Part shown: positions 1 to 64,000 of the stretch, in pieces | Layout: every line of letters begins with the position of its first letter | How positions within the stretch are numbered: position 1 is the stretch's first letter | Assembly: GCA_025359205.1 (NCBI GenBank) | Contig: JANYHD010000019.1 | Location: 62,001-126,000, forward strand | DNA length: 64,000 bases | Direction: 5' to 3' | DNA from: Gammaproteobacteria bacterium | GTDB lineage: Bacteria > Pseudomonadota > Gammaproteobacteria > Steroidobacterales > Steroidobacteraceae | Program-made: the position numbers and the translations under genes | The notes under the pieces: generated by a model | The model's database searches: none | Told to the model about the DNA's origin: nothing | What the model saw: only the letters and a program-made list of their open reading frames with translations

Positions 1-531
1 GTGCGTGCGCCGCTCCTGTTGATGAGCTATCTCAATCCGCTGCTGAGCTATGGCTACGCGCGGCTGGCCGCGGCCAGCGCGGCGGCCGGAGTGTGCGGCT
101 ATATCGTGCCGGATCTGCCACTCGATGAAAGTGCAGCGCTGCGCGCGGCGCTCGATCCACTCGGCATCGCGCTGGTGCAGATGGTGACGCCGGTCACGCC
201 GGCGGAACGGCTCGCACGTCTGTGCGCGGCCAGCCAGGGTTTCGTCTACGCAGTGACGATGACCGGCACCACCGGTCACAGCGCCGCAACGCCCTCCGGC
301 GTGCTCGATTACCTGGCGCGCGTGCACGCCGCGGCTACGGTACCGGTGTGTGCGGGCTTTGGGATCAGGTCGCGGGAGCAGGTTGAGCGTTTGCGCGGGG
401 CGGTGGACGGTGTCGTAGTTGGCTCCGCGCTGGTCGAGGTGCTCGAGCGCGGCGATTCGCCGCAGGCCTGGCTTGGGTCGCTGCGGCACGTCCGCACCGA
501 CGCATTGGGTGTGAATAGGCCCTTGGGGTGA
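1..531 (+). CDS. trpA: Tryptophan synthase alpha subunit, C-terminal part
   Basis: This is the C-terminal two thirds of the TIM-barrel subunit that cleaves indole-3-glycerol phosphate to indole and glyceraldehyde-3-phosphate in the last step of tryptophan synthesis. The visible part begins near family residue 100 (SYLNPLLSYG) and includes the VPDLPLDES strand/loop, the TGTTGH phosphate-loop region and the CAGFGIRSREQV and VVVGSALVE strands. The catalytic Glu and Asp (about residues 49 and 60 of the E. coli enzyme) lie upstream of the window, so the GTG at base 1 is internal and not a start. trpB would be expected just upstream. The last residues (GVNRPLG) are encoded by one copy of the dispersed GTGTGNACAGGCCCT-like motif. 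The stop overlaps the GTG of the next gene by 4 nt. Confidence 0.95.
   Translation: MRAPLLLMSYLNPLLSYGYARLAAASAAAGVCGYIVPDLPLDESAALRAALDPLGIALVQMVTPVTPAERLARLCAASQGFVYAVTMTGTTGHSAATPSGVLDYLARVHAAATVPVCAGFGIRSREQVERLRGAVDGVVVGSALVEVLERGDSPQAWLGSLRHVRTDALGVNRPLG
504..528 (+). repeat. Dispersed gene-end motif, copy 1
   Basis: TTGGGTGTGAATAGGCCCTTGG matches the consensus CCTGGGTGTGTACAGGCCCTAGG at most positions. It encodes the last residues of trpA. Confidence 0.45.
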
Positions 532-1760
532 ACGCGCCGCTCACCGAGGGCGGGTCGGCGAGTGGACGGCCGCCGCGAGTGGCGATGGTGCTTGCACTGC
601 TGGCGACGCTCGGTCCCTACACCATCGATGCCTTCTTCCCGTCGATGCGGGCGATGGCATCCGAATTTGGCATCAGCTACTTCCAGGTGCAGCAGACGCT
701 GACTGTCTACCTGGTGCCCTATGCCTGCATGTCGCTGCTGCACGGCTCGCTCGCCGACGCCGTGGGCCGGCGGCGCGTGATGCTCGCAGGGCTCCTGTTC
801 TACGCGCTGGCCTCGGCGGGTTGCGCACTGGCGCCCGGCTTCGGCGCCTTGCTGTTCTTCCGCGCCATGCAGGGCATGGTCGGCGGCGCCGGCGTGATCA
901 TCGGCCGTGCCGTGGTGCGTGACTGCTACAGCGGCGCGCAGGCGCAGCGCGTGATGAGCGCGATCACGATCATGTTCAGCGTCGGCCCGGCACTGGCGCC
1001 GGTGATCGGCGGCTGGGTGCACGTGTGGCTGGGCTGGCGGGCGGTGTTCGCCAGCATGGCGCTCTACGGCCTGGTGCTGGCGCTGCTGGTGCTGCGCAAG
1101 CTCCCGGAGACCCTGCCGGTCGCGCAACGCACGCCGCTGCAGTTCGGCGCGCTGGTACGAAACATGCTGGGCGTCGCGCGGCACGCGGAATTCCTGCTGC
1201 TGACGGCCGCCAGCGGGCTGTGCTTCGTCGCCATGCAGATCTACATCGGTTCCGCGCCGGCGATCATTCTCGATCACTGGCACGGCAGCGAGACCGGGTT
1301 CGCGATGCTGACGGTGCCAATCGTGTCCGGTTTCGCGCTGGGAGCGCTGGCTTCCGGTCGGCTCGCGGGCCACATCCCGCCCTCGCGCCAGGCCAACTAC
1401 GGCTACACGCTGGTGCTGGCGACCACCGCTGCGATGCTTGCGCTGCAGACGCTGGTGGTGAATCCGCCGGTCATCGCGCAGCAGCTGCTCCTGACCTGCA
1501 CGGCAGTCGGGCTGCAACTGCTATTCCCGATCATCACGCTGCGGATCCTTGACCTGTTCAGCCATGCGCGCGGCGCGGCGACGGCCGCGAACACCTTCGC
1601 GCTGCTGCTGCTGGCCGCGCTCATGATGGGGGCGCTGGCGCCGTGGCTGTCCATGTCGATGGAGCGGTTGGCGTTCACGGCCTTCGTCCTCAATAGCGTT
1701 GGCTGGTGCGTGTGGCGATATGCAAGGCACTACCAGCGGCGGCTGGCTGCCGCCGGTTGA
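528..1760 (+). CDS. Bcr/CflA-type MFS multidrug exporter
   Basis: Predicted 12-helix major facilitator superfamily antiporter of the Bcr/CflA drug-resistance type (410 aa, the usual length). The protein opens with a short basic N-terminus, then a first helix with LGPYTIDAFFPSMRAM, which is typical of the family. The loop between helices 2 and 3 carries motif A (GSLADAVGRRRVM), and helix 5 carries the antiporter-type GPALAPVIGGWV (motif C). The GTG start overlaps the trpA stop (GTGA), so translation is probably coupled, although the function is unrelated to tryptophan synthesis. Substrate cannot be told from sequence. Confidence 0.88.
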   Translation: MNAPLTEGGSASGRPPRVAMVLALLATLGPYTIDAFFPSMRAMASEFGISYFQVQQTLTVYLVPYACMSLLHGSLADAVGRRRVMLAGLLFYALASAGCALAPGFGALLFFRAMQGMVGGAGVIIGRAVVRDCYSGAQAQRVMSAITIMFSVGPALAPVIGGWVHVWLGWRAVFASMALYGLVLALLVLRKLPETLPVAQRTPLQFGALVRNMLGVARHAEFLLLTAASGLCFVAMQIYIGSAPAIILDHWHGSETGFAMLTVPIVSGFALGALASGRLAGHIPPSRQANYGYTLVLATTAAMLALQTLVVNPPVIAQQLLLTCTAVGLQLLFPIITLRILDLFSHARGAATAANTFALLLLAALMMGALAPWLSMSMERLAFTAFVLNSVGWCVWRYARHYQRRLAAAG

Positions 1761-1791
1761 GTCGCGCGCGGCGCGCGCGTAGGGTGGCCGC

Positions 1792-2547
1792 ATGCAATTG
1801 CTCACGGTCGCGCCCCGGTACTGCGGTCCGCCCGGTTCCGCCAATGGTGGCTACCTCGCCGGCCTGTTTGCGCAGCACGCGCCCGGCACGGTGCGTGTCC
1901 GCCTGCACCTGCCGCCACCGCTCGGTACGCCGCTGCAGGTGGCGCGCCGCGAGGGCGGGCGGCTCGAACTGCTGCACGACACTCGCGTGGTGGCGAGCGC
2001 CGAACCAGCGCAGCTCGAGCTGGACGTACCGGCGCCGCCTGGCTACGTCGACGCGCTCAAGGCCTCGCGTCACTACACCGGCTTCGTCGCGCATGCTTAT
2101 CCGGGCTGCTTCGTCTGCGGCCCGGAACGCGCGCGCGGCGATGGGCTGCGCATCTTTGCAGGAGCGCTGGCCGGTGCGGATGCAGGCGCTGGCGCAGAGC
2201 GCCCGACGGCCTTGGTGGCTGCGCCCTGGGTGCCCGATGTGGCGCTGGGACTCGACGATCACAAGGTGCGGCCCGAATTCATGTGGGCTGCGCTTGATTG
2301 CCCCGGCTATTTCGCTGCGCGCTCCGATCGCGTGCCAATGCTGCTCGGTGAATTCACGGCGCACGTTGATCGGCGCGTGCACGTGGACGAGCCCTGCGTG
2401 ATCATCGGCTGGCGGGTGAGCGTGACGGGCCGCAAGTATGAGGTAGGCACCGCTCTGTTCGACGAGGACGGTGAACTGTGCGCGAAGGCGCGTGCAGTCT
2501 GGATCGAGCCCAAGCCGCAGGGCGCCGCGCCCGCCGACCAGCGCTGA
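1792..2547 (+). CDS. Thioesterase-like (probable double hot-dog) protein of unknown function
   Basis: 251 aa soluble protein without signal peptide or membrane segment. The opening CGPPGSANGGYLAGLFA resembles the helix-entry motif of acyl-CoA thioesterase-like hot-dog domains. A second block has GCFVCGPERARGDGLR, and a third (PEFMWAALDCPGYFAA, then LLGEFTAHVDRRV and GRKYEVGTALFDEDGELCAKARAVWI) reads like a second hot-dog unit. I infer a double hot-dog fold acting on a thioester or related ligand. The substrate is unknown and catalytic residues are not assigned with confidence. It lies 31 nt downstream of the MFS gene on the same strand and could be co-transcribed. Confidence 0.5.
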   Translation: MQLLTVAPRYCGPPGSANGGYLAGLFAQHAPGTVRVRLHLPPPLGTPLQVARREGGRLELLHDTRVVASAEPAQLELDVPAPPGYVDALKASRHYTGFVAHAYPGCFVCGPERARGDGLRIFAGALAGADAGAGAERPTALVAAPWVPDVALGLDDHKVRPEFMWAALDCPGYFAARSDRVPMLLGEFTAHVDRRVHVDEPCVIIGWRVSVTGRKYEVGTALFDEDGELCAKARAVWIEPKPQGAAPADQR

Positions 2548-2604
2548 TCGGGCGTCAGTGCGCGACCGGCGCGCCGTGCTGCCGGTAGACCACGCCGCCC
2601 TTCA

Positions 2605-3861
2605 TCACGAATTCGACCTGGCCGAATTGCGTGGGGGTTTTCTCGGATCGAAGCCGGTCGCAATGATGTCGGCATAGCGACCGGCTTCGATCGCGCCGAC
2701 GCGATCGCTGGCGCCCAGCAGGTCGGCCGCATTGCGGGTTGCGGCAATGAACGCGTCGTCAGGGGTCATGCCATTGGCGATGAGGAGACGGAATTCCATG
2801 GCGTGGTCACCCTCGCCGATATCGGATCCGTACGCGATCTTCACACCCGAGCGGATCGCCAGCGCCAGGTTGCGCTTCGGCAGCAGGTCGTTGGCGATTT
2901 CCTTTTCAGGCGTGCCGGGCGTGAGCAACTCCGGGTGGTGCGTGGCGACGTCGTAGTAGAGATCGTAGACCGTCAGCGTGGGCACGAGGTACGTGCCGCG
3001 CTCCTTCATCAGCGCGAAGGTCTGCGCGGTCGCGAAGGAACCGTGTTCGACCGAATCGACGCCCGCGCACACCGCGTTCTCGATAGCTTCCGCCGGATAG
3101 ATATGCGCGGCCACTTTCATACCGAGTGCATGCGCCGTCTGCACCGTGACGCGCATTTCTTCATCCGTCATCAGCTGTTGGCGCGGATCATCGCCGTTCG
3201 AGGCGATGCCGCCCGAAGGGAGCATCTTGATCAGGTCGGCACCGCGCCGCTTGTGCTCGCGCACCCTGAGGCGCGCTTCATCCGGCGTGTTGACGACGCC
3301 GTTGTCCCAGTTGCGGTGTTCGAGGAGGCGGTCCAGTCCGGCGCGCGGGTCGGCGTGGCCGCCGGTCGGGCCGAGCGGTTCGAGCGACACCCACAGGCGC
3401 GGCCCCGGCACCTTGCCGGCATTGATCGCGTTGCGCAGCGCCACGGTGTCATCGCCACCACCCACATCGCGGGCGCTGGTGAAGCCCTGCTGCAGCATCG
3501 CAGATGCGAAGACCGCGCCGTCAAAAGCGCGGTCCAGATCCGAATGGGTCAGCCAGTCTTCGATCGCGTTGGTGCGGCTCGGGAGCTTGGCGGAAACGTG
3601 TACGTGGCAATCGATGAAGCCGGGCATAACCGTTGCATCGGACAAGTCGATCACCTCGGCTCCGGCTGGCGCGAGAAAACCGGACTCGACGGCGGTGATG
3701 CGCCCGTCGTGGACGATGACCGAGACGCGTTGGCGTGTCTGCTTCGCCAGGCCATCGATCAGCGTGCCAGCGTGGATGACGACATCGTTAGCCGTGGCCA
3801 GCGCCGCAACCGTCAACCACAGCATGCCGCACAGTGCGGCAGTCCGATTCGTGCTTGTCAT
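2605..3861 (-). CDS. Secreted metal-dependent amidohydrolase, C-terminus frameshifted
   Basis: Imidazolonepropionase/prolidase-like amidohydrolase with an N-terminal signal peptide (about residues 1-24, ending ALATA before NDVVIHAG), so probably periplasmic. Metal-site motifs are intact: FIDCHVHV (HxH), the AAHIYP and SVEHGSF histidines and the YGSDIGEG aspartate. The barrel is followed by the usual ADIIATGFDPRK of the closing beta-sandwich. The frame then ends in an unrelated ten-residue tail. One base away, the other frame reads on as TQFGQVEFVMKGGVVYRQHG to a stop at 2555-2557, which is the family's normal ending. The shift falls in a run of A4C5 (coding strand) at 2633-2641, so the gene is either truncated by one lost base or carries a sequence error. 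It follows ubiB by 52 nt. Confidence 0.82.
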   Translation of the reverse strand: MTSTNRTAALCGMLWLTVAALATANDVVIHAGTLIDGLAKQTRQRVSVIVHDGRITAVESGFLAPAGAEVIDLSDATVMPGFIDCHVHVSAKLPSRTNAIEDWLTHSDLDRAFDGAVFASAMLQQGFTSARDVGGGDDTVALRNAINAGKVPGPRLWVSLEPLGPTGGHADPRAGLDRLLEHRNWDNGVVNTPDEARLRVREHKRRGADLIKMLPSGGIASNGDDPRQQLMTDEEMRVTVQTAHALGMKVAAHIYPAEAIENAVCAGVDSVEHGSFATAQTFALMKERGTYLVPTLTVYDLYYDVATHHPELLTPGTPEKEIANDLLPKRNLALAIRSGVKIAYGSDIGEGDHAMEFRLLIANGMTPDDAFIAATRNAADLLGASDRVGAIEAGRYADIIATGFDPRKPPRNSARSNS

Positions 3862-3913
3862 GGCTCGCTACTCCGTTGAAATATGCCGCCGACGCAATCC
3901 GGCCCGAGCCTCG

Positions 3914-5575
3914 CTAGGACTTGACGAGCAGCGCGGCCAGGGCCGCCAGGCCGCCGGTGGCCAGCAAGGTGCCGGGCCATTGCGGCTCAATGCGCTGGCC
4001 CAGCCACAGCAGGCCACCCACGAGGATCGTCGCAGCGACCGTGAATTGCTCGCGCCGCCTCTCGCCGCTGATTGCCGCGGTCGCTGCTGCGGCGGCCGCG
4101 GCCGCAAGCTCCGGGGCCTGCTGCTTATCCGTCGGACCCGCCGCGTCCGCCTGCGCGCGCTCGATCGCGGCGCGCGCCAGCGCGGGCCACGATTTCAGCA
4201 CCTCGAACACGTCGGGCAGGCCGCGGCGCAGGTCGCGCAGCAGCGTGCGCGGGCTCATGCGTTCGCGCTTCCACGCGCGCAGTACTGGTGCGGCGGTCTT
4301 CCAGATGTCGAGCTCAGGATAGAGCTGGCGGCCGAGCCCTTCGACGTTGAGCAAAGTCTTCTGCAGCAGGATGAGCTGCGGCTGGATCTGGCCGTCGAAG
4401 CGCTGCAGCGCCGCGAACAGCCGCAGCAGCACAGTGCCGAAGGAGATCTCGCTCAGCGGGCGATCGAAGATCGGCTCGCAGATGGTGCGCACTGCCGATT
4501 CCATCTCATCGGCGCGCGTGGCCGGCGGCACCCAGCCGCATTCGATATGGAGCTCGGCGACGCGGCGGTAGTCGCGGTCGAAGACCGCGAGGAAGATCTC
4601 CGCGAGGTAGCGTTGGTCGCGCAGCGAGAGTGTGCCGACGATGCCGAAGTCGACGGCCGCGTAGCGCGGGGCAGCGGGATCGTCGACGATGACGAAGATG
4701 TTGCCCGGGTGCATGTCGGCGTGGAAGAAATTGTGCCGGAACACCTGCGTGAAGAAGATTTCGACGCCGTTCTCCGCCAGGCGCTTGAAATCAGTGCCGC
4801 GCGCACGGAGCGTGGCCAGGTCGCCGATCGGCACACCGCGGATGCGTTCCATCACCATCACGTCGCCGCGGCACAGGTCCCAGTGCACCTCGGGCACGTA
4901 CAGCAGCTGCGAAGTGGCGAAGTTGCGTCTGAGTTGCGAGGCGTTGGCAGCCTCGCGCATCAGGTCCAGCTCATCGAGCACGGTCCGGCGGTACTCACGC
5001 ACCACCTCGATCGGCCGCAGTCGTCGCGCTTCGGGCCACCAGCGCTCGGCCATGGCTGCCAGCGCGTCCATCACTTCAAGGTCGCGCCCGATCTGCTCGC
5101 GCATGCCGGGGCGCAACACCTTCACCACCACTTCGCGCCCGTCGCGCCGCGTGGCCACGTGCACCTGTGCGATGGAGGCCGCGGCGAGCGGTTCAGTGGC
5201 GAAAGTCGCGAATAGTTCATCGAACTTCTGGTCGTAGCTGCGCTCGAGGCTGGCGCGCGCGAGATCGCCCGGGAAGGGCGGCACCCGGTCCTGGAGCTTC
5301 GCGAGTTCGTCGGCGATGTCGACGGGCAGCAGGTCACGTCGCGTGGACAGCGCCTGGCCGAACTTCACGAAGATCGGTCCGAGTTCCTCGAGCGCGAGCC
5401 GCAACCGTTCGGCCCGCGTGGCGCCGCGGCGGCGCTGGAACCAGGTCCAGGGAGAAAGATAGAACAAGAAACGCAGCGGGCGGTACAGGTGCGTGGCGCG
5501 CACGAAATCGTCGAGCCCATGGCGCACCAGCACGCGCTGGATCTGCAGCAGCCGGATGGCGACGCGCAATTTCAC
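3914..5575 (-). CDS. ubiB: Ubiquinone biosynthesis atypical kinase/ATPase UbiB
   Basis: ABC1/ADCK-family protein kinase-like ATPase required for ubiquinone synthesis; it acts on the inner membrane and supports the Ubi complex. The KxGQ-type motif is present as FVKFGQALSTRRDLLP. Kinase-like residues follow in VVVKVLRPG, HADMHPGNIF and AVDFGIVG. Two C-terminal hydrophobic segments (near FTVAATILVGGLLWLG and TLLATGGLAALAALLV) match the membrane hairpin of E. coli UbiB. I place the start at the GTG overlapping the ubiJ stop (GTGA), giving 553 aa against 546 in E. coli. A longer open frame upstream only runs through ubiJ. An Ala-rich segment precedes the membrane hairpin. Confidence 0.93.
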   Translation of the reverse strand: MKLRVAIRLLQIQRVLVRHGLDDFVRATHLYRPLRFLFYLSPWTWFQRRRGATRAERLRLALEELGPIFVKFGQALSTRRDLLPVDIADELAKLQDRVPPFPGDLARASLERSYDQKFDELFATFATEPLAAASIAQVHVATRRDGREVVVKVLRPGMREQIGRDLEVMDALAAMAERWWPEARRLRPIEVVREYRRTVLDELDLMREAANASQLRRNFATSQLLYVPEVHWDLCRGDVMVMERIRGVPIGDLATLRARGTDFKRLAENGVEIFFTQVFRHNFFHADMHPGNIFVIVDDPAAPRYAAVDFGIVGTLSLRDQRYLAEIFLAVFDRDYRRVAELHIECGWVPPATRADEMESAVRTICEPIFDRPLSEISFGTVLLRLFAALQRFDGQIQPQLILLQKTLLNVEGLGRQLYPELDIWKTAAPVLRAWKRERMSPRTLLRDLRRGLPDVFEVLKSWPALARAAIERAQADAAGPTDKQQAPELAAAAAAAATAAISGERRREQFTVAATILVGGLLWLGQRIEPQWPGTLLATGGLAALAALLVKS

Positions 5576-6279
5576 GGCTTGTCCGCTGGCACCAGTTGAG
5601 CCGTTGGCGCGGCTTCCGTCGGCGCCAGTCGCTCGAGCCGTTCCGACAGGCGCGCGAGGCGAGCCTCGCTCGCCGTCAGCTGTGTGCGCAACGCCTCGAC
5701 GCCGCCCAGAAATTGCTCGGCCTCGGCGCGCGGCACCAGGTCGCGGCTTTCGTGCGCGAGGTAGTCGGCGCCATTGCGCGCCAGCGAAGCGCCGGCCGCG
5801 CGGCCCCAATCGGCGACAGCGCCGAGCGCACGCGTGGCCAGGTGCGCCGGGATACGCCCGATGAGCTGGCCGGCGGCGGCTTCCGGGTCCGGCCGCAGGA
5901 GCCGCGCGAGTTCCTGGAACTGGCGCGCGATGTCTTCATCGCCGCTCATGCCCGCACCGCTGTGACCAAAGGCCGCGTCGGTGTCACCGCGCGCGAGCGC
6001 GAGCAGGGCGAACGGGCTGCCCGTCACGGTGACGTCGGCCGCCGTATTCGCGCCGGGCGCAGCCGCAGCGCTCGCGTCAGTTGGGACGGCGGAGTCAGCA
6101 GCGACGCCGGCGCGAGCGAAATGCAGCGCGCCGCCCGTGGCGGTCAGCGCCAGCGGTGCGGGAAATCCGGCGATTTCGAAGCGGATGCGCCGCCCCTCGA
6201 GCGCGAGGCATAGTTCGCGCGCGCGCGGCGAGCGTTCGAGTGCCCGCGCGAGGTAGCCGTTGATCTGTGCCTCGAACAT
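5572..6279 (-). CDS. ubiJ: Ubiquinone biosynthesis accessory protein UbiJ (SCP2 domain)
   Basis: 235 aa lipid-binding accessory factor of the ubiquinone biosynthesis complex. The N-terminal SCP2-like domain runs from about residue 5 to 110 (LCLALEGRRIRFEIAG, then TVTGSPFALLALARGD). A helical C-terminal part follows with LFLGGVEALRTQLTASEAR-type coiled coil (residues about 175-215), as in the former YigP. The gene sits between ubiE and ubiB, the standard order, with a 4-nt gap to ubiE and a 4-nt overlap with ubiB. A central Ala-rich stretch (about residues 60-80) is longer than in enterobacterial homologues. Confidence 0.88.
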   Translation of the reverse strand: MFEAQINGYLARALERSPRARELCLALEGRRIRFEIAGFPAPLALTATGGALHFARAGVAADSAVPTDASAAAAPGANTAADVTVTGSPFALLALARGDTDAAFGHSGAGMSGDEDIARQFQELARLLRPDPEAAAGQLIGRIPAHLATRALGAVADWGRAAGASLARNGADYLAHESRDLVPRAEAEQFLGGVEALRTQLTASEARLARLSERLERLAPTEAAPTAQLVPADKP

Positions 6280-6283
6280 CAGC

Positions 6284-7039
6284 CTAGACCTTGTAGCCGC
6301 GATGCACGGCGACGATGCCGCCCATCAGATTGTGATAGCGGCAGTTCTCGAGTCCCGCCGCGCGCAGCATAGTCAGTAGCGTTTCCTGGTCCGGGTGGCG
6401 GCGGATCGATTCGGCCAGGTAGCGGTAGCTATCGGCGTCGCCGGCGACGACACGGCCGAGCAGCGGCAGCAGCCGGAACGAATAGGCGTCGTAGATGCCC
6501 TGCAGCGCGGGCGTCGTTGGCTTCGAGAATTCCAGCACCAGCAGCTGGCCGCCGCTTTTCAGCACGCGGCGCATCGAGGCCAGCGCGCGCGCCTTGTCCG
6601 TGACGTTGCGCAGGCCAAAGGCGATGGTCACGCACTCAAAGCTGCCGTCGGCAAAGGGTAGCCGCTCGGCATCCGCCTGCACACAGCGCACGTTGCCGAC
6701 GAGCCCTGAATCGATGAGCCGGTCGCGGCCCGCCTGCAGCATCGACGCGTTGATGTCTGTGAGCATCACCAACCCCGAGCGGCCGACCTGTCGCGCCAGT
6801 CCAACAGCGATGTCGCCGGTGCCGCCTGCGACATCCAGCACCGAATCCCCCAGCCGCAGACCGGTCAGCGAGAGCGCAAACTGCTTCCACAGCCGGTGCG
6901 CACCTCCGGACATGAGGTCGTTCATCAAATCGTAGCGGCTGGCAACAGAGTCGAATACCGCGCGCACGCGGCCGGCTTTATCCTGTTTCCGTACCTGCTC
7001 GAAGCCGAAATCCGTGGTTTGTGGTTCGCCTGGATTCAA
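6284..7039 (-). CDS. ubiE: Ubiquinone/menaquinone biosynthesis C-methyltransferase UbiE
   Basis: SAM-dependent methyltransferase that C-methylates demethylmenaquinol or 2-polyprenyl-6-methoxybenzoquinol. It has the SAM-binding motif [12 protein letters not shown], the post-motif TDINASML and both UbiE signatures ([17 protein letters not shown] near the N-terminus; [11 protein letters not shown] in the middle). I chose the TTG start because GGAG lies 8 nt upstream of it and the resulting 251 aa equals the E. coli length. An in-frame ATG six codons upstream has no Shine-Dalgarno sequence. It heads the ubiE-ubiJ-ubiB unit; its promoter should lie in the preceding 229-nt spacer. Confidence 0.93.
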
Positions 7040-7154
7040 TCTGGAACTCCAATGCACAGCATCATTCTAGTAAGCAGATACGCGTCGCGGGGCCCTGAAA
7101 AAAGTATGCGCTGCAATAATTAAAACTATTTGCGCGCGCCTGTATCATTTTGGC

Positions 7155-7258
7155 GTCAGTTGTTTAAAATCCCCATCCGGTTGGCAACCCGAAAAGGGGC
7201 CAATCAGTGGGGGTCTTGTCAAGAATTGGCCGGGTGCATAACCCGGCCTTTCTTTTTC
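7155..7258 (+). ncRNA. Candidate small RNA in the DUF971-ubiE spacer
   Basis: The 229-nt spacer between two minus-strand genes ends in a plus-strand terminator, yet no plus-strand ORF precedes it. Upstream is a possible weak promoter: TTAAAA, 17 bp, TATCAT (-10 at 7143-7148). The segment in between can fold: CCCC at 7171-7174 pairs with GGGG at 7196-7199 around an inner GGTT-GGC-AACC hairpin (7179-7189). A roughly 100-nt structured transcript is therefore possible. I do not recognise a known family. Transcription is unproven, and the structure could instead belong to the ubiE leader on the other strand. Confidence 0.3.
7228..7258 (+). terminator. Rho-independent terminator (plus strand)
   Basis: Perfect 8-bp stem GGCCGGGT/ACCCGGCC with a 5-nt loop, followed by TTTCTTTTTCT. 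The T-tract is on the plus strand only; on the minus strand the hairpin is followed by AATTCTTG, so it is a poor terminator for the DUF971 gene. Confidence 0.7.
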
Positions 7259-7268
7259 TGCGAGTCCT

Positions 7269-7631
7269 CTAATCATCGCGACGCGTGACGCCCGCGTTTT
7301 CCAACCTCTGCAGGTACGCGTGCCAGCGCAGTTCCTGCTGCGCGCCGAGCTCATGCAGGTATTTCCAGGTGTACAGCCCCGTGTCATGGCCGTCGTCAAA
7401 CACCAGCCGCACCGCGTAATGACCAATCGGCTCGACCGCGCTTATGCCCACCCGCTCCTTGCCGCTGACCAGCACGCCGACCTCGACGCCGTGCCCCTGC
7501 ACCTCGGCTGAGGGCGAATGCACGCGCAGGTACTCAGCTGGCAACTCAAAACGCGTGCCATCGTCGAAGGAGACCTCGAGCAGCCGCGAACGGGTGCGCA
7601 GGCGAATCTCGACGGGGGCGGGTACACTCAT
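7269..7631 (-). CDS. DUF971 family protein (GBBH-like N-terminal domain)
   Basis: 120 aa single-domain protein of the DUF971 family, related to the N-terminal zinc-binding domain of gamma-butyrobetaine hydroxylase. Seen: a FDDGTRFELPAEYLRVHSPSAE beta core, then PIGHYAVRLVFDDGHDTGLYTWKYL, which is the family signature. Stand-alone members are widespread in proteobacteria and often sit near ubiE or hslVU, as here upstream of ubiE; their role is not settled. It is divergent from the oxidoreductase operon, with only 46 nt between the start codons. Confidence 0.85.
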   Translation of the reverse strand: MSVPAPVEIRLRTRSRLLEVSFDDGTRFELPAEYLRVHSPSAEVQGHGVEVGVLVSGKERVGISAVEPIGHYAVRLVFDDGHDTGLYTWKYLHELGAQQELRWHAYLQRLENAGVTRRDD

Positions 7632-7677
7632 CGTTCACTCTCGCCTAAACTTGTGCATTTAGCCATTACAGCGGCCA

Positions 7678-9483
7678 ATGAACCCTACCGATACCACAGA
7701 TCCTGAACATTATCATCGTGTTGTAGACTGTCAGTGGGCCTGTCCCGCGCATACGGACGTGCCCGAGTACATCCGCCTGATCTCCCAGGGACGCTACACC
7801 GACGCCTACCTCCTGAACCGCGAGTCCAACGTATTTCCGGGCATCCTCGGGCGGGTCTGCGACCGACCCTGCGAGCCGGCCTGCCGGCGCGGCAGGGTCG
7901 AGGAGAAGCCGGTCGCCATCTGTCGGCTCAAGCGCGTAGCTTCGGACCTGAAGGGCGAGCTGGCCGGACGCGTGCCGCGCGGACCTTACGAGCGCAACGG
8001 CAAGCGCATCGCCTGCGTTGGTGCCGGTCCGGCTTCGCTCACGCTTGCGAACGATCTCGCCCCACTCGGCTACGACGTGGTGATCTTCGAGCGGCTCGGC
8101 ATGCCGGGCGGGCTGATGCGCAGCAATATCCCTTCCTTCCGCCTGCCGGCCACGGTCATCGACGACGAGATCGGGCTGATCCTCGACCTGGGCGTGGACC
8201 TGCGGCTCGATAGTCCGGTCGCTAGCATGCGCGAACTGTTGGAAAAGCAGGGGTTTGACGCGGTGTTCGTGGGCTCGGGCGCGCCCAAGGGCAAGGAGCT
8301 CGACCTCCCGGGCCGGCGCGACACTGATCGCATCCACATCGGCATCGACTGGCTCGAGTCGGTGGCCTTTGAGCACATCGACAAGATCGGCGAGCGCGTG
8401 CTGATCATCGGCGTCGGCAACACGGCGATGGACTGCTGCCGCACCTCGCTGCGCCTCGGCGCGAAGCAGGTGAAGGTCATGGCGCGCAAGCCACGCGGCT
8501 TCTTCAAGGCTTCCGACTGGGAACTCGAGGACGCCGAAGCTGAGAACGTCGAGATCGTCATCAACCGCTCGCCCAAGCGCTTCGTGATCGAGGGTGGCAA
8601 GCTCACCGGCATGCTGTTCGAAAAGATGGAATACGAGCTCAAGGACGGCAAGATCACCGCCGAGCGCCTGACTGGCGAGGAGCTGATTCCCTGTGACGAT
8701 GTGATCCTGGCCATTGGCCAGGAAAACGCGTTCCCGTGGGTCGAGCGCGACCTCGGCATCGAGTTCGACAAGTGGAGCGTGCCGAAGGTGGATGCCAAGA
8801 CCTTCCAGTCGACGCGACCGGAAGTGTTCTTCGGCGGCGACGCGGCCTTCGGTCCCAAGAACATCATCTGGGCGGTGGAGCACGGGCACCAGGCGGCCAT
8901 TTCCGTGCACGCTTTCCTGCAAGGGCGCGCCGTCAGCGAACGCCCGGCAGCTACGGTCAAGCTCAACAGCGTGAAGATGGGTATGCACGAGTGGGCCTAC
9001 AAGAACGACTACGCCTCGCTCGAGCGGCGGCTCGTGCCGCACGTCTCGCTCAAGGAGCGCTTCAAGAAGATCGACATCGAGGTGGAGCTGGGCTTCAAGC
9101 CCGAGCAGGGCGCGCAGGAAGCGCAGCGCTGTCTCAACTGCGACGTGCAGACCGTGTTCGAGGCGAAGCTGTGCATCGAGTGCGACGCCTGCATCGACAT
9201 CTGCCCGGTCGACTGCTTGACGATCACCGCCGCAGGCGAGGAAGCCGACTTGCGCACGCGGCTGCACGCGCCGGCCAAGGTGCTGACCCAGCCGCTGTAC
9301 GTGTCGAAAACGCTCAAGCAGACCGGCCGCGTGATGGTCAAGGACGAGAATCTGTGCGTGCACTGTGGATTGTGCGCGGAGCGCTGCCCGACGGCGGCCT
9401 GGGACATGCAGAAATCCACAATTCATTGGCCCCACGCAGGAGATGGTGAACCCGCATGCCATACGCAGCGCCAAATCGCGTAA
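7678..9483 (+). CDS. NAD(P)-linked FAD/4Fe-4S oxidoreductase subunit of a 2-oxoacid:ferredoxin oxidoreductase
   Basis: 601 aa flavoprotein related to the small subunit of glutamate synthase. The N-terminal 4Fe-4S domain (about residues 18-95) has cysteines in CQWACPAH and CDRPCEPACRRG. A FAD domain follows (IACVGAGPASL, about residue 110) and a nested NAD(P) domain (LIIGVGNTAMDCCRTSLR). The C-terminus has two ferredoxin-type clusters, CIECDACIDICPVDC and CVHCGLCAERCPTAAW. It precedes and overlaps by 28 nt the alpha subunit of a 2-oxoacid:ferredoxin oxidoreductase, so it probably passes electrons between ferredoxin-like clusters and NAD(P), as KorC does in Thauera. No strong Shine-Dalgarno sequence is visible at the ATG. 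Confidence 0.85.
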   Translation: MNPTDTTDPEHYHRVVDCQWACPAHTDVPEYIRLISQGRYTDAYLLNRESNVFPGILGRVCDRPCEPACRRGRVEEKPVAICRLKRVASDLKGELAGRVPRGPYERNGKRIACVGAGPASLTLANDLAPLGYDVVIFERLGMPGGLMRSNIPSFRLPATVIDDEIGLILDLGVDLRLDSPVASMRELLEKQGFDAVFVGSGAPKGKELDLPGRRDTDRIHIGIDWLESVAFEHIDKIGERVLIIGVGNTAMDCCRTSLRLGAKQVKVMARKPRGFFKASDWELEDAEAENVEIVINRSPKRFVIEGGKLTGMLFEKMEYELKDGKITAERLTGEELIPCDDVILAIGQENAFPWVERDLGIEFDKWSVPKVDAKTFQSTRPEVFFGGDAAFGPKNIIWAVEHGHQAAISVHAFLQGRAVSERPAATVKLNSVKMGMHEWAYKNDYASLERRLVPHVSLKERFKKIDIEVELGFKPEQGAQEAQRCLNCDVQTVFEAKLCIECDACIDICPVDCLTITAAGEEADLRTRLHAPAKVLTQPLYVSKTLKQTGRVMVKDENLCVHCGLCAERCPTAAWDMQKSTIHWPHAGDGEPACHTQRQIA

Positions 9484-11297
9484 ACGACTTTGTCATCAAG
9501 ATCGGCACCGTCAACGGCACCGGCTCGGCCAGCGCCAACGGCTTGCTGATGAAGGCGGTGTTCCGCAGCGGCGTGCCCGTGGTCGGCAAGAATTACTTCC
9601 CGTCCAACATCCAGGGGCTGCCGACGTGGTACGAGATCCGCGTGACGCGCGATGGCCATCGCGCGCGCAGCGGGCAGGTTGACCTGATGGTGGCGCTGAA
9701 CCCCGAGACCTATGCGCGCGACCTGCAGGAGGTCACCTCGGGCGGTTACTTCTTCTACGACTCGACCTGGCCGCGGCCGGCGCTGCTGCAGATGCGCGAT
9801 GACGTGACGGTGCTGGGCGCGCCGCTGGCGCGCCTGTGCAACGAGAATTTCAACGGCGCACGCACGCGCATCCTGATGAAGAACATCTGCTACGCGGGCG
9901 TGCTCGCCGCGCTCCACGACCTCGACCTCGAGATCATCCGCGGGCTGCTGAGCGAGACCTACGCGAAAAAGCCGCAGCTGGTCGAAAGCAACATGAAGGC
10001 GATCCAGCTCGGCTACGACTACGCGCGGGAGAATTTCAGCTGCCCGCTGCCGCTGCGCGTCGAGAAGATGGACGCGACACGCGGCCACATCATCATTGAC
10101 GGCAACACCGCAGCAGGTCTGGGCTGCGTCTACGCGGGCGCCACGGTCGGCGCCTGGTATCCGATCACGCCCTCGACCTCGCTCATGGACGCGTTCAAGT
10201 CCTTTGCCGAGCGGCTGCGCGCCGATCCGGCCACCGGGCGCAAGAACTACATCATGATCCAAGCCGAGGACGAGCTGGCTTCGGTCGGCATGGTGATCGG
10301 CGCCGCGTGGAACGGCGCCCGCGCCTTCACCGCGACCTCGGGTCCGGGCATCTCGCTGATGCAGGAGTTCATCGGCCTCGCTTACTACACCGAAACGCCT
10401 ACGGTCATCTTCGACGTGCAGCGCGTCGGACCATCCACCGGCATGCCGACGCGCACGCAGCAGGGCGACATCCGCTCGGCGGCCTACGCCTCGCACGGCG
10501 ATACGCGCCAGGTGTGCCTGTACCCGGCCAATCCGGAGGAATGCTTCCATTTCGCGCCGCTGGCCTTTGATCTCGCGGAACGGCTCCAGACACCGATCCT
10601 GGTGCTGTCAGATCTCGACATAGGCATGAATGACTGGATGTGCCCGGAATTCAAGTGGGATGACAGCTACGTGCCCGACCGCGGCAAGGTACTGGACGAG
10701 GCGGAGCTCGCCAAGATCGAAAAGTTCTGGCGCTACTACGACCATGACGACGACGGCATCCCGCAGCGCACGATCCCGGGCGTCAGTTCCAAAGGCGCCT
10801 ATTTCGCGCGCGGTTCGGGCCACAACCAGTACGGCGCCTACACTGAGGATTCGCGCGAATACCAGGTGGTGATCGACCGGCTGCGCAAGAAGTGGCTGAC
10901 GGCCGCGCGCATGGTGCCGAAGGCCGTGATCGAGGCCGGCAACAGCGAGGAGCTCGCGATTGTCACGATCGGGAGCGGCGAGGCGCCGGCGCTCGAGGCG
11001 GTGGCGCGACTGCGCGCGCAGGGCGTGCGGGTCGACTACATGCGCGTGCGCGGCTTTCCCTTTGGCGAGGAGGTCGAGCAGTTCCTCAACGCGCACCAGC
11101 TCAATTTCATCGTCGAGCAGAATCGCGACGCGCAGCTGCGCTCGCTGCTGACACTGGAGACCGGCGTGGCCAAGAACCGCATGCGTTCCATCCTGCATTA
11201 CAACGGGCTGCCGCTTGCGGCCAACTACGTGGTCGACGGTGTCATGGCCGCCGTGCAGGATCACTCGCGCCCGGCGGCGCAGCTGGTGCGGCCATGA
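9456..11297 (+). CDS. korA: 2-oxoacid:ferredoxin oxidoreductase, fused gamma-alpha subunit (KorA type)
   Basis: 613 aa subunit of a CoA-acylating 2-oxoacid oxidoreductase, most likely for 2-oxoglutarate. The N-terminal 190 residues are the gamma domain (IGTVNGTGSASANGLLMKAVFRSG). The rest is the alpha, pyrimidine-binding domain (GNTAAGLGCVYAGATVGAWYPITPSTSL; EDELASVGMVIGAAWNGARAFTATSGPG). The GPSTGMPTRTQQGD segment is characteristic of the family. An AGGA sequence upstream of the ATG supports this start inside the end of the previous gene. The beta subunit follows with an ATGA overlap. Specificity (2-oxoglutarate versus another 2-oxoacid) is inferred from family, not proven. Confidence 0.88.
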   Translation: MPYAAPNRVNDFVIKIGTVNGTGSASANGLLMKAVFRSGVPVVGKNYFPSNIQGLPTWYEIRVTRDGHRARSGQVDLMVALNPETYARDLQEVTSGGYFFYDSTWPRPALLQMRDDVTVLGAPLARLCNENFNGARTRILMKNICYAGVLAALHDLDLEIIRGLLSETYAKKPQLVESNMKAIQLGYDYARENFSCPLPLRVEKMDATRGHIIIDGNTAAGLGCVYAGATVGAWYPITPSTSLMDAFKSFAERLRADPATGRKNYIMIQAEDELASVGMVIGAAWNGARAFTATSGPGISLMQEFIGLAYYTETPTVIFDVQRVGPSTGMPTRTQQGDIRSAAYASHGDTRQVCLYPANPEECFHFAPLAFDLAERLQTPILVLSDLDIGMNDWMCPEFKWDDSYVPDRGKVLDEAELAKIEKFWRYYDHDDDGIPQRTIPGVSSKGAYFARGSGHNQYGAYTEDSREYQVVIDRLRKKWLTAARMVPKAVIEAGNSEELAIVTIGSGEAPALEAVARLRAQGVRVDYMRVRGFPFGEEVEQFLNAHQLNFIVEQNRDAQLRSLLTLETGVAKNRMRSILHYNGLPLAANYVVDGVMAAVQDHSRPAAQLVRP

Positions 11298-12349
11298 GCT
11301 TCATCGCCAAGCCCACGGTTGCGCACCCGGACCTGCCGAGGAACTCGCGCGGCCTGACGCGGCGTGAGTACGAGGGCGCTAACTCCACGCTCTGTGCCGG
11401 CTGCGGTCACGATTCGATCACCGCGGCGATCGTCGAGGCCTGCTGGGCCAACGACGTGGAGCCGCGCACACTGGTGAAGCTGTCGGGCATAGGCTGTTCG
11501 TCGAAGACCACGGCCTATTTTGTCAGCGGTTCACATGGCTTCAATTCGGTGCACGGCCGCATGCCCTCGGTGGCCACCGGCGCGAACGCTGCCAACCGGC
11601 AGCTCAACTACATCGGCGTCTCGGGCGACGGCGACACGCTCTCGATCGGCCTGGGCCAGTTCATCCATGCGATCCGCCGCAATCTCAACATGGTGTACAT
11701 CATCGAGAACAACGGCGTGTATGGGTTGACCAAGGGGCAGTTCTCGGCTTCCGCTGACATCGGCACCACCGCCAAGAAGGGCGAAGTCAACAACCAGGCG
11801 CCGATCGATCCGGTGCAGCTGGCGCTCACCCTGGGCGCCTCATTCGTGGCGCGCAGCTTCTCGGGCGACAAGGGGCAGCTGGTGCCGTTGATCCAGGCGG
11901 CCATGCACCACAATGGCTTTGCGCTCATCGACGTGCTCTCGCCCTGCGTCACTTTCAACGATCACGAGGGCTCGACGCGCAGCTACGCCTATTCGCGCGA
12001 GCACTACGAAGAGGTCGTGCACGCCGATTTTGTGGCGCCGGCAGCCAATATCACCGTGCAATACGGGCCGGGCGAGTGCGTGCCGGTGACCATGCACGAT
12101 GGCAGCCGCATCGTGCTGCGCAAGGTGGACGCCGACTACGACCCCACCGACCGGGGGGCGGCACTGGCGCGCATCCGCGAGCGCCTGCGCACGCAGGAAT
12201 ACCTCACTGGGCTCCTGCACATCAGCACTAACCAGCCGGAATTTCACGAGCAAAACGCCACGCCCGAGATGCCGCTGAACCAGATCCCCTATGCCACGCT
12301 CAACCCTGGTGCGGCGACGCTGGCGAAGATCCTGTCTCGTTATCGCTAG
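11294..12349 (+). CDS. korB: 2-oxoacid:ferredoxin oxidoreductase, beta subunit (KorB type)
   Basis: 351 aa thiamine-diphosphate-binding subunit. Cysteines in STLCAGCGHDSI and GIGCSSKT, plus a later Cys (SPCVTFND), fit the 4Fe-4S ligands of beta subunits. The ThDP motif is GDGDTLSIGLGQFIHAIRRN followed by NNGVYGLTKGQFS. It forms the catalytic core with the preceding gamma-alpha subunit; the ATG overlaps that gene's TGA by 4 nt. This enzyme class can replace or supplement the 2-oxoglutarate dehydrogenase complex, or run in the carboxylating direction when reduced ferredoxin is available. Confidence 0.9.
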   Translation: MSFIAKPTVAHPDLPRNSRGLTRREYEGANSTLCAGCGHDSITAAIVEACWANDVEPRTLVKLSGIGCSSKTTAYFVSGSHGFNSVHGRMPSVATGANAANRQLNYIGVSGDGDTLSIGLGQFIHAIRRNLNMVYIIENNGVYGLTKGQFSASADIGTTAKKGEVNNQAPIDPVQLALTLGASFVARSFSGDKGQLVPLIQAAMHHNGFALIDVLSPCVTFNDHEGSTRSYAYSREHYEEVVHADFVAPAANITVQYGPGECVPVTMHDGSRIVLRKVDADYDPTDRGAALARIRERLRTQEYLTGLLHISTNQPEFHEQNATPEMPLNQIPYATLNPGAATLAKILSRYR

Positions 12350-12460
12350 CGCCGGCTCACACTGTGGGTTCGCTGCAACGGCGCATGCCCCGGCCGGTTT
12401 GCGCCACCGCCGCCGAATCACTAGACTCTCGCCCCTTCGAAACTTCCTGGAGTAGTGCAA

Positions 12461-12595
12461 GTGGGCAAGGGTGATCGCAAGACTCGTCGCGGCAAGATTT
12501 ATGCAGGTTCGTTCGGGAAATCACGCCCGAAGGATCCGTCCAAGAACAAGCCGAAGAACGCTCCGGCCAAGGCGAAAACCACGACCCGTAAGTGA
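12461..12595 (+). CDS. Small-subunit ribosomal protein bTHX
   Basis: 44-codon gene with the bTHX signature GKGDRKTRRGKIYAGSFGKS, followed by a Lys/Pro/Ala-rich tail ending TTTRK. bTHX is a very basic peptide found in the head of the 30S subunit of some bacteria. The GTG start has GGAG about 9 nt upstream. The tail is longer than in the 26-residue Thermus protein, as is common in proteobacteria. Its TGA overlaps the GTG of the downstream exporter (GTGA), so the two genes are translationally coupled despite unrelated roles. Confidence 0.85.
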   Translation: MGKGDRKTRRGKIYAGSFGKSRPKDPSKNKPKNAPAKAKTTTRK

Positions 12596-13854
12596 CGGCG
12601 CCCCGCCCAGGGTTTCTGGCGGCGCGCCGCAGCCGCGCCGCGGCCATGCCCTTCATCATGCTGGCCTCGCTGATCGACATGATTTCGATCGGCCTGATCA
12701 TTCCGGTTTTGCCAGCGCTGGTCGGCAGTTTCACGGGCTCGCAGGCCGACCAGGCCCATTGGTACGTGGTGATTGCCTTCACGTTCGGCTTCGCCAATTT
12801 CTTCGGCTCGCCGATCCTGGGTGCGCTCTCGGACAGCTTCGGTCGCCGGCCCGTGCTGCTGATCGGCTTTTGCGGGCTGATGTTCAGCTTCTTCGCCACG
12901 GCAATGGCAACTTCGCTGCAGATGCTGATCGGCATCCGGCTGGTGGCCGGCGCGATGCAGGCCAATCTTTCCGTCGCCAATGCCTACGTGGCCGACATCA
13001 CGCCGCCGGCAGAGCGGGCCAGGCGCTTCGGCATGCTGGGTGCGATGTTCGGGGTCGGCTTCGTGCTGGGGCCGGTCATCGGTGGACTGCTGGGCACTAT
13101 CAACCTGCGGCTGCCGTTCCTCGTCGCCGGGTCGATGGCCGTGCTCAATCTCCTCTATGGCTTCTTCGTCCTGCCCGAATCGCTCCCGCCGGAGCGGCGG
13201 CGCCCATTCGACTGGCGCAACACCAACCCGTTTCGTTCGCTGGTAGGTCTGGCGCAGCTCAAGGGTGCAGGTCCACTGGTCGGAGTGGTGGCCTGTGCCG
13301 GGCTGGCGCAATTCGTGCTCTATACCTCCTGGGTGTTGTACACCACGTTCAAGTTCGGCTGGGGAACACGCGAGAACGGCCTGTCGCTGGCTGCCGTGGG
13401 CATAGTCGCCGCCGTAATGCAGGGTCTGCTGCTCGGCCGGATCCTGCGGGTCGTCAGCCCGCGGCGCCTGGCGGTGATGGGCCTGCTTTCTTCGACGCTT
13501 GCCTATGCGCTGTGGGGCGCGGCTACCCAAAGCTGGATGATGTTCGCGATCATCTTCGTCAACCTTCTGGGCGCGACCGTCGGCGCGACCATCCAGAGCA
13601 TCATCTCCAGTGCCGCGGATGCACACAATCAGGGCAAGACGCTCGGCGCCGTTGGCGGGTTGAACAGCCTGATGGCGGTGTTGGCACCGCTGATCGCGGC
13701 GGTTCCGCTGCAGATGGTTGCGCACCTGCCGCGTGGCGACTGGCGCATCGGCGCGCCGTTCTACCTGTGCGCCCTGCTGCAGGCGATGGCATTGGCGCTC
13801 ACCGTCGCGCATTTCCGCCGCGAGCGACACGCGCGCCGCGCTGCGCTCGCCTGA
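12592..13854 (+). CDS. TetA-type MFS exporter
   Basis: 420 aa, 12-helix MFS transporter of the TCR/Tet (TetA class A-like) group. Helix 1 has SLIDMISIGLIIPVLPALVG, the loop between helices 2 and 3 carries motif A (GALSDSFGRRPVLL), and helix 5 carries GVGFVLGPVIGGLLG (motif C). Chromosomal homologues are generic drug or metabolite exporters, so tetracycline resistance should not be assumed. Translation is probably coupled to the bTHX gene through a 4-nt overlap. Confidence 0.87.
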   Translation: MTAPRPGFLAARRSRAAAMPFIMLASLIDMISIGLIIPVLPALVGSFTGSQADQAHWYVVIAFTFGFANFFGSPILGALSDSFGRRPVLLIGFCGLMFSFFATAMATSLQMLIGIRLVAGAMQANLSVANAYVADITPPAERARRFGMLGAMFGVGFVLGPVIGGLLGTINLRLPFLVAGSMAVLNLLYGFFVLPESLPPERRRPFDWRNTNPFRSLVGLAQLKGAGPLVGVVACAGLAQFVLYTSWVLYTTFKFGWGTRENGLSLAAVGIVAAVMQGLLLGRILRVVSPRRLAVMGLLSSTLAYALWGAATQSWMMFAIIFVNLLGATVGATIQSIISSAADAHNQGKTLGAVGGLNSLMAVLAPLIAAVPLQMVAHLPRGDWRIGAPFYLCALLQAMALALTVAHFRRERHARRAALA

Positions 13855-13885
13855 GCGCGCCGCGGCCGCCGGTTTCGTTGCCGCG

Positions 13886-15829
13886 CTAGCCTGGCCAGTT
13901 GAAGGAGAGCTTGCTGCAGGTCTGGTCGATGTCGTGCCCGGCCGCCAGCTCGCTCGTGTGCTCGCCGCGGCGGATCAGTCCGGCAAATTCAGCAGCGGGC
14001 ACCGCCGGACTGAAGTGATAACCCTGGTACTGGTCGCAGCCGAGGCTCTTCAGGAACTCGAGCTGCTCGGGAGTTTCTACGCCTTCGGCGACCACCTTCA
14101 GCTTCAGGCTGTGGGCCAGCGAGACGATGGCGCGCACGATCGAGGCGTCGTCCGGTCTTGAGGTCAGCTCATTGATGAAGGTGCGGTCGATCTTCAGCTT
14201 GTCGATCGGAAAGCGCCGCAGGTAGCTCATGCTCGAATAGCCGGTGCCGAAATCGTCGACCGAAACCAGCACGCCCATGCGGCTGAGCTGTTCGAGTATC
14301 TGCACCGATTCCTCCGGATCGCTCATCAGCGCGCTCTCGGTGATCTCGACTTCCAGGTAGCTTGGATCGAGGCTGAAATCCTGCAGCGCCTGCTGGATCG
14401 TCTGCAGCAGCGTGCCGTGCCGGAACTGGAAGGCGGAGAGATTGACCGCAACGCGCGTGCGCGCCAGGCCTTCGAGCTGCCAGGCGCGAGCCTGGCGGCA
14501 GGCTTCGCGGATCACCCACTGGCCAATCGACTCGATCAGGCCGCATTCCTCGGCCAGCGGAATGAACTCGGCCGGCGGTACGGAGCCGCGCTCCGGATGC
14601 CGCCAGCGGATCAGCGCTTCGGCGCCATGCACCAGGCCGGTGCGGGCGTCCACCTTCGGCTGGTAGTGCAGCTCGAACTGCTGACGCGCGAGCGCCTCAT
14701 GCAGGTCGGCCTCGAGCTTGCCGCGCTCCTGCGTGATGGAGTCCATGCCGGGAGCGAAGAACTGCAGGCTGTTGCGGCCGCGCTGCTTCACGCAGTACAT
14801 GGCCGCGTCGGCGCTGGCCAGCAGGGCGTCCGCGGTAGCGCCATCCTGCGGGAACAACGCAATGCCGACGCTGGCGGAAACGTGCAGGTCAGTGCCCTCC
14901 GTATGCACGGGCAGGCGCAACGATTCGATCGCCCGCTGCGCCACGGACTCGGCGTCCGAGCGCTGTGTGAGACGGTCGATGATCAGCACGAATTCGTCGC
15001 CGCCGAAGCGCACCACCGTGTCGATATTGCGTGCCACTCCCTGGATGCGCTGCGCGACCTGCTTGAGGAGTTCGTCGCCGGCACGGTGACCGAAGGTGTC
15101 GTTGACGATCTTGAAGCGATCGACGTCAAAGACGGCGACCGCGAAGCCGTGTCCCTCGCGCGTGGCGTGCGCAATCGCCTGTGTGAGGCGGTCTTCCAGC
15201 AGCACGCGGTTGGGGAGTCCCGTGAGCGAGTCGTGCGTGGCCAGGTGGCGCAGCTGGCGATTGGCGGCCTCGAGGCCCTGCGTGCGATCCTCGACCACGC
15301 GCTCGAGCTCCTCGACCTGACGGCGCAGGGTCAGTTCGTTCTGCCACTTGCGGGTCAGCGCATTCGCGCACTGCAGCACTTCAATCGGCTCGAAGGGCTT
15401 CTTGACGACCAGCAGCTTGTCGGAATGGTCCAGGCGGGCCACCACGTCGGTCCAGTCGTAGTCGGAATGCGCCGAGCAGATCACCACCTGCACGTGTGGG
15501 TCGACGGCCCACAGGCGCTGGATCGTCTCGAGGCCATCCCAGCCCGGCGGCATGCGCATGTCGACGAAGGCCAGTGCATAGGGTCGCCCGTCCCGGTGCG
15601 CGCGCTGTGCGAGCTCGACGCCGGCCTGGCCCTGCAGGGCCGTCTCGATCTCGAAGCCCTGGCGTCCGGCCGGCGGCGCGCTCTCGCCGAGCAGTGCGCG
15701 CTCGGCCTCGAGCAGCGCGGTTTCCGCACCGTTCTCGGGGCCGAGAATCTTCAGGAAATCTTCGTGGATCGCACGGTTGTCGTCGATGACGAGCACGCGG
15801 CGATTGCCGACGGCAGCGTTGGTGGTCAT
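13886..15829 (-). CDS. Response regulator with REC, GGDEF and EAL domains
   Basis: 647 aa cyclic-di-GMP enzyme. The receiver domain occupies residues 1-165 (RVLVIDDNRAIHEDF, phospho-acceptor Asp in LAFVDMRMPPGWDG, Lys in VVKKPFEP). A short coiled coil (about 170-195) follows. The GGDEF domain (about 200-365) has an intact RFGGDEFV, so cyclase activity is possible. The EAL domain (about 380-620) has EALIRWRHP, the NLSAFQFR strand and DDFGTGYSSMSYL, so phosphodiesterase activity is also possible. It overlaps the upstream histidine kinase gene by 4 nt (ATGA), which makes that kinase its likely partner. Confidence 0.9.
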   Translation of the reverse strand: MTTNAAVGNRRVLVIDDNRAIHEDFLKILGPENGAETALLEAERALLGESAPPAGRQGFEIETALQGQAGVELAQRAHRDGRPYALAFVDMRMPPGWDGLETIQRLWAVDPHVQVVICSAHSDYDWTDVVARLDHSDKLLVVKKPFEPIEVLQCANALTRKWQNELTLRRQVEELERVVEDRTQGLEAANRQLRHLATHDSLTGLPNRVLLEDRLTQAIAHATREGHGFAVAVFDVDRFKIVNDTFGHRAGDELLKQVAQRIQGVARNIDTVVRFGGDEFVLIIDRLTQRSDAESVAQRAIESLRLPVHTEGTDLHVSASVGIALFPQDGATADALLASADAAMYCVKQRGRNSLQFFAPGMDSITQERGKLEADLHEALARQQFELHYQPKVDARTGLVHGAEALIRWRHPERGSVPPAEFIPLAEECGLIESIGQWVIREACRQARAWQLEGLARTRVAVNLSAFQFRHGTLLQTIQQALQDFSLDPSYLEVEITESALMSDPEESVQILEQLSRMGVLVSVDDFGTGYSSMSYLRRFPIDKLKIDRTFINELTSRPDDASIVRAIVSLAHSLKLKVVAEGVETPEQLEFLKSLGCDQYQGYHFSPAVPAAEFAGLIRRGEHTSELAAGHDIDQTCSKLSFNWPG

Positions 15830-17697
15830 GAGAGTTCTCCCTGCGGCTGGAGTGGCAGGTCGAGGTAGAAAGTTGCACCCTGGCCAGGGCCGGCGCTCTC
15901 AACGCGCAGCGATCCGCCCAGTTCCCTGGCCGCCAGCGCGCCGCTGTGCAGGCCGAATCCGTGGCCGTTGCGCTTGGTGGTAAAACCGTGGCTGAAGATC
16001 CGCGTGAGGTTCTCAGGCGCAATGCCCACGCCGTTGTCGGCCACCGCGATCTGCACCCCGGCGGCATGCCGCCCGACGCGCACGCTGATGCACCGATCGC
16101 TCCGTTCGGTGGCCTGGCAGGCGTGCTTGGCGTTGCGCAGCAGGTTCACCAGAATCTGCAGCACGCGGTGCTTGTCTACGGTGATCGGCGGCACTTCGCT
16201 GAACTGGCGCTCCAGCGCGATGGCCTGGCGTTCAAGGCCATTGGCATCGAGGCGCAGACCTTCCTCGACCAGCGCCCGCACGTCGACGGTCTCGGTCACG
16301 CCAGCCAGCTTGGCGTAGCTCTGCTGCATGGCCACCACTTCTTTGATGTGCTCGATGTTGCCGCGCAGAGCATCGAGTTCCTGCAGCGTATGGTCGCGCT
16401 CGCTGACGAGCTGCGCGGCCAGCTGCTCGAGGTAGACCGGCAGGTGACGGCCGCGCTCGTCGCGCGCGATGAAATCACCCAGGTCCGCCTGGTGCTCCTG
16501 CAGGAGCGAGACCACGCGGCCGAGGCCGGCGGCCTTCGACTTGCGCAGCTTGTCGCTCACCAGGCTTGCCGAGACGTTGACGCTGTTGAGCACGTTGCCG
16601 ACATTGTGCAGCACGCTGGCGGCGACCTCGGCCATGCCGGCGTGGCGCGAGGCATCGCGCAGTTGCTGTTGCAGTGCCGTCTCGCGCTGCTGCGCGGCGA
16701 CGCGCTCGGTAATATCGAGGTCAATTCCCACGAGCCGCGAGCCGCCGCCGACAGAGTCGATCACGGCCGCTGCTAGCGATTCAATGTGGCGAACTGTGCC
16801 GTCGGCGAGTTCCACCCGATATTGCGTGTGCAGCGGCTGGTGCTCACGCAGCGCGGTTTGCACTGCCTGTGACGCGGCAGCGCGGTCGGCGGGGTGAATG
16901 AGCTGCAGCCAGCTCTCGAGCGTGGGCTGGAAATCCCCGGAACTGCGGCCATAGAGCTCGTGCATGGTCTCGCTCCACCACACCTGCCCGCCCTGTTGCT
17001 GCAGTTCGTAGACGCCGGCACGCGCGGCCTTGGTGGCGGCGCCGAAGCGGATCGAGATGGTCTCCAGTTCGGCGCGCCGGCGGCGCTCGATCGCGGCCTC
17101 GGCCTCGATCTGTTGCTTCAGTCGCCGGCGTGTCGCCAGCACGAACCACACGGTCAGCGCGCCGCTCACGAACAGGGCGCCGATCACGAGGCGTTTTTCC
17201 GTGACCGCCGAGTCGATGGCGTCACGCACCACGGCCTGGTCGCGGCGCACGAAGTAGTCGTCGAGTGAGCGCGTCTGCTGGTCGGCCCGCAGGATGTCGG
17301 CGCGCAGCGGCATCAACGCCGCGAGCTGCGCACCGTTGCCGAGCCGCTTGGTGAGGCGGGCCACCAGCATCGGTGTATCACCGAGCGCCGCGCCGCCATC
17401 CGGCAATTGCAGCTGCAGTTGCGCGAGCTGCCCGGCGGCGGTGCGCAAGACCTCGGCGGACTGGCGTCCGAGCGTGCCGGTGTCGACCGCGTCCGCGGCG
17501 CCGTTGGTGAAGGTGCGATAGTTGCTGCGTGCGTCGCTCGCCAGGTTGCGCAGCGGGCGGGACTGCTCGAGTGCGGCCGCGCGGCGCGCGTCCGCCGTAA
17601 GCTGCCCGAGCAGCACCAGCGTGACCGGGAGGATCACGGCCAGGAACTGCAGGGCGACCAGTTTGTCGGTTGTGCGTTGCATAGCGGTTGCGCACAC
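15826..17697 (-). CDS. Membrane sensor histidine kinase with PAS domain
   Basis: 623 aa. It has an N-terminal transmembrane helix (about residues 12-32), a periplasmic sensor region of about 130 residues and a second helix (GALFVSGALTVWFVLA). A PAS/PAC domain (about 220-345; GVYELQQQGGQVWWSETMHELYG, ending VGIDLDITERV) precedes the catalytic core. The phospho-acceptor box is the unusual SVLHNVGNVLNSVN, a variant found in one subgroup of kinases. The ATPase has N (LRNAKHA), G1 (VADNGVGI), F (FSHGFTTK) and G2 (GHGFGLH) boxes. An alternative start is the Met five codons further on. It pairs with the downstream REC-GGDEF-EAL gene, so it probably tunes c-di-GMP. Confidence 0.88.
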   Translation of the reverse strand: MCATAMQRTTDKLVALQFLAVILPVTLVLLGQLTADARRAAALEQSRPLRNLASDARSNYRTFTNGAADAVDTGTLGRQSAEVLRTAAGQLAQLQLQLPDGGAALGDTPMLVARLTKRLGNGAQLAALMPLRADILRADQQTRSLDDYFVRRDQAVVRDAIDSAVTEKRLVIGALFVSGALTVWFVLATRRRLKQQIEAEAAIERRRRAELETISIRFGAATKAARAGVYELQQQGGQVWWSETMHELYGRSSGDFQPTLESWLQLIHPADRAAASQAVQTALREHQPLHTQYRVELADGTVRHIESLAAAVIDSVGGGSRLVGIDLDITERVAAQQRETALQQQLRDASRHAGMAEVAASVLHNVGNVLNSVNVSASLVSDKLRKSKAAGLGRVVSLLQEHQADLGDFIARDERGRHLPVYLEQLAAQLVSERDHTLQELDALRGNIEHIKEVVAMQQSYAKLAGVTETVDVRALVEEGLRLDANGLERQAIALERQFSEVPPITVDKHRVLQILVNLLRNAKHACQATERSDRCISVRVGRHAAGVQIAVADNGVGIAPENLTRIFSHGFTTKRNGHGFGLHSGALAARELGGSLRVESAGPGQGATFYLDLPLQPQGELS

Positions 17698-17832
17698 CCG
17701 TGCGCCCGCCGAACATACCGCAGGCCTAAGATTCGGCTAAGAATCGACCGCAAGAAGTCAAACAGTCGGGTTCAGCAGCCGCTCGGAACTGTGAGCCTCA
17801 TCACAAAACGAGGTGGCCGGCCCGGGCTCCGC

Positions 17833-19161
17833 TCAGAGTATGTAGCGGCTCAGGTCCTCGTCCTGGGCGAGGTTGCCGAGGTGCGTGTCGACATAGGCCG
17901 CGTCGATGCGCAGCTCGGTGCCGCGCTGTTCGCTGGCGGCGAAGGAAATCACTTCCAGCAATCGCTCCATCACGGTGTGGAGCCGGCGCGCGCCGATGTT
18001 TTCCGTGCGCTCGTTGACGTGGTGTGCCAGCTCGGCGATGCGGCGCACGCCATCGGCGGTGAATTCCAGCTTGACGTCCTCGGTGCCGAGCAGCGCCCGG
18101 TATTGCGCCGTCAGCGAGGCATCGGGCTCGGTGAGGATGCGCACGAAGTCCTCGACTTTGAGGGAGTCGAGCTCGACGCGGATCGGAAAGCGCCCCTGCA
18201 GCTCGGGGATCAGGTCCGAGGGCTTGGCCATGTGGAAGGCGCCCGAGGCGATGAACAGCACGTGGTCGGTCTTGATCTGGCCGTACTTTGTGCTCACCGT
18301 GCAGCCCTCGACCAGCGGCAGCAGGTCGCGCTGCACGCCCTCGCGCGACACGTCGGCACCGATGGTCTCCTGGCGGCGGCAGATCTTGTCGAGTTCGTCG
18401 ATGAACACGATGCCGTTCTGCTCGGCATTGGCGAGCGCGCGCGCCTTCAGCTCTTCCTCGTTCACGAGCTTGCCGGCTTCTTCTTCAACCAGGAGCTTCA
18501 GCGCCTCGCGCACCTTGACGCGGCGCGGCTTGGTGCGCGCGTTGCCGAGGTTCTGGAACATCGACTGCAGCTGCTGCTGCATTTCCTCCATGCCGGGCGG
18601 CGCCATGATCTCGACGCCCGCCGGCAGCGCGCGCAGCTCGAGCTCGATCTCGCGTTCGTCGAGCTCGCCGCGCAGCAGCAGCTCACGGAATTTCTGCCGC
18701 GTCTCCGCATCGCGCGGCTGCACCGGCTCGTCGGTGGAGAAGCCGCTGAGTTTGGGCCGCGGCAGCAGCGCGTCGAGCACGCGTTCCAGAGCAGCGGCGC
18801 GCGCCGGCTCGCGGACCCGCGCGACTTCCTGCTCGCGCGTCATCTTGACGGCGACTTCGGCCAGTTCCTTGATGATCGAGTCGACCTCGCGGCCGACGTA
18901 GCCGACCTCGGTGAACTTGGTGGCTTCCACCTTGACGAAGGGCGCATTCGCGAGCCGCGCCAGGCGCCGCGCAATCTCGGTTTTGCCGCAACCGGTAGGG
19001 CCGATCATCAAAATATTCTTGGGCGTGATTTCCTGGCGCAGTGGCTCGCCCACCTGCATGCGCCGCCAGCGGTTGCGCAGCGCAATTGCGACCGAGCGCT
19101 TGGCGGCGCCCTGGCCGACGATGTGCTTGTCGAGTTCCTGGACGATCTGTTGCGGAGTCAC
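17833..19161 (-). CDS. hslU: ATP-dependent protease ATPase subunit HslU
   Basis: 442 aa AAA+ unfoldase that feeds the HslV peptidase. Walker A is GPTGCGKTE and Walker B is [11 protein letters not shown]. The GYVGR pore loop is present ([13 protein letters not shown]). The intermediate domain (about residues 110-230) is acidic and helical. The C-terminal tail ends in SRYIL, the peptide that inserts into HslV. The GTG start overlaps the hslV stop by 4 nt. No clear terminator follows in the 135 nt before the next gene. Confidence 0.96.
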
Positions 19162-19703
19162 GCGCCCAGCTCCTCGATGATCAGGTTGCGGTTGGTGTAG
19201 ATGCAGATGTCGGCGGCGATGTTGAGCGCGCGCTCGACGATGCCGCGCGCGGGAAGCTCCGTGTTCTGCAGCAACGCGAGCGCGGCGGCCTGGGCGAACG
19301 GGCCGCCCGAACCGATCGCGGCCAGCTCGTGCTCCGGCTCGATCACATCGCCATTGCCCGAGATCACGAACAGGCTGTGCGGGTCGCCCACCAGCAGCAG
19401 CGCCTCGAGGCGGCGCAGGTAGCGGTCGGAGCGCCAGTCCTTGGCGAGCTCGATCGCGGCGCGCGTCAGGTTGCCGAATTTCTCCAGCTTGCCCTCGAAG
19501 CGCTCGAACAGCGTGAAGGCATCGGCCGTGCCGCCGGCGAAGCCTGCGACCACCTTGCCGCCGGCCAGGCTCCGTACCTTGCGCGCGTTGGATTTCATCA
19601 CGGTGGCGCCGAGGGTCACCTGGCCGTCGCCGCCGAGCGCGATGCGGCCGTTGCGGCGCACCGCGAGGATGGTCGTGGAGTGCGGGTCGAAAACTTGGCT
19701 CAT
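19158..19703 (-). CDS. hslV: ATP-dependent protease peptidase subunit HslV
   Basis: 181 aa N-terminal-nucleophile threonine peptidase. The mature catalytic Thr is the first of the [10 protein letters not shown] stretch, preceded by nine residues (MSQVFDPHS) that must be removed. No start codon lies closer, so a short propeptide is likely, as in Burkholderia and Xanthomonas homologues. The [13 protein letters not shown] and [17 protein letters not shown] motifs and the [15 protein letters not shown] segment are intact. It sits between xerC (25 nt away) and hslU. Confidence 0.96.
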
Positions 19704-19728
19704 CTGCAGCCCCTGTGATTACAAAGAG

Positions 19729-20646
19729 TTAGCCGCGTCGGCGGGCGCGCGGATGCGAACTCTCGTAGATGCGGGCGAGGTGCTGGAAATCAAGGTGGGT
19801 GTAGATCTGCGTGGTGCTGATGCTGGCGTGGCCCAGCAGCTCCTGCACCGCGCGCAGGTCGCGGCTCGACTCAAGCAGGTGCGTGGCGAAGGAATGCCGG
19901 AACAGGTGCGGGTGCACGCCCTGCGGGAGACCCTGGGCGCGCGCATGGCGCGCGACCAGCAGCTGCACCGCACGGGCGCCGAGGCGGGTGCCGCGCCGGC
20001 CGATGAACACGGCCTTTTCACCGCTGCTGGCCAGAGTCACGCGCTCGCGCAACCAGCCCTGCAGCGCCGTGATCGCCTGCTTGCCCACCGGCATGATGCG
20101 CGCTTTGCTGCCCTTGCCCAGCACGCGCACGGTGCGATCGGCGAGATTGAGATCGCCAAGATCGAGCCCGACGAGTTCGGCGAGCCGGAGGCCCGAGGAA
20201 TAGAGCAGCTCCATGATCGCGAGATCACGCGTCTGCAGCGCACCGGCCGCCGGTAGCGAGAGGAGTCGTCCCATCTGGTCAACATCCAGCGTGTGCGGCA
20301 GGCGCTTGCCGGCCTTCGGCGCGCTGATGCCCACTGCCGGATTGCCCGTCACCGCACCCTCGCGCATCAGGTAGCCGAAGAATGTGCGCAGCGCCGACAG
20401 GCGCCGCTGCACGCTGCGCGCCTGGAGTCCCGCGGCGTGGCTGCGCGCGGCGAAGCTGCGCACGTGCTGGCCGTCGATGCGCGCCCACTCGTGCAGGCCC
20501 TGCTGTGCGCACCACTGTGCGAAGGCGTCAAGCTCTCGCTGGTAAGCGCTGACCGTGAGCGGCGAGAGACGCCGCTCGCTGGCGAGGTGCTGGTGGAAGC
20601 GCCCGATCCAGTCTACTGCGGTGCCCATGGATTGTGGCAGTCCCAA
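19729..20646 (-). CDS. xerC: Tyrosine recombinase XerC
   Basis: 305 aa site-specific recombinase that, with XerD, resolves chromosome dimers at dif. The N-terminal SAM-like domain covers residues 10-95. The catalytic domain shows the first Arg in SSGLRLAELVGLDL, Lys in GKGSKARIMP, HxxR in HPHLFRHSFATHLLE, the second His in LGHASISTTQIYTH and the nucleophile Tyr in that same segment. A Met six codons downstream is an alternative start (E. coli XerC has 298 aa). It follows DUF484, the common gammaproteobacterial arrangement. Confidence 0.93.
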   Translation of the reverse strand: MGLPQSMGTAVDWIGRFHQHLASERRLSPLTVSAYQRELDAFAQWCAQQGLHEWARIDGQHVRSFAARSHAAGLQARSVQRRLSALRTFFGYLMREGAVTGNPAVGISAPKAGKRLPHTLDVDQMGRLLSLPAAGALQTRDLAIMELLYSSGLRLAELVGLDLGDLNLADRTVRVLGKGSKARIMPVGKQAITALQGWLRERVTLASSGEKAVFIGRRGTRLGARAVQLLVARHARAQGLPQGVHPHLFRHSFATHLLESSRDLRAVQELLGHASISTTQIYTHLDFQHLARIYESSHPRARRRG

Positions 20647-20662
20647 TCTGGGCAGAGGTGAT

Positions 20663-21373
20663 TCAAGAGCGCGAGAGCGCGTCCGCGATCAGCTCGGCCA
20701 TGCGCGAGAGGAACTCAGTGCTCATGCCCGGGTGGAAGTGGTCGCGATCGACGCTGCCGATCGCCAGCAGTCCCGGCGGCGACATCACCGTCAGCGGAAT
20801 CAGCGCCACCGAAGCGATGGCCATGGCCTCGTTGCCGAACAGGAAATCGCGCTGGCTGTCGCGCACCTGGCCGCAGCGCGGGCGGCCGCTGCCGAACAGC
20901 GATTCGAAACTCTTCAGGATCGGATCCTCGCTCGCCAGCGGGCGCAGGAAGCGGCTCGCCGACTCCGCGGTGCTCGCGGCGCCGGCCGAGTCCTGCAGCA
21001 CCAGCACCGCGTGATAGGCGTCGAAATCCTCGCGCAGACTGGCCTCGATTTGTGCGAGCGCCTGCGCGCGCGTGCTGGTGCGCACCAGTCGGCGCGTGAA
21101 GCGGTGGATCTTGTCGACTAGGACATCATTGGCGCGCGCCACGCGCACGAATTCCGCCAGCTTCTGCTCGCTGGCGGCCTGTTTCTCGCGCAGCACCTCC
21201 ACCTGGCGCTCGATCAGCGACACGGTGGTGCCCGTGCGCGGATGCACCAGCCGCAAACGGGTGAGCAGTTGCGGATGGCGGTCGAACAGATCTGGGTGCT
21301 GCTGCAGGTACTGACCGATCGCCTGTTCGTCGATCGTCGCGGCGCCCAGTTCCTGCGCGGGTTTGCTGTTCAT
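20663..21373 (-). CDS. DUF484 family protein
   Basis: 236 aa protein of the DUF484 (YigA-like) family, regularly found between dapF and xerC. An N-terminal helical part has IGQYLQQHPDLFDRHPQLL and the coiled-coil SLIERQVEVLREKQAA. A GAF-like C-terminal domain follows (about residues 85-225; DRDHFHPGMSTEFLSRMAELI). The start was chosen at the ATG with AGAGGA about 11 nt upstream; the open frame extends further but only into dapF. The biochemical role is unknown. Confidence 0.88.
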   Translation of the reverse strand: MNSKPAQELGAATIDEQAIGQYLQQHPDLFDRHPQLLTRLRLVHPRTGTTVSLIERQVEVLREKQAASEQKLAEFVRVARANDVLVDKIHRFTRRLVRTSTRAQALAQIEASLREDFDAYHAVLVLQDSAGAASTAESASRFLRPLASEDPILKSFESLFGSGRPRCGQVRDSQRDFLFGNEAMAIASVALIPLTVMSPPGLLAIGSVDRDHFHPGMSTEFLSRMAELIADALSRS

Positions 21374-21401
21374 CCTGCTGGATCCTCTTGCAATACGTTG
21401 T

Positions 21402-22235
21402 TCAGATTTCGGCCTGGCCCCTGAAGGCCACTTCCGCCGGGCCGCTGAGCCACACGTGCTGCCCCGGACCCTCCCAGTGTACGCCGAGCCGGCCGCCTGG
21501 GACATGCACCTCGACCTCGGCGCCCAGCAGCCCCAGGTTCCGGCCGACCGCAACCGCGGCGCAGGCTCCCGTGCCGCAGGCGAGCGTCTCGCCCACGCCG
21601 CGCTCGTACACGCGCAGCCGGATGTGCGCAGCGTCGACGATCTCCATGAAGCCGACGTTGACCTGGCGCGGAAAGCGCGGCTGCGCCTGCAGGGCGCGGC
21701 CGATGCGCTCGACCGGTGCGCTCTCGACCGCGGCCACGCGCAGCACCGCATGCGGGTTGCCGATCGAGACGGCGCCGAACTCGATGTGGTCGCCCTCGAC
21801 CTCGAGCGTGTAGTTCGCCTCCGCTGCCGGCGCCAGGAACGGCAACGCGCTCGGCTCGAAGTCGGGCACGCCGAGGTCCACGGCTACGCGCCCACCAACG
21901 AGCACGCGCGCGGCCACCGTGCCGCCGGTGCTGCCCATGCTCACCGTGCCATCGGCGGCGACGCGGCCTTGCAGCTGCAAGTAGCGCACCACGCAGCGTG
22001 CCCCGTTGCCGCATTGCTCCACTTCGCTGCCGTCCGCGTTGAACACGCGATAGTGCACGGCCGTGCCGGCTGCGCGCGCCGGCTCGATCAGCAGCGCCTG
22101 GTCGAAGCCGATGCCGGCATGACGGTCGGCGAGTGCGCGCCACTGCGCCGCGCTCGGCAGCACGCCGCCTGCCGGTGCCTCGAGCACCAGGAAGTCGTTG
22201 CCAAGCCCGTGCATCTTGGTGAAGTCTAGTTGCAT
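21402..22235 (-). CDS. dapF: Diaminopimelate epimerase
   Basis: 277 aa. Interconverts LL- and meso-diaminopimelate for lysine and peptidoglycan synthesis. Both catalytic cysteines are present in their family contexts, QCGNGARCV (about residue 75) and ACGTGACAA (about residue 220). The N-terminal FTKMHGLGNDFLVLE is diagnostic. It leads the dapF-DUF484-xerC-hslV-hslU series with short gaps. Confidence 0.96.
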   Translation of the reverse strand: MQLDFTKMHGLGNDFLVLEAPAGGVLPSAAQWRALADRHAGIGFDQALLIEPARAAGTAVHYRVFNADGSEVEQCGNGARCVVRYLQLQGRVAADGTVSMGSTGGTVAARVLVGGRVAVDLGVPDFEPSALPFLAPAAEANYTLEVEGDHIEFGAVSIGNPHAVLRVAAVESAPVERIGRALQAQPRFPRQVNVGFMEIVDAAHIRLRVYERGVGETLACGTGACAAVAVGRNLGLLGAEVEVHVPGGRLGVHWEGPGQHVWLSGPAEVAFRGQAEI

Positions 22236-22250
22236 AAATGTGCCGTCGGC

Positions 22251-22274
22251 CCTGGGTGTGTACAGGCCCTAGGG
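22251..22274 (+). repeat. Dispersed gene-end motif, copy 2
   Basis: CCTGGGTGTGTACAGGCCCTAGGG, taken here as the reference copy. The CTA is the reverse of the hisN-like gene's TAG stop. Confidence 0.5.
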
Positions 22275-23057
22275 ACCGCTGAGCGCCGCGACGGCCTGCG
22301 TCCATAGTGCTTCGGTGGCCGCGGCGACCACGCGCTCTCCCGAGCGCGCGCTGAGCGGCTGGCCTTCCCAGTCGCTGATGCGCCCGCCGGCGCCCTCGAT
22401 CACGGGCACCAGCGCCTGGAAATCGTGCGGCTTGAGCGCGGTCTCGATCACCAGGTCGCAGTATCCGGAGGCCAGCAGGCCGTAGATGTAGCAGTCACCG
22501 CCGTAGCGGCGCAGCAGCGCGCCGCCCGTGCAGCGCTCGTAGCGCTCAAGGTCGTCGGCGCGAAACATCTCGGCGGAGGTGCAATAGACGCGCGCCTGCT
22601 CGAGCGCGCTGCAGGCGCTGGTGCGCGCCGCTGTGCCATTGAAAGTCGTGGCTAGGCCCTCGGCGCCCACCCAGCGTTCGCCGAGCGCCGGTGCCTCGAT
22701 GATGCCGAGCACCGCGCGCTCATTGCGTTCGAGAGCAATGAGCGAGCCGAACAGCGGAAAGCCCGTGATGAAGCTCTTGGTGCCGTCGATCGGGTCGAGC
22801 ACCCAGGTGTAGCCCTCGCCCTCCTCGGTGGCGAATTCCTCGCCGCGGATGCCGTGGCCCGGGAACTCGGCGCGGATCAGCCGGCGCATCTCGGTCTCGA
22901 TGGCACGATCGGCGATGGTTACGGGGCTGAGATCGGCCTTGCGCTCCACCTCGATTGGCTGGCGGAAGTAGTCGCGGGCGATAGCGCGTGCCGCATCCGC
23001 CATGGCGTTGGCGAGGGTCAGTGCGCGCGGAAAATCGCGGTCCCGGGCGTAACTCAT
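22269..23057 (-). CDS. hisN: Inositol-monophosphatase-family phosphatase, probable histidinol-phosphatase
   Basis: 262 aa Mg/Li-sensitive phosphatase. Metal-site motifs: RGEEFATEEGEGYTWVLDPIDGTKSF (Glu and DPIDGT) and the C-terminal KPHDFQALVPVIEGAGG. The GGDCYIYGLLASGYCDLVIE segment is close to the HisN branch (histidinol-phosphatase) rather than inositol monophosphatase SuhB. I start at the ATG giving MSYARDRDF; a long open frame upstream is only the antisense of the neighbouring gene. The TAG stop lies inside a copy of the dispersed TAGGGCCTGTACACAC motif. The substrate assignment is by similarity of motifs only. Confidence 0.78.
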   Translation of the reverse strand: MSYARDRDFPRALTLANAMADAARAIARDYFRQPIEVERKADLSPVTIADRAIETEMRRLIRAEFPGHGIRGEEFATEEGEGYTWVLDPIDGTKSFITGFPLFGSLIALERNERAVLGIIEAPALGERWVGAEGLATTFNGTAARTSACSALEQARVYCTSAEMFRADDLERYERCTGGALLRRYGGDCYIYGLLASGYCDLVIETALKPHDFQALVPVIEGAGGRISDWEGQPLSARSGERVVAAATEALWTQAVAALSGP

Positions 23058-23180
23058 GTGCTCCAGTATAATCAGCCGCGGGAGGCCGCGGGGAGCCAAT
23101 GCAGCCGTATCGAAGCAGTTGCGACGCCATCGCAGAAGCGTGTCGTGGGCGCGGACGCCAACGAGCCCGCGGGTACGTGC

Positions 23181-25625
23181 GTGGCTGAATTCCCCTCCCA
23201 GGCGCGCGTCGTAGTCATCGGCGGCGGCATTGTCGGCTGCTCGACGGCCTACCACCTCGCCAAGCTCGGCTGGCAAGACACGATCATCATCGAGCGGCAC
23301 AAGCTGACCTCGGGCTCCACGCATCATGCGGCGGGCCTGGTCGGGCAGCTGCGTAGCAGCGCGAACATCACGCAGCTGCTGGGCGAATCGGTGCGGCTCT
23401 ACAACACGCTCGAGGCCGAGACCGGCCTCGCGAGCGGCTGGAAGATGAACGGCGGCCTGCGCTTGGCGTGCAATCCAGCACGCTGGATTGAGCTCAGACG
23501 TCAGGCCACCAGCGCGCGCTCCTTCGGGCTCGAGATGCAGCTGCTGGCGCCGCGCGAAGCACAGGCGCTGTGGCCGCTGATGGACATTGCCGACCTGGTG
23601 GGCGCCGCCTTCCTGCCGACCGACGGTCAGGTGAACCCGGCCGACATCACGCAGTCGCTCGCGAAGGGTGCGCGCATGCGCGGCGTGCGCATCTTCGAAG
23701 ACACCAACGTGCTGGGGATCGAACTCGAGCAGGGCCGCGTCGCTGCGGTGTTGACCAGCCAGGGCCGCGTGGCCTGCGAAGTGGTGGTGAACTGCGGCGG
23801 CCAGTGGGCGCGGCAGTTGGGTGCGATGGTTGGCGTGAACGTGCCACTGGTCTCGGTGCAGCATCAATACCTGATCACGGAGGCCATCCCAGGCATTACC
23901 CGCGGATTGCCAACGCTGCGCGACCCGGACCGCCTGACCTACTACAAGGAAGATGTCGGCGGACTGGTGATGGGCGGCTACGAACCCAATCCACGCCCCT
24001 GGGCGGTCGATGGTTTTCCGGACAATTTCAATTTCCAGCTGTTGCAGCCCGACTGGGATCACTTCCAGCCGATACTCGATCTCGCATTGCCGCGCGTGCC
24101 CGCGCTCGCCAATGCCGGCGTCAAGGAACTCATCAACGGACCGGAGAGCTTCACTTCGGATGGGAATTTCATCATTGGACCAGCGCCGGGCCTGACGGGC
24201 TACTACGTAGGCGCGGGTTTCAATGCCTTCGGCATCGCATCGGGCGGTGGCGCCGGCAAGGTGCTGGCGGAATGGATCGTCGGCGGCGAGGCGCCCTTCG
24301 ATGTCTGGCCTGTGGACATCCGACGTTTCGGCGCGCCGCACGCCGACATCGACTGGGTGCGTGCACGCACGCTGGAACTCTACGGCAAGCACTACACCAT
24401 CGCCTGGCCCGGTGAGGAGCACGCGAGCGGGCGGCCGCTGCGCCGCTCGCCGCTGTATGAACAACTCAAGGGGCAGGGCGCCGTGTTCGGCGAGAAGCTC
24501 GGCTGGGAGCGGCCCAACTGGTTCGCCGCAGCGGGCGAGGTGGCGCGCGACGAATACGGTTTCGCTCGTCCCAACTGGTTTGCGGCTGTGGCGCGCGAAC
24601 ATCAGGCGGCGCGCGAGCGTGTGGCGCTGTTCGACCAGAGCTCGTTCGCGAAATTCGAACTGGTGGGGCGCGACGCCGAGCGCGCGTTGGGCTGGATCTG
24701 CGCCAATGATGTGTCGCGGCCGGTGGGGAGCCTGGTGTACACGCAGATGCTGAACGCGCAGGGCGGCATCGAGTGCGACCTGACCGTGGCGCGGCTCGCC
24801 GCCGATCGCTATTACCTGGTCACGGGCACCGGTTTTGCCACGCACGACTTCGACTGGATCGCGCGCCACATCCCGGCGGGACTGGATGCGCGCCTGATCG
24901 ACGTCACGTCCGCGGGCGCGGTGCTGGCGCTGATGGGTCCGCGCGCGCGCGCGGTGCTGGCCGCGCTCACGCGTGACGCGGTCGACAACGCGGCCTTTCC
25001 CTTCGGGCAAGCGCGCTACATCCAGGTCGCGGGCGCGCCAGTGCTGGCGCTGCGCGTCACCTACGTGGGCGAGCTCGGCTGGGAGCTGCATGTGCCGGTG
25101 GAATTCGCCGCCACGGTTTATGCCGCGCTCATGCGCGTGGGTGCCGCGCACGGCATCGCCAACGCCGGCTATCGCGCGATCGAATCACTGCGGCTCGAGA
25201 AGGGCTATCGCGCATGGGGCGCCGACATCGGGCCCGACCACACGCCCTTCGAGGCCGGGTTGGGCTGGGCCGTCAAGCTCAGGACAACGCAGCCCTTCAT
25301 GGGTCGCACGGCGCTCGAACAGCGCGCCGCCGCGCCGCTGAAGAAATGGCTGTGCACGTTCACGATTGACGATCCGGTCATGGTGCTGCACGGGCGCGAG
25401 ACCATTTATCGCGATGGCGAGCGCGTTGGGTGGCTCGGGAGCGGCGGCTATGGCCACACGCGGAAGACCAACATCGGCCTGGGCTATGTGCGGCGCGCCG
25501 CAGGCGTCACGCGCGAGTACCTGCACGCAGGCAGCTACGAGCTCGAGGTGGCGACCGAGCGTGCACCCTGCGCGCTGCATCTGGAGCCGCTGTACGACCC
25601 CGGGATGGCGCGAATCAAGACTTAG
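23181..25625 (+). CDS. Dimethylglycine/sarcosine dehydrogenase-like FAD enzyme with GcvT domain
   Basis: 814 aa two-domain enzyme that oxidatively demethylates an N-methylated glycine or related amine. The N-terminal DAO-type FAD domain has VVVIGGGIVGCSTAYHLAKLG and the STHHAAGLVGQLR segment, where the His is the usual site of covalent FAD in this family. The C-terminal half is a GcvT/aminomethyltransferase fold (SSFAKFELVGRDAE; VTYVGELGWELHVPVE; GYRAIESLRLEKGYR), which would bind tetrahydrofolate. The GTG start gives the usual family length, but no clear Shine-Dalgarno sequence is seen, so the start is uncertain. The convergent permease gene shares its stop codon bases (TTAG) with this gene. 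Confidence 0.85.
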   Translation: MAEFPSQARVVVIGGGIVGCSTAYHLAKLGWQDTIIIERHKLTSGSTHHAAGLVGQLRSSANITQLLGESVRLYNTLEAETGLASGWKMNGGLRLACNPARWIELRRQATSARSFGLEMQLLAPREAQALWPLMDIADLVGAAFLPTDGQVNPADITQSLAKGARMRGVRIFEDTNVLGIELEQGRVAAVLTSQGRVACEVVVNCGGQWARQLGAMVGVNVPLVSVQHQYLITEAIPGITRGLPTLRDPDRLTYYKEDVGGLVMGGYEPNPRPWAVDGFPDNFNFQLLQPDWDHFQPILDLALPRVPALANAGVKELINGPESFTSDGNFIIGPAPGLTGYYVGAGFNAFGIASGGGAGKVLAEWIVGGEAPFDVWPVDIRRFGAPHADIDWVRARTLELYGKHYTIAWPGEEHASGRPLRRSPLYEQLKGQGAVFGEKLGWERPNWFAAAGEVARDEYGFARPNWFAAVAREHQAARERVALFDQSSFAKFELVGRDAERALGWICANDVSRPVGSLVYTQMLNAQGGIECDLTVARLAADRYYLVTGTGFATHDFDWIARHIPAGLDARLIDVTSAGAVLALMGPRARAVLAALTRDAVDNAAFPFGQARYIQVAGAPVLALRVTYVGELGWELHVPVEFAATVYAALMRVGAAHGIANAGYRAIESLRLEKGYRAWGADIGPDHTPFEAGLGWAVKLRTTQPFMGRTALEQRAAAPLKKWLCTFTIDDPVMVLHGRETIYRDGERVGWLGSGGYGHTRKTNIGLGYVRRAAGVTREYLHAGSYELEVATERAPCALHLEPLYDPGMARIKT

Positions 25626-27151
25626 GTATTCAGCGCGGCCTCGGTCGCTGCGATCTCGGCATGTCGCCGGGCGATCGTGTCGCCGATCGGCGGGCCCTTG
25701 AAGCGGCGGTTCTCAAACGCGAACCAGACGATCGCGGTCAGCACGAGGAAGCCCACGGTGACGCCCAGCGCCTTGTCGTTCGGCGGCTGCACGCCAATGA
25801 CGAAGATCAGCACCATGGAGAGGATCGACAGCAGCGCAAACAGCGTGTAGCCGCCGCGGCCGATGCTCCACGGGCCCTGCCGCGGCCATTTCGGCCCGCC
25901 ATAGGCCACGAGTCCCAGCGCGATAGGAATCGCGAACGAGAAGAACAGGAAGATCACGGTGCAGGAGACGACCACGGTGAAGATCGGCGTGTGGCCGAAT
26001 CTCTCCAGGTACAGCGCCCCACAGACGAACAACAGCGATGCGATCGCAGCGGTCCAGATGGCGGCGACCGGCGTACGGTGCCTGGGGGATACCCGCGCCA
26101 GCGATTTCGAGGCCGGCAGGCCACCGTCGCGTGAAAAAGCGTAGATCATGCGCGAGGCCGAGGTCACGGTCGCCAGGCCGCACAGGATCTGCGCGAGCAG
26201 GATCAGCGCGTAGAGAATCTCTCGCAAGAGCGCGGGCACGCGCAGGTTCATGGCCCAGAAGAACACGTTCCAGCCCTGCTTCGCGGCTTCACCCATGTCC
26301 GGAATCATGAACAGGAAGGCCGCCAGGAACAGGTAGCCGAATACGCCAGACCAGATAATCGAGGAAATGATACCGCGGGGCACCGACAGGGCCGCATTGC
26401 GGGTCTCTTCGGAAGTGTGCGCCGAGGCGTCGTAGCCGGTGATCGTGTAGATCGGCAGCAGCAGGCCCAGCAGGAAGATCCAGCCGCTGCTGCCGGACTT
26501 CGGCCAGACGTTGGCGCCAGCGTCACCGGAATAATTGCCGAAAGTCCATAGGCGCGCGAACTCGAAATGCTGCGTGCGGGCGAGACATGCAACCGCCAGC
26601 AGTACGGCGGTGCCGAAAATCAGGTAGCCCGAGAAATCGGTCAGCTTCGCGGTCAGCGAGATGCCGTAGTGATTGATCAGGGCCTGGGCGCACGTGACCA
26701 CCGTCAGGAACAGCACCAGCATGGTCATGGAATCTGTGACATGCAGCTGCGGGCCAAAGCTGCCGAGGAAAAAATTGTAGGCGCCGACGTTGATGGAGCC
26801 GAGCACGGTGATCAGCCCGAGCAGGTTGAACCAGGCGGTGAGCCAGCCGGTGCAGCGGTTGCCGAGGATCGAGCCCCAGTGATAGAGCCCGCCGGCGGTC
26901 GGGAATGCGGAGGCGATCTGCGCCATGGCGACGCCGAATGAACCCGATATCAATACGCCGAGCGGCCAGCCGAGGCCAATGGCGGCCCCGCCCGCGCCGG
27001 AGGTGGCCTGCGCGAGCGAATTGATGCCACCGGCGAGGATGCAGATGATCGAGAAGGAGATGGCAAAGTTAGAGAAGCGCCCGAGGCGGCGCGAGAGCTC
27101 CTGGGCGTAACCCATGCCGTGCAAGATCCGGACGTCGTCGTCGTCGCTCAC
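25622..27151 (-). CDS. APC-family amino acid/amine permease
   Basis: 509 aa, about 12 transmembrane helices, amino acid-polyamine-organocation superfamily. The N-terminal RLGRFSNFAISFSIICILAGGINS, the ASAFPTAGGLYHWGSILGN segment and the ITGYDASAHTSEETRNA loop are typical of the bacterial/fungal GABA-choline-type permease group. The substrate is unknown; the convergent dimethylglycine-dehydrogenase-like gene suggests a glycine-derived amine, but this is only a neighbourhood inference. The tail (residues about 480-509) is cytoplasmic and charged. Confidence 0.85.
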   Translation of the reverse strand: MSDDDDVRILHGMGYAQELSRRLGRFSNFAISFSIICILAGGINSLAQATSGAGGAAIGLGWPLGVLISGSFGVAMAQIASAFPTAGGLYHWGSILGNRCTGWLTAWFNLLGLITVLGSINVGAYNFFLGSFGPQLHVTDSMTMLVLFLTVVTCAQALINHYGISLTAKLTDFSGYLIFGTAVLLAVACLARTQHFEFARLWTFGNYSGDAGANVWPKSGSSGWIFLLGLLLPIYTITGYDASAHTSEETRNAALSVPRGIISSIIWSGVFGYLFLAAFLFMIPDMGEAAKQGWNVFFWAMNLRVPALLREILYALILLAQILCGLATVTSASRMIYAFSRDGGLPASKSLARVSPRHRTPVAAIWTAAIASLLFVCGALYLERFGHTPIFTVVVSCTVIFLFFSFAIPIALGLVAYGGPKWPRQGPWSIGRGGYTLFALLSILSMVLIFVIGVQPPNDKALGVTVGFLVLTAIVWFAFENRRFKGPPIGDTIARRHAEIAATEAALNT

Positions 27152-27160
27152 GATGTTCAG

Positions 27161-27186
27161 CCCTCGAGTGTATGCAGGCCCTAAAG
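27161..27186 (+). repeat. Dispersed gene-end motif, copy 3
   Basis: CCCTCGAGTGTATGCAGGCCCTAAAG. The CTA supplies the TAG stop of the AlgR-like gene. Confidence 0.45.
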
Positions 27187-27918
27187 CCGAAAGCGCTCCT
27201 TCAGTTCCCCCGCCAGCCGGCGGCTCACGTCCAGCCGTTCGCCGCTGTCGCGCACCACGACGCGGTACTGACCCTCAGCGTCGCGTTCGATGGCCGCCAG
27301 GCTGTGGATGCTCACCAGTGCGTTGCGGTGCACGCGCACGAACTGCGTCGGGAATTCCTCTTCGAGCGCGCGCAGGCTGTCCTCGATCAGGTCGGTTCCG
27401 CTGCGGTGCTTCACGGTCGTGTACTTCTGGTCGGCGGCGAAGTAATGAATGTCGGGCACGGGGATCAGTCGCACCTGATCGCCAAGCCGCGCGGCCACAT
27501 GTGTACGCGCCGTGCGCTGCGGGTCAGCCGCGGCGACGCGCGCGAGCTGCGGCCCGGCTAGGCGCACAGCGCGCTGCAGCGCGGCGGTGAGCTTCTCGGC
27601 GCGCACGGGCTTGAGCAGGTAACCGATCGCTTGTGCTTCGAAAGCCTCGACGGCGTAGGCGTCGTAGGCCGTAGTGAATACCACGGCCGGCGGCGCCTCG
27701 AACAGCGCCAGGTGGCGCGCCGCTTCGAGGCCGTTCATGCCCGGCATGCGCACGTCGAGCAGCACCACTTCGGGGTGCAGTTCGCCCGCGAGCCGCACCG
27801 CCTGCTCGCCATTGACCGCTTCGCCGGCAATCTCGACGTCGCCCAATTCGTTGAGCAGTCGGCGGAGCCGCTCACGTGCCGGCGCTTCATCATCGACGAT
27901 CAGCACGCGCTGGTTCAC
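27181..27918 (-). CDS. LytTR-type response regulator (AlgR-like)
   Basis: 245 aa. The receiver domain (residues 1-120) has LIVDDEAPARERL, phospho-acceptor Asp in VVLLDVRMPGMNG and Lys in YLLKPVRAEKL. The LytTR DNA-binding domain follows (about 140-245; IHYFAADQKYTTVKH and FVRVHRNALVS). Order and type match AlgR of pseudomonads. It follows a His_kinase-family sensor with a 4-nt overlap, so they form a two-component pair. Its TAG stop begins a copy of the dispersed TAGGGCCTG motif. Confidence 0.9.
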   Translation of the reverse strand: MNQRVLIVDDEAPARERLRRLLNELGDVEIAGEAVNGEQAVRLAGELHPEVVLLDVRMPGMNGLEAARHLALFEAPPAVVFTTAYDAYAVEAFEAQAIGYLLKPVRAEKLTAALQRAVRLAGPQLARVAAADPQRTARTHVAARLGDQVRLIPVPDIHYFAADQKYTTVKHRSGTDLIEDSLRALEEEFPTQFVRVHRNALVSIHSLAAIERDAEGQYRVVVRDSGERLDVSRRLAGELKERFRL

Positions 27919-29000
27919 AGCGACAAATTCCGCGTTTCATCCTCGACGTAGGGAAAGCGCAACCGCACGATGTACTCGTCGCCGATGCGGCTGGCCTCTA
28001 CTGAAGAGCGTCCGGGATAGAGCAGCTCCATACGCTCGCGGATGTTGTCGAGCGCGATGCGGTTGCCCGAATGCGCCTCCTCGCCGGCCTCGGGCAGCGG
28101 ATTTTTCACCGTCAGGCCGATGATATCGTCGTCGAGCGCGCCGCTGACGATGACGGTGCCGCCCGCCGGGCGCGGCTCGATGCCGTGGTAGATCGCGTTC
28201 TCAAGGAGCGGTTGCAGCAGCAGCCCCGGGACCAGCGCGCGCATCGGCAGGTCGGTCACGTCCCAGATCACGTGCAGCCGCTCGCCCAGCCGCAACTGCT
28301 CGATGCGCTGGTAGATGCGTGCGACTTCCAGTTCCTCCTTGAGGGTGATGCTGCTGCGCTTCTCGTTGAGATTGGCGCGGAACAGGTCGGCGAGGTCCTC
28401 CACGGCTTCCTCGGCGCGGCGCGGGTCAGTGCGCGTGAGCGAGGCGATAGTGTTCATGCTGTTGAAGAGGAAATGCGGGCGGATGCGCGCCTGCAGCGCG
28501 CGCACGCGCGCACGCGCCTGCAGCTCGACGTTGCGGCGCCATTCGCCGGTGACATAGAAATAGCGCAGCGCCAGCGCCGCGACGATCGTGCCGATGCCAA
28601 GATTCCCGGCGAAGAAGCGCCACGGGCTCTCGGGCAGCAGCAGGTTGGTCGCGCGCGGCCCGAGCAGCGAGCTGCCACCGAGCCAGAGCACGCCCGAGGA
28701 AACCAGCGCGATCACCGCGAGCATGCTGCCCAGCGAGATCAGGCTCGCGGCCACCAGCGGCAGTTTCGCCAGCCGCTTGCGCAGCAGGCACAGCAGGGCC
28801 GCGCTGCCCATGCCGGTCCACAGCATGAACAGCGCAGTGCGCGCCAGGTCGAGCCAGAAATTGAGGGCACCGTTCTGGCGCGCGACAGCCAGCACCACGG
28901 CGGTGAGCGTGACGATTAGCACCACCGCGAGCACGGCCTGAGCGGCGCAGAAATCCGGCAGGTTCAGCGCGCGCGATTCACTGCGGGGCTCGGTGGGCAT
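27915..29000 (-). CDS. Sensor histidine kinase of the LytS/AlgZ (His_kinase PF06580) type
   Basis: 361 aa membrane kinase. Four hydrophobic segments occupy the first 165 residues (near AVLAVVLIVTLTAVVLAVA, TALFMLWTGMGSAALLCLL, SLGSMLAVIALVSSGVLWL and FFAGNLGIGTIVAALAL). The cytoplasmic core has the phospho-acceptor His in RIRPHFLFNSMNTIASL and the ATP-binding LLQPLLENAIYHGIE and NIRERMELLYPG. No separate sensory domain is visible, so sensing is probably through the membrane part. It resembles AlgZ/FimS; the partner regulator is the next gene. Confidence 0.9.
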   Translation of the reverse strand: MPTEPRSESRALNLPDFCAAQAVLAVVLIVTLTAVVLAVARQNGALNFWLDLARTALFMLWTGMGSAALLCLLRKRLAKLPLVAASLISLGSMLAVIALVSSGVLWLGGSSLLGPRATNLLLPESPWRFFAGNLGIGTIVAALALRYFYVTGEWRRNVELQARARVRALQARIRPHFLFNSMNTIASLTRTDPRRAEEAVEDLADLFRANLNEKRSSITLKEELEVARIYQRIEQLRLGERLHVIWDVTDLPMRALVPGLLLQPLLENAIYHGIEPRPAGGTVIVSGALDDDIIGLTVKNPLPEAGEEAHSGNRIALDNIRERMELLYPGRSSVEASRIGDEYIVRLRFPYVEDETRNLSL

Positions 29001-29003
29001 GAC

Positions 29004-29891
29004 TCAGGTTTCCGTGCGCGCGGGGGCGTGCGCGAACAGCGCTGCCTTGAGCAGGAAGATCGAGGAAATGTCCGCGTCGGCGTGGCCTGCTGCCGCGAGT
29101 TCGGCGTAGTCGGCCAGCGCCGCCTCGACCACCGGCAGTTGCGCGCCCGCGGCAAGGGCCATGGCGCGGCAGATCAGCAGGTCCTTCTGGTGCAGGCGCA
29201 CGCGAAAGCCGGCCGGGAATTCACCGCGCTCCATGTAGGCGCCGCGGTTGGCAAGGTACCAGTTAGCGGCAGCGCCGCGGCCGAGCGTGGCAATGACCTT
29301 GCCCAGGTCGAGCCCCTGTGCACGCGCGAACGCCAGCGCCTCGGCGTTGGCGCGGATGATGCCCGCGACCATGATCTGGTTGGTGGCCTTGGCGGCTTGC
29401 CCGGCACCGTGCGGACCGAAGTGCGTGATGGCCGCGCCCATCGCCTGCAGCACAGGCTGCGCGTGCTCCAGTGCCGCCGCTTCGCCGCCCACCATGATCG
29501 CGAGCGTGCCCTTGGCGGCGCCTTCGATGCCGCCGCTCACCGGCGCATCAAGGAACTCCACACCGTGCCGGGCGAGCTGCGCCGCTGCAGCGCGCGCGGT
29601 GTCCGCACCCACGGTTGAGCAGTCTATGACGAGCGCGCCAGCGCGGAGTGCGGGCGCGACTGCGGCAACTACCGCGAGCACGTCCTGGTCCGCCGAAACG
29701 CAGATGACCAGCGCCTCGCAATTTCGCGCCAGTTCGGCCGGGCTCGCGTGCGCAGTGCACTGCAGTTCGCTCCCCAGCGCCGCGGCTTTCGCAGCCGTAC
29801 GGTTCCACACGCCAGCCAGGAGCCCGGCACGCTGGAGGTTGCGCGCCATGCCGCTGCCCATTGCGCCCAGACCGATGAATCCCGTACGCAT
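29004..29891 (-). CDS. NAD(P)-dependent beta-hydroxyacid dehydrogenase (GarR/MmsB family)
   Basis: 295 aa member of the 3-hydroxyisobutyrate dehydrogenase / tartronate semialdehyde reductase family. It has an N-terminal Rossmann motif (FIGLGAMGSGMARNLQRAG), a substrate loop (DAPVSGGIEGAAKGTLAIMVGG) and the catalytic Lys in GAGQAAKATNQIMV. An Asn/Arg after the second strand (WNRT) suggests NADP preference. The exact substrate (tartronate semialdehyde, hydroxyisobutyrate or another) cannot be fixed. It is 3 nt upstream of the sensor kinase gene and so possibly co-transcribed. Confidence 0.85.
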   Translation of the reverse strand: MRTGFIGLGAMGSGMARNLQRAGLLAGVWNRTAAKAAALGSELQCTAHASPAELARNCEALVICVSADQDVLAVVAAVAPALRAGALVIDCSTVGADTARAAAAQLARHGVEFLDAPVSGGIEGAAKGTLAIMVGGEAAALEHAQPVLQAMGAAITHFGPHGAGQAAKATNQIMVAGIIRANAEALAFARAQGLDLGKVIATLGRGAAANWYLANRGAYMERGEFPAGFRVRLHQKDLLICRAMALAAGAQLPVVEAALADYAELAAAGHADADISSIFLLKAALFAHAPARTET

Positions 29892-30000
29892 AGCTACCCT
29901 CGTTGCCGCCCGCGCAATCTAACAGGGCGCGCGGGAGCCGCGCGAAGGGAATGGGGTCGGAGGGAAGATCCGGCAGGTCCGCCGGCCAGGTAGCGGGGGC

Positions 30001-30474
30001 CTAGGAGGCCGAATTGCCGCAGCTGCGTTCCATCTCGAGGCGGGCATTGAGCCGCGCCTGGTCGGCCTCGGTGTCCGAGAGATACTCGCGTTCGCCGGCC
30101 TTGTTGACGCGATAGACGCGGCGGGCTTCGACGGACTGCTGGTACTTTTCCTTGGCCTGCTTGCACTGCTCGGCGCGCGTGGCGGCGACGTCCTTCTGCA
30201 CCGCGACGCGCGAGGCGTCCTGGCTCAGGCGCGCATTAGCGGCCGCGTCGCTCGCCGGGGCGGCATTGCTGTTGCTGCTGTTGGCCGCTGGCGCCGCCGC
30301 AGGTTCACTGTTGGACGGAATCGACGCATTGGTGCTGCCGACGAAGGTCGCGCCGGGACTGGGGCGGTCGCTGCAGTCGCGGCCCTGATTGTTGCAGTAG
30401 ATGTCGCCCGCACGGGCGGCGCCGGTGATACCCAGTGCAAGGGCCAACAGGGACAGCAGGGTCACATAACGCAT
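30001..30474 (-). CDS. Secreted DUF4124-like protein
   Basis: 157 aa. A signal peptide spans about residues 1-22 (LLSLLALALGITGAARA). It is followed by a short DUF4124-like motif (GDIYCNNQGRDCSDRPSPG) in which two cysteines probably form a disulfide. An Asn/Ala/Ser-rich linker (about 48-80) and a charged helical C-terminal half with two more cysteines complete it. The start was chosen at the ATG preceded by GGGAG at 9 nt. The function is unknown. It lies downstream of amtB, but a terminator separates them. Confidence 0.75.
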   Translation of the reverse strand: MRYVTLLSLLALALGITGAARAGDIYCNNQGRDCSDRPSPGATFVGSTNASIPSNSEPAAAPAANSSNSNAAPASDAAANARLSQDASRVAVQKDVAATRAEQCKQAKEKYQQSVEARRVYRVNKAGEREYLSDTEADQARLNARLEMERSCGNSAS

Positions 30475-30561
30475 CGTAAGGGCTCCCGCAGGGAGTCCCA
30501 AGAGTATCAGTGCTGCGCCTCGGCACAAGTCGGCCGTTCCGGTCCAACGGTGAAGCGCATC

Positions 30562-30604
30562 ACAAAATAACGGCCCCGGCAGCCGTGAGGGCCTGCCGGG
30601 GCCG
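30562..30604 (-). terminator. Rho-independent terminator after amtB
   Basis: A 12-bp perfect stem, CGGCCCCGGCAG (30571-30582) with CTGCCGGGGCCG (30593-30604), is followed on the minus strand by TTATTTTGTG. It lies 27 nt past the amtB stop and should end glnK-amtB transcription. Confidence 0.8.
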
Positions 30605-30631
30605 GAGAGCGCAAGGAGCTCCCGGGGGGGT

Positions 30632-32116
30632 CTATTCCACGCGCTCGCCGTGTAGCGCGATGTCCAGGCCTTCGCGTTCGTCGTCGGGGCTGACCCGCAG
30701 GCCAATCGTCAGATCGATGAGCTTGAGGATGATGATGCTCATGACGAAGCTCCAGATCAGCGTGGCGGCCACGCCCTTGGCCTGCAGCAGTACGCTGCCG
30801 TGCGCACCGCTGATCTCGGTGCTGACCAGCGCGCCGGTAAGCAACGCGCCGGCGATGCCGCCGATGCAGTGCACGCCGAAGGCATCCAGTGAGTCGTCGT
30901 AGCCCATGATCTTCTTGAGCGAGGTCGAGGAGAAGAAGCAGATCACGCCCGCGGCCACGCCGATGACTACCGAGCCGCCGGTTCCGACGAAGCCCGACGC
31001 CGGCGTGATGGCCACGAGGCCCGCTACCGCGCCGGAAGCGATGCCGAGCACGCTGGGTTTGCCTTTGGTGAGCCACTCCGTGAACATCCAGGCGAGCGCG
31101 GCCGCGGCCGTGGCGATGTGCGTTACGGCGAAGGCCATGCCGGCGCGGCCATCGGAGGCGACGGCTGATCCGGCGTTGAAGCCGAACCAGCCAAACCACA
31201 GGAGCGAGGCGCCAATCACGGTCAGCGTGAGGTTGTGCGGCGCCATGGCTTCCTTGCCGTAGCCCTGGCGCTTGCCGAGCATCAGCGCAGTCGCGAGTCC
31301 CGCGATGCCCGCGTTGATGTGCACCACCGTGCCGCCGGCGAAGTCCAGCTGCGTGGCGGCGAGCCAGCCACTTGGCTCCCACATCCAGTGCGCCACCGGG
31401 CAGTACACGACCAGCAGCCAGATGCCCATGAACCACAGCATCGCCGAGAATTTCATGCGTTCGGCGAAGGAGCCGCAGATCAGCGCCGGCGTGATGATCG
31501 CAAAGGTCGCCTGGAACAGGATGTACACGGTCTCCGGTATCGTCGTGGCCAGGTGCGAGACGCTGAGCTTCGACGCGTCGTGCAGGTAGGCGACGCCGTG
31601 CAGGAAGAAGCGGTCGTAGCCGCCAAGGTATGCCGTGGGGCCGGGCGTGAACGCCAGCGAGTAGCCCACCGCCCACCACAGGATCGTCACCACGCAGGTG
31701 ATCGCGAAGCTCTGCATCAGCGTCGAGAGGATGTTCTTCTTGCGGACCATGCCGCCGTAGAACAGCGCCAGGCCCGGAATCGTCATCAGCAGCACAAACG
31801 CCGTGGAGGTGAGCATCCAGGCCGTGTCGCCCGAATTGATCTTGTCGAAGGTCGTCAGGTACGGCGCAGTCGGCGCAGCGGCCGGTGCAGCCGCGGCTGC
31901 CGGCGCAGCAGTCGCGGGCGCCGCGGCGGCTGGAGCGTCTGCCGGAGCCGTTGCGGCAGGCGCGGCTGCGGCTGGTGCCGCAGCCGCCGGCGCGGTCGCG
32001 TCGGCATGCGCAGGGAGCGATTGCAGTGGCGCGAGCGCCAACAGCAGCCAGGCGATCGCTCCGGCGAGCATCCTCGCATCCGGAACACGAAACATTTTCA
32101 ACACTTCAATGCGCAT
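30632..32116 (-). CDS. amtB: Ammonium transporter AmtB
   Basis: 494 aa inner-membrane ammonium channel. A signal peptide (LLLALAPLQSLPAHA) is followed by an unusual, roughly 50-residue Ala/Pro-rich periplasmic segment, then 11 helices. Pore residues are in place: the first His in VVHINAGIAGLATAL and the second in DAFGVHCIGGIAGALL. The GLALFYGGMVRKKN entry loop and the TWAMGGSVVIGVAAG-type core are typical. I chose the ATG with GGGAG at 9 nt; an earlier ATG overlaps the glnK-like stop (ATGA). It is co-transcribed with the P-II-like gene, which would normally plug this channel. Confidence 0.92.
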   Translation of the reverse strand: MRIEVLKMFRVPDARMLAGAIAWLLLALAPLQSLPAHADATAPAAAAPAAAAPAATAPADAPAAAAPATAAPAAAAAPAAAPTAPYLTTFDKINSGDTAWMLTSTAFVLLMTIPGLALFYGGMVRKKNILSTLMQSFAITCVVTILWWAVGYSLAFTPGPTAYLGGYDRFFLHGVAYLHDASKLSVSHLATTIPETVYILFQATFAIITPALICGSFAERMKFSAMLWFMGIWLLVVYCPVAHWMWEPSGWLAATQLDFAGGTVVHINAGIAGLATALMLGKRQGYGKEAMAPHNLTLTVIGASLLWFGWFGFNAGSAVASDGRAGMAFAVTHIATAAAALAWMFTEWLTKGKPSVLGIASGAVAGLVAITPASGFVGTGGSVVIGVAAGVICFFSSTSLKKIMGYDDSLDAFGVHCIGGIAGALLTGALVSTEISGAHGSVLLQAKGVAATLIWSFVMSIIILKLIDLTIGLRVSPDDEREGLDIALHGERVE

Positions 32117-32139
32117 GCGTGCGACTCCCAGCTTCAGAT

Positions 32140-32427
32140 TCATGTGGCGGACGTGCCGATTTCACCAGTGCGGATGCGGATGGCCTCGTCGAGATCGCCG
32201 ATGATGATGTGGCCATCGCCCGCTCGCCCGGTGCGCGCCACGTTGGCGATTGCTTCCAGTGCCGCCTCGGCGATCGCGTCATCGACGGCGACCTCGACTT
32301 TGCAGCGCGGGCCAAATTCGATTTCATGCACTTCAGTCACGGTTACGCCCTGCACGCCCATCTGGGCGATGGCATTGCGCAACTCGTCCAGCTTGAAAGG
32401 CCGGACTACTGCCGTGATCAATTTCAT
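32140..32427 (-). CDS. glnK: P-II-family protein lacking most of the T-loop
   Basis: 95 aa against 112 in canonical GlnK. The start (MKLITAVVRPFKLDELRNA), VTVTEV strand, B-loop (ARTGRAGDG) and C-loop (IRIRTGE) are well kept. Between VTEV and the KVEV strand there are only nine residues (HEIEFGPRC) where GlnK has about 26. Missing are the T-loop residues GFGRQKGH, the uridylylated Tyr51 and the FLPK segment, including Gln39, which helps bind Mg-ATP-2-oxoglutarate. Such a protein could still form a trimer and bind nucleotide but could not be uridylylated or insert the usual T-loop into AmtB. It is the first gene of the glnK-amtB pair. A Met three codons upstream is possible. Confidence 0.85.
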   Translation of the reverse strand: MKLITAVVRPFKLDELRNAIAQMGVQGVTVTEVHEIEFGPRCKVEVAVDDAIAEAALEAIANVARTGRAGDGHIIIGDLDEAIRIRTGEIGTSAT

Positions 32428-32659
32428 GAGCCGCATTCATCGATGGACAAGCCCTTAATTCCGTATTCCGACCCTGCGGCGGTGCGCGTATGCTGCGTGC
32501 CGCGCATGGGCGCGAAGACCCAGGTGCAGAATCCGTGCCACGGCCAAATCGCGGTAATTCGCGGGCCTCCGGGCTCCCGGGGTCCGCCGTTGCACCAATG
32601 TGGGCGCCGCCGGCAGCCGGACGCGCAATTTCAGGGCAAGAGCGATGCAGGAACCGAAC

Positions 32660-32908
32660 ATGGAAAACATGCAGCTAGACGAACTCGCCCGGCGCTTCAT
32701 CGCCGGTCTCCCCAGCGCCGTGGCGGGCATGCGCGCCGAACTGGAGACGAATTTCCGCGCGGCGCTGCAGGGCGCGGCGGGGCGCTTCGACCTGGCCTCG
32801 CGCAGCGAGTTCGAGGTCCAGGCCAAGGTGCTCGAGCGCGCGCGTGCGCGCATCGCCGAACTCGAGGCGCGCATGACCCAGCTCGAGGAGCGGCTCGACC
32901 GGCTGTGA
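32660..32908 (+). CDS. ubiK: Ubiquinone biosynthesis accessory factor UbiK
   Basis: 82 aa, BMFP family (YqiC). The N-terminal amphipathic helix is LDELARRFIAGLPSAVAGMR, followed by a basic segment and the typical C-terminal coiled coil from FEVQAKVLERARARI to EERLDRL. It works with UbiJ in aerobic ubiquinone synthesis in the E. coli system. The start was chosen at the ATG with AGGA 7 nt upstream; two other in-frame ATGs lie within 15 nt. The TGA overlaps the comM GTG by 4 nt. The 232-nt spacer upstream, shared with the divergent glnK-like gene, must hold both promoters, but I see no convincing -35/-10 pair there. Confidence 0.87.
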   Translation: MENMQLDELARRFIAGLPSAVAGMRAELETNFRAALQGAAGRFDLASRSEFEVQAKVLERARARIAELEARMTQLEERLDRL

Positions 32909-34428
32909 GCGTCGCGCAGGTCCTGAGCCGGGCGCAGCTCGGGCTGGCTGCGCCGCTGGTGCAGATCGAGGCGCACCTGGGCAGCGGTCTGCCCGGCTTC
33001 AGCATCGTAGGCCTGCCGGCACCGGTGGTGCGGGAGAGCCGCGAGCGAGTGCGCTCGGCCATACTCAACTCCGGGTACGACTTTCCGCCCGGTCGCATCA
33101 CGGTCAACCTCGCGCCGGTGGAACTGTCGAAGGAGGGCGGTCGCTACGACCTGCCCGTGGCCCTGGCGTTGCTGTGCGCCAGCGGCCAGCTCAAGCTCCG
33201 CTGCGCTGCGCCACCTGAGTGCTATGGCGAGCTGGGCCTGGGCGGCGAGCTGCGGCCGGTGCGCGGACTGCTGCTGGCGGCCATCCATGCTGCGCGCGCC
33301 GGGCACGAGCTGCTGGTGCCCGCCTCCGACCTGGCGGAGGCGCGGCTTGCCCGCCATCCAAACGCCCACGGCTTCGGCACGCTGCGCGAAGTGTGTGGTT
33401 TTATCGGCGGAGACCGATCCGCAGCCGTTGCCAGCAGCGCTGATGCAACGGCAGGTGAGGTCGCTCTGCGGGCCACTCCCGGCAACGAGGGGTCGCTCGA
33501 CGAGGTGCGGGGCCAGTGGCGGGCCAAGCGGGCGCTGACGATCGCGGCCGCCGGCGGCCACAGCCTGTTGATGATCGGTCCGCCCGGCAGCGGCAAGACC
33601 ATGCTCGCAACGCGCCTGCCGGCCCTGTTGCCGGCGCTTACCGAGGCCGAGGCGATCGAGGTCGCGGGCATCGCCTCGATCAGCGCCGCGGGCTTCGATC
33701 CGGCGCGCTGGGGCCAGCGGCCGTTCCGCGCCCCGCACCACGCCTCATCCGCCAATGCCATCGTCGGCGGCGGTTCCCGCCTTCGCGCCGGTGAAATCAG
33801 CCTGGCGCATCGTGGCGTGCTGTTCATGGACGAGCTGCCCGAATTCGACCGCCGAGTGCTCGAGGCGCTGCGCGAGCCGTTGGAATCGGGCGCTATCACC
33901 CTGGTGCGCGCCGCCGACCGGCTCGAGCTGCCGGCGGAATTCCAGCTCGTGGCCGCGATGAATCCCTGCCCGTGCGGATACCTGGGCGACAATACTCGCA
34001 GCTGCTGTTGCGGGCCGCGTCGCGTGCAGCGCTACCGCGACCGGATTTCCGGCCCGCTGCTCGATCGCATCGACCTGCACATTGAGGTGCCGCGGGTCGA
34101 GCCTGTGGCCTTGCAGCGCGCCCCGGCCGCGGCCACGGCACCCGCACTGGCCGCGCAGGTGCAGCGCGCCCGCTCGGTGCAGCTCGCACGGCAGCGCTGC
34201 TGCAACGCGCGGCTCGACCACGCTGGCCTCGCGGCGCACTGCCAGGCTGCTCCGGCCGCGCAACGCCTGGTGGCGCACGTGTGCGAGCGCCTCGGGCTGT
34301 CGGCCCGCGGCTATCACCGATTGTTGAAAGTGGCGCGCACGATCGCCGACCTGGACGGCGCAGCCGAGCTCGGCACCGCGCATGTCAGCGAGGCCGCAAG
34401 CCTGCGGCCTTCCATCGAAGTGGGTTGA
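32905..34428 (+). CDS. comM: YifB/ComM-family AAA+ ATPase (Mg chelatase-like)
   Basis: 507 aa, same length as E. coli YifB. The N-terminal Lon-protease-like ChlI domain covers residues 1-175 (VQIEAHLGSGLPGFSIVGLP). The AAA+ core has Walker A GPPGSGKTM, Walker B GVLFMDELPEF and an AMNPCPCGYLGD zinc-type segment with the CCCGPRRVQRY motif. A C-terminal Mg-chelatase domain contains LSARGYHRLLKVARTIADL. ComM homologues promote branch migration during natural transformation. The GTG start overlaps the ubiK stop. Confidence 0.93.
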   Translation: MSVAQVLSRAQLGLAAPLVQIEAHLGSGLPGFSIVGLPAPVVRESRERVRSAILNSGYDFPPGRITVNLAPVELSKEGGRYDLPVALALLCASGQLKLRCAAPPECYGELGLGGELRPVRGLLLAAIHAARAGHELLVPASDLAEARLARHPNAHGFGTLREVCGFIGGDRSAAVASSADATAGEVALRATPGNEGSLDEVRGQWRAKRALTIAAAGGHSLLMIGPPGSGKTMLATRLPALLPALTEAEAIEVAGIASISAAGFDPARWGQRPFRAPHHASSANAIVGGGSRLRAGEISLAHRGVLFMDELPEFDRRVLEALREPLESGAITLVRAADRLELPAEFQLVAAMNPCPCGYLGDNTRSCCCGPRRVQRYRDRISGPLLDRIDLHIEVPRVEPVALQRAPAAATAPALAAQVQRARSVQLARQRCCNARLDHAGLAAHCQAAPAAQRLVAHVCERLGLSARGYHRLLKVARTIADLDGAAELGTAHVSEAASLRPSIEVG

Positions 34429-34477
34429 GCCGGCGCGCAGGCCGCAGTTGCAGCGCCCCCCTGAGCGTGAGCGGGCT

Positions 34478-34981
34478 CTAGTTGCCCTTCTGCACCAGGA
34501 AGTCGACGCCAGCCTTGATGAGCTCATCGCTCAGGTCAGTGCGGCTACCCTTGGCGGGCATGGCGTTGAAGCCCTTGAGGGCGTGTTCGTACAGCATCGC
34601 CTTGCCCTTGGCAATGCGCGGCGCCCAGGCGGAGTGGTCGCCAAACTTGGGCGCACCCACAAGGCCGGCAGCGTGACAGGTCTTGCAAACGGCTTCATAC
34701 AGCGCCGGGCCGTCCTTGGGTACGGCGAGCGCGACGCCTGCCGCCTGCGGCGCCGCCTGGATCACCATGACGGAGTTGTCGGCCCCGGCGACGGCCTCGC
34801 GCACGAAGGGCTTGATGCGCTCGTCGACGCTGGCCACGTACTGCGCATCCGAGTAGACCTCGGGCTCCTGGGTATGCCCGGCCACCACCCGCGCCAGCGA
34901 GAAGATGAGCAGCGCGACCACGATCAGTCCGCCGATGATCATGCTGAAGGTATTGAAGAAATGCGTGTCGTGTTTGCTCAC
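34478..34981 (-). CDS. Membrane-anchored cytochrome c5-like monohaem protein
   Basis: 167 aa. An N-terminal membrane anchor (MIIGGLIVVALLIFSLARVVAG) precedes a periplasmic domain with one haem site, CKTCH (about residue 115), and a likely Met ligand in FNAMPAKG. It probably shuttles electrons between respiratory complexes. The preferred start is the GTG giving SKHDTHFFNTF, the usual opening of this family; upstream ATGs fall next to or inside the tRNA gene. It is the first coding gene after tRNA-Arg on the same strand. Confidence 0.82.
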   Translation of the reverse strand: MSKHDTHFFNTFSMIIGGLIVVALLIFSLARVVAGHTQEPEVYSDAQYVASVDERIKPFVREAVAGADNSVMVIQAAPQAAGVALAVPKDGPALYEAVCKTCHAAGLVGAPKFGDHSAWAPRIAKGKAMLYEHALKGFNAMPAKGSRTDLSDELIKAGVDFLVQKGN

Positions 34982-35037
34982 GGGCAGTCCGATGGTTGGC
35001 CAGGAATTGAAGGCGGCCATTATAGCCATGGCCGAAT

Positions 35038-35114
35038 TGGCGCGCCCGGCGGGATTCGAACCCACGACCTGCAGCTTCGGAGGCTGCCACTCTATCCAGC
35101 TGAGCTACGGGCGC
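35038..35114 (-). tRNA. tRNA-Arg (anticodon CCG)
   Basis: 77 nt including an encoded CCA. Acceptor stem GCGCCCG/CGGGCGC, D-arm GCTC-AGCTGGATA-GAGT, anticodon stem GCAGC/GCTGC with loop CTCCGAA (anticodon CCG, reads CGG) and T-arm GTGGG-TTCGAAT-CCCGC. All stems pair and the discriminator is G, so it should be functional. I see no integrated element at its 3' end. Confidence 0.95.
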
Positions 35115-35176
35115 GGCGGCGCGCAAGGTTACCTTAAAGCGCCCGGCGGGTGCGACTGGCGGGGGGGTGCTCGCTA

Positions 35177-35200
35177 CCAGGCTGCGCGCAGGCCCTAGAG
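35177..35200 (+). repeat. Dispersed gene-end motif, copy 4
   Basis: CCAGGCTGCGCGCAGGCCCTAGAG. The right half matches exactly and the left half is weak. The CTA supplies the corA stop. Confidence 0.35.
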
Positions 35201-36160
35201 CCAGCCGCGCCGCTTGAAAATCAGGTAAGGCAGCACGGCCGAGGCCACCATCAGGCCCAGGGCCCCCATGAAGCCCCAGGACTCGTGCACCCAGGGTATG
35301 TGGTCGAAGTTCATGCCGTAGATGGCGCCGATCACCGAGGGTGGCAGCAGGAACACGGTCACCACCGAGAAGATCTTCAGGATGTTGTTCTGGTCGATGT
35401 TGATCATGCCGAGCGTCGCGTCGAGGATGAATGAGACGTTGTTGCCGAGGAACGAGGCATGATCGCTCATGGCGATGACATCACGCGAAAGCGTCCGCAG
35501 CCGCGTGCGCACGTCGCTCGTGAGGTTGACGGCCGTCGACTGCTGCACGAAGGCCAGCGCGCGCCCGAGGCTCACCAGGCTCTCGCGCGTCTTGGCGATC
35601 AGCTCGCCGCTCTGGCCGACGCGTTCGAGTACGGCGCGGAAGTCGCGCGCGCCGCCGCGGCGGCGGCGCGTCGGGCGCGTGAACACCTCGGCTGAAATGG
35701 CGTCCAGGTCGGCGCTGACGCGCTCGATCACGTCGGCCACGCGGTTGATGATCGCCTCGACGAGTCCGGCGAGTATCGCCGGTCCCGAGCTGCATGAGGG
35801 CGCGTGGCGCTCGGCGTAGCTGATGAAGCGGCGGAAGGGCAGCGGGTCGGTGTAGCGGTTGGTGATCAGCCGCCCGTCCTTGAGGATGAAAGTGACCTGC
35901 GAATTCTGCGGCAGGTCCGTGTCGAGCTTGGTGACAATGGTCGTGGTCAGGTAGACCGCGCCGTGTTCCTCGTAGAGCCGGTTGGACGACTCGATCTCGC
36001 GCATCTCCTCGCGCGTTGGCACGTCGATGCCGCATTCCGCCTCGGTGGCGCGTTCCTCCTCAGGCGTGGGCTCGAGCAGGTCGATCCACAGAGTCTCGCC
36101 CAGGGCGGCATTGCTGCTGCCGACGAGTCCCTGTCCCTGCAGCGCGTAGCGGTTGCGCAT
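35195..36160 (-). CDS. corA: CorA-family magnesium/divalent-cation channel
   Basis: 321 aa. A large N-terminal cytoplasmic domain is followed by two C-terminal helices. The selectivity motif is YGMNF, preceded by VVTVFLLPPSVIGAI and followed by the loop HIPWVHES. The positive tail (FKRRGWL) is typical. It probably imports Mg2+ as a pentamer. The TAG stop begins a copy of the dispersed TAGGGCCTG motif. Confidence 0.92.
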   Translation of the reverse strand: MRNRYALQGQGLVGSSNAALGETLWIDLLEPTPEEERATEAECGIDVPTREEMREIESSNRLYEEHGAVYLTTTIVTKLDTDLPQNSQVTFILKDGRLITNRYTDPLPFRRFISYAERHAPSCSSGPAILAGLVEAIINRVADVIERVSADLDAISAEVFTRPTRRRRGGARDFRAVLERVGQSGELIAKTRESLVSLGRALAFVQQSTAVNLTSDVRTRLRTLSRDVIAMSDHASFLGNNVSFILDATLGMINIDQNNILKIFSVVTVFLLPPSVIGAIYGMNFDHIPWVHESWGFMGALGLMVASAVLPYLIFKRRGWL

Positions 36161-36178
36161 CGGCGCGGCCGCTGATTC

Positions 36179-37030
36179 TTAGCGGCCTTTTTCGCTGGCG
36201 GCGAGGTCGTTGACGATGCTAATCAGGTTGGCCTCGCCGCCGGCCATGCCCTTGTCGGTGACGTACTTGCCATTGATCACCAGCAGCGGCACGCCGTCGA
36301 CGTGATAGCGGTGCACGAGGTCGTCAGCCTTCGACAGATTGGTCTGCACGGTGAAGGAATTGTAGGCGTTGGTGAAATCCGCTTCGCTGATGCCGTGCGC
36401 CTTCGCGAACGCTACCTGCGCGCTCAGCGTCTCGTGCTCATCGCCCTGCGCGAACATGTAGTTCTTGTGATTGTGCATCTCATCGAAGACGGTGCTGTGC
36501 AGGGCGTCTTCCTTGCCAAGCGCCTCGAGCGCGTAGAACAGGCGCGCGTGCGACTGGTGCACGGCCTGCCAGGTGACCGGCACGCGGTGGAAATCGATGT
36601 AGGCCGGTTTGCGCTTCAGCCAGCTCTCAAGGTAGGGCTCGAGTTCGTAGCAGTGTGGGCAGGCGTACCAGAACACCTCGACCACCTCAACCTTGCCGGG
36701 CGCCGAGTCGGTGGGCTGTGCCGGCATCAGCAGCCGGTAGTTGGTGCCCGCGACCCATTTGCCGGCCGGCAACTGGCCGGCGGGCGGGAGTGGCGAGACT
36801 TTCTCGAGCTTCGATTCCTCGGCCGGCGGCGTGGGTAGTGTCTTGGCTGCCGTTGCGTCGGCGGGGGCGTTTGTTGGCGTGCTGACAGCGGGCGCCGCCG
36901 CAGGTGCGGCCGCTGTCGAGGCCGGCGCTTGCGCATCCGCGGCCGGCGGCGCGGGCTGCGGCTCCTGGCTGCAGGCAACCAGCGCAAGCAATGCGACCGC
37001 GGCGACCCGAATGACTGGTCTGATGATCAT
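36179..37030 (-). CDS. dsbA: Thiol:disulfide interchange protein DsbA (lipoprotein form)
   Basis: 283 aa periplasmic disulfide oxidase. The N-terminus has a lipoprotein signal with lipobox LVAC (Cys about residue 20), then a long Ala/Pro-rich linker (about 25-75). The DsbA fold begins near GKWVAGTNYRLLMPAQP. The active site is FWYACPHCYELEPYL (CPHC). The cis-Pro segment is HVDGVPLLVINGKYV. Both the lipid anchor and the linker are additions to the soluble E. coli protein. The ATG overlaps the last base of the upstream cytochrome c4 stop (TGATG), so the two are co-translated. Confidence 0.9.
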   Translation of the reverse strand: MIIRPVIRVAAVALLALVACSQEPQPAPPAADAQAPASTAAAPAAAPAVSTPTNAPADATAAKTLPTPPAEESKLEKVSPLPPAGQLPAGKWVAGTNYRLLMPAQPTDSAPGKVEVVEVFWYACPHCYELEPYLESWLKRKPAYIDFHRVPVTWQAVHQSHARLFYALEALGKEDALHSTVFDEMHNHKNYMFAQGDEHETLSAQVAFAKAHGISEADFTNAYNSFTVQTNLSKADDLVHRYHVDGVPLLVINGKYVTDKGMAGGEANLISIVNDLAASEKGR

Positions 37031-37689
37031 CAGCGCATCCCCTGCACGTAGGAGGCGAGGTTGCGCATGTCCTCGTCGCTGAGGCGTGCGGCGATGGTGT
37101 GCATGATATTGCCGTTGTCGCCGCCGTAGCTGACGCCCTTCTCGTTCTTCGTGTAGCGCACGTCGGCGCTGTAAGCGCTGAGCTGCTTGATCACGTACAT
37201 GGATTCCTGCGCACGCAGCGCCGGGTAGCCCGCGGCCGGGTTGCCGCGGCCAGTCGGGCCGTGGCAGGCCGCGCATGCGGGGATCGACCGCGGCGCATCT
37301 CCAAAGCGGTAGATCTTCTCACCGGCCTTCCAGTAAGACGGGTCGGCTTCAAGACCGGAGGGCGTCTGCTGCGAGTAATAGGCCGCGACGTTCTCAATGT
37401 CGGAGTCGCTCAGCATCAGCGCCATCGGCGGCATCATCGCCGCAGCGCCGTCGCCGACCTTGCCGGTGCGGCGGCCATCGTGCAGCAAGTGCAGCTGGTG
37501 CTCGATGTAGGCGGCATTCTGGCCCGCGAGGCGCGGCCATTCGGGATTGCTGCTGTTGCCGTTGGCGCCGTGGCAGGCCATGCAGGTGTTGGCCAGCGCG
37601 GCACCGGCTTCGGCGGAACCCTTCGACCAGGATACCGGCGCCGCGAGCAGCAGTAGCGCGCAGCAGGCGAGACGAATTGTCGCAGTCAT
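37030..37689 (-). CDS. Dihaem cytochrome c4
   Basis: 219 aa periplasmic cytochrome. It has a signal peptide (LACCALLLLAAPVSWS) and two haem sites, CMACH (about residue 38) and CAACH (about residue 135), each followed by GANG/GPTG-type segments. Met ligands are probable in MMPPMAL and the NIMHTIA region. Cytochrome c4 next to dsbA and engB is a common gammaproteobacterial arrangement. The start was chosen at MTATIRL, directly before the signal peptide; the open frame extends upstream without support. Confidence 0.9.
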   Translation of the reverse strand: MTATIRLACCALLLLAAPVSWSKGSAEAGAALANTCMACHGANGNSSNPEWPRLAGQNAAYIEHQLHLLHDGRRTGKVGDGAAAMMPPMALMLSDSDIENVAAYYSQQTPSGLEADPSYWKAGEKIYRFGDAPRSIPACAACHGPTGRGNPAAGYPALRAQESMYVIKQLSAYSADVRYTKNEKGVSYGGDNGNIMHTIAARLSDEDMRNLASYVQGMR

Positions 37690-37756
37690 GATGTAACCCG
37701 TGTCGTTGAGTCGCGGAATTGTACACCAGGCCCCGCGCACACTACATTCACCGCCC

Positions 37757-38356
37757 GTGAGCACCTACCCGAACGCGGCCCTGCTGCTGAGCGCCGCCCA
37801 CCCGAGCCACTTCCCGCTGGATGCCGGCGCCGAAGTGGCCTTTGCCGGACGCTCGAACGCGGGCAAGTCCAGCGCCATCAACGCGCTGACGGGCCGGCGT
37901 TCGCTCGCGCGCACCGCCAAGACTCCGGGGCGCACTCGCTTGCTGAATTTCTTCGAGCTCGCGCCGGGCTGCCGCATCGTCGACCTGCCGGGCTACGGCT
38001 ATGCGGAGGCCAGCGCGGCGGAACGCGCCACCTGGGCACCGATGACCACGGCGCTCGCGGCCCGCGCCTCGCTGCGCGGCCTGTTCCTCATCGTCGACAG
38101 CCGGCGCGGCCTGCTTGAGGGCGACGAGGGTTTGATCGCTTGGGCGCAGGCCGTACGCTGCCCGGTGCATGTGCTGCTCAGCAAGACCGACAAGCTCAAG
38201 CGCGCGGAACTCGCCCGTGCGCTCGCGCTCGTGCGCCAGGCCCTGACGGGGCGGGCCACGGCGCAGGCTTTCTCAGCCGTCGACGGCACCGGCCTCGAGG
38301 AGGCACGGCGCCAGTTGCACCAATGGTTCCAGAAAATAAAAGGCCCCGGTGGCTAG
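37757..38356 (+). CDS. engB: Ribosome-biogenesis GTPase EngB (YihA/YsxC)
   Basis: 199 aa GTPase needed for 50S assembly. G1 is GRSNAGKSSAIN, the switch region has TPGRTRLLNF, G3 is DLPGYGYAEA, G4 is LLSKTDKL and G5 is FSAVDGTG. The start is the GTG giving STYPNAALLLSAAHPSHFP. The last codons (GPGG and the stop) lie in the stem of a strong hairpin that serves as terminator for the convergent gene. Confidence 0.93.
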   Translation: MSTYPNAALLLSAAHPSHFPLDAGAEVAFAGRSNAGKSSAINALTGRRSLARTAKTPGRTRLLNFFELAPGCRIVDLPGYGYAEASAAERATWAPMTTALAARASLRGLFLIVDSRRGLLEGDEGLIAWAQAVRCPVHVLLSKTDKLKRAELARALALVRQALTGRATAQAFSAVDGTGLEEARRQLHQWFQKIKGPGG

Positions 38357-38383
38357 AGATCTGGGGGGATAAGCCACCGGGGC
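38343..38383 (-). terminator. Rho-independent terminator for the outer-membrane protein gene
   Basis: A 12-bp perfect stem, GCCCCGGTGGCT with AGCCACCGGGGC (38372-38383), is followed on the minus strand by CTTTTATTTTC, which lies inside the engB coding end. It ends minus-strand transcription more than 100 nt after the gene's stop. Confidence 0.75.
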
Positions 38384-38390
38384 AGAGCAG

Positions 38391-38412
38391 CCCGCTTAGG
38401 GAGGGAAGCGGG
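38391..38412 (+). terminator. Possible weak terminator for engB
   Basis: Hairpin CCCGCTT-8 nt-AAGCGGG is followed by GAGCGCCTTATTTGC on the plus strand. The T-tract is poor, so this may only be one part of a bidirectional termination region. Confidence 0.35.
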
Positions 38413-38485
38413 GAGCGCCTTATTTGCACTCACGACTATTCAGAGTTCTGCTCGTCTGGTTAGTTCCCCGCCCGGGGCACCAGAT

Positions 38486-39013
38486 TCAAAGAAAAGTGAA
38501 GGTGACCCCGAGCGACAGGAGTGTGGGCTTCGCGGCGGTCTGGGCGTCGAAGGCCTCGTACTCGAGACGGGCCGACAGGCTGGTGAAATGCACCTGCACG
38601 CCGGCGCCGTAGGCCAGGTCGCTCCCCGAACTGTGCAGCGACAGGTTAGGCGCCGAGGCGTCCGTCTTCCACGAAACGTAGCCGAGCTTGCCGTAGACGT
38701 CGACCAGCGGGATCGGCAGGAACACCAGCACGAAGCCGTCCGCGGCCTTGGTTTTAGCCTGTGCGCCGCCGACGCTGGCAGTGCCCAGATCGACGTAATT
38801 GAGTTCCACCGCGAGCAGGCTCAGCGGACGGATGCCGGCGATCAGTTTGTAGCCCTGGTTGCGGTCCTTGAAATTGAAATTGCCGTTGCGCAGGCCGCTC
38901 TCGGACTGGCCGAGCGAAGCGCCCAGGTAGAAACCCTTGTCGACGCTGAAGGCAGGGACGGCCACGCCGGCAAGCGTCAGCGCGGTGGTGATTGCAAGGA
39001 TACGTGGCTGCAT
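38486..39013 (-). CDS. Small outer-membrane beta-barrel protein
   Basis: 175 aa. A signal peptide (LAITTALTLAGVAVPAFS) precedes alternating strands typical of an eight-stranded barrel: KGFYLGASLGQSES, GYKLIAGIRPLSLLAVELNYVDLG, VDVYGKLGYVSWKTDA, SDLAYGAGVQVHFTSLSARLEYEAF and SLGVTFTFL. It belongs to the OmpA/OmpW-like barrel superfamily. No peptidoglycan-binding domain is present. The function is unknown; the chain ends in Leu rather than the usual aromatic residue. Confidence 0.8.
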   Translation of the reverse strand: MQPRILAITTALTLAGVAVPAFSVDKGFYLGASLGQSESGLRNGNFNFKDRNQGYKLIAGIRPLSLLAVELNYVDLGTASVGGAQAKTKAADGFVLVFLPIPLVDVYGKLGYVSWKTDASAPNLSLHSSGSDLAYGAGVQVHFTSLSARLEYEAFDAQTAAKPTLLSLGVTFTFL

Positions 39014-39132
39014 CGGATGGTCTCGAAATGGCAGAGCGCGGTCCGCTCCGGACTGGTGCCAGTGTACGGCCGGGTGCCGGGCGCGCACGCCTGTCGGCGC
39101 CCGGCGACGCTTTTACTACATAAATGCGGCAT

Positions 39133-41913
39133 TCAGTGCGCTTCGTCCCAGTTCGCGCCGTGCCCGACATCGACCTTCAGCGGCACGCGCAGTTGCGTGG
39201 CGCCGACCATCAACTCGCGCACGCGCGCGGTGGCTGCGTCCAGGAAGTCGGCGCGCACTTCCAGCACCAGCTCGTCGTGCACCTGCATCAGCAGCCGCGC
39301 CGGCACCTCCGGCTGTTGGCACCAGGCGTCGACACCGAGCATCGCGCGCTTGATGATGTCCGCAGCCGTGCCCTGCATGGGCGCGTTGATCGCACTGCGC
39401 TCGGCGTACTGTTGCAGCGGACGATTGCGCGAGTTGATTTCGGGCAGGTACAAGCGCCGACCGTAGACGGTCTCGACGTAGCCGTCGCGCTTCGCGCGCG
39501 CGCGCGTGTCGTCCATGTAGCGGCGTACGCCCGGATAGCGCGCGAAATACAGTTCGACATACTGCGCCGCCGCGCCGCGCTCGATGCCGAGCTGCTTGGC
39601 GAGGCCAAAGGCCGACATGCCGTAGATCAGCCCGAAGTTGATTGCCTTGGCCGAGCGGCGCTGGTCGGCACTGACCGCGTCGGGCGCGACGCCGAACACT
39701 TCCGCGGCAGTCGCGCGGTGGATGTCCTGGTCCGCGGCGAAAGCGCGCAGCAGGCCTTCGTCGCCCGACAGGTGCGCCATGATGCGCAGCTCGATCTGGG
39801 AATAATCGGCGGCCAGCAGCAATTGCCCCACTGGTGCGATGAAGGCCTGGCGGATGCGGCGCCCCTCGGGCGTGCGGATCGGGATGTTCTGCAGGTTCGG
39901 GTCGGTGGACGAGAGCCGGCCCGTGGCCGCGACCGCCTGGTGATACGAGGTGTGCACGCGGCCGGTGACCGCATCGATCTGCGCGGGGAGCTTCTCAGTG
40001 TACGTCGAACGGAGTTTAGCCAGTTCGCGGTAGTCGCGGATCAGTTTGGGCAGCGCGTGCTCGGCCGCCAGTTCCTCCAGCACGTCGTCGGCGGTGGAAG
40101 GCTGACCGGTCGGCGTCTTGCGCAACACGGGCAATTTCAGTTTCTCGAACAAGATCTGCTGCAGCTGCTTCGGCGACTCGAGGTTGAACTCCTGCCCAGC
40201 CTCGCGCTGCGCCTCACCGCCCAGTTCGACCAGGCGTGTGGCAAGCTCGAGGCTCTGCTGCTTCAGCATGGCGCGGTCGATGAGTACGCCGCCGCGCTCC
40301 ATGCGCTGCAGCACCGGCACCAGCGGCTGTTCGATTTCGGTGTACAGCTGCGCCAGCGCCGGCACGGCCTCGAGTTGCGGCCACAACATCAGGTGCAGGC
40401 GCAGCGTGATGTCAGCGTCCTCGGCCGAGTATTCGGCCGCGGTCTCGACGCTCACCTGGTCGAAGCTGATCTGCTTCGCGCCCTTGCCGGCGACGTCCTC
40501 GAAATGAATGGTGCGGATGCCAAGGTAGCGCTCCGACATTGAATCCATGTCGTGGCGCGTCGCCGTGCTGTTGAGCACGTAGGACTCGAGCATGGTGTCG
40601 TAGCGCTGGCCGCGCAGCTGGATGCCGTGGTTCTCGAGCACGTGCATGTCAAATTTCATGTGCGCGCCGACCTTGGCGTGCGTGGGATCCTCGAGCAGCG
40701 TACGGAGCGACTCGAGCACGCGCGTGCGATCGAGCTGGTCCGGCGCACCGGCGTAGCTGTGCGCCAGCGGCACGTAGGCACCGTGACCAGGTTCGACGCA
40801 GAAAGAAACGCCCACGATCTGCGCGCGCATGTAATCAAGCCCGGTGGTCTCGGTGTCGAAGGAGAACAGCGTGGCGCGCGCCAGCCGCTCGCGCCAGGCG
40901 AGGAACTGGGTCCAGTCGTCGATCAGCGTGTAGTGGCGTTCGAGCGGATCGGCCCCTGACGTGGGCGCGACAGCAGCAGTTGCCGCTTGCGCGTCGCCCG
41001 CCGCGCCAGGAGCCACCGCGCTGATTGCTGCGTTGGCAGCGCCCGCGTCCGCGCTGTTGCCGCCATCGAGCGCGCGCAGGAAGGAGCGCATTTCCAGGCG
41101 GGTGTATAGCTCGCGCAGCGCGGCGGTGTCCGGTGCACGCGCCGCCAGTGTCGCCGCTTCAGGCGGCAGCTCCACGTTGCAACGGATGGTCGCGAGCTGG
41201 TGCGACAGCGCGAGCGTGTCGGTGCCGGCGCGCAGGTTTTCGCCGACCTTGCCGCTGATTTCGGCGGCATGCTCCAGCAACGAATCAAGCGTGCCGTAGG
41301 CGTTGAGCCATTTGGCCGCGGTCTTCGGGCCTACCTTGTCGACCCCCGGAATGTTGTCGGAGCTGTCGCCGACGAGGGCCAGGTAGTCGATGATCTGTTC
41401 CGGGTACACGTCAAATTTCGTCTTGACGCCGGCGCGATCGAGCAACGTGTCGCTCATGGTGTTGATGAGCGTGATGTGCTCGTTGACGAGCTGCGTCATG
41501 TCCTTGTCGCCGGTCGAGATCAAAACTTGCTCGCCGGCCGCGGCCGCGCGCTGGGCGAGCGTGCCGATTACGTCATCCGCTTCGACGCCGCCGATGCGCA
41601 GCAGCGGCAGGCCCATGCCGTTGACCGCCTGCAGAAGTGGCTCGATCTGCGCGCGCAGGTCATCGGGCATCGGCGGCCGGTGCGCCTTGTATTGCGCGAA
41701 CAGGTCGTCGCGGAAAGTCTTGCCCGGGGCGTCGAACACCACTGCGAGCGGCGTGCCCGGATAGTCCCGCAGCAGCTTCCTCAGCATGTTGAGCACGCCG
41801 TGAATGGCGCCGGTGGGCTCGCCGCGCGAGGTGGACAGCGGCGGCAGCGCGTGGAAGGCCCGGTACAGGTACGAGGAGCCATCGACGAGGATCAGGTCGG
41901 GTTTCGGAGACAT
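39133..41913 (-). CDS. polA: DNA polymerase I
   Basis: 926 aa with all three domains. The 5'-3' exonuclease/flap domain (residues 1-290) has LILVDGSSYLYRAFH and LISTGDKDMTQLV. The 3'-5' proofreading domain (about 330-520) has an intact metal-binding DTETTGLD and the EDADITLRLH Asp. The polymerase palm has DYSQIELRIMAHLS, the O-helix RRSAKAINFGLIYGMSAFGL and the catalytic VHDELVLEV. An Ala-rich linker (about 305-335) joins the flap and proofreading domains. The start was chosen at MSPKPDLILVDG; an upstream ATG only adds 21 residues without support. Confidence 0.97.
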   Translation of the reverse strand: MSPKPDLILVDGSSYLYRAFHALPPLSTSRGEPTGAIHGVLNMLRKLLRDYPGTPLAVVFDAPGKTFRDDLFAQYKAHRPPMPDDLRAQIEPLLQAVNGMGLPLLRIGGVEADDVIGTLAQRAAAAGEQVLISTGDKDMTQLVNEHITLINTMSDTLLDRAGVKTKFDVYPEQIIDYLALVGDSSDNIPGVDKVGPKTAAKWLNAYGTLDSLLEHAAEISGKVGENLRAGTDTLALSHQLATIRCNVELPPEAATLAARAPDTAALRELYTRLEMRSFLRALDGGNSADAGAANAAISAVAPGAAGDAQAATAAVAPTSGADPLERHYTLIDDWTQFLAWRERLARATLFSFDTETTGLDYMRAQIVGVSFCVEPGHGAYVPLAHSYAGAPDQLDRTRVLESLRTLLEDPTHAKVGAHMKFDMHVLENHGIQLRGQRYDTMLESYVLNSTATRHDMDSMSERYLGIRTIHFEDVAGKGAKQISFDQVSVETAAEYSAEDADITLRLHLMLWPQLEAVPALAQLYTEIEQPLVPVLQRMERGGVLIDRAMLKQQSLELATRLVELGGEAQREAGQEFNLESPKQLQQILFEKLKLPVLRKTPTGQPSTADDVLEELAAEHALPKLIRDYRELAKLRSTYTEKLPAQIDAVTGRVHTSYHQAVAATGRLSSTDPNLQNIPIRTPEGRRIRQAFIAPVGQLLLAADYSQIELRIMAHLSGDEGLLRAFAADQDIHRATAAEVFGVAPDAVSADQRRSAKAINFGLIYGMSAFGLAKQLGIERGAAAQYVELYFARYPGVRRYMDDTRARAKRDGYVETVYGRRLYLPEINSRNRPLQQYAERSAINAPMQGTAADIIKRAMLGVDAWCQQPEVPARLLMQVHDELVLEVRADFLDAATARVRELMVGATQLRVPLKVDVGHGANWDEAH

Positions 41914-41966
41914 TTGGCGCCCTCTGCGGCGGCAGTATAGTTGAGCGCCGAGAGCGGCGGCGGGCG

Positions 41967-42563
41967 ATGCCGGCATATATGAATAGCGAAGAACTACAGG
42001 TCATCGTGCTGGCGGCGGATGCTCGCGCCGCCGCCGCGGTACCGGCAGTCGCCGCTGCCGCTGCGTCGACGCCGTGGCAGATTGCGCTGGTGAACGGCGT
42101 GCCGCTGCTGCCGCTGATGCTGAGCCGCGCCACGGCCGTGGCCGGCCACGCTGTCACCGTGGTGCTGGGCGCAAACGCGCGCGAGCTCGCGCCCGTGCTC
42201 GGCCGTCTGCCGGTCACGCTCGTGGTCGATCGTAACTGGCAGGAAGGCGCCGCAGCCCCGGTCCGCGCCGGGGTGCTCGGCCTGGCCGGAAGCTGCAGTG
42301 GCGCGCTGCTGCTGCAGGCCACGCAGTCCGGCGTCACCAGCGCCGATCTGCAGCGGCTAGTGGACCTGTGGCGCCGCAATCCGCGTGTGATCGTTGCGGC
42401 GCAGTGCGGCGGCGGCCACGAACTGCCAGCGATATTTCCACGCAGTGAATTTCCTGCGCTGCTGCGTTTGCGCGGTGGCCATGGCGCGCGAACGCTGTTG
42501 CGCAGCCCGAACGCCACGCTGGTAGGAGTGCCCATGCCCGCCGCGCTCGTGAGCGTGCTGTAG
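41967..42563 (+). CDS. Degenerate MobA/MocA-like nucleotidyltransferase homologue
   Basis: 198 aa. The scaffold follows molybdenum-cofactor nucleotidyltransferases (IALVNGVPLLPLMLSRATAVAG; VTVVLGANARELAPVL; VVDRNWQEGAAAPVRAGVLGL; LPAIFPRSEFPALLRLRG). The nucleotide-binding LAAGxSxRMGxxK loop is replaced by LAADARAAAAVPAVAAAAA, and the metal-binding GDQP motif is replaced by ATQSG. The terminal DIDTPED segment is also absent. I infer a non-catalytic descendant; its role is unknown. It is divergent from polA. A Met four codons downstream is an alternative start. Confidence 0.6.
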   Translation: MPAYMNSEELQVIVLAADARAAAAVPAVAAAAASTPWQIALVNGVPLLPLMLSRATAVAGHAVTVVLGANARELAPVLGRLPVTLVVDRNWQEGAAAPVRAGVLGLAGSCSGALLLQATQSGVTSADLQRLVDLWRRNPRVIVAAQCGGGHELPAIFPRSEFPALLRLRGGHGARTLLRSPNATLVGVPMPAALVSVL

Positions 42564-42572
42564 CCGAATTGT

Positions 42573-42827
42573 TCAACGAGCCGTAGCGGGATCGGGCGTG
42601 CGCGGCGCCTTGCGGGTGGTGGGAGTTTCGGCTGGTGTGTCGGGCGCGGCCGATGCGGGCGCGGCCGAGCCCGGCACGGCCTCCGGCTTGTGGTCGGGCA
42701 GGTACAGCGGGCCTTTCTGACCGCAACCGGCCAACGCCAGCAGCGTTGATGCGCTGAACAGCCATGCGCCGATCAGAGTAGGCAAAGGACGCAGGCGTCG
42801 CCACGAGTTCATGCGCCGCAGCTTCAT
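42573..42827 (-). CDS. lptM: LptM-like small outer-membrane lipoprotein
   Basis: 84 aa. A signal peptide with lipobox LAGC is followed at once by GQKGPLYLPD, the signature of LptM (YifL). LptM helps LptD oxidative maturation in E. coli. The remainder is a Pro/Ala/Thr-rich, presumably disordered tail. Its start overlaps the stop of the DUF4870 gene by 4 nt. The position downstream of argH is common in gammaproteobacteria. Confidence 0.85.
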   Translation of the reverse strand: MKLRRMNSWRRLRPLPTLIGAWLFSASTLLALAGCGQKGPLYLPDHKPEAVPGSAAPASAAPDTPAETPTTRKAPRTPDPATAR

Positions 42828-43267
42828 GCGCCCGCCGCCGCCGGTTCATGGCGCGGCATGGCCTGTCCCGCGTGCAGCGCCAGCCAGCCGCGCACCACGC
42901 GGTAGGCTACCCACAAGCCAACTACGCCGAGGCCCGCAATGGCCAGCAGTACGCCGACATAGATCACAACCAGTGGTGCGCTGACCAGCAGCGTCAGGCA
43001 CGCCCACAGCAACGCGTACCAGAACGTGTGGATCTGCCATTCAAAGTGCGTTTCCAGCCAGCTGCCGCGGACCTCGTCGCGACGCGCATAGTTGAGGATC
43101 ACCGCAACGATCGAGGGCAGGCCGAACAGGAACCGTCCAGCAATGGACGAGCTGGTGAATACGCCCGTCAGCAGCGCGAGCGCATGCAGGGCGTAGATCA
43201 TGTGCGTGTAATGCACCAGCCCCTCGGAGGGCGGGCGAGGCACGATCTTGTTATCTGCGCTGTTCAT
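42824..43267 (-). CDS. DUF4870-family membrane protein
   Basis: 147 aa with three to four hydrophobic helices. The pattern HYTHMIYALHALALLTGVFTS, then IVAVILNYARRDEVRGSWLETHFEWQIHTFWYALLWA, is diagnostic of DUF4870 (Tic20-like fold) proteins, whose role is unknown. It is 10 nt after argH and overlaps lptM, so it is part of an argH-DUF4870-lptM unit. Confidence 0.8.
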   Translation of the reverse strand: MNSADNKIVPRPPSEGLVHYTHMIYALHALALLTGVFTSSSIAGRFLFGLPSIVAVILNYARRDEVRGSWLETHFEWQIHTFWYALLWACLTLLVSAPLVVIYVGVLLAIAGLGVVGLWVAYRVVRGWLALHAGQAMPRHEPAAAGA

Positions 43268-43277
43268 GCTGCGTGGG

Positions 43278-44471
43278 CTATTTCACTTCGCGCGTGAAGC
43301 GGGCCGCAACGCGCCGGTAGGCCTCGCGGAAGGGTAGCCCCTCTTTCATCACCAGCGCAAAGGCCTCGCCGGCGGCATGCACCGCTGGATCGATGACGAT
43401 GCTAGCGGGCTTGAACTGCAGCGCGTCGATGGCTGGCGCCACGATTTCCAGGCTTTGCGCGGCAAGGTCGATGCCGCGGAATAGTGGCCCCTTGAGCAGC
43501 TGCAGGTCGCGCTGGTAGCCGGAGGGCAGCTTCGCGCACAGCGCGAGCGCCTCGGTCAGGCAGGCCAGTGCGGTGGCGCCGCGGCCGCGCAGCAGCTCGA
43601 ACACGTCCGGATTGCGCTTCTGCGGCATGATCGAGGAGCCGGTGGTGAAGGCTTCAGGCAGCTCCACGAAGGCAAATTCGCGAGTGCCAAACAGCAGCAG
43701 GTCGGCCGCCATGCGTCCCAGGTCCTGCATCAGCAGCGTCACTTCGAACAACAGCTGCGCCTCGGCCTTGCCGCGCGAGAGCTGCACCGCGGTGACCGGC
43801 TCGTGCGTGGACGCGAACCCGAGGGCGCTGGTGGTCGCGGCGCGATCGAGCGGGAGCCCGGGAGTCCCGTAGCCGGCGGCCGAGCCCAGCGGATTGCGGT
43901 CGGCCCGGCGCAGCACAGCGCGCAGGCCCTCGGCGTCGTCGCGCAGTTCGGCCGCAAAGCCGCCCGCCCACAGCGCCACTGTGCTCGGCATGGCCTGTTG
44001 CATGTGCGTGTAGCCGGGCAGGGCGACCGCACCCTGGCGCAGACCCAGGCGGTCAAGCGCTGCCGCGGCGGCGTCTGCGCCGTCGGCCAGTTCGGCGAGC
44101 GCGTCCCGCATGTAAAGGCGCAGTGCGGTCAGCACCTGGTCATTGCGCGAGCGGCCGAGGTGAATACGCCCGCCGGCCGCGCCGATGCGCGCGGTCAGGC
44201 GCTTCTCGAGCGCGGTCTGGCCGTCCTCGTCCTCGAGCCCGATGCGCCATTCGCCGCGCCCATGCTCGGCGCCCAGGGCAGTCAGCCCGTCGCGGATCGC
44301 AGCAGTGTCGGTTGCGCTGAGCAGCCCCTGTGCCTGCAACATCTCGGCGTGAGCGATCGAGGCATGCACGTCGGCGGCCACCAGGCGTTCGTCGAGCGCA
44401 TGGTCCTCGCCCGCGGTGTAGCGCAGTACCCGCTCGTCGAGCGGCGCGCCCTTGTCCCATAGTCTGCTCAT
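43278..44471 (-). CDS. argH: Argininosuccinate lyase
   Basis: 397 aa; splits argininosuccinate to arginine and fumarate in the last step of arginine synthesis. Fumarase-superfamily signature GSSIMPQKRNPDVFELLRG, with HLGRSRNDQVLT and GYTHMQQAMPSTVALW. It is about 60 residues shorter than the E. coli enzyme, mainly at the C-terminus, as in some xanthomonad-type enzymes. The start ATG has AGGAG at 6 nt. It is separated from the main arg operon by murJ and has its own promoter region. Confidence 0.95.
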   Translation of the reverse strand: MSRLWDKGAPLDERVLRYTAGEDHALDERLVAADVHASIAHAEMLQAQGLLSATDTAAIRDGLTALGAEHGRGEWRIGLEDEDGQTALEKRLTARIGAAGGRIHLGRSRNDQVLTALRLYMRDALAELADGADAAAAALDRLGLRQGAVALPGYTHMQQAMPSTVALWAGGFAAELRDDAEGLRAVLRRADRNPLGSAAGYGTPGLPLDRAATTSALGFASTHEPVTAVQLSRGKAEAQLLFEVTLLMQDLGRMAADLLLFGTREFAFVELPEAFTTGSSIMPQKRNPDVFELLRGRGATALACLTEALALCAKLPSGYQRDLQLLKGPLFRGIDLAAQSLEIVAPAIDALQFKPASIVIDPAVHAAGEAFALVMKEGLPFREAYRRVAARFTREVK

Positions 44472-44601
44472 GCGGCTCCTGCCTCGCGAAGGCTGTTCCA
44501 TGATAGTCCGGGGATCCGGGCGGCGCTCGCGGTGCGGGCCCTTGCGGCGTGGCTACGGCAGCTGCACAATTGATTCATTAGTGGTTCAAAATGGCCTGTT
44601 G

Positions 44602-44630
44602 GAATTATATTAATTCAAAAACAGAGTAAA
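44602..44630 (-). promoter_or_regulatory. Candidate argH promoter with overlapping palindromic operator
   Basis: This is an AT-rich island in a GC-rich chromosome. On the minus strand, TTTACT (44625-44630), 15 bp, TATAAT (44604-44609) forms a promoter with a perfect -10. A 15-bp palindrome, GAATTATATTAATTC (44602-44616), covers the -10 box. Its arms resemble the TGAAT/ATTCA arms of ArgR boxes, so ArgR repression is plausible. Spacing of 15 bp is short and the 5' leader would be about 125 nt. Confidence 0.5.
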
Positions 44631-44645
44631 TAGCCTGGCTTGCGC

Positions 44646-46301
44646 TCAGGGCTTCCTATGCACCCGGCGTCGCAGTGCGTCCATCAATTCCTGCAGTTCC
44701 TCGATGCGCAGGACCGCGCCGCAACCCAGGAATGCAGCGATTCCTGCAGTGATCGTCAGCATCAGCAAGCCCAGCCTGGGAGCGAACGCGAGGCGCGACC
44801 AGCCATCCAGGAGCCAGTGCTGCGAGCTCCAGCACACCAGCGCCAGCACGGCGGAGGCCGCCGCCGCCTTGAGCAGCAGGGTGGACATGCGCCGGGTCTC
44901 GAGGCGCTTCAAGTGCCGGTGCATCAGCCAATAGAGCAGCAGGAAATTGCAGGTCGCCACACACCCGGTCGAGAAGGCGAGGCCGCGGTGGCCCCAGCCG
45001 AGCTGGCGGGTGAAGATCCAGTTGAGCAGCAGGTTCAGCGCCACGGCGAGGAAGCTGGTGTACATCGGCGTGCGGCGCTGGTCGAGCGCGTAGAAAGCGT
45101 TGACCAGCACCTTGAGCGCGGCATAGCCGGCCAGGCCGATCGCGTAGTAGCGCAGCGCGCCGGCCGCCTCGAAGGCTTGCCGGGCATCGAAGCGCCCGTG
45201 CTCGTACAGCACCGAGACAATCGGCTCGGCCAGCATCATCAGGCCCACGGTGCAGGGTATCGTCAGCAGGAAGGCGAGGCGCATGCCGCGCGAGAGTTCG
45301 CCACGGAAGGAGCCGAGATCGCCGCTCACCGCGAGGCGCGAGAGCAAGGGCAGTGTGACCGTTCCGAGCGCGACGCCGAACAGGCCCAGCGGCAGCTGCA
45401 TCAGGCGGAAGGCGATCGACAGCCAGAAGATCGGGCCGTCGCCCAGGCGCGAAGCGAAGATCGAATTGATCAGCACATTGAACTGCGTGGTGCTGGCGGC
45501 GATCACGGACGGCCCCATCAGACCCAGAACGGCCCTCACACCAGGATCGCGCCAGTTGAAATCAGGGCGGTAGCGGAAGCCCAGGCGGTGGAGCTGCGGC
45601 AGCTGCACGCCCAGCTGCAGCCCGCCGCCGATCAGCGTACCGATGGCCAGCCCGACCAGCGCCAGCGGCCCGAAATGCGGATCCAGCCAGAAGCCCAGCA
45701 CCACGCCGCCGACGATCGAGCCCACGTTGAAGAAACTCGAGGCCATCGCCGGCATGCCGAACACGTTCTTGGCATTGAGCATGCCCATGACGAGCGCGGC
45801 CAGCGACACCAGCAGGATGAACGGGAACATGATGCGCGTCAGCGTCACGGTCAGCGCGGCCTTGGCGGGCGGAAAACCCGGCGCCAGCGTGGCCACGATC
45901 TGCGGCGTGTAGATGATGCCCAGCACGCACAGCGCGCCGAGCACCACCGCAGCCATTGTCGCAACCTTGTTGGCCAACGCCCAGGCCGCCGCATCGTCGC
46001 GCCGCGCGGCGGTCTTGCTGAAGGTGGTGACGAAGGCGGTCGAGAGCGCGCCCTCGGCAAACAGGTCACGCAGCAGGTTCGGAATGCGGAACGCGGCGGT
46101 GAACGCGTCCATCGCGCCGCCGCCGCCGAACAGGGCAGCGCAGACCTGCTCGCGGATCAGGCCCAGCACGCGGCTGCACATCACGGCGAGACCAATGATG
46201 CCGGCGGCCCGCGTGTTGAGCCGCTCGGACGCAGGCTTTGCGCTGCTCGGATGCGGCCCCTGGCCGGCTGTCATGTGCGTGGCTGCATGGCGGAAGGCCA
46301 C
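44646..46301 (-). CDS. murJ: Lipid II flippase MurJ (MviN family)
   Basis: 551 aa, about 14 transmembrane helices, MOP superfamily. N-terminal signature SRVLGLIREQVCAALFGGGGAMDAFTAAFRIPNLLRDLFAEGA carries the conserved Arg and Asp residues. Further blocks are MFPFILLVSLAALVMGMLNA and YEHGRFDARQAFEAAGALRYYAIGLAGYA. It translocates lipid II for peptidoglycan synthesis. It starts about 25 nt after argB, so it may be read through from the arg operon. The GTG and an ATG nine codons later are both possible starts. Confidence 0.93.
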   Translation of the reverse strand: MAFRHAATHMTAGQGPHPSSAKPASERLNTRAAGIIGLAVMCSRVLGLIREQVCAALFGGGGAMDAFTAAFRIPNLLRDLFAEGALSTAFVTTFSKTAARRDDAAAWALANKVATMAAVVLGALCVLGIIYTPQIVATLAPGFPPAKAALTVTLTRIMFPFILLVSLAALVMGMLNAKNVFGMPAMASSFFNVGSIVGGVVLGFWLDPHFGPLALVGLAIGTLIGGGLQLGVQLPQLHRLGFRYRPDFNWRDPGVRAVLGLMGPSVIAASTTQFNVLINSIFASRLGDGPIFWLSIAFRLMQLPLGLFGVALGTVTLPLLSRLAVSGDLGSFRGELSRGMRLAFLLTIPCTVGLMMLAEPIVSVLYEHGRFDARQAFEAAGALRYYAIGLAGYAALKVLVNAFYALDQRRTPMYTSFLAVALNLLLNWIFTRQLGWGHRGLAFSTGCVATCNFLLLYWLMHRHLKRLETRRMSTLLLKAAAASAVLALVCWSSQHWLLDGWSRLAFAPRLGLLMLTITAGIAAFLGCGAVLRIEELQELMDALRRRVHRKP

Positions 46302-46306
46302 CGGGG

Positions 46307-46332
46307 CCTGTGCGTGTGTACAGACCCTAGTC
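46307..46332 (+). repeat. Dispersed gene-end motif, copy 5
   Basis: CCTGTGCGTGTGTACAGACCCTAGTC. The CTA supplies the argB stop; the motif lies just ahead of murJ. Confidence 0.45.
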
Positions 46333-47280
46333 TACAGCCTCGCCGGGGGCGGATTGCTGCTCGGCGCTGCTCAGCGCCTTGACGTCAGCCACGATCAGCG
46401 TGCCGGTGCCTTCATTGGTGAACACCTCGGCGAGGATCGCATCCGGCGAGCGGTAGCCGATGACATGCACGCGGCGCACGCCGCCGCTGATCGCATCTTC
46501 GATGGCCATGGCCTTGGGCAGCATGCCGTCGTTGATCTTGCCCGCTGCACGGAGCCGACGCAGGCCCGCCAGGTCGGTGTAGGAAATCACCGAGCCGGGA
46601 TCGTTGATGTCTTCGAGTATCCCAGGCGCGCCGGTGCACAACATCAGCTTCTCAGCCTGCAGCGCGGCACCGATGGCGGCGGCCACCGTGTCGGCATTGA
46701 TGTTGAGCAGCTGGCCGCGTGCATCGGCCGACAGCGGGCTGATGACCGGCATCAAGCCGTTGTCCAGGTGCTTGCGGATCACGCTGGTATCGATGCGATC
46801 GATATCGCCGACAAAACCGAAGTCGACGGTCTCCGCGTCGGTCGGATTCAGCTTCACCGGTGGACGGCGATGCGCCTGCACCAGCGCCGCGTCCACGCCC
46901 GAGAGCCCGACCGCCGCGATCTCGAGATCGCGGCAGATCGCGAGGATCCGCGTATTGATCAGGCCGTTGAGCACCATCGAGGTGGCGTCGATCGCCTTTT
47001 CGTCGGTGATGCGTCGTCCCTGCACCATGCGGGTCGGCACGCCCATCGCCTCGGTAACCTCAGTGAGCTGCGGGCCGCCACCGTGCACCATCACGACGCG
47101 CACGCCGAGGTAGTGCAGGATCGCGATCTGCTCGATCAGCGCGCGCGTCATGTCCGCGTCGCCGAATACGGCGCCACCCGCCTTGACGACGAAGATCTTG
47201 CCTTTGTACATGCGGATGTAGGGCGCGGCCGCGCGCAGCGCGCGGATCGTGGCGACCTGGTCGGTGCGGTGCAGTTTCAT
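46327..47280 (-). CDS. argB: N-acetylglutamate kinase
   Basis: 317 aa amino acid kinase. The glycine loops are VVKAGGAVFGD and VMVHGGGPQLTE. The substrate region has GINADTVAAAIG-type LLNINADTVAAAIGAAL, and the C-terminus has KINDGMLPKAMAIEDAISGG. The sequence is closest in style to the kinase half of the xanthomonad bifunctional synthase-kinase, but there is no acetyltransferase domain attached, so it can only phosphorylate. The ATG gives MKLHRTDQVATIRALR. The TAG stop lies in a copy of the dispersed motif. It is the sixth arg gene after the argR promoter. Confidence 0.93.
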   Translation of the reverse strand: MKLHRTDQVATIRALRAAAPYIRMYKGKIFVVKAGGAVFGDADMTRALIEQIAILHYLGVRVVMVHGGGPQLTEVTEAMGVPTRMVQGRRITDEKAIDATSMVLNGLINTRILAICRDLEIAAVGLSGVDAALVQAHRRPPVKLNPTDAETVDFGFVGDIDRIDTSVIRKHLDNGLMPVISPLSADARGQLLNINADTVAAAIGAALQAEKLMLCTGAPGILEDINDPGSVISYTDLAGLRRLRAAGKINDGMLPKAMAIEDAISGGVRRVHVIGYRSPDAILAEVFTNEGTGTLIVADVKALSSAEQQSAPGEAVD

Positions 47281-47320
47281 CGGTGGACTGGGCTCCTTGG
47301 GGGGTGTGGCAAACCGGGAT

Positions 47321-48325
47321 TCAGGGCTTGAGCATGCGATAGAGCACGGCCATCTGCGCCGGCATGCGGTTGTAGGCCTGGCGCAGCACGATACTGCGCG
47401 GGCCGTCGAGCACTTCATCGGCGATGGCGCTGTTGCGCCGCACGGGCAGGCAGTGCATCACGCGACAGTCGTCCGCGCTGCCCGCAAGCCAGTCGTTGCG
47501 CAGGCACCAGTGCTTGAGCGATCGGCGCTGCGCCTGATCGGCGGCCTCGTCGCCGTAGTGGCGGGTGCTGCCCCATTCTTTTGCGTACACCACATGCGCG
47601 CCCTCGAGCGCCGCGGCGCGATCGGCCGTTTCCGTGAGGCTCCCGCCGCTGGCCGCCGCAGCGCGGCGCGCCTTGTCCATGATCGCGGCAGGCAGGGCGT
47701 AGCCTTCGGGGCGCAGCACGACCACATCCATGCCGCGCATCGCGGCCATGTGCACGGTGGCCGCCGGCACCGCCAGCGGCAGGGCCTTCGGGTGCGAGAC
47801 CCAGCTCAGCACGAACTTGCGACGGCCGCTGCCCGGCAGTTCATCGAGCGTCTTCCAGTCGGCGAGCGCCTGGCAAGGATGATTGATGGCGGACTCGAGG
47901 TTGATGAGCGGACGCTCGACGAGCGCCGCCATGGCGTTGAAACGGCGGTCGGCGATATCGACCTCCAGATCCTCGCCGGCGGCGAAGGCGCGGATGCCGA
48001 GCGCGTCACAGTAGGAAGCGAGCACGGGCAGGCCTTCGCGGATGTGCTCGGCGGCCGCGCCGGTCATCACGGCGCCGTCGCGCGTCTCGAACTGCCAGGT
48101 GCTCTGCCCAGGCGTGATCACGAAGGAATCACCGCCGAGCCGCGCCATGCCGGCCTGGAACGAGGCCAGCGTGCGGAGCGAGGGATTCATGAACAGGAGC
48201 CCTAGCACCTTGCCGGCCAGCGCCTGCGGTTCGGGCCGGGATTCCAGCCGGCGCGCGAGCGCGAGCAGTTCCTGCACCTGCTCGAGCGTCAGTTCCGCGA
48301 GGTCCGTGAAGCGTTGCATGGACAT
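47321..48325 (-). CDS. argF': N-acetylornithine (or N-succinylornithine) carbamoyltransferase
   Basis: 334 aa transcarbamylase of the acyl-ornithine branch. The carbamoyl-phosphate loop is FMNPSLRTLASFQAG rather than the STRTR of ornithine transcarbamylase. The STWQFETRDGAVMTGAAAEHI segment matches the substrate loop of acetyl- and succinyl-ornithine enzymes. HPCQALADWKTL and HCLPVRRNSAIADEVLDG complete the active site, the latter in the acyl-enzyme form HCLPxRRN. The family evidence implies that acetyl- or succinyl-citrulline is made and must be deacylated later. Acetyl versus succinyl specificity cannot be settled here. Confidence 0.85.
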   Translation of the reverse strand: MSMQRFTDLAELTLEQVQELLALARRLESRPEPQALAGKVLGLLFMNPSLRTLASFQAGMARLGGDSFVITPGQSTWQFETRDGAVMTGAAAEHIREGLPVLASYCDALGIRAFAAGEDLEVDIADRRFNAMAALVERPLINLESAINHPCQALADWKTLDELPGSGRRKFVLSWVSHPKALPLAVPAATVHMAAMRGMDVVVLRPEGYALPAAIMDKARRAAAASGGSLTETADRAAALEGAHVVYAKEWGSTRHYGDEAADQAQRRSLKHWCLRNDWLAGSADDCRVMHCLPVRRNSAIADEVLDGPRSIVLRQAYNRMPAQMAVLYRMLKP

Positions 48326-48337
48326 GCACAGCGCCGC

Positions 48338-49531
48338 TCAGGCGCCGATCTCCAGCAGCGCCGCGCGCAGCTGCTCGACGTGCGCAGGCTCCAGGATATA
48401 GGGCGGCAGCAGTCGCAGCACCGCCGGGTCGGCGCTGGTGCCGGCCAGGATGTCGCGCTTGAGCAAGGCGGCGTGCACTTCCTTCGCCGGCCGGCTGCAG
48501 ATCAGCCCGGCCAGCAGGCCCGCGCCCTGGTGGCCGCGCACCGGACCCACGATGCAGCGCTCGCGGATCAGCTCGCCGATATGGCGCACGTTGGCGAGCA
48601 GGTGTTCGGATTCGATCGCCTCGATGACCGCCTCGATCGCCGCGCAGGCCATCGGACCGCCACCGAAAGTGGTACCCAGCGCGTCGAGCTTCACGGCGGC
48701 GGCGACGCGCGGGCTCATCAGCAGCGCGGCGCAGGGAAAACCATTGCCGAGTGCCTTGGCAGTCGTGATCATGTCGGGCATCACGCCATAGAGGTTGGCG
48801 GCGAAGGCCGCGCCGCTGCGGCCCATGCCGCATTGCACTTCGTCAAAGATGAGCACAGTGCCGGTCGCATCGCAGCGCCGCCGCAGCGCGTGCAGGTAGT
48901 CGGCACCCAGATCGAAGGCGCCGCCCACGCCCTGCACCGGCTCCACGATCACGGCGGCGGTCCGCGCGGTGATGTGCTCGAGCGATGGGAGATCGCGGCG
49001 CGGGAGGAAGCGCACCTCGAAGGCCGCGCGTGGAAAGCCGTACCACTTGGACGCGGCGCCCCAGGTGATGGCGCCGGCTGCGGCCGTCCGACCATGAAAT
49101 GCATGCTCAAGCGCCACGACTTCGCTGCGGCCAGTGAGCGTGAAGGCCATCTTCAGCGCATTCTCATTAGCCTCGGCGCCCGAATTGACCAGGAAGACCT
49201 GGGTGAAGTGACCGCCGGCGAAGCGCAGCAGGCTAGCGCCCGCGCGCGTGCGCACCGCGAGTGGCACGGCGTTGCTCTGGAAGTTGAGCGTGGCCGCCTG
49301 CTGCTGCAGCGCGCGCGTCCAGCCCGGATGCGCGTAGCCCAGCGCCGCCACCGCATGACCGCCGTAAAGGTCAAGCACGCGGCGATTGTCGCTGGTGTGC
49401 AGCCATACGCCGCTCGCCGAGCTCACCGCGAGCGGATACTGCGCGAACACGGGCGCCAGCGGATCGGCGGCCGCGGTGAGCGCGGCCGCAGTGGCCGGGT
49501 GCGTGTGGGGCGTTGCAATGGCCGCGCTCAC
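48338..49531 (-). CDS. argD: Acetylornithine aminotransferase
   Basis: 397 aa class III PLP aminotransferase. NSGAEANENALKMAF and HAFHGRTAAAGAITW line the cofactor site. The IFDEVQCGMGRSG motif is followed by the PLP-binding Lys in TTAKALGNGFPCAALL. It transfers an amino group from glutamate to acyl-glutamate semialdehyde. I start at the GTG just after the argC stop (2-nt gap); the frame is open further upstream without support. argC precedes and the transcarbamylase follows. Confidence 0.9.
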   Translation of the reverse strand: MSAAIATPHTHPATAAALTAAADPLAPVFAQYPLAVSSASGVWLHTSDNRRVLDLYGGHAVAALGYAHPGWTRALQQQAATLNFQSNAVPLAVRTRAGASLLRFAGGHFTQVFLVNSGAEANENALKMAFTLTGRSEVVALEHAFHGRTAAAGAITWGAASKWYGFPRAAFEVRFLPRRDLPSLEHITARTAAVIVEPVQGVGGAFDLGADYLHALRRRCDATGTVLIFDEVQCGMGRSGAAFAANLYGVMPDMITTAKALGNGFPCAALLMSPRVAAAVKLDALGTTFGGGPMACAAIEAVIEAIESEHLLANVRHIGELIRERCIVGPVRGHQGAGLLAGLICSRPAKEVHAALLKRDILAGTSADPAVLRLLPPYILEPAHVEQLRAALLEIGA

Positions 49532-49533
49532 GC

Positions 49534-50592
49534 CTACGTCCAGCCCGGGGCTGCAGCCGTGAGTCCCATGGTTTCCGGAAACCCCTGCAGGCGGTTCATC
49601 CACTGCAATGCGCCCCCGGCCGCGCCCTTGTTGAGATTGTCGGCGACGCTCATCACGGCAAGTGTTTGGCCATCGCTGACAGCGCTGAGGCGGGCGTAGC
49701 AACTCGCGACGATCTCCTTGAGCCGCGGCGGCGAGTCGCCGACCTGCACGAGCGGCGAATGCGCGTAGAAATCGGTCAGGCGCGCGAGCAGCGTCGCGGT
49801 GTCGAGCGGGCGGCGCAGCACGGCCTGCACGGTGGCGTGGATGCCGCGCGCATACGGGCCCGAGTGCGGCACGAACGCGAAATGAGCAGCCACGCCGCTC
49901 GCGGCCAGTGCGCAGGCGGCGATCTCGGCGGTGTGGCGATGCGTGAGCGCGTTGTAGGCGTATAGGTCGCCGTGACGCAGCGGGTGGTGCGTGCCCTCAA
50001 CGGGTTTGCGGCCCGAGCCGGTGCTGCCCGTGGTGGCGGCGACGAACAATTGCGGCTCGACCAGGTCGAGCGCCAGCAGCGGCACCGCGGCCAGCAGAAT
50101 GGTGGTGGCGAAGCAGCCGGGATGGGCCACGTGCGGCGTCGTGAGCTCGCGCAGGTGTTCGGGCACCGCGCAGGTGAATTGCCCGATGCGTGCGGGCGCG
50201 CCGTGGGGATGCCCGTAGACCGCCTCATAGGCCGGCGCAGTCGCGTAGCGGAAGTCCGCCGAGATATCGACCACGCGCGGCGCGTTGCCGGCTTTCTCGG
50301 CCGTGGTGAGCAGCGCATCGATGAGTCTTGCGGACACGCCGTGCGGAGCGGCGGCGAGGATCGCCGGTGCACGCTCCTGCCGCAGCAGCGCTTCGATCTG
50401 CGCCTGCGACTTGAACTGCTCGTCGGGGTACAGCGGCGCCAGGTGCGGAAAGGCCCTGGCCACGAGTTCGCCAGGGCTGCCGTCGGACATGATGCCCTCC
50501 AGCTGCAGCTGCGGGTGCGCGGCAATCAGTCGCAGCAGCTCGCCGGCCACGTAGCCGGTGCCGCCGAGCACGATCGTGGGTACGCGGCTCAC
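49534..50592 (-). CDS. argC: N-acetyl-gamma-glutamyl-phosphate reductase
   Basis: 352 aa NADPH-dependent reductase. The Rossmann motif is VLGGTGYVAGELLRLIAAHP, the catalytic Cys is in VAHPGCFATTILLA and the conserved His lies in THHPLRHGDLYAYN. SGSTGSGRK-type ATTGSTGSGRKP is diagnostic. It uses a GTG start, 4 nt after the DUF1611 gene. Confidence 0.93.
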   Translation of the reverse strand: MSRVPTIVLGGTGYVAGELLRLIAAHPQLQLEGIMSDGSPGELVARAFPHLAPLYPDEQFKSQAQIEALLRQERAPAILAAAPHGVSARLIDALLTTAEKAGNAPRVVDISADFRYATAPAYEAVYGHPHGAPARIGQFTCAVPEHLRELTTPHVAHPGCFATTILLAAVPLLALDLVEPQLFVAATTGSTGSGRKPVEGTHHPLRHGDLYAYNALTHRHTAEIAACALAASGVAAHFAFVPHSGPYARGIHATVQAVLRRPLDTATLLARLTDFYAHSPLVQVGDSPPRLKEIVASCYARLSAVSDGQTLAVMSVADNLNKGAAGGALQWMNRLQGFPETMGLTAAAPGWT

Positions 50593-50596
50593 GTGC

Positions 50597-51676
50597 TCAC
50601 TCGGCTACGCGGGCCACGGCTGCGCGCGCACCCAGGCCCACGGCCTCGATCACCGCATCGCCGAGCGCAGCCGGATTGCTGATGGCGTTGCAGGCGGGCA
50701 CCTTCAGCTGCTGCTCGATGATGTCGACGCCGACCTGGTTGTCGGTGGACGGGCCCGTGACCATGCAGGGTTCAACCTTGAAACGATCACGCAGCAGCTG
50801 CACGCCGCCCCAGGCTGCGACCGGATCGTTGGCCGAGAGCACGAGGCCGGTGATGGCGCGGCGGATGTCCTCGCAGTTGAGGATCGCATCGACGCCGTAG
50901 GTGCCGAGCAGTCCGTCGCCGAGCTCGAACACGATGACGTCGGGCTTGCCGGCCGCCAGCTCGGTGAGCATGGTGCGCGTGAGCGCGGGCCCCGTACGCT
51001 GCGAGGTGGTGACCACGCCGAGGTCGGTAAAGAGCATCGATTTGCGCGCGCCGGCATCCTCGAAGGCCATGATGTCGCGGCGGAGCGAGACGCCGGTCGC
51101 CTTGAACGCGTCGACCACCAGGCCGCGGTGGCGCATGCGCGAGATGATCGCCGCCGCGGCCGCGGTCTTGCCCGCCTCCATGCAGGTGCCGGCCAGCGCC
51201 ACCACGGGCACGCCGCGCGCGTCGAGTACGGTCTCATAGTTCAGCCGCCGGAAGCCGACGCGCGCCGGTACGCCGATGCGCTCGCCCAGGTACGGGAACT
51301 GCAGCACCACGCCCAGCACGCGGCAATCGAAGGGCTTGCCCTTGTCGGGCGTAGCCGAGTCGCACACACCCATGACGCCGCCGATGTTCAGCATCTGGAT
51401 GACATCGCCGGGCTTGAGCGATTCGGGCACGTGGCCCGAGTAACCGAACAGCGCCTTGCGCGGCCCAAGCGCGCCGACCACCACGTCGCCGCGTGCGACC
51501 TTGGCCATGCGGCCGCTGGTGAGCTCGAGCGGGTTGTAGGTGGACTTGTTGTTGAGGATCTCGGCGACGATCACCACGCCTTCCTCGGCGGGGATCTCGT
51601 CCGCGATGCGCAGCTCGTAGCCGAGCGCGCAGGCCTGCGTGATGGAGGCGATCTTGTCGACGACCACGGTCTTCAC
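50597..51676 (-). CDS. DUF1611 (DgcN-like) protein, candidate N-acyltransferase of arginine synthesis
   Basis: 359 aa. The N-terminal domain (to about residue 150) contains AEILNNKSTYNPLELTSGRMAKVA. The C-terminal P-loop-like domain begins with VVALAGTCMEAGKTAAAAAII (Walker A-type GTxxxxGKT), followed by FKATGVSLRRDIMAFEDAGA and VIVFELGDGLLGTYGVDAIL. This is the DUF1611 layout. A member of this family, DgcN, is known as a D-glutamate N-acetyltransferase. Here the gene lies inside the arginine operon, overlapping argG and 4 nt from argC, where an N-acetylglutamate synthase would be expected. Assignment to glutamate N-acylation is my inference. Confidence 0.75.
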   Translation of the reverse strand: MKTVVVDKIASITQACALGYELRIADEIPAEEGVVIVAEILNNKSTYNPLELTSGRMAKVARGDVVVGALGPRKALFGYSGHVPESLKPGDVIQMLNIGGVMGVCDSATPDKGKPFDCRVLGVVLQFPYLGERIGVPARVGFRRLNYETVLDARGVPVVALAGTCMEAGKTAAAAAIISRMRHRGLVVDAFKATGVSLRRDIMAFEDAGARKSMLFTDLGVVTTSQRTGPALTRTMLTELAAGKPDVIVFELGDGLLGTYGVDAILNCEDIRRAITGLVLSANDPVAAWGGVQLLRDRFKVEPCMVTGPSTDNQVGVDIIEQQLKVPACNAISNPAALGDAVIEAVGLGARAAVARVAE

Positions 51677-52917
51677 GGTTGCTTCCTCCCTGCAGCCGCC
51701 AGCTCACCGGCCCGCGCATGGAACATGCCGGTCAGCGCCACGATCTTGGAGAATCCGAGCGCGTCGGCGCTGGTCCACTCGCCGGCCGCCTCGCCGTACA
51801 CGCCCTTCGAGGCGCTCATCAGCGAGTACGGCGATTCCACGCCTTCGACGAACACGTTGCCCGGCCGGAACAGCAAGTGGACTTCGCCACTGACGCGCTG
51901 CTGCGAGGACAGGAACAGCGTCTCGATGTCGCGGCATACCGGGTCGAGCAGCTGGCCCTCGTGCACCCAGTCGCCGTAGGGCAGGGCGAGGGTCTCCTTG
52001 ATGCGTTGCTGGCGCGGCGTGAGCACGAGCTTCTCCAGCTCGCGGTGCGCGGTGAGCAGCACCTCGGCGGCCGGCGCTTCGAAGGCTACGCGGCCCTTGG
52101 TGCCGATTATCGTGTCGCCAAGGTGGATGCCGCGGCCTATACCGAAGGGTGCGGCCAGCGCTTCGAGACGTTCGATCAGCTCGACCGGCGTGAGTGTCTT
52201 GCCGTCGAGTGCGGCGGGCCGGCCCTGCTCGAAACGCAGCGTGTGATGTTGCGGGAGCGGGGGATGGTCGAAGGCATTCTTCGAGAGCACCCACGCGCTC
52301 TCGGGGATGCTGCCTTTTGAAGTCAGCGTCTCGGTGCCGCCGATGGTCACGCCCCACAGGCCGCGGTTGGTGGAGTAGGCCGCGCCGTACGGTGGCACGG
52401 GCATTTGCCGCGCGCGCAGGTACTCGAGCTCTTCGACGCGCTTGAAGGCGCGATCGCGCACCGGCGCGATAATCTCCAGTTCCGGCGCCAGCGTGCGCAG
52501 CGCGACTTCGAAGCGCACCTGGTCGTTCCCGGCCGCGGTGCAGCCATGCGCAATCGAGTTCGTGCCGAGCTTATGTGCCATGAGCGCAATGGTCTGCGCC
52601 TGCATGACGCGCTCGGCCCCCACGCACAGCGGATAGAGCTGGCCGCGGCGCACGTTGCCCATGACCAGGAAACGCAGCACCTGTTCGTAGTAGTCGGCAC
52701 GGGCATCCACCTGGTGGTGATCGATGGCGCCCAGCGCCAGCGCCCGCTCGCGCAAGGCCACGGCCGCTGCGGCATCGATGCCGCCGGTGTCGACCGTCAC
52801 GGTGATAACCGGGCGCTGGTATTGCCCGGCAATCCACGGCACCAGGAACGAGGTGTCGAGGCCGCCGGAATAGGCCAGCACGATGGGCTTTGCGCCCGCG
52901 TTCGCAGCAGTCGTCAT
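51673..52917 (-). CDS. argG: Argininosuccinate synthase
   Basis: 414 aa. The PP-loop motif is VLAYSGGLDTSFLVPWI. Other conserved segments are IAHGCTAAGNDQVRFEVAL and YSTNRGLWGVTIGG. It joins citrulline and aspartate with ATP. The ATG is 4 nt after argR, and the end overlaps the DUF1611 GTG by 4 nt. The C-terminal part (HLLFRPGNVFVEGVESPYSLMS) matches the shorter bacterial branch of the family. Confidence 0.93.
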   Translation of the reverse strand: MTTAANAGAKPIVLAYSGGLDTSFLVPWIAGQYQRPVITVTVDTGGIDAAAAVALRERALALGAIDHHQVDARADYYEQVLRFLVMGNVRRGQLYPLCVGAERVMQAQTIALMAHKLGTNSIAHGCTAAGNDQVRFEVALRTLAPELEIIAPVRDRAFKRVEELEYLRARQMPVPPYGAAYSTNRGLWGVTIGGTETLTSKGSIPESAWVLSKNAFDHPPLPQHHTLRFEQGRPAALDGKTLTPVELIERLEALAAPFGIGRGIHLGDTIIGTKGRVAFEAPAAEVLLTAHRELEKLVLTPRQQRIKETLALPYGDWVHEGQLLDPVCRDIETLFLSSQQRVSGEVHLLFRPGNVFVEGVESPYSLMSASKGVYGEAAGEWTSADALGFSKIVALTGMFHARAGELAAAGRKQP

Positions 52918-52921
52918 GGAT

Positions 52922-53374
52922 TCAGACCCCGAAGTGTTCGCGCAATCGTGCGAGCAGGCGCTGCTGCGCGCGCCCGTCCGGCGTCGCAATGAAGATGGTG
53001 TCGTCGCCCGAGATCGTGCCGACCACTTCCGGCCAGGCCGCCTTGTCGAGCGCCACGGCCACACTCTGCGCGGCGCCGGTGCTGGTGCGCAGCACCGTGA
53101 GCGACGCGCCGGCCGGGCGCGCCGAGCGCACGAACTGCGCCAGCGCGCCGAAGCTCCCGTTGGCGTGCGCAGTCTCGGTGGGTGGCGCCAGGTAGCGGCC
53201 GCTTGCCTTGAGCACGCCCAGTTCCCGCAGGTCACGGCTCACGGACGACTGCGTCACCGGAATGCCGCGCTTGCGCAGCAGCTGCGTCAGCTCGGATTGC
53301 CGGCGCACCACGCCACTGCTGAGAAGCGCGAGGATGGCCTCACGCCGTTCCTGCAGGTGGTGGTCGTTCAGCAT
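52922..53374 (-). CDS. argR: Arginine repressor
   Basis: 150 aa. The N-terminal winged helix (residues 1-70) has [29 protein letters not shown]. The C-terminal hexamerisation/arginine-binding domain has [17 protein letters not shown], including the arginine-contacting GDD. As first gene of the operon, with two likely operators directly upstream, it should repress itself and the arg genes when arginine is plentiful. Confidence 0.95.
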
Positions 53375-53383
53375 GGCCGCATG

Positions 53384-53418
53384 TGCATAAACATGCGAGC
53401 AGTGTGCATAAATATGCA
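53384..53418 (-). promoter_or_regulatory. Tandem ArgR operators (ARG boxes)
   Basis: Two near-identical imperfect palindromes, TGCATAAACATGCG (53384-53397) and TGCATAAATATGCA (53405-53418), are exactly 21 bp apart. That is the spacing of paired ARG boxes (18-bp boxes with 3 bp between). They begin 10 bp upstream of the argR start codon. The arms are TGCAT/ATGCA, as in actinobacterial boxes, rather than TGAAT/ATTCA. Confidence 0.8.
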
Positions 53419-53481
53419 GGAGCAGTCAAGCCGGGCCCGCGGCGCTTGCTGGCAGTTGCGCCGGGGTGGATGATCGGCAGC

Positions 53482-54117
53482 ATGTACACACTCTATTACT
53501 CGCCGGGCACGGCCAGCATGGCGGTGCACCTGGCGCTGCTCGAGATCGGCGCGCCCTATGGCCTTGAGCTGGTGGACTTCGACCGGCGGGCCCAGCACAG
53601 CAAGGAATACCTGCGCATCAACCCGCAGGGCAAAGTGCCGACGCTCCTGATCGACGGCCAGCCGTATGGTGAAGTGGCGGCGCTGCTGATGATGTTGGCC
53701 GATCGGCATCCGGAAGCGCGGCTCGCGCCGCCGATCGGCACGGCGCGGCGCAACGAGTGGTACCAGTGGCTCGCCTACTTGGCCTTCGCCCTTGGTGCCA
53801 CCTACCGCAACTGGTTCTATCCGCCGGACCTGGGGTTTGCAGAGCACCCACCCGAGCTGCGCGCCGCCCTGCGCGCGCGCATCGAAGCCAGCTGGGATCG
53901 TGTCGACGCGCACCTGCGGGCGGCAGGGCCTTACCTGCTGGGCGCGGACATGTCGGCACCCGACCTGCAGCTGCTCATGTACATGCGCTGGTCTCGCAAC
54001 ATGCCGCGGCCCGCGCTCGGCTGGCCGGCGCTGGCGCAATTCGCTGCGCACATGCGCGCACGCACGAGCTGGCAGCGGCTGTGCGAGCTCGAGGGCCTCA
54101 CCGAATGGCGCTCCTGA
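53482..54117 (+). CDS. Glutathione S-transferase family protein
   Basis: 211 aa. The N-terminal thioredoxin-like domain begins LYYSPGTASMAVHLALLEIG and has the cis-Pro segment INPQGKVPTLLIDG and the DxxxS-like GEVAALLMML. A helical C-terminal domain follows from about residue 85. The active-site position is a Ser/Thr in the SPGTAS turn. The preferred ATG gives MYTLYYSPG; upstream ATGs, including one inside the ARG box, lack support. It is divergent from argR. Confidence 0.85.
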   Translation: MYTLYYSPGTASMAVHLALLEIGAPYGLELVDFDRRAQHSKEYLRINPQGKVPTLLIDGQPYGEVAALLMMLADRHPEARLAPPIGTARRNEWYQWLAYLAFALGATYRNWFYPPDLGFAEHPPELRAALRARIEASWDRVDAHLRAAGPYLLGADMSAPDLQLLMYMRWSRNMPRPALGWPALAQFAAHMRARTSWQRLCELEGLTEWRS

Positions 54118-54170
54118 GCGACCAGGCCGCATAATCAAGGAATCGCTGCTTTATTCAGGGAGCCAGCCGC

Positions 54171-55538
54171 ATGTTGCCGGAAGAGGTACGAACCGCCGCA
54201 CAGGCCCGTGCGATCGTGGAAGAGCGCGGCCTGCATCACGTCAAGGTCGGCATCTTCGACAGCGACGGGATCCTGCGCGGCAAATACATCAACCGCGACA
54301 AGTTCCTGGCGGCGCTCGATAAGGGGATTGGCTTCTGCGACGTTGTGCTCGGCTGGGATTCGAACGACAAGCTCTACGACAACGTCAAGTTCACCGGCTG
54401 GCATACCGCCTACCCCGACGCCATGGTGAAGCTGCTGCCCGGAACCTGCCGCAATCTGCCGCTCGAGGGCAACATGCTGCTGTTCCTGGGCGAGTTCATC
54501 GGCAGGGCCGAGCAGATCTGCCCGCGCTCCACCTTGCGCCGCGTGGTGGAGCGGGCCGCGGCCTCCGGCTACGACGTATCGGCAGCGGCCGAGTTCGAGT
54601 TCTTCATATTCAATGAAACGCCCGACAGCGTGCGCGCCAAAGACTACCGCGACATGCAGCACCTGACGCCCGGCTACTTCGGCTACTCGTTGCTGCGCGC
54701 CTCGGTTCACTGCGAGCTCTACCAGGCGCTGCTGCAGCTGGCCGCCGACATGCGCATGCCGATCGAGGGGCTGCACACCGAGACCGGTCCCGGCGTGCTC
54801 GAGGCGGCGCTCAAGTATTCCGAGGCGCTGGAGGCGGCCGACCGCGCGGCGCTGTTCAAGACCTTCGCCAAGGTGCTGGCGCAGCGGCGCGGCCTGATGG
54901 CGACCTTCATGGCGAAGTGGTCTCAGCACATGCCCGGCCAGAGCGGTCATCTGCACGTGTCGATGACGCGCAAGGACGGCTCGTCGGTGTTCCATGACGA
55001 GCGCAAGCCGCACACCATGTCGGACGAGATGCGCTGGTTCGTCGGCGGCCAGCAGGCATTGATGCCAGAACTCCTGGCGATGGTCGCCTCGACCGTCAAC
55101 AGCTACTCGCGGCTGGTGCCCGGCTTCTGGGCGCCGACCTCGGCGACCTGGGGCGTCGAGAACCGCACCTGCGCGCTGCGCGTCATCCAGGGGGGACCTG
55201 CGAGCCAGCGCGTGGAATACCGCATCGCCGCGGCCGACATCAATCCCTATCTCGCGATCGCGGTCGCGATCGGCTCCGGCCTGTGGGGCATTGAGCAACG
55301 CATCGAGCCGGACGAACCCATGGTGGGCAATGCTTACGAGCGCAAGCTCCCGGCAAAGCGGCAGCTGCCGCGTACGTTGAGCGAGGCCGCCTCGATGCTG
55401 GCGCGCTCCAAGGCGGCGCAGGAACTGTTCGGCGCGCCCTTCGTCGAACATTTCGCCGCCAGCCGCGAGTGGGAGGAGCGCGAGTTCCGCCGCCACGTCA
55501 CGGACTGGGAACTGGCGCGTTATTTTGAAATCATCTAG
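54171..55538 (+). CDS. Glutamine-synthetase-like gamma-glutamyl amine ligase
   Basis: 455 aa member of the GS fold family. The N-terminal beta-Grasp part has VGIFDSDGILRGKYINRDKF. The catalytic part has AAAEFEFFIFNET (metal Glu pair), GLHTETGPGVLEAAL, KWSQHMPGQSGHLHVSM (ATP/metal His) and NRTCALRVIQGGPASQRVEYRIAAADINPYLAIAV. GSs that make glutamine carry different N-terminal and adenylylation segments. This one groups by pattern with PuuA/IpuC/GlnA4-type ligases that join glutamate to an amine. It is the first gene of an operon with aldehyde and alcohol dehydrogenases and an amidotransferase. Confidence 0.85.
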   Translation: MLPEEVRTAAQARAIVEERGLHHVKVGIFDSDGILRGKYINRDKFLAALDKGIGFCDVVLGWDSNDKLYDNVKFTGWHTAYPDAMVKLLPGTCRNLPLEGNMLLFLGEFIGRAEQICPRSTLRRVVERAAASGYDVSAAAEFEFFIFNETPDSVRAKDYRDMQHLTPGYFGYSLLRASVHCELYQALLQLAADMRMPIEGLHTETGPGVLEAALKYSEALEAADRAALFKTFAKVLAQRRGLMATFMAKWSQHMPGQSGHLHVSMTRKDGSSVFHDERKPHTMSDEMRWFVGGQQALMPELLAMVASTVNSYSRLVPGFWAPTSATWGVENRTCALRVIQGGPASQRVEYRIAAADINPYLAIAVAIGSGLWGIEQRIEPDEPMVGNAYERKLPAKRQLPRTLSEAASMLARSKAAQELFGAPFVEHFAASREWEEREFRRHVTDWELARYFEII

Positions 55539-55553
55539 GCGTTGGCGGGCAGC

Positions 55554-56936
55554 ATGCTGAAAACCATCAGCCCGGTCGACGGGCGCGTTTACGTCGAGCG
55601 GCCCGCGGCCACGGCGACCGAGATCGACGCGACGCTGCAGCGCGCGCAAGCCGCGCAACGCCATTGGCGCGGCGTGCCCGTCCCGGAGCGGGCCGCGATC
55701 ATGGAGCGCTTCTGCGCGGCCTTCGAGGTGCGCGGCGCGGAGATCGCTGCCGAGCTGAGCTGGCAGATGGGGCGCCCGAGCCGATACGCGCCCAATGAAG
55801 TGCGCGGCATGCTCGAGCGTGCGCGCTACATGACCAGCATCGCCGGCGAAGCGCTGGCGGACATTGAGGTCGGCCCGAAGCCCGGCTTTCACCGGTTCCT
55901 CAGGCGCGAGCCGCTCGGCGTCGTGTTCACGGTGGCGGCGTGGAACTACCCGTACCTGATTGCCGTGAACAGCGTGGTGCCGGCACTGCTGGCCGGCAAC
56001 GCCGTGGTGCTCAAGCATTCGGCGCAGACGCCGCTGTGCGCCGAACGCTACGCGGAGTGCTTCACGGCCGCAGGCCTGCCCGCTGGCGTGTTCCAGGTGC
56101 TGCACCTCGAGCATGCGGACACCGAGCGCGTCATCCGCGATTCGCGCGTCGATTTCGTCGCCTTCACCGGGTCGGTGGCCGGCGGTCACGCCGTGCAGCG
56201 CGTGGCGGCGGAGCGTTTCATCGGTGTCGGGCTTGAGCTCGGCGGCTGCGATCCGGTCTACGTGCGGCACGATGCCGACCTTGCGCACGCGACCCTGAAC
56301 ATCGTCGACGGCGCGTATTTCAATTCCGGCCAGTCCTGCTGCGGCATGCAGCGCATCTACGTGCACGAGAGCGTGTACGAACGCTTCGCCGCCGGCGCCA
56401 CCGAGCTCGTGCGCCAGTACACGCTCGGCAATCCGCTCGATGCGGCGACGACGCTCGGCCCGGTGGTGCGCAGCAGCGCCGCGGACGCGATCCGCGCCCA
56501 GGTCCAGTCTTCGATCAAGGCCGGCGCTCGGCCCGTGATCGACGAGCGCGCCTTCACCTTAAGCAAGCCCGGCACGCCTTATCTCGCGCCGCAACTGCTG
56601 CTCGATGCGCCGCCCACCTCGACCGTGATGCGCGAGGAGATCTTCGGGCCCGTCGCCGGCGTCATGAAGGTGAGCTCGGATAGCGAGGCCGTGGCGCTCA
56701 TGAATGACAACGCCTTCGGGCTCACGGCCGCGGTCTGGTCGCGCGACGAGGCGGCGGCTCTGGCGATTGGCGACCAGTTGCAGACCGGGACATTCTTCCT
56801 CAATCGCTGCGACTACCTCGATCCGGCGCTCGCTTGGGTGGGCGTGAAGGATTCCGGCCGCGGCTGCACGCTCTCGGTGATCGGCTACGAGCACCTGACG
56901 CGGCCCAAGTCCTTCCATCTGCGGGTGACGACGTGA
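55554..56936 (+). CDS. NAD(P)-dependent aldehyde dehydrogenase
   Basis: 460 aa. The cofactor region is TVAAWNYPYLIAVNSVVPALLAGNAVVLKHS. FTGSVAGGHAVQRVA lies in the Rossmann fold. The general base Glu is in GLELGGCDPVYV, where the usual GGK is GGC. The catalytic Cys is in YFNSGQSCCGMQRIYV. The terminal EEIFGPVAGVMKV and LPALAWVGVKDSGRG-type segments are conserved. The ATG is preferred; a TTG four codons upstream is possible. It lies directly after the GS-like ligase and probably oxidises a gamma-glutamyl amino aldehyde. Confidence 0.87.
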   Translation: MLKTISPVDGRVYVERPAATATEIDATLQRAQAAQRHWRGVPVPERAAIMERFCAAFEVRGAEIAAELSWQMGRPSRYAPNEVRGMLERARYMTSIAGEALADIEVGPKPGFHRFLRREPLGVVFTVAAWNYPYLIAVNSVVPALLAGNAVVLKHSAQTPLCAERYAECFTAAGLPAGVFQVLHLEHADTERVIRDSRVDFVAFTGSVAGGHAVQRVAAERFIGVGLELGGCDPVYVRHDADLAHATLNIVDGAYFNSGQSCCGMQRIYVHESVYERFAAGATELVRQYTLGNPLDAATTLGPVVRSSAADAIRAQVQSSIKAGARPVIDERAFTLSKPGTPYLAPQLLLDAPPTSTVMREEIFGPVAGVMKVSSDSEAVALMNDNAFGLTAAVWSRDEAAALAIGDQLQTGTFFLNRCDYLDPALAWVGVKDSGRGCTLSVIGYEHLTRPKSFHLRVTT

Positions 56937-58099
56937 GCGCAATACTCAAGGCGAACTGGAACTACCCAACCAAAGTCTGGCACGGGCCAGGGCGTATCGG
57001 CGAGCTTCCGGCTGCGTGTGCGGTCTTAGGCATCAAGCGCCCGCTGCTGGTGACCGACGAAGGATTGCGCGACGCGCCGATGGTGCAGGCCGCACTGGCG
57101 CTGGTGCCGGGCACGGGCCTATTCGCAGGCGTGCGCGGCAATCCCGTCGCGGCGAACATCGAAGCGGGTCTCACCGCTTACCGCGCCGGCGGACATGACG
57201 GCGTCATTGCCTTCGGCGGCGGCTCGGCACTCGATGCCGGCAAGGTCATCGCCTTCATGTCGGGGCAGACGCGCCCACTGTGGGATTTTGAGGACATCGG
57301 CGATTGGTGGACACGCGCCAACGAGCGTGGCATCGCGCCGGTCGTAGCCGTGCCGACCACCGCGGGTACGGGTTCCGAAGTCGGCCGCGCCGGCGTGGTT
57401 ATCAACGAGGCTACGCACCAGAAGAAGATCATCTTCCATCCGCAGATGATGCCGGGCGTGGTGATCAGCGATCCCGAGCTCACCGTGGGCCTCCCGCCGG
57501 GCGTCACGGCGGCGACCGGCATCGATGCTTTCGTGCATTGTTTCGAGGCCTATTGCGCCCCCGGCTTTCACCCGCTGGCCGATGGCATTGCGCTTGAGGG
57601 CATGCGTCTCATCCAGACCTGGCTGCCGCGCGCCTGCGAGAACGGCAAGGACATCGAGGCGCGCTCGCGCATGCTGGCGGCGGCGAGCATGGGTGCCACC
57701 GCCTTCCAGAAAGGCCTGGGCGGCGTGCATGCGATCGCGCATCCGGTCGGCGCGTTCTTCAATACACACCATGGCCTGACCAACGCCGTCATCCTTCCGT
57801 ACGTGATTGTGCATAACCGACTAGCGATCGGGTCGCAACTGGCCGTGATCGCGCGAGTGCTCAATCTCAAGGGCGAACCCTTCGACGCGGTGTTCGACTG
57901 GGTGCTGGCGTTCCGCCAGCGGCTGAAGATCCCGCACACGCTGGCTGAGATCGGCGTGGACCTGCGCAACCCCGAAGTCATCGGCAACGAGGCCTCGCTC
58001 GATCCTTCGGCCGGTGGCAACCCCTTGCCCACCGATGCCGCTGGCTACGCGCGATTGTTCCGTTCCGCGGTCAAAGGCGACCTGGCGCTCAAGGGCTGA
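56933..58099 (+). CDS. Iron-containing alcohol dehydrogenase
   Basis: 388 aa group III dehydrogenase. The NAD site is IAFGGGSALDAGKVIAFM and VPTTAGTGSEVGRAGVV. Metal ligands fall in DPELTVGLPPGVTAATGIDAFVHCFEAY (Asp, His), GVHAIAHPVGAFFNTHHG (two His). The GTG start overlaps the aldehyde dehydrogenase stop by 4 nt. An alcohol dehydrogenase beside a gamma-glutamyl ligase suggests that the ligated amine carries a hydroxyl group. Confidence 0.88.
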   Translation: MSAILKANWNYPTKVWHGPGRIGELPAACAVLGIKRPLLVTDEGLRDAPMVQAALALVPGTGLFAGVRGNPVAANIEAGLTAYRAGGHDGVIAFGGGSALDAGKVIAFMSGQTRPLWDFEDIGDWWTRANERGIAPVVAVPTTAGTGSEVGRAGVVINEATHQKKIIFHPQMMPGVVISDPELTVGLPPGVTAATGIDAFVHCFEAYCAPGFHPLADGIALEGMRLIQTWLPRACENGKDIEARSRMLAAASMGATAFQKGLGGVHAIAHPVGAFFNTHHGLTNAVILPYVIVHNRLAIGSQLAVIARVLNLKGEPFDAVFDWVLAFRQRLKIPHTLAEIGVDLRNPEVIGNEASLDPSAGGNPLPTDAAGYARLFRSAVKGDLALKG

Positions 58100-58100
58100 C

Positions 58101-58955
58101 GTGAGTCGCGCGCGCGTCCTGGTCATCGACGGCAACCGCGCCGCGACGCGCGCGGCGCAGGTGGCGGCTGGCGGGCAGCCGTCGGGTGAGGGCTACGTGC
58201 GCGTGCTGCAGCAGCTCGCGCCGCTGGACTGCGACATCCTGCGGCCGGCCGACGGCGCAGTGCAGTGGCCCACCGGTGTGGCGCTGGCCGACTACGACGG
58301 CGTGGCGATGACCGGCTCGGCGCTCAACGTCTATGACGGCGGCGCGCATATCGAACGACAGGTCGAGCTCGCCCACGCCGTGTTCGCATCCGGTGCGCCC
58401 TTCTTCGGCAGCTGCTGGGGCCTGCAGGTGGCGGTGACCGCGGCCGGTGGTCGCGTGCGCGCCAACCCACTTGGACGTGAGTTTGGCTTTGCGCGCCGCA
58501 TTGCGCTCACTGCGGCCGGTCGCGCGCACGACATGTTCCGCGGCAAGCCGGCCGTGTTCGAGGCCGTCACGGTGCACCGCGACGACATCGGCGAACTCCC
58601 GGCTGGCGCGACCCTGCTCGCCAGCAGTGACATGGGGTTGCAGGCGATCGAATTGCGGCATGGCCGCAGCACGATCTGGGGCGTGCAGTACCACCCCGAG
58701 TACAGCTACGCCGAGATTGCCGCGACCGCGAAGCGCTACGCGCCCGTGTTGCTGGAGGAAGAACTGTTTCTCAACGGTGCCGAGCTCAATGCCTGGGTGG
58801 CCGAGCTGCTCGAGCTCCAGCGCTCGCCGCGTGATGCGCACCTGTGCTGGAAGCATGGGCTTGGTCCCGCGATGCAGGACCAGCACGCCAAGCTGGCCGA
58901 GCTGCGCAATTGGCTGGAACTGCAGGTCCTGCCGCGGCGCCAGCGACGCGCCTAG
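58101..58955 (+). CDS. Class I glutamine amidotransferase-like hydrolase
   Basis: 284 aa. The nucleophile elbow is FFGSCWGLQVAV (Cys) and the His-Glu pair is VQYHPEYSY. The N-terminus is VLVIDGNRAATRAAQ. About 70 extra C-terminal residues (ELNAWVAELLELQRS onwards) follow the catalytic domain. No synthase domain is attached, so the free enzyme may hydrolyse a gamma-glutamyl amide, like PuuD or IpuF. It starts 1 nt after the alcohol dehydrogenase. That role is an inference from context. Confidence 0.78.
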   Translation: MSRARVLVIDGNRAATRAAQVAAGGQPSGEGYVRVLQQLAPLDCDILRPADGAVQWPTGVALADYDGVAMTGSALNVYDGGAHIERQVELAHAVFASGAPFFGSCWGLQVAVTAAGGRVRANPLGREFGFARRIALTAAGRAHDMFRGKPAVFEAVTVHRDDIGELPAGATLLASSDMGLQAIELRHGRSTIWGVQYHPEYSYAEIAATAKRYAPVLLEEELFLNGAELNAWVAELLELQRSPRDAHLCWKHGLGPAMQDQHAKLAELRNWLELQVLPRRQRRA

Positions 58956-58972
58956 AGCCGCCCGCAGCGGTC

Positions 58973-58996
58973 CCTTGAGAGTAAACAGGCGCTAAC
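58973..58996 (+). repeat. Dispersed gene-end motif, possible copy 6
   Basis: CCTTGAGAGTAAACAGGCGCTAAC is a weaker match, in the spacer after the amidotransferase gene. Confidence 0.25.
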
Positions 58997-59004
58997 GCCG
59001 CACG

Positions 59005-59760
59005 ATGTACACCGCACAACTGCTGCTGCTTGCGCTCGCCGGATTCGCGGCCGGCGGCATCAACGCGCTCGCAGGCGGCGGCACCCTGATCAGTTTCCCG
59101 GCTCTGCTTGCGCTCGGCCTACCGCCGGTGGCCGCGAACATCACCAGTACCGTCGCGCTCTGTCCGGGTTACCTCGGCGCTGCACTCGCGCAACGGCGCG
59201 AACTGCGCGGACAGCAATCACGGCTGTGGCCGCTGTTGGTAGTCGCTGCAACAGGCGGCCTGCTCGGGGCCTGGTTGTTGCTGCATACCGGCGAGCACGC
59301 GTTCACGGCCGCCGTGCCCTGGCTGATCCTGCTGGCCTGCCTGCTGCTTGCGCTGCAGGAGCGGGTGCGGGCGGCCTTGCTCGCGCGCACCGCGGCGCGG
59401 GCGGCGCCGCGCTGGCCGTGGCTGCTGGTCGGCGCCGGCGCCGTGTACGGCGGTTACTTCGGCGCGGGCATGAGCGTGGTGCTGCTGGCGGCGCTCGGCA
59501 TCGCATACGCCGATCCGCTGCCGCGACTGAACGCGCTCAAGCAGTTCCTGGCGCTGGCGGCCAACCTCTCTGCTGCGATCTGGCTGGCGTGGCGCGCGCC
59601 GCTGAACTGGCCGGTGGTCGCGGTGCTGGCTATGAGCGCAGCGCTTGGCGGCACCTGCGGCGGACAGCTCGCTGGCCGCATGTCGGCACTGCTGCTGCGC
59701 CGTACGGTGATCTTGCTCGGCGTGATCATCGCGCTACTTTATTTCTGGCGCGCTTGCTGA
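59005..59760 (+). CDS. TSUP-family (TauE/SafE-like) anion exporter
   Basis: 251 aa with about eight helices. The N-terminal FAAGGINALAGGGTLISFPALLALGLPPVAANITSTVAL and the central VYGGYFGAGMSVVLLAALG repeat are the two TSUP signature halves. The family carries sulfite, sulfonates or other small anions; substrate unknown. It is 49 nt downstream of the amidotransferase gene on the same strand. Confidence 0.88.
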   Translation: MYTAQLLLLALAGFAAGGINALAGGGTLISFPALLALGLPPVAANITSTVALCPGYLGAALAQRRELRGQQSRLWPLLVVAATGGLLGAWLLLHTGEHAFTAAVPWLILLACLLLALQERVRAALLARTAARAAPRWPWLLVGAGAVYGGYFGAGMSVVLLAALGIAYADPLPRLNALKQFLALAANLSAAIWLAWRAPLNWPVVAVLAMSAALGGTCGGQLAGRMSALLLRRTVILLGVIIALLYFWRAC

Positions 59761-59823
59761 CCTTGAAAGCAAAATGGCCCTGAGTGCCTTGCGCCGGTCG
59801 TCGGCGTATCATCCGCCACCAGC

Positions 59824-60363
59824 ATGAGTTCGCTTTCTTACACGGTGTTCGACACGCCCATCGGCCATTGCGCCGTCGTGTGGCATGAGGCCGGAATCGT
59901 CGGTGTCCAGTTGCCGGAAGGCAGCGCGGCCGCGACGGCGCGGCGCAGCTGCCAGCGTTTTGCCGGCGCCATCCGCTGCACAGCGCCGCCGGCCGTGCAG
60001 CAGGCCATCGACGCCATCGGCTTGCTGCTGCGCGGCGGGGGCGATGAACTGTCGTCCATACCGCTTGATCTTTCGGGCCTGGGTTCTTTCTACCGGCGGG
60101 TGTACGAGCTGGCGCGTGCCATACCTGCGGGCGAGACGGTGACCTACGGCGAGCTGGCGGCCCGCGCCGGCGAACCCGGGGCCGCGCGTGCCGTAGGGCA
60201 GGCGATGGCGCGCAATCCATTTCCGCTGATCGTGCCCTGCCATCGGGTGATGGCGGCACATGGGGGTGCCGGCGGCTTCTCGGCCCGCGGCGGTGTCGCC
60301 ACTAAGTTCCGGTTGCTGCGCATCGAAGGCGCGCTGCGCCAGGAAGTCCTGGCCCTGGGCTAA
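59824..60363 (+). CDS. ogt: Methylated-DNA-protein-cysteine methyltransferase
   Basis: 179 aa. The alkyl-acceptor motif is LIVPCHRVMAAHG, with the helix-turn-helix VTYGELAARAGEPGAARAVGQAMARNP before it and GGFSARGGVATKFRLLRIEGA after it. It is of the Ogt type (no Ada regulatory domain) and repairs O6-alkylguanine in a single-turnover reaction. Confidence 0.92.
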   Translation: MSSLSYTVFDTPIGHCAVVWHEAGIVGVQLPEGSAAATARRSCQRFAGAIRCTAPPAVQQAIDAIGLLLRGGGDELSSIPLDLSGLGSFYRRVYELARAIPAGETVTYGELAARAGEPGAARAVGQAMARNPFPLIVPCHRVMAAHGGAGGFSARGGVATKFRLLRIEGALRQEVLALG

Positions 60364-60369
60364 AGGCGA

Positions 60370-60852
60370 TTACTGGACCGCGGTCGCCGCGCCCGTCAGC
60401 GTGCGCACCTGGCCCATGGACGGGCGGAACTGCACGCTCACCGTGGCATCCGCGTGCGCCATCGAACTGATCACCTTGATGCCCGCGTCCTGGAGGAAGG
60501 CGCCGATGAAGGCCTGCAGGCCCTCGCAACGCACGCGCGCCGAGGCCTGGTCCTCCGTGTGAGCTACCAGTTTCGCCTGCCAGTGCTGCGCGCGCGGACT
60601 CGCCGCCGCCAGCTCGCGCAGCGCGCGATCGAGCAGCGCCAGGTCGCTCGACAGCGTGTTGTCGGTGAGGTTCGGGTCCTGGCTGTGGCCGGGGGCCGCG
60701 AGCCGCAGGTGCATCAGCGCGCCGTGCTCCTCGACCGCGTCGTACAGGCACACGACCAGTGAGCTGTGCAGCCGCGCGGACAGCACCACGTCGTCGGTGA
60801 CGATGCGATAGTCGTCGGAGGCCACCTGCACTTCAGGCCCGGGTTCGTTCAT
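60370..60852 (-). CDS. CheD-like protein lacking the catalytic cysteine
   Basis: 160 aa. The fold follows CheD, the chemoreceptor glutamine deamidase: LSARLHSSLVVCLYDAVEEHGALMHLRLAAPG corresponds to the CheD LGSCVAVCLYD...GMxHxxLP region. The catalytic Cys of GSC is Ser here (HSS), while the His after GALM is kept. The C-terminal half (GLQAFIGAFLQDAGIKVISS) keeps the usual CheD order. Deamidase activity is therefore unlikely. No chemotaxis gene is nearby. The start was chosen at MNEPGPEV; an upstream Met would add 20 residues. Confidence 0.55.
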   Translation of the reverse strand: MNEPGPEVQVASDDYRIVTDDVVLSARLHSSLVVCLYDAVEEHGALMHLRLAAPGHSQDPNLTDNTLSSDLALLDRALRELAAASPRAQHWQAKLVAHTEDQASARVRCEGLQAFIGAFLQDAGIKVISSMAHADATVSVQFRPSMGQVRTLTGAATAVQ

Positions 60853-60938
60853 CGGCGCAGTGTCGCAGGCGCGCTGCACGGCTGGTGTTAGCCAGGTCAC
60901 AGTACGGGGCACGCGCGCGCCTCTGCTAGCATTGCGCC

Positions 60939-61328
60939 ATGGAGCAAACTGCCGATCTGATCACGCATAGCGGTGGCTGCCACTGCGGCCGCGTGCGCTT
61001 CGAGGTCCGCTCGCCGGCGCAGATCGAGGTGCTGGACTGCAACTGCTCGATCTGTGCGATGACGGGCTTCCTGCACCTGATCGTGCCCGCAGCGCAGTTC
61101 CGGCTGCTGCGCGGCGCGGACGCGCTCGATTGCTACCAGTTCAACACCGGCACCGCGCGCCACCTGTTCTGCCGCGTATGCGGCATCAAGTCCTACTACG
61201 TGCCGCGCTCGCACCCCGACGGCTTCAGCGTCAATGCGCGCTGCCTGGATGCCGGCACCGTGACCGGCATGTGCGTGCTCGCCTGCAACGGCCGCGAATG
61301 GGAGCGGCAATTCCCGGAAACCGACTAG
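60939..61328 (+). CDS. GFA/CENP-V-family zinc protein
   Basis: 129 aa. Zinc cysteines are in GGCHCGRVRFE, DCNCSICAM and FCRVCGIKSYY, the full GFA set. The family includes proposed glutathione-dependent formaldehyde-activating enzymes, but many members are of unknown function. A strong homologue signature is visible over the whole length. Confidence 0.85.
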   Translation: MEQTADLITHSGGCHCGRVRFEVRSPAQIEVLDCNCSICAMTGFLHLIVPAAQFRLLRGADALDCYQFNTGTARHLFCRVCGIKSYYVPRSHPDGFSVNARCLDAGTVTGMCVLACNGREWERQFPETD

Positions 61329-61338
61329 AATTTCCGCC

Positions 61339-61920
61339 ATGTACGACCCGCAGATGCGAGTGGAGACTGAGCGTTTGATCCTGCGTCAGCCGCGCCTGGT
61401 CGACCTCGACGCCTGGGCAGAATTTATGGCGGATCCCGAAACGGCGGTGCCGGTGGGTGGCGTGCAGCCGCGGCCCACGGTCTGGCGCGGGCTTGCCACC
61501 ATGGTCGGGGCCTGGGCGATGAACGGATTCGGCATGTTCTCGGCGTTCGAGAAGAGCAGCGGACAGTGGGTCGGCAGGCTCGGACCCTGGCATCCCGAGG
61601 GCTGGCCTGGCACCGAAGTGGGCTGGGGCATATTGCGGCGCTACTGGGGTCGCGGCTACGCCACTGAAGGCGCGATCGCGGCGACCGACTGGGCCTTCGC
61701 CAACCTCGGCTGGACCGAGGTCATCCACACGATCGCGCCCGACAACGCCAACTCGCAGGCGGTGGCGCGGCGGCTCGGTTCAACCCAGCTGCGCACCGCG
61801 GTGCTGCCGACGCCCTTCCAGGGCTTCGCTGTGGATGTCTGGGGCCAGACGCGCGCGCAGTGGGAGCAACAGCGCGCGCGCCTGCCGCTGCGGCACTTGG
61901 CCGAGGCGGCGAGCGCATGA
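61339..61920 (+). CDS. GNAT acetyltransferase (RimJ/RimL type)
   Basis: 193 aa. It opens with VETERLILRQPRLVDLDAWAEFM and has the acetyl-CoA region GWGILRRYWGRGYATEGAIAATDWAF followed by IAPDNANSQAVARRLG. These are features of the RimJ/RimL-like group that acetylates N-termini or small molecules. The substrate is unknown. It overlaps the next gene by 4 nt. Confidence 0.85.
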   Translation: MYDPQMRVETERLILRQPRLVDLDAWAEFMADPETAVPVGGVQPRPTVWRGLATMVGAWAMNGFGMFSAFEKSSGQWVGRLGPWHPEGWPGTEVGWGILRRYWGRGYATEGAIAATDWAFANLGWTEVIHTIAPDNANSQAVARRLGSTQLRTAVLPTPFQGFAVDVWGQTRAQWEQQRARLPLRHLAEAASA

Positions 61921-62513
61921 AGAAATCGCGGCTCGAGGCCTTCAGCGACGGCGTGCTCGCCATCATCATCACCATCATGGTGCTGGAATTGCGCGTGCCG
62001 CACGCGCCGACGCTCGCCGCGCTGTGGCTGCTGTGGCCGGTGCTGCTTAGTTATCTGTTGAGCTTCGTGTTCATCGGCATCTATTGGAACAACCATCACC
62101 ACCTCTGGCAGGTGGTCGAGCACGTGAACGGCTCGGTGCTGTGGGCCAACCTGCACCTGCTGTTCTGGCTGTCACTGGTGCCTTTCGTCACCGCCTGGAT
62201 GGGCGAGAACCACTTCGCGGCCGTGCCGGTGGCGGTGTACGGCGTGGTGCTGTTGGGGTCGGCCATCGCCTACTACGCAATGACGCGCGTGCTGCTGGCA
62301 AACCATGCGCATGACTCGCTGCTGGCGCGGGCGCTCGGGAGCGATTTCAAGGGGCGCATCTCGCTGCTGATCTACATGGCCGCGATCGCCGTCGCGTTCC
62401 GGCTGCCATGGCTGTCCGGGCTCCTGTATGCCACGGTTGCCGTGATCTGGCTGGTGCCCGACCGACGGATGGAAAGGGTGTTGCAGGCGCACCGGCGTGC
62501 CGCCGCCGGATAG
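61917..62513 (+). CDS. TMEM175-family potassium channel-like protein
   Basis: 198 aa with about five to six helices. The helix-1 motif is RLEAFSDGVLAIIITIMVLEL, the FSD signature of bacterial TMEM175 channels, followed by the NNHHHLWQ segment in the loop after helix 3. Bacterial members form tetrameric K+ channels with a hydrophobic selectivity ring. The ATG overlaps the acetyltransferase stop (ATGA). Confidence 0.85.
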   Translation: MKKSRLEAFSDGVLAIIITIMVLELRVPHAPTLAALWLLWPVLLSYLLSFVFIGIYWNNHHHLWQVVEHVNGSVLWANLHLLFWLSLVPFVTAWMGENHFAAVPVAVYGVVLLGSAIAYYAMTRVLLANHAHDSLLARALGSDFKGRISLLIYMAAIAVAFRLPWLSGLLYATVAVIWLVPDRRMERVLQAHRRAAAG

Positions 62514-62535
62514 CGCGCACCCGGGGTCCGCAGCG

Positions 62536-64000
62536 TCAGCGTTCGATCGTGTAGACGAGGTCCGCGCTGCGCGAGGTGCCGGCCTCGGTCTTGATGGTCC
62601 AGTGGTCGCCGATGGTGTAGCGCATCTTGATTGTGTTGATCGCCTCGGCGAGGCTGATGCCGTAGCTGACGTACAGGCGCGGCGAAAGGTAGCGGCCCAG
62701 CACCAGCGAAGTGTCGTTGTTGAGGCCGGATTCAACGCTGACGTCATCCAGCCCCACTTTACCGCCAAACTGCTGGAACAGCAGGGCGCTGCCCTGCAAC
62801 AGCATGTTGTTGCGCGCCTCGTTGCTGCGCTGCGTGGGATCGGTGTTGTTCTGCACGCTCTCGAGCGAACCGCCGGCGATCAGCAGCGAGACGATCTGCG
62901 ACTGGGACACCGCCGGGTCCGAGAAGAAGGTCATGCGCGGTGCGCGCAGTGTGCCACGCACGTTCACGCCCGCGGTGATGTCGGGGAATTTCTTGATCGC
63001 CCGCAGGTCGATCACCGGGTCGTTCAGTGGCCCGTTCTTGAACTGCAGCCTGCCGCGCTCGATGTCGAGCTTGCGCCCATAGGCCGTGTATTTCCCTTCC
63101 TCCACCTGCAGCTCGCCGGTGCCGCGGTTGAAGCCCGAATCATCGGCCACGGTGCGCAGGCTCCCGCTCAGGCGCCCGACCAGTCCGAGCGTGTCGATGG
63201 TGACGCGCTCGCCGAGCTTCAGCGTCAGGTCGCTGAACACGTGGAAAGCCGGCTGGGGCGGCGGCTGGTTCACCGACACGATCACTTCGTCGCCGGATGT
63301 GCGCACCGCGTTGGTGAGCTCGTCGGGACGCTGGAGCCTGGCGTAGGGCAGCGTGACGGTGCCGGTGACGTCGATGCGCCGGCCGGCGAATTTCATGCGC
63401 ACGTCGGGCGAGGCCTGCACGCGTGCTTCCGGGATGTTGACCAGGCGCAGGTTCTCACCACTCAGGTGCAGCTGGCCGTATGGCAGCGCGTCGCGCCAGG
63501 CGAGCTCGCCTTCGAATTGCGCGTGGCCGTCGGCGCCGGCGCGCGTGCTGCCGTTGAACTGCAGCACCGTGTCCTTAAGCCGCGCGTCGAAATTCAGTTC
63601 GCGCAAGGCGAGGTTGATCTGGTAGGCGTCGACTTCGGCGCCGGTCACCTTCAGTTCGCCGTTGAGCCCGAGCGCCGCCAGCGAACCCGCCAGCGTGAGG
63701 TTGGCGTCGAGCTGGCCGCTGACGCGATCCACCTGCGCCACGTAGGAGTCGATGAAGCCCAGGGCCCGCGTCTGTAGCCTGAGCGCGCCGTTGAGCGGCC
63801 AGCTATGCAACGCGCCGCCGTCGTTGCGCGCCTCCAGGTGTCCAGCGACGTTGCCGGCTGCGCCAGCATCGAGTCCGACGCTGGCAGTGAGCCCGCCCGC
63901 GTCGAGTTGTGCCTGTACCTTGCCGTTGCCGAGACTGAAGGATTCGATGCGGCCGCCACTGAGATGATGGCGCAGCGCCGCGTCGGCGAGCGTGCCATTG
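62536..64000 (-). CDS. tamB: Translocation and assembly module inner-membrane component TamB, C-terminal part
   Basis: The last 488 residues of a gene whose start lies beyond the window; the frame is open to the edge. The long beta-rich repeat region runs from the edge inward (QINLALRELNFDARL; RDALPYGQLHLSGENLRL). The DUF490 domain closes it with VGLDDVSVESGLNNDTSLVLGRYL and the terminal SADLVYTIER, the usual TamB end. TamB spans the periplasm with TamA and takes part in outer-membrane biogenesis and lipid transport. tamA would be expected further along. Confidence 0.92.
   Translation of the reverse strand, partial: NGTLADAALRHHLSGGRIESFSLGNGKVQAQLDAGGLTASVGLDAGAAGNVAGHLEARNDGGALHSWPLNGALRLQTRALGFIDSYVAQVDRVSGQLDANLTLAGSLAALGLNGELKVTGAEVDAYQINLALRELNFDARLKDTVLQFNGSTRAGADGHAQFEGELAWRDALPYGQLHLSGENLRLVNIPEARVQASPDVRMKFAGRRIDVTGTVTLPYARLQRPDELTNAVRTSGDEVIVSVNQPPPQPAFHVFSDLTLKLGERVTIDTLGLVGRLSGSLRTVADDSGFNRGTGELQVEEGKYTAYGRKLDIERGRLQFKNGPLNDPVIDLRAIKKFPDITAGVNVRGTLRAPRMTFFSDPAVSQSQIVSLLIAGGSLESVQNNTDPTQRSNEARNNMLLQGSALLFQQFGGKVGLDDVSVESGLNNDTSLVLGRYLSPRLYVSYGISLAEAINTIKMRYTIGDHWTIKTEAGTSRSADLVYTIER

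Follow-up and report, generated by a model that had tools for sequence, protein, structure and literature searches.

We propose that the gene between argG and argC in the arginine operon analysed here, called X below, encodes the L-glutamate N-acyltransferase that starts arginine synthesis, most likely an N-succinyl-L-glutamate synthase, and that the pathway runs through succinylated intermediates with DapE as a plausible desuccinylase. We give this reading a probability of roughly 0.6; within it, we infer the catalytic activity of X, its substrate, its acyl donor (succinyl-CoA, or succinate together with ATP) and the role of DapE. The original prediction had described X as a DUF1611 protein making either N-acetyl- or N-succinyl-L-glutamate, with D-glutamate salvage and mere co-regulation as the alternative. 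That X starts the pathway appears well supported by its conservation, by ArgR-type sites, by the lack of a recognisable ArgA, ArgJ or NAGS-K and by the mutual exclusion with NAGS-K. Between the two acyl groups, the residues of the carbamoyltransferase ArgF' and the missing ArgE favour succinyl, while salvage is disfavoured by the conserved place of X in the arg operon and by its replacement by NAGS-K.

The arginine operon and its control

In the window (the whole stretch of DNA analysed, 64,000 nucleotides) the operon reads argR-argG-X-argC-argD-argF'-argB, the neighbours of X being identified with Pfam and NCBIfam (Table 1). With the most plausible starts, argG and X overlap by 4 nt and the gaps measure 4 nt (argR-argG and X-argC), 2 nt (argC-argD), 12 nt (argD-argF') and 40 nt (argF'-argB). 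The continuous operon first described around X, with gaps or overlaps of 2-40 nt, is thus borne out, and so is an ArgB that carries no extra domain in Pfam or NCBIfam. A murJ-like ORF lies between argH and the operon. A fused ArgH(A) can be ruled out as the starter, since ArgH is 407 aa long and has no acetyltransferase extension. On the opposite strand beside the operon (54171-58099) we observed a glutamine-synthetase-type protein, an aldehyde dehydrogenase and an ORF that by eye looks like an alcohol dehydrogenase; together they may serve the gamma-glutamylation of amines.

Table 1. Arginine genes and ARG-box-like sites in the window.
Feature	Position	Strand	Remarks
X, predicted N-succinyl-L-glutamate synthase; P-loop protein distantly related to DUF1611/DgcN	50597-51676	-	359 codons, GTG start
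argG, argininosuccinate synthase	51673-52917	-	ATG at 52917; stop overlaps X start by 4 nt
argR, arginine repressor	52922-53374	-	first gene of the operon
argC, N-acyl-glutamyl-phosphate reductase	49534-50592	-	TIGR01850, 260 bits vs cut-off 233.6
argD-type aminotransferase	48338-49531	-	proposed start GTG 49531
argF', carbamoyltransferase	47321-48325	-	N-acetylornithine-type in NCBIfam; Ala92, Pro183, Ala300
argB, stand-alone N-acyl-glutamate kinase	46327-47280	-	ATG at 47280; without acetyltransferase domain
argH, argininosuccinate lyase	43278-44501	-	407 aa; without fused NAGS domain
ARG-box-like site 1	53382-53399	.	15/18 to relaxed E. coli consensus
ARG-box-like site 2	53403-53420	.	17/18; sole such score in the 64-kb window

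The two ARG-box-like sites stand just before argR, spaced by 3 bp; the consensus behind their scores is a relaxed form of that of E. coli. Among relatives, a site of at least 15/18 occurs upstream of argR in 77 of the 82 loci with enough sequence, compared with 48 of 1640 control windows, which were random 180-base windows from the same loci and may in some cases contain the site itself. These sites before argR, in the window and in its relatives, point to X being in all likelihood under arginine control.

Starters and deacylases in the genome

The genome is a draft of 2.98 Mb in 43 contigs with 97.4% completeness. Profile searches of it gave no match to ArgJ (PF01960) and none to the acetyltransferase (NAT) domain of NAGS-K (PF04768), a model that also matched 0 of 14 control genomes and has its positives within the order as its sole control; the ArgA model matched ArgB alone, below cut-off. 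The absence of an ArgA, ArgJ or NAGS-K starter, first noted for the operon, therefore extends to genome-wide profile searches.

GNAT genes were sought with the PF00583 model, which found 12 acetyltransferases, RimI among them, none a recognisable NAGS when all 12 were scanned with NCBIfam. RimI alone exceeds an NCBIfam cut-off, an ArsN1b-like protein falls just below (206.5 vs 210), and the remaining ones have no equivalog close to its cut-off. NF005921, which we take to be of the short-NAGS type, was listed once (18.9 vs 180 bits); scores with the CG3035 NAGS model were 35.7 (on RimI) and 27.5 against 280. Any of the 12 could be a divergent short NAGS, GNAT starters being hard to tell by sequence. 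The real starter would then be an unrecognised GNAT, and X would be a true DgcN in D-glutamate salvage, or have another role such as deacylation, and be merely co-regulated; we return to this possibility with the distribution of X.

No acetylornithine or acetylcitrulline deacetylase was recognised in the genome, either among six of its nine M20 matches scanned with NCBIfam or with an ArgE profile. The six (L182-L187) are DapE (543.8 bits), an amidohydrolase, two proteins of the hydantoinase/allantoate-amidohydrolase kind, a glutamate-carboxypeptidase-like protein and one of PRK09133 type. The ArgE profile, built from five NAGS-K operons, scored at best 70 bits, on the DapE gene. With no recognised starter and no ArgE, both the acylation of glutamate and the deacylation of the carbamoylated product are therefore left without a known enzyme. 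DapE is a desuccinylase, and its name is the sole fitting one among the six scanned M20 proteins, which plausibly makes it the desuccinylase of this pathway.

Conservation of the operon

X keeps its place with great constancy. Across a set of 80 loci, all of them records titled MAG, argG stands immediately before X in 79/79 readable cases and argC immediately after it in 78/78, so the placement is not due to chance; all seven operon genes follow one order in 60 of the 80. The median identities in this set are 79.3% for argG, 77.4 for X, 73.9 for argB, 70.9 for argF', 68.2 for argD, 66.5 for argC and 62.8 for argR, which puts X close behind argG and ahead of the other five. In other families of the order the same gene order returns in 12/12 loci, with X identity down to about 55%, and argF' (63.8) is there slightly ahead of X (62.4).

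Four more distant loci were found. Three of them read argD-argF'-argB-argH-argG-X-argC with a divergent argR, and the contig of the fourth ends early. Since argG-X-argC is kept in 3/3 distant loci with this other gene order, X belongs firmly to both operon layouts. A tree of 44 proteins places the X sequences of the order in one group (support 100/100) and separates X together with the distant four from the paralogues described below with support 91/92. Two MAG records titled Klebsiella pneumoniae (L051 and L073) contain the arg operon with an X 74-75% identical to that of the window; these titles are almost surely wrong.

Distribution in the family, order and class

The original prediction called for a survey of related genomes. 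X gave a match in 98/100 genomes of its own family, one of which (G093) has only a 33% paralogue; this leaves 97 that carry an orthologue or part of one, among them every one of the 69 of good quality. ArgA exceeded its cut-off in 0/100 family genomes. ArgJ was found in 0/69 good-quality genomes and in 1/100 overall (G106, 75% complete), where it is an end piece of 98 aa.

This distribution bears on the salvage reading. An orthologue or fragment of X is in 97/100 family genomes, X lies always between argG and argC where the position is readable, and the two operon layouts contain an identical partner set. The dgcN gene adjoins the racemase gene dgcA, and no dgcA-type neighbour is present in the operon. 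Moreover, NAGS-K replaces X in sister lineages. For all the unassigned GNAT proteins of the genome, we therefore hold salvage or another merely co-regulated role to be very improbable.

Among the 147 genomes of the order, 115 have a match to X and 109 an orthologue or fragment, the six left out (G109, G113, G134, G155, G164 and G214) having only a paralogue at 28-33%. The NAT domain occurs in 21/147 and never together with an X orthologue (Fisher p 2e-15, although the genomes are related and this is not an independent-sample probability). An operon-type ArgE (profile >300 bits) is present in 19/147 genomes, including 18 of the 21 with the NAT domain, and likewise never occurs with X. That X excludes NAGS-K domain and ArgE alike, in a genome without a recognised ArgE, would suit an ArgJ-like transacylase that takes the acyl group off N-acylcitrulline and passes it to glutamate, standing in for both NAGS and ArgE. 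Yet X has no match to ArgJ, such an enzyme would not be expected to have a P-loop, and DapE could take off a succinyl group, so that we see only a slim chance for a transacylase. In 17 of the 109 X genomes another M20 protein reaches 113-152 bits to the ArgE profile, and a further deacylase is therefore possible there.

In a single family (f7), X is present in 21/23 genomes, one genome (G225) has NAT and ArgE, and another (G214) has neither X nor NAT. Across the order 17/147 genomes have neither an X orthologue nor the NAT domain; 13 of them belong to f10 (G115, G118 and others) and to the small-genome family f13, and in G145 part of an ArgE was seen where a contig ends. The f10 and f13 cases may reflect a different starter, gene loss or arginine auxotrophy. 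Three f13 genomes (G169, G179 and G184) were seen to have the NAT domain without ArgE. When 369 genomes from across the class were searched (E <= 1e-40), X turned up in nine; of these, four lie outside the order, with an X identity of 43-45%.

Family, fold and conserved residues of X

The DUF1611 label given to X does not reach Pfam standards but holds as a remote kinship. X scores 13.8 bits against PF07755 (E 0.04, over 40 residues on the P-loop), below the Pfam cut-off of 25. At E <= 10 Pfam returns DUF1611 and MobB alone, both below cut-off, with no GNAT and no ArgJ. X by itself exceeds no family cut-off in Pfam, NCBIfam or PHROGs, a phmmer search of PDB sequences with X had no match at 0.001, and profiles of X, of X with its paralogues and of the paralogues returned only weak BioD/MobB or chance matches. 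Among X orthologues, 38/43 match PF07755 at E <= 10 (best E 0.0022). The paralogues, here called Y (n=21), come from the same order and are 24-30% identical to X in the alignment (25-32% in blastp), with both domains covered; 18/20 match PF07755 at E <= 0.01, and two of them (L127 and L194) exceed the cut-off with 27.7 bits. As X itself has no direct significant sequence match, the link to DUF1611 and DgcN rests on these paralogues and on the fold.

An AlphaFold model of X computed on an alignment with Y has a pLDDT of 94.5; with the 43 orthologues alone the value was 69, and the Y sequences raised it. The model has two domains, the N-terminal one (about 1-150) mostly beta and the other (about 153-359) with the P-loop. 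In a structure search that hardly reached the N-terminal 150 residues, the P-loop domain matched 2G0T (Z 16.8) and 2OBN (Z 16.1), both of DUF1611 type, and 7XRJ, titled 'N-acetyltransferase DgcN', at Z 15.3 over 188 residues with 12% identity. We take DgcN to be an acetyl-CoA enzyme of DUF1611 type. BioD (dethiobiotin synthetase) and CTP synthase match as well as DgcN does, at Z about 15-16.7, and the fold therefore does not single out acyl transfer.

The GTCMEAGKT motif pointed out at the outset is present, with G163, T164, M166, G169, K170 and T171 invariant in 50 aligned sequences of X and paralogues, as are K192, G195, D201, D218, E251 and D284. X has the consensus signature ELGDGxLGxYGV where the Y consensus is EAGASPLEPYNG. 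Nucleotide-site residues that are kept, beside positions at which X differs from Y, are as expected if X is a related enzyme with a new substrate.

The same residues bear on another chemistry, in which X would be an ATP-dependent ligase holding Mg-ATP on its P-loop and turning succinate or another acid into an acyl phosphate, to be attacked by the amino group of glutamate. The invariance of the whole P-loop together with K192, D201, D218 and E251 would suit such an enzyme, and so would the resemblance of the C-terminal domain to the amide-forming BioD and CTP synthase. A weak sequence match between X and BioD (E 0.57-0.59, alone not significant) also superposes the P-loops and K192. On the other side, DgcN has the same fold and is titled an acetyltransferase, and the P-loop might instead accommodate the CoA phosphates; a ligase thus seems to us decidedly unlikely.

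Y has surroundings of its own. By eye, in 7 of 8 Y loci (L194-L197, L201, L202, L206 and L210, the exception being L195) it directly follows an M20-type hydrolase, and a small protein of the DPxWERFFxxAPLVLVG kind is found near the pair in L194, L197, L201, L206 and L210. This is a second conserved system, possibly for acylated amino acids.

ArgF' and the acyl group

According to the passages on these residues in PMC4581275, AOTCase has Glu92, Asn185 and Lys302 where SOTCase has A/S/P/V/Q, P and V/I/E, respectively, and a passage in PMC7311316 adds that the succinylated form is preferred when the first position is S, P, A or V. At these three positions the ArgF' of the window has Ala92, Pro183 and Ala300. 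Ala92 and Pro183 are SOTCase-type, and the X lineage agrees, with Ala at position 92 in 88/88 loci and Pro at position 185 in 87/87, counts of loci that include the same genome twice (e.g. L006 and L020) and not of independent events. At the third position 76 of 87 X-lineage loci have Ala and the other 11 Val, and Ala300 of the window is neither the Lys of AOTCase nor within the V/I/E published for SOTCase. Three distant X operons show the complete published SOTCase pattern (P-P-E, P-P-E and V-P-E). The NAGS-K loci that hold argF' (n=7) have Glu in 7, Asn in 7, and Lys in 6 with Gln in 1. As potential further evidence we discarded the difference between 3l02_A (Ala) and 3m4n_A (Glu) at the position of residue 92 (chain number minus 20), because the phmmer matches of ArgF' to the two chains were tied (1.7e-57 and 1.8e-57).

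NCBIfam names ArgF' an N-acetylornithine carbamoyltransferase (NF003384, 340.5 vs cut-off 288). Taken at its word, this name would suit an X that is an N-acetyl-L-glutamate synthase using acetyl-CoA, in effect a DgcN-like enzyme that has turned to L-glutamate, with a DapE-like or other hydrolase deacetylating the citrulline; the nearest solved enzyme by name, DgcN, is moreover titled an N-acetyltransferase. But the window's ArgF' is without Glu92, Asn185 and Lys302, Glu92 is missing from every X-lineage locus counted (88/88), and the NAGS-K loci of the same order retain Glu and Asn (7/7). In addition, the operon-type ArgE of 18/21 NAGS-K genomes is missing wherever X occurs. We consider an acetyl pathway unlikely, and NF003384 probably mislabels this clade, two of the three diagnostic residues being succinyl-type. 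On balance, the ArgF' residues and the missing ArgE point to succinylated intermediates, one of the two options of the original prediction. A succinyl pathway would explain the missing ArgE, DapE being a desuccinylase already.

Discussion

In the succinyl pathway that we favour, X would convert succinyl-CoA and L-glutamate to N-succinyl-L-glutamate and CoA, its P-loop holding the phosphates of CoA, as may be so in DgcN. ArgB, ArgC and ArgD would work on succinylated intermediates, and ArgF' would carbamoylate N-succinylornithine. A hydrolase encoded outside the operon, plausibly DapE, would then remove the succinyl group from N-succinylcitrulline, after which ArgG and ArgH would complete arginine. 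These downstream steps would be as in the Bacteroides scheme, in which, according to passages in PMC7311316, ArgB is an N-succinylglutamate kinase and BT3549, the candidate desuccinylase, is distantly related to a DapE.

Xanthomonas-type NAGS-K resembles X in that it starts the pathway next to a carbamoyltransferase of the knotted group, and it is the system that replaces X in sister lineages. Its intermediates are acetylated, and it differs from X in that the acetyltransferase domain is fused to the kinase, ArgE is in the operon and ArgF' has E-N-K. BioD and CTP synthase share with X the C-terminal fold and conserved acidic residues, the P-loop of BioD being of the GTxxxxGKT kind; they use ATP on other substrates, whereas X carries in addition some 150 N-terminal residues that form a mostly beta domain. 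With DgcN X has the fold of the P-loop domain in common, and each would attach an acyl group to the amino group of glutamate. Unlike DgcN, X stands among arginine genes and not beside the racemase gene dgcA, and its predicted substrates are L-glutamate and a succinyl donor. The description of DgcN (PDB 7XRJ) as a glutamate N-acetyltransferase draws on the PDB title and on passages in PMC12363236. The latter, a survey of the Mariana Trench, names Woeseiales as one of the significant carriers of dgcN; if its dgcN profile also catches X or Y, some of these counts may, speculatively, be arginine-operon genes.

A functional counterpart is ArgA2 (BT3761) of Bacteroidetes, which has the same predicted reaction and a SOTCase-type carbamoyltransferase as partner. 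ArgA2, the proposed N-succinylglutamate synthase of Bacteroidetes, belongs to the GNAT family according to a passage in PMC9026213, in contrast to X, which has a P-loop fold without any match to GNAT. Another replacement described there, ArgA3, is homologous to N-acetylcysteine deacetylase (PMC9026213). The known starters otherwise comprise ArgA, ArgJ, ArgO, S-NAGS and C-NAGS, as listed in a passage of PMC3827942, and NAGS-K (PMC4490483); the latter review, from 2015, expected a GNAT-like enzyme for the succinylation of glutamate. Among the matches listed from open-licence PMC papers, a collection without subscription papers and preprints, there was no report of a P-loop or DUF1611-like arginine starter.

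If our reading is true, X fills a pathway gap in a large and mostly uncultured group (109/147 genomes of the order), a gap that without X could pass for arginine auxotrophy. It would bring a P-loop fold that is not of the GNAT family to the first step of arginine synthesis, and were X a ligase after all, most of a bacterial order would start arginine without GNAT chemistry and without acyl-CoA. Succinylated arginine synthesis would reach from Bacteroidetes into Gammaproteobacteria, and DUF1611-like proteins would gain an anabolic role that can be tested.
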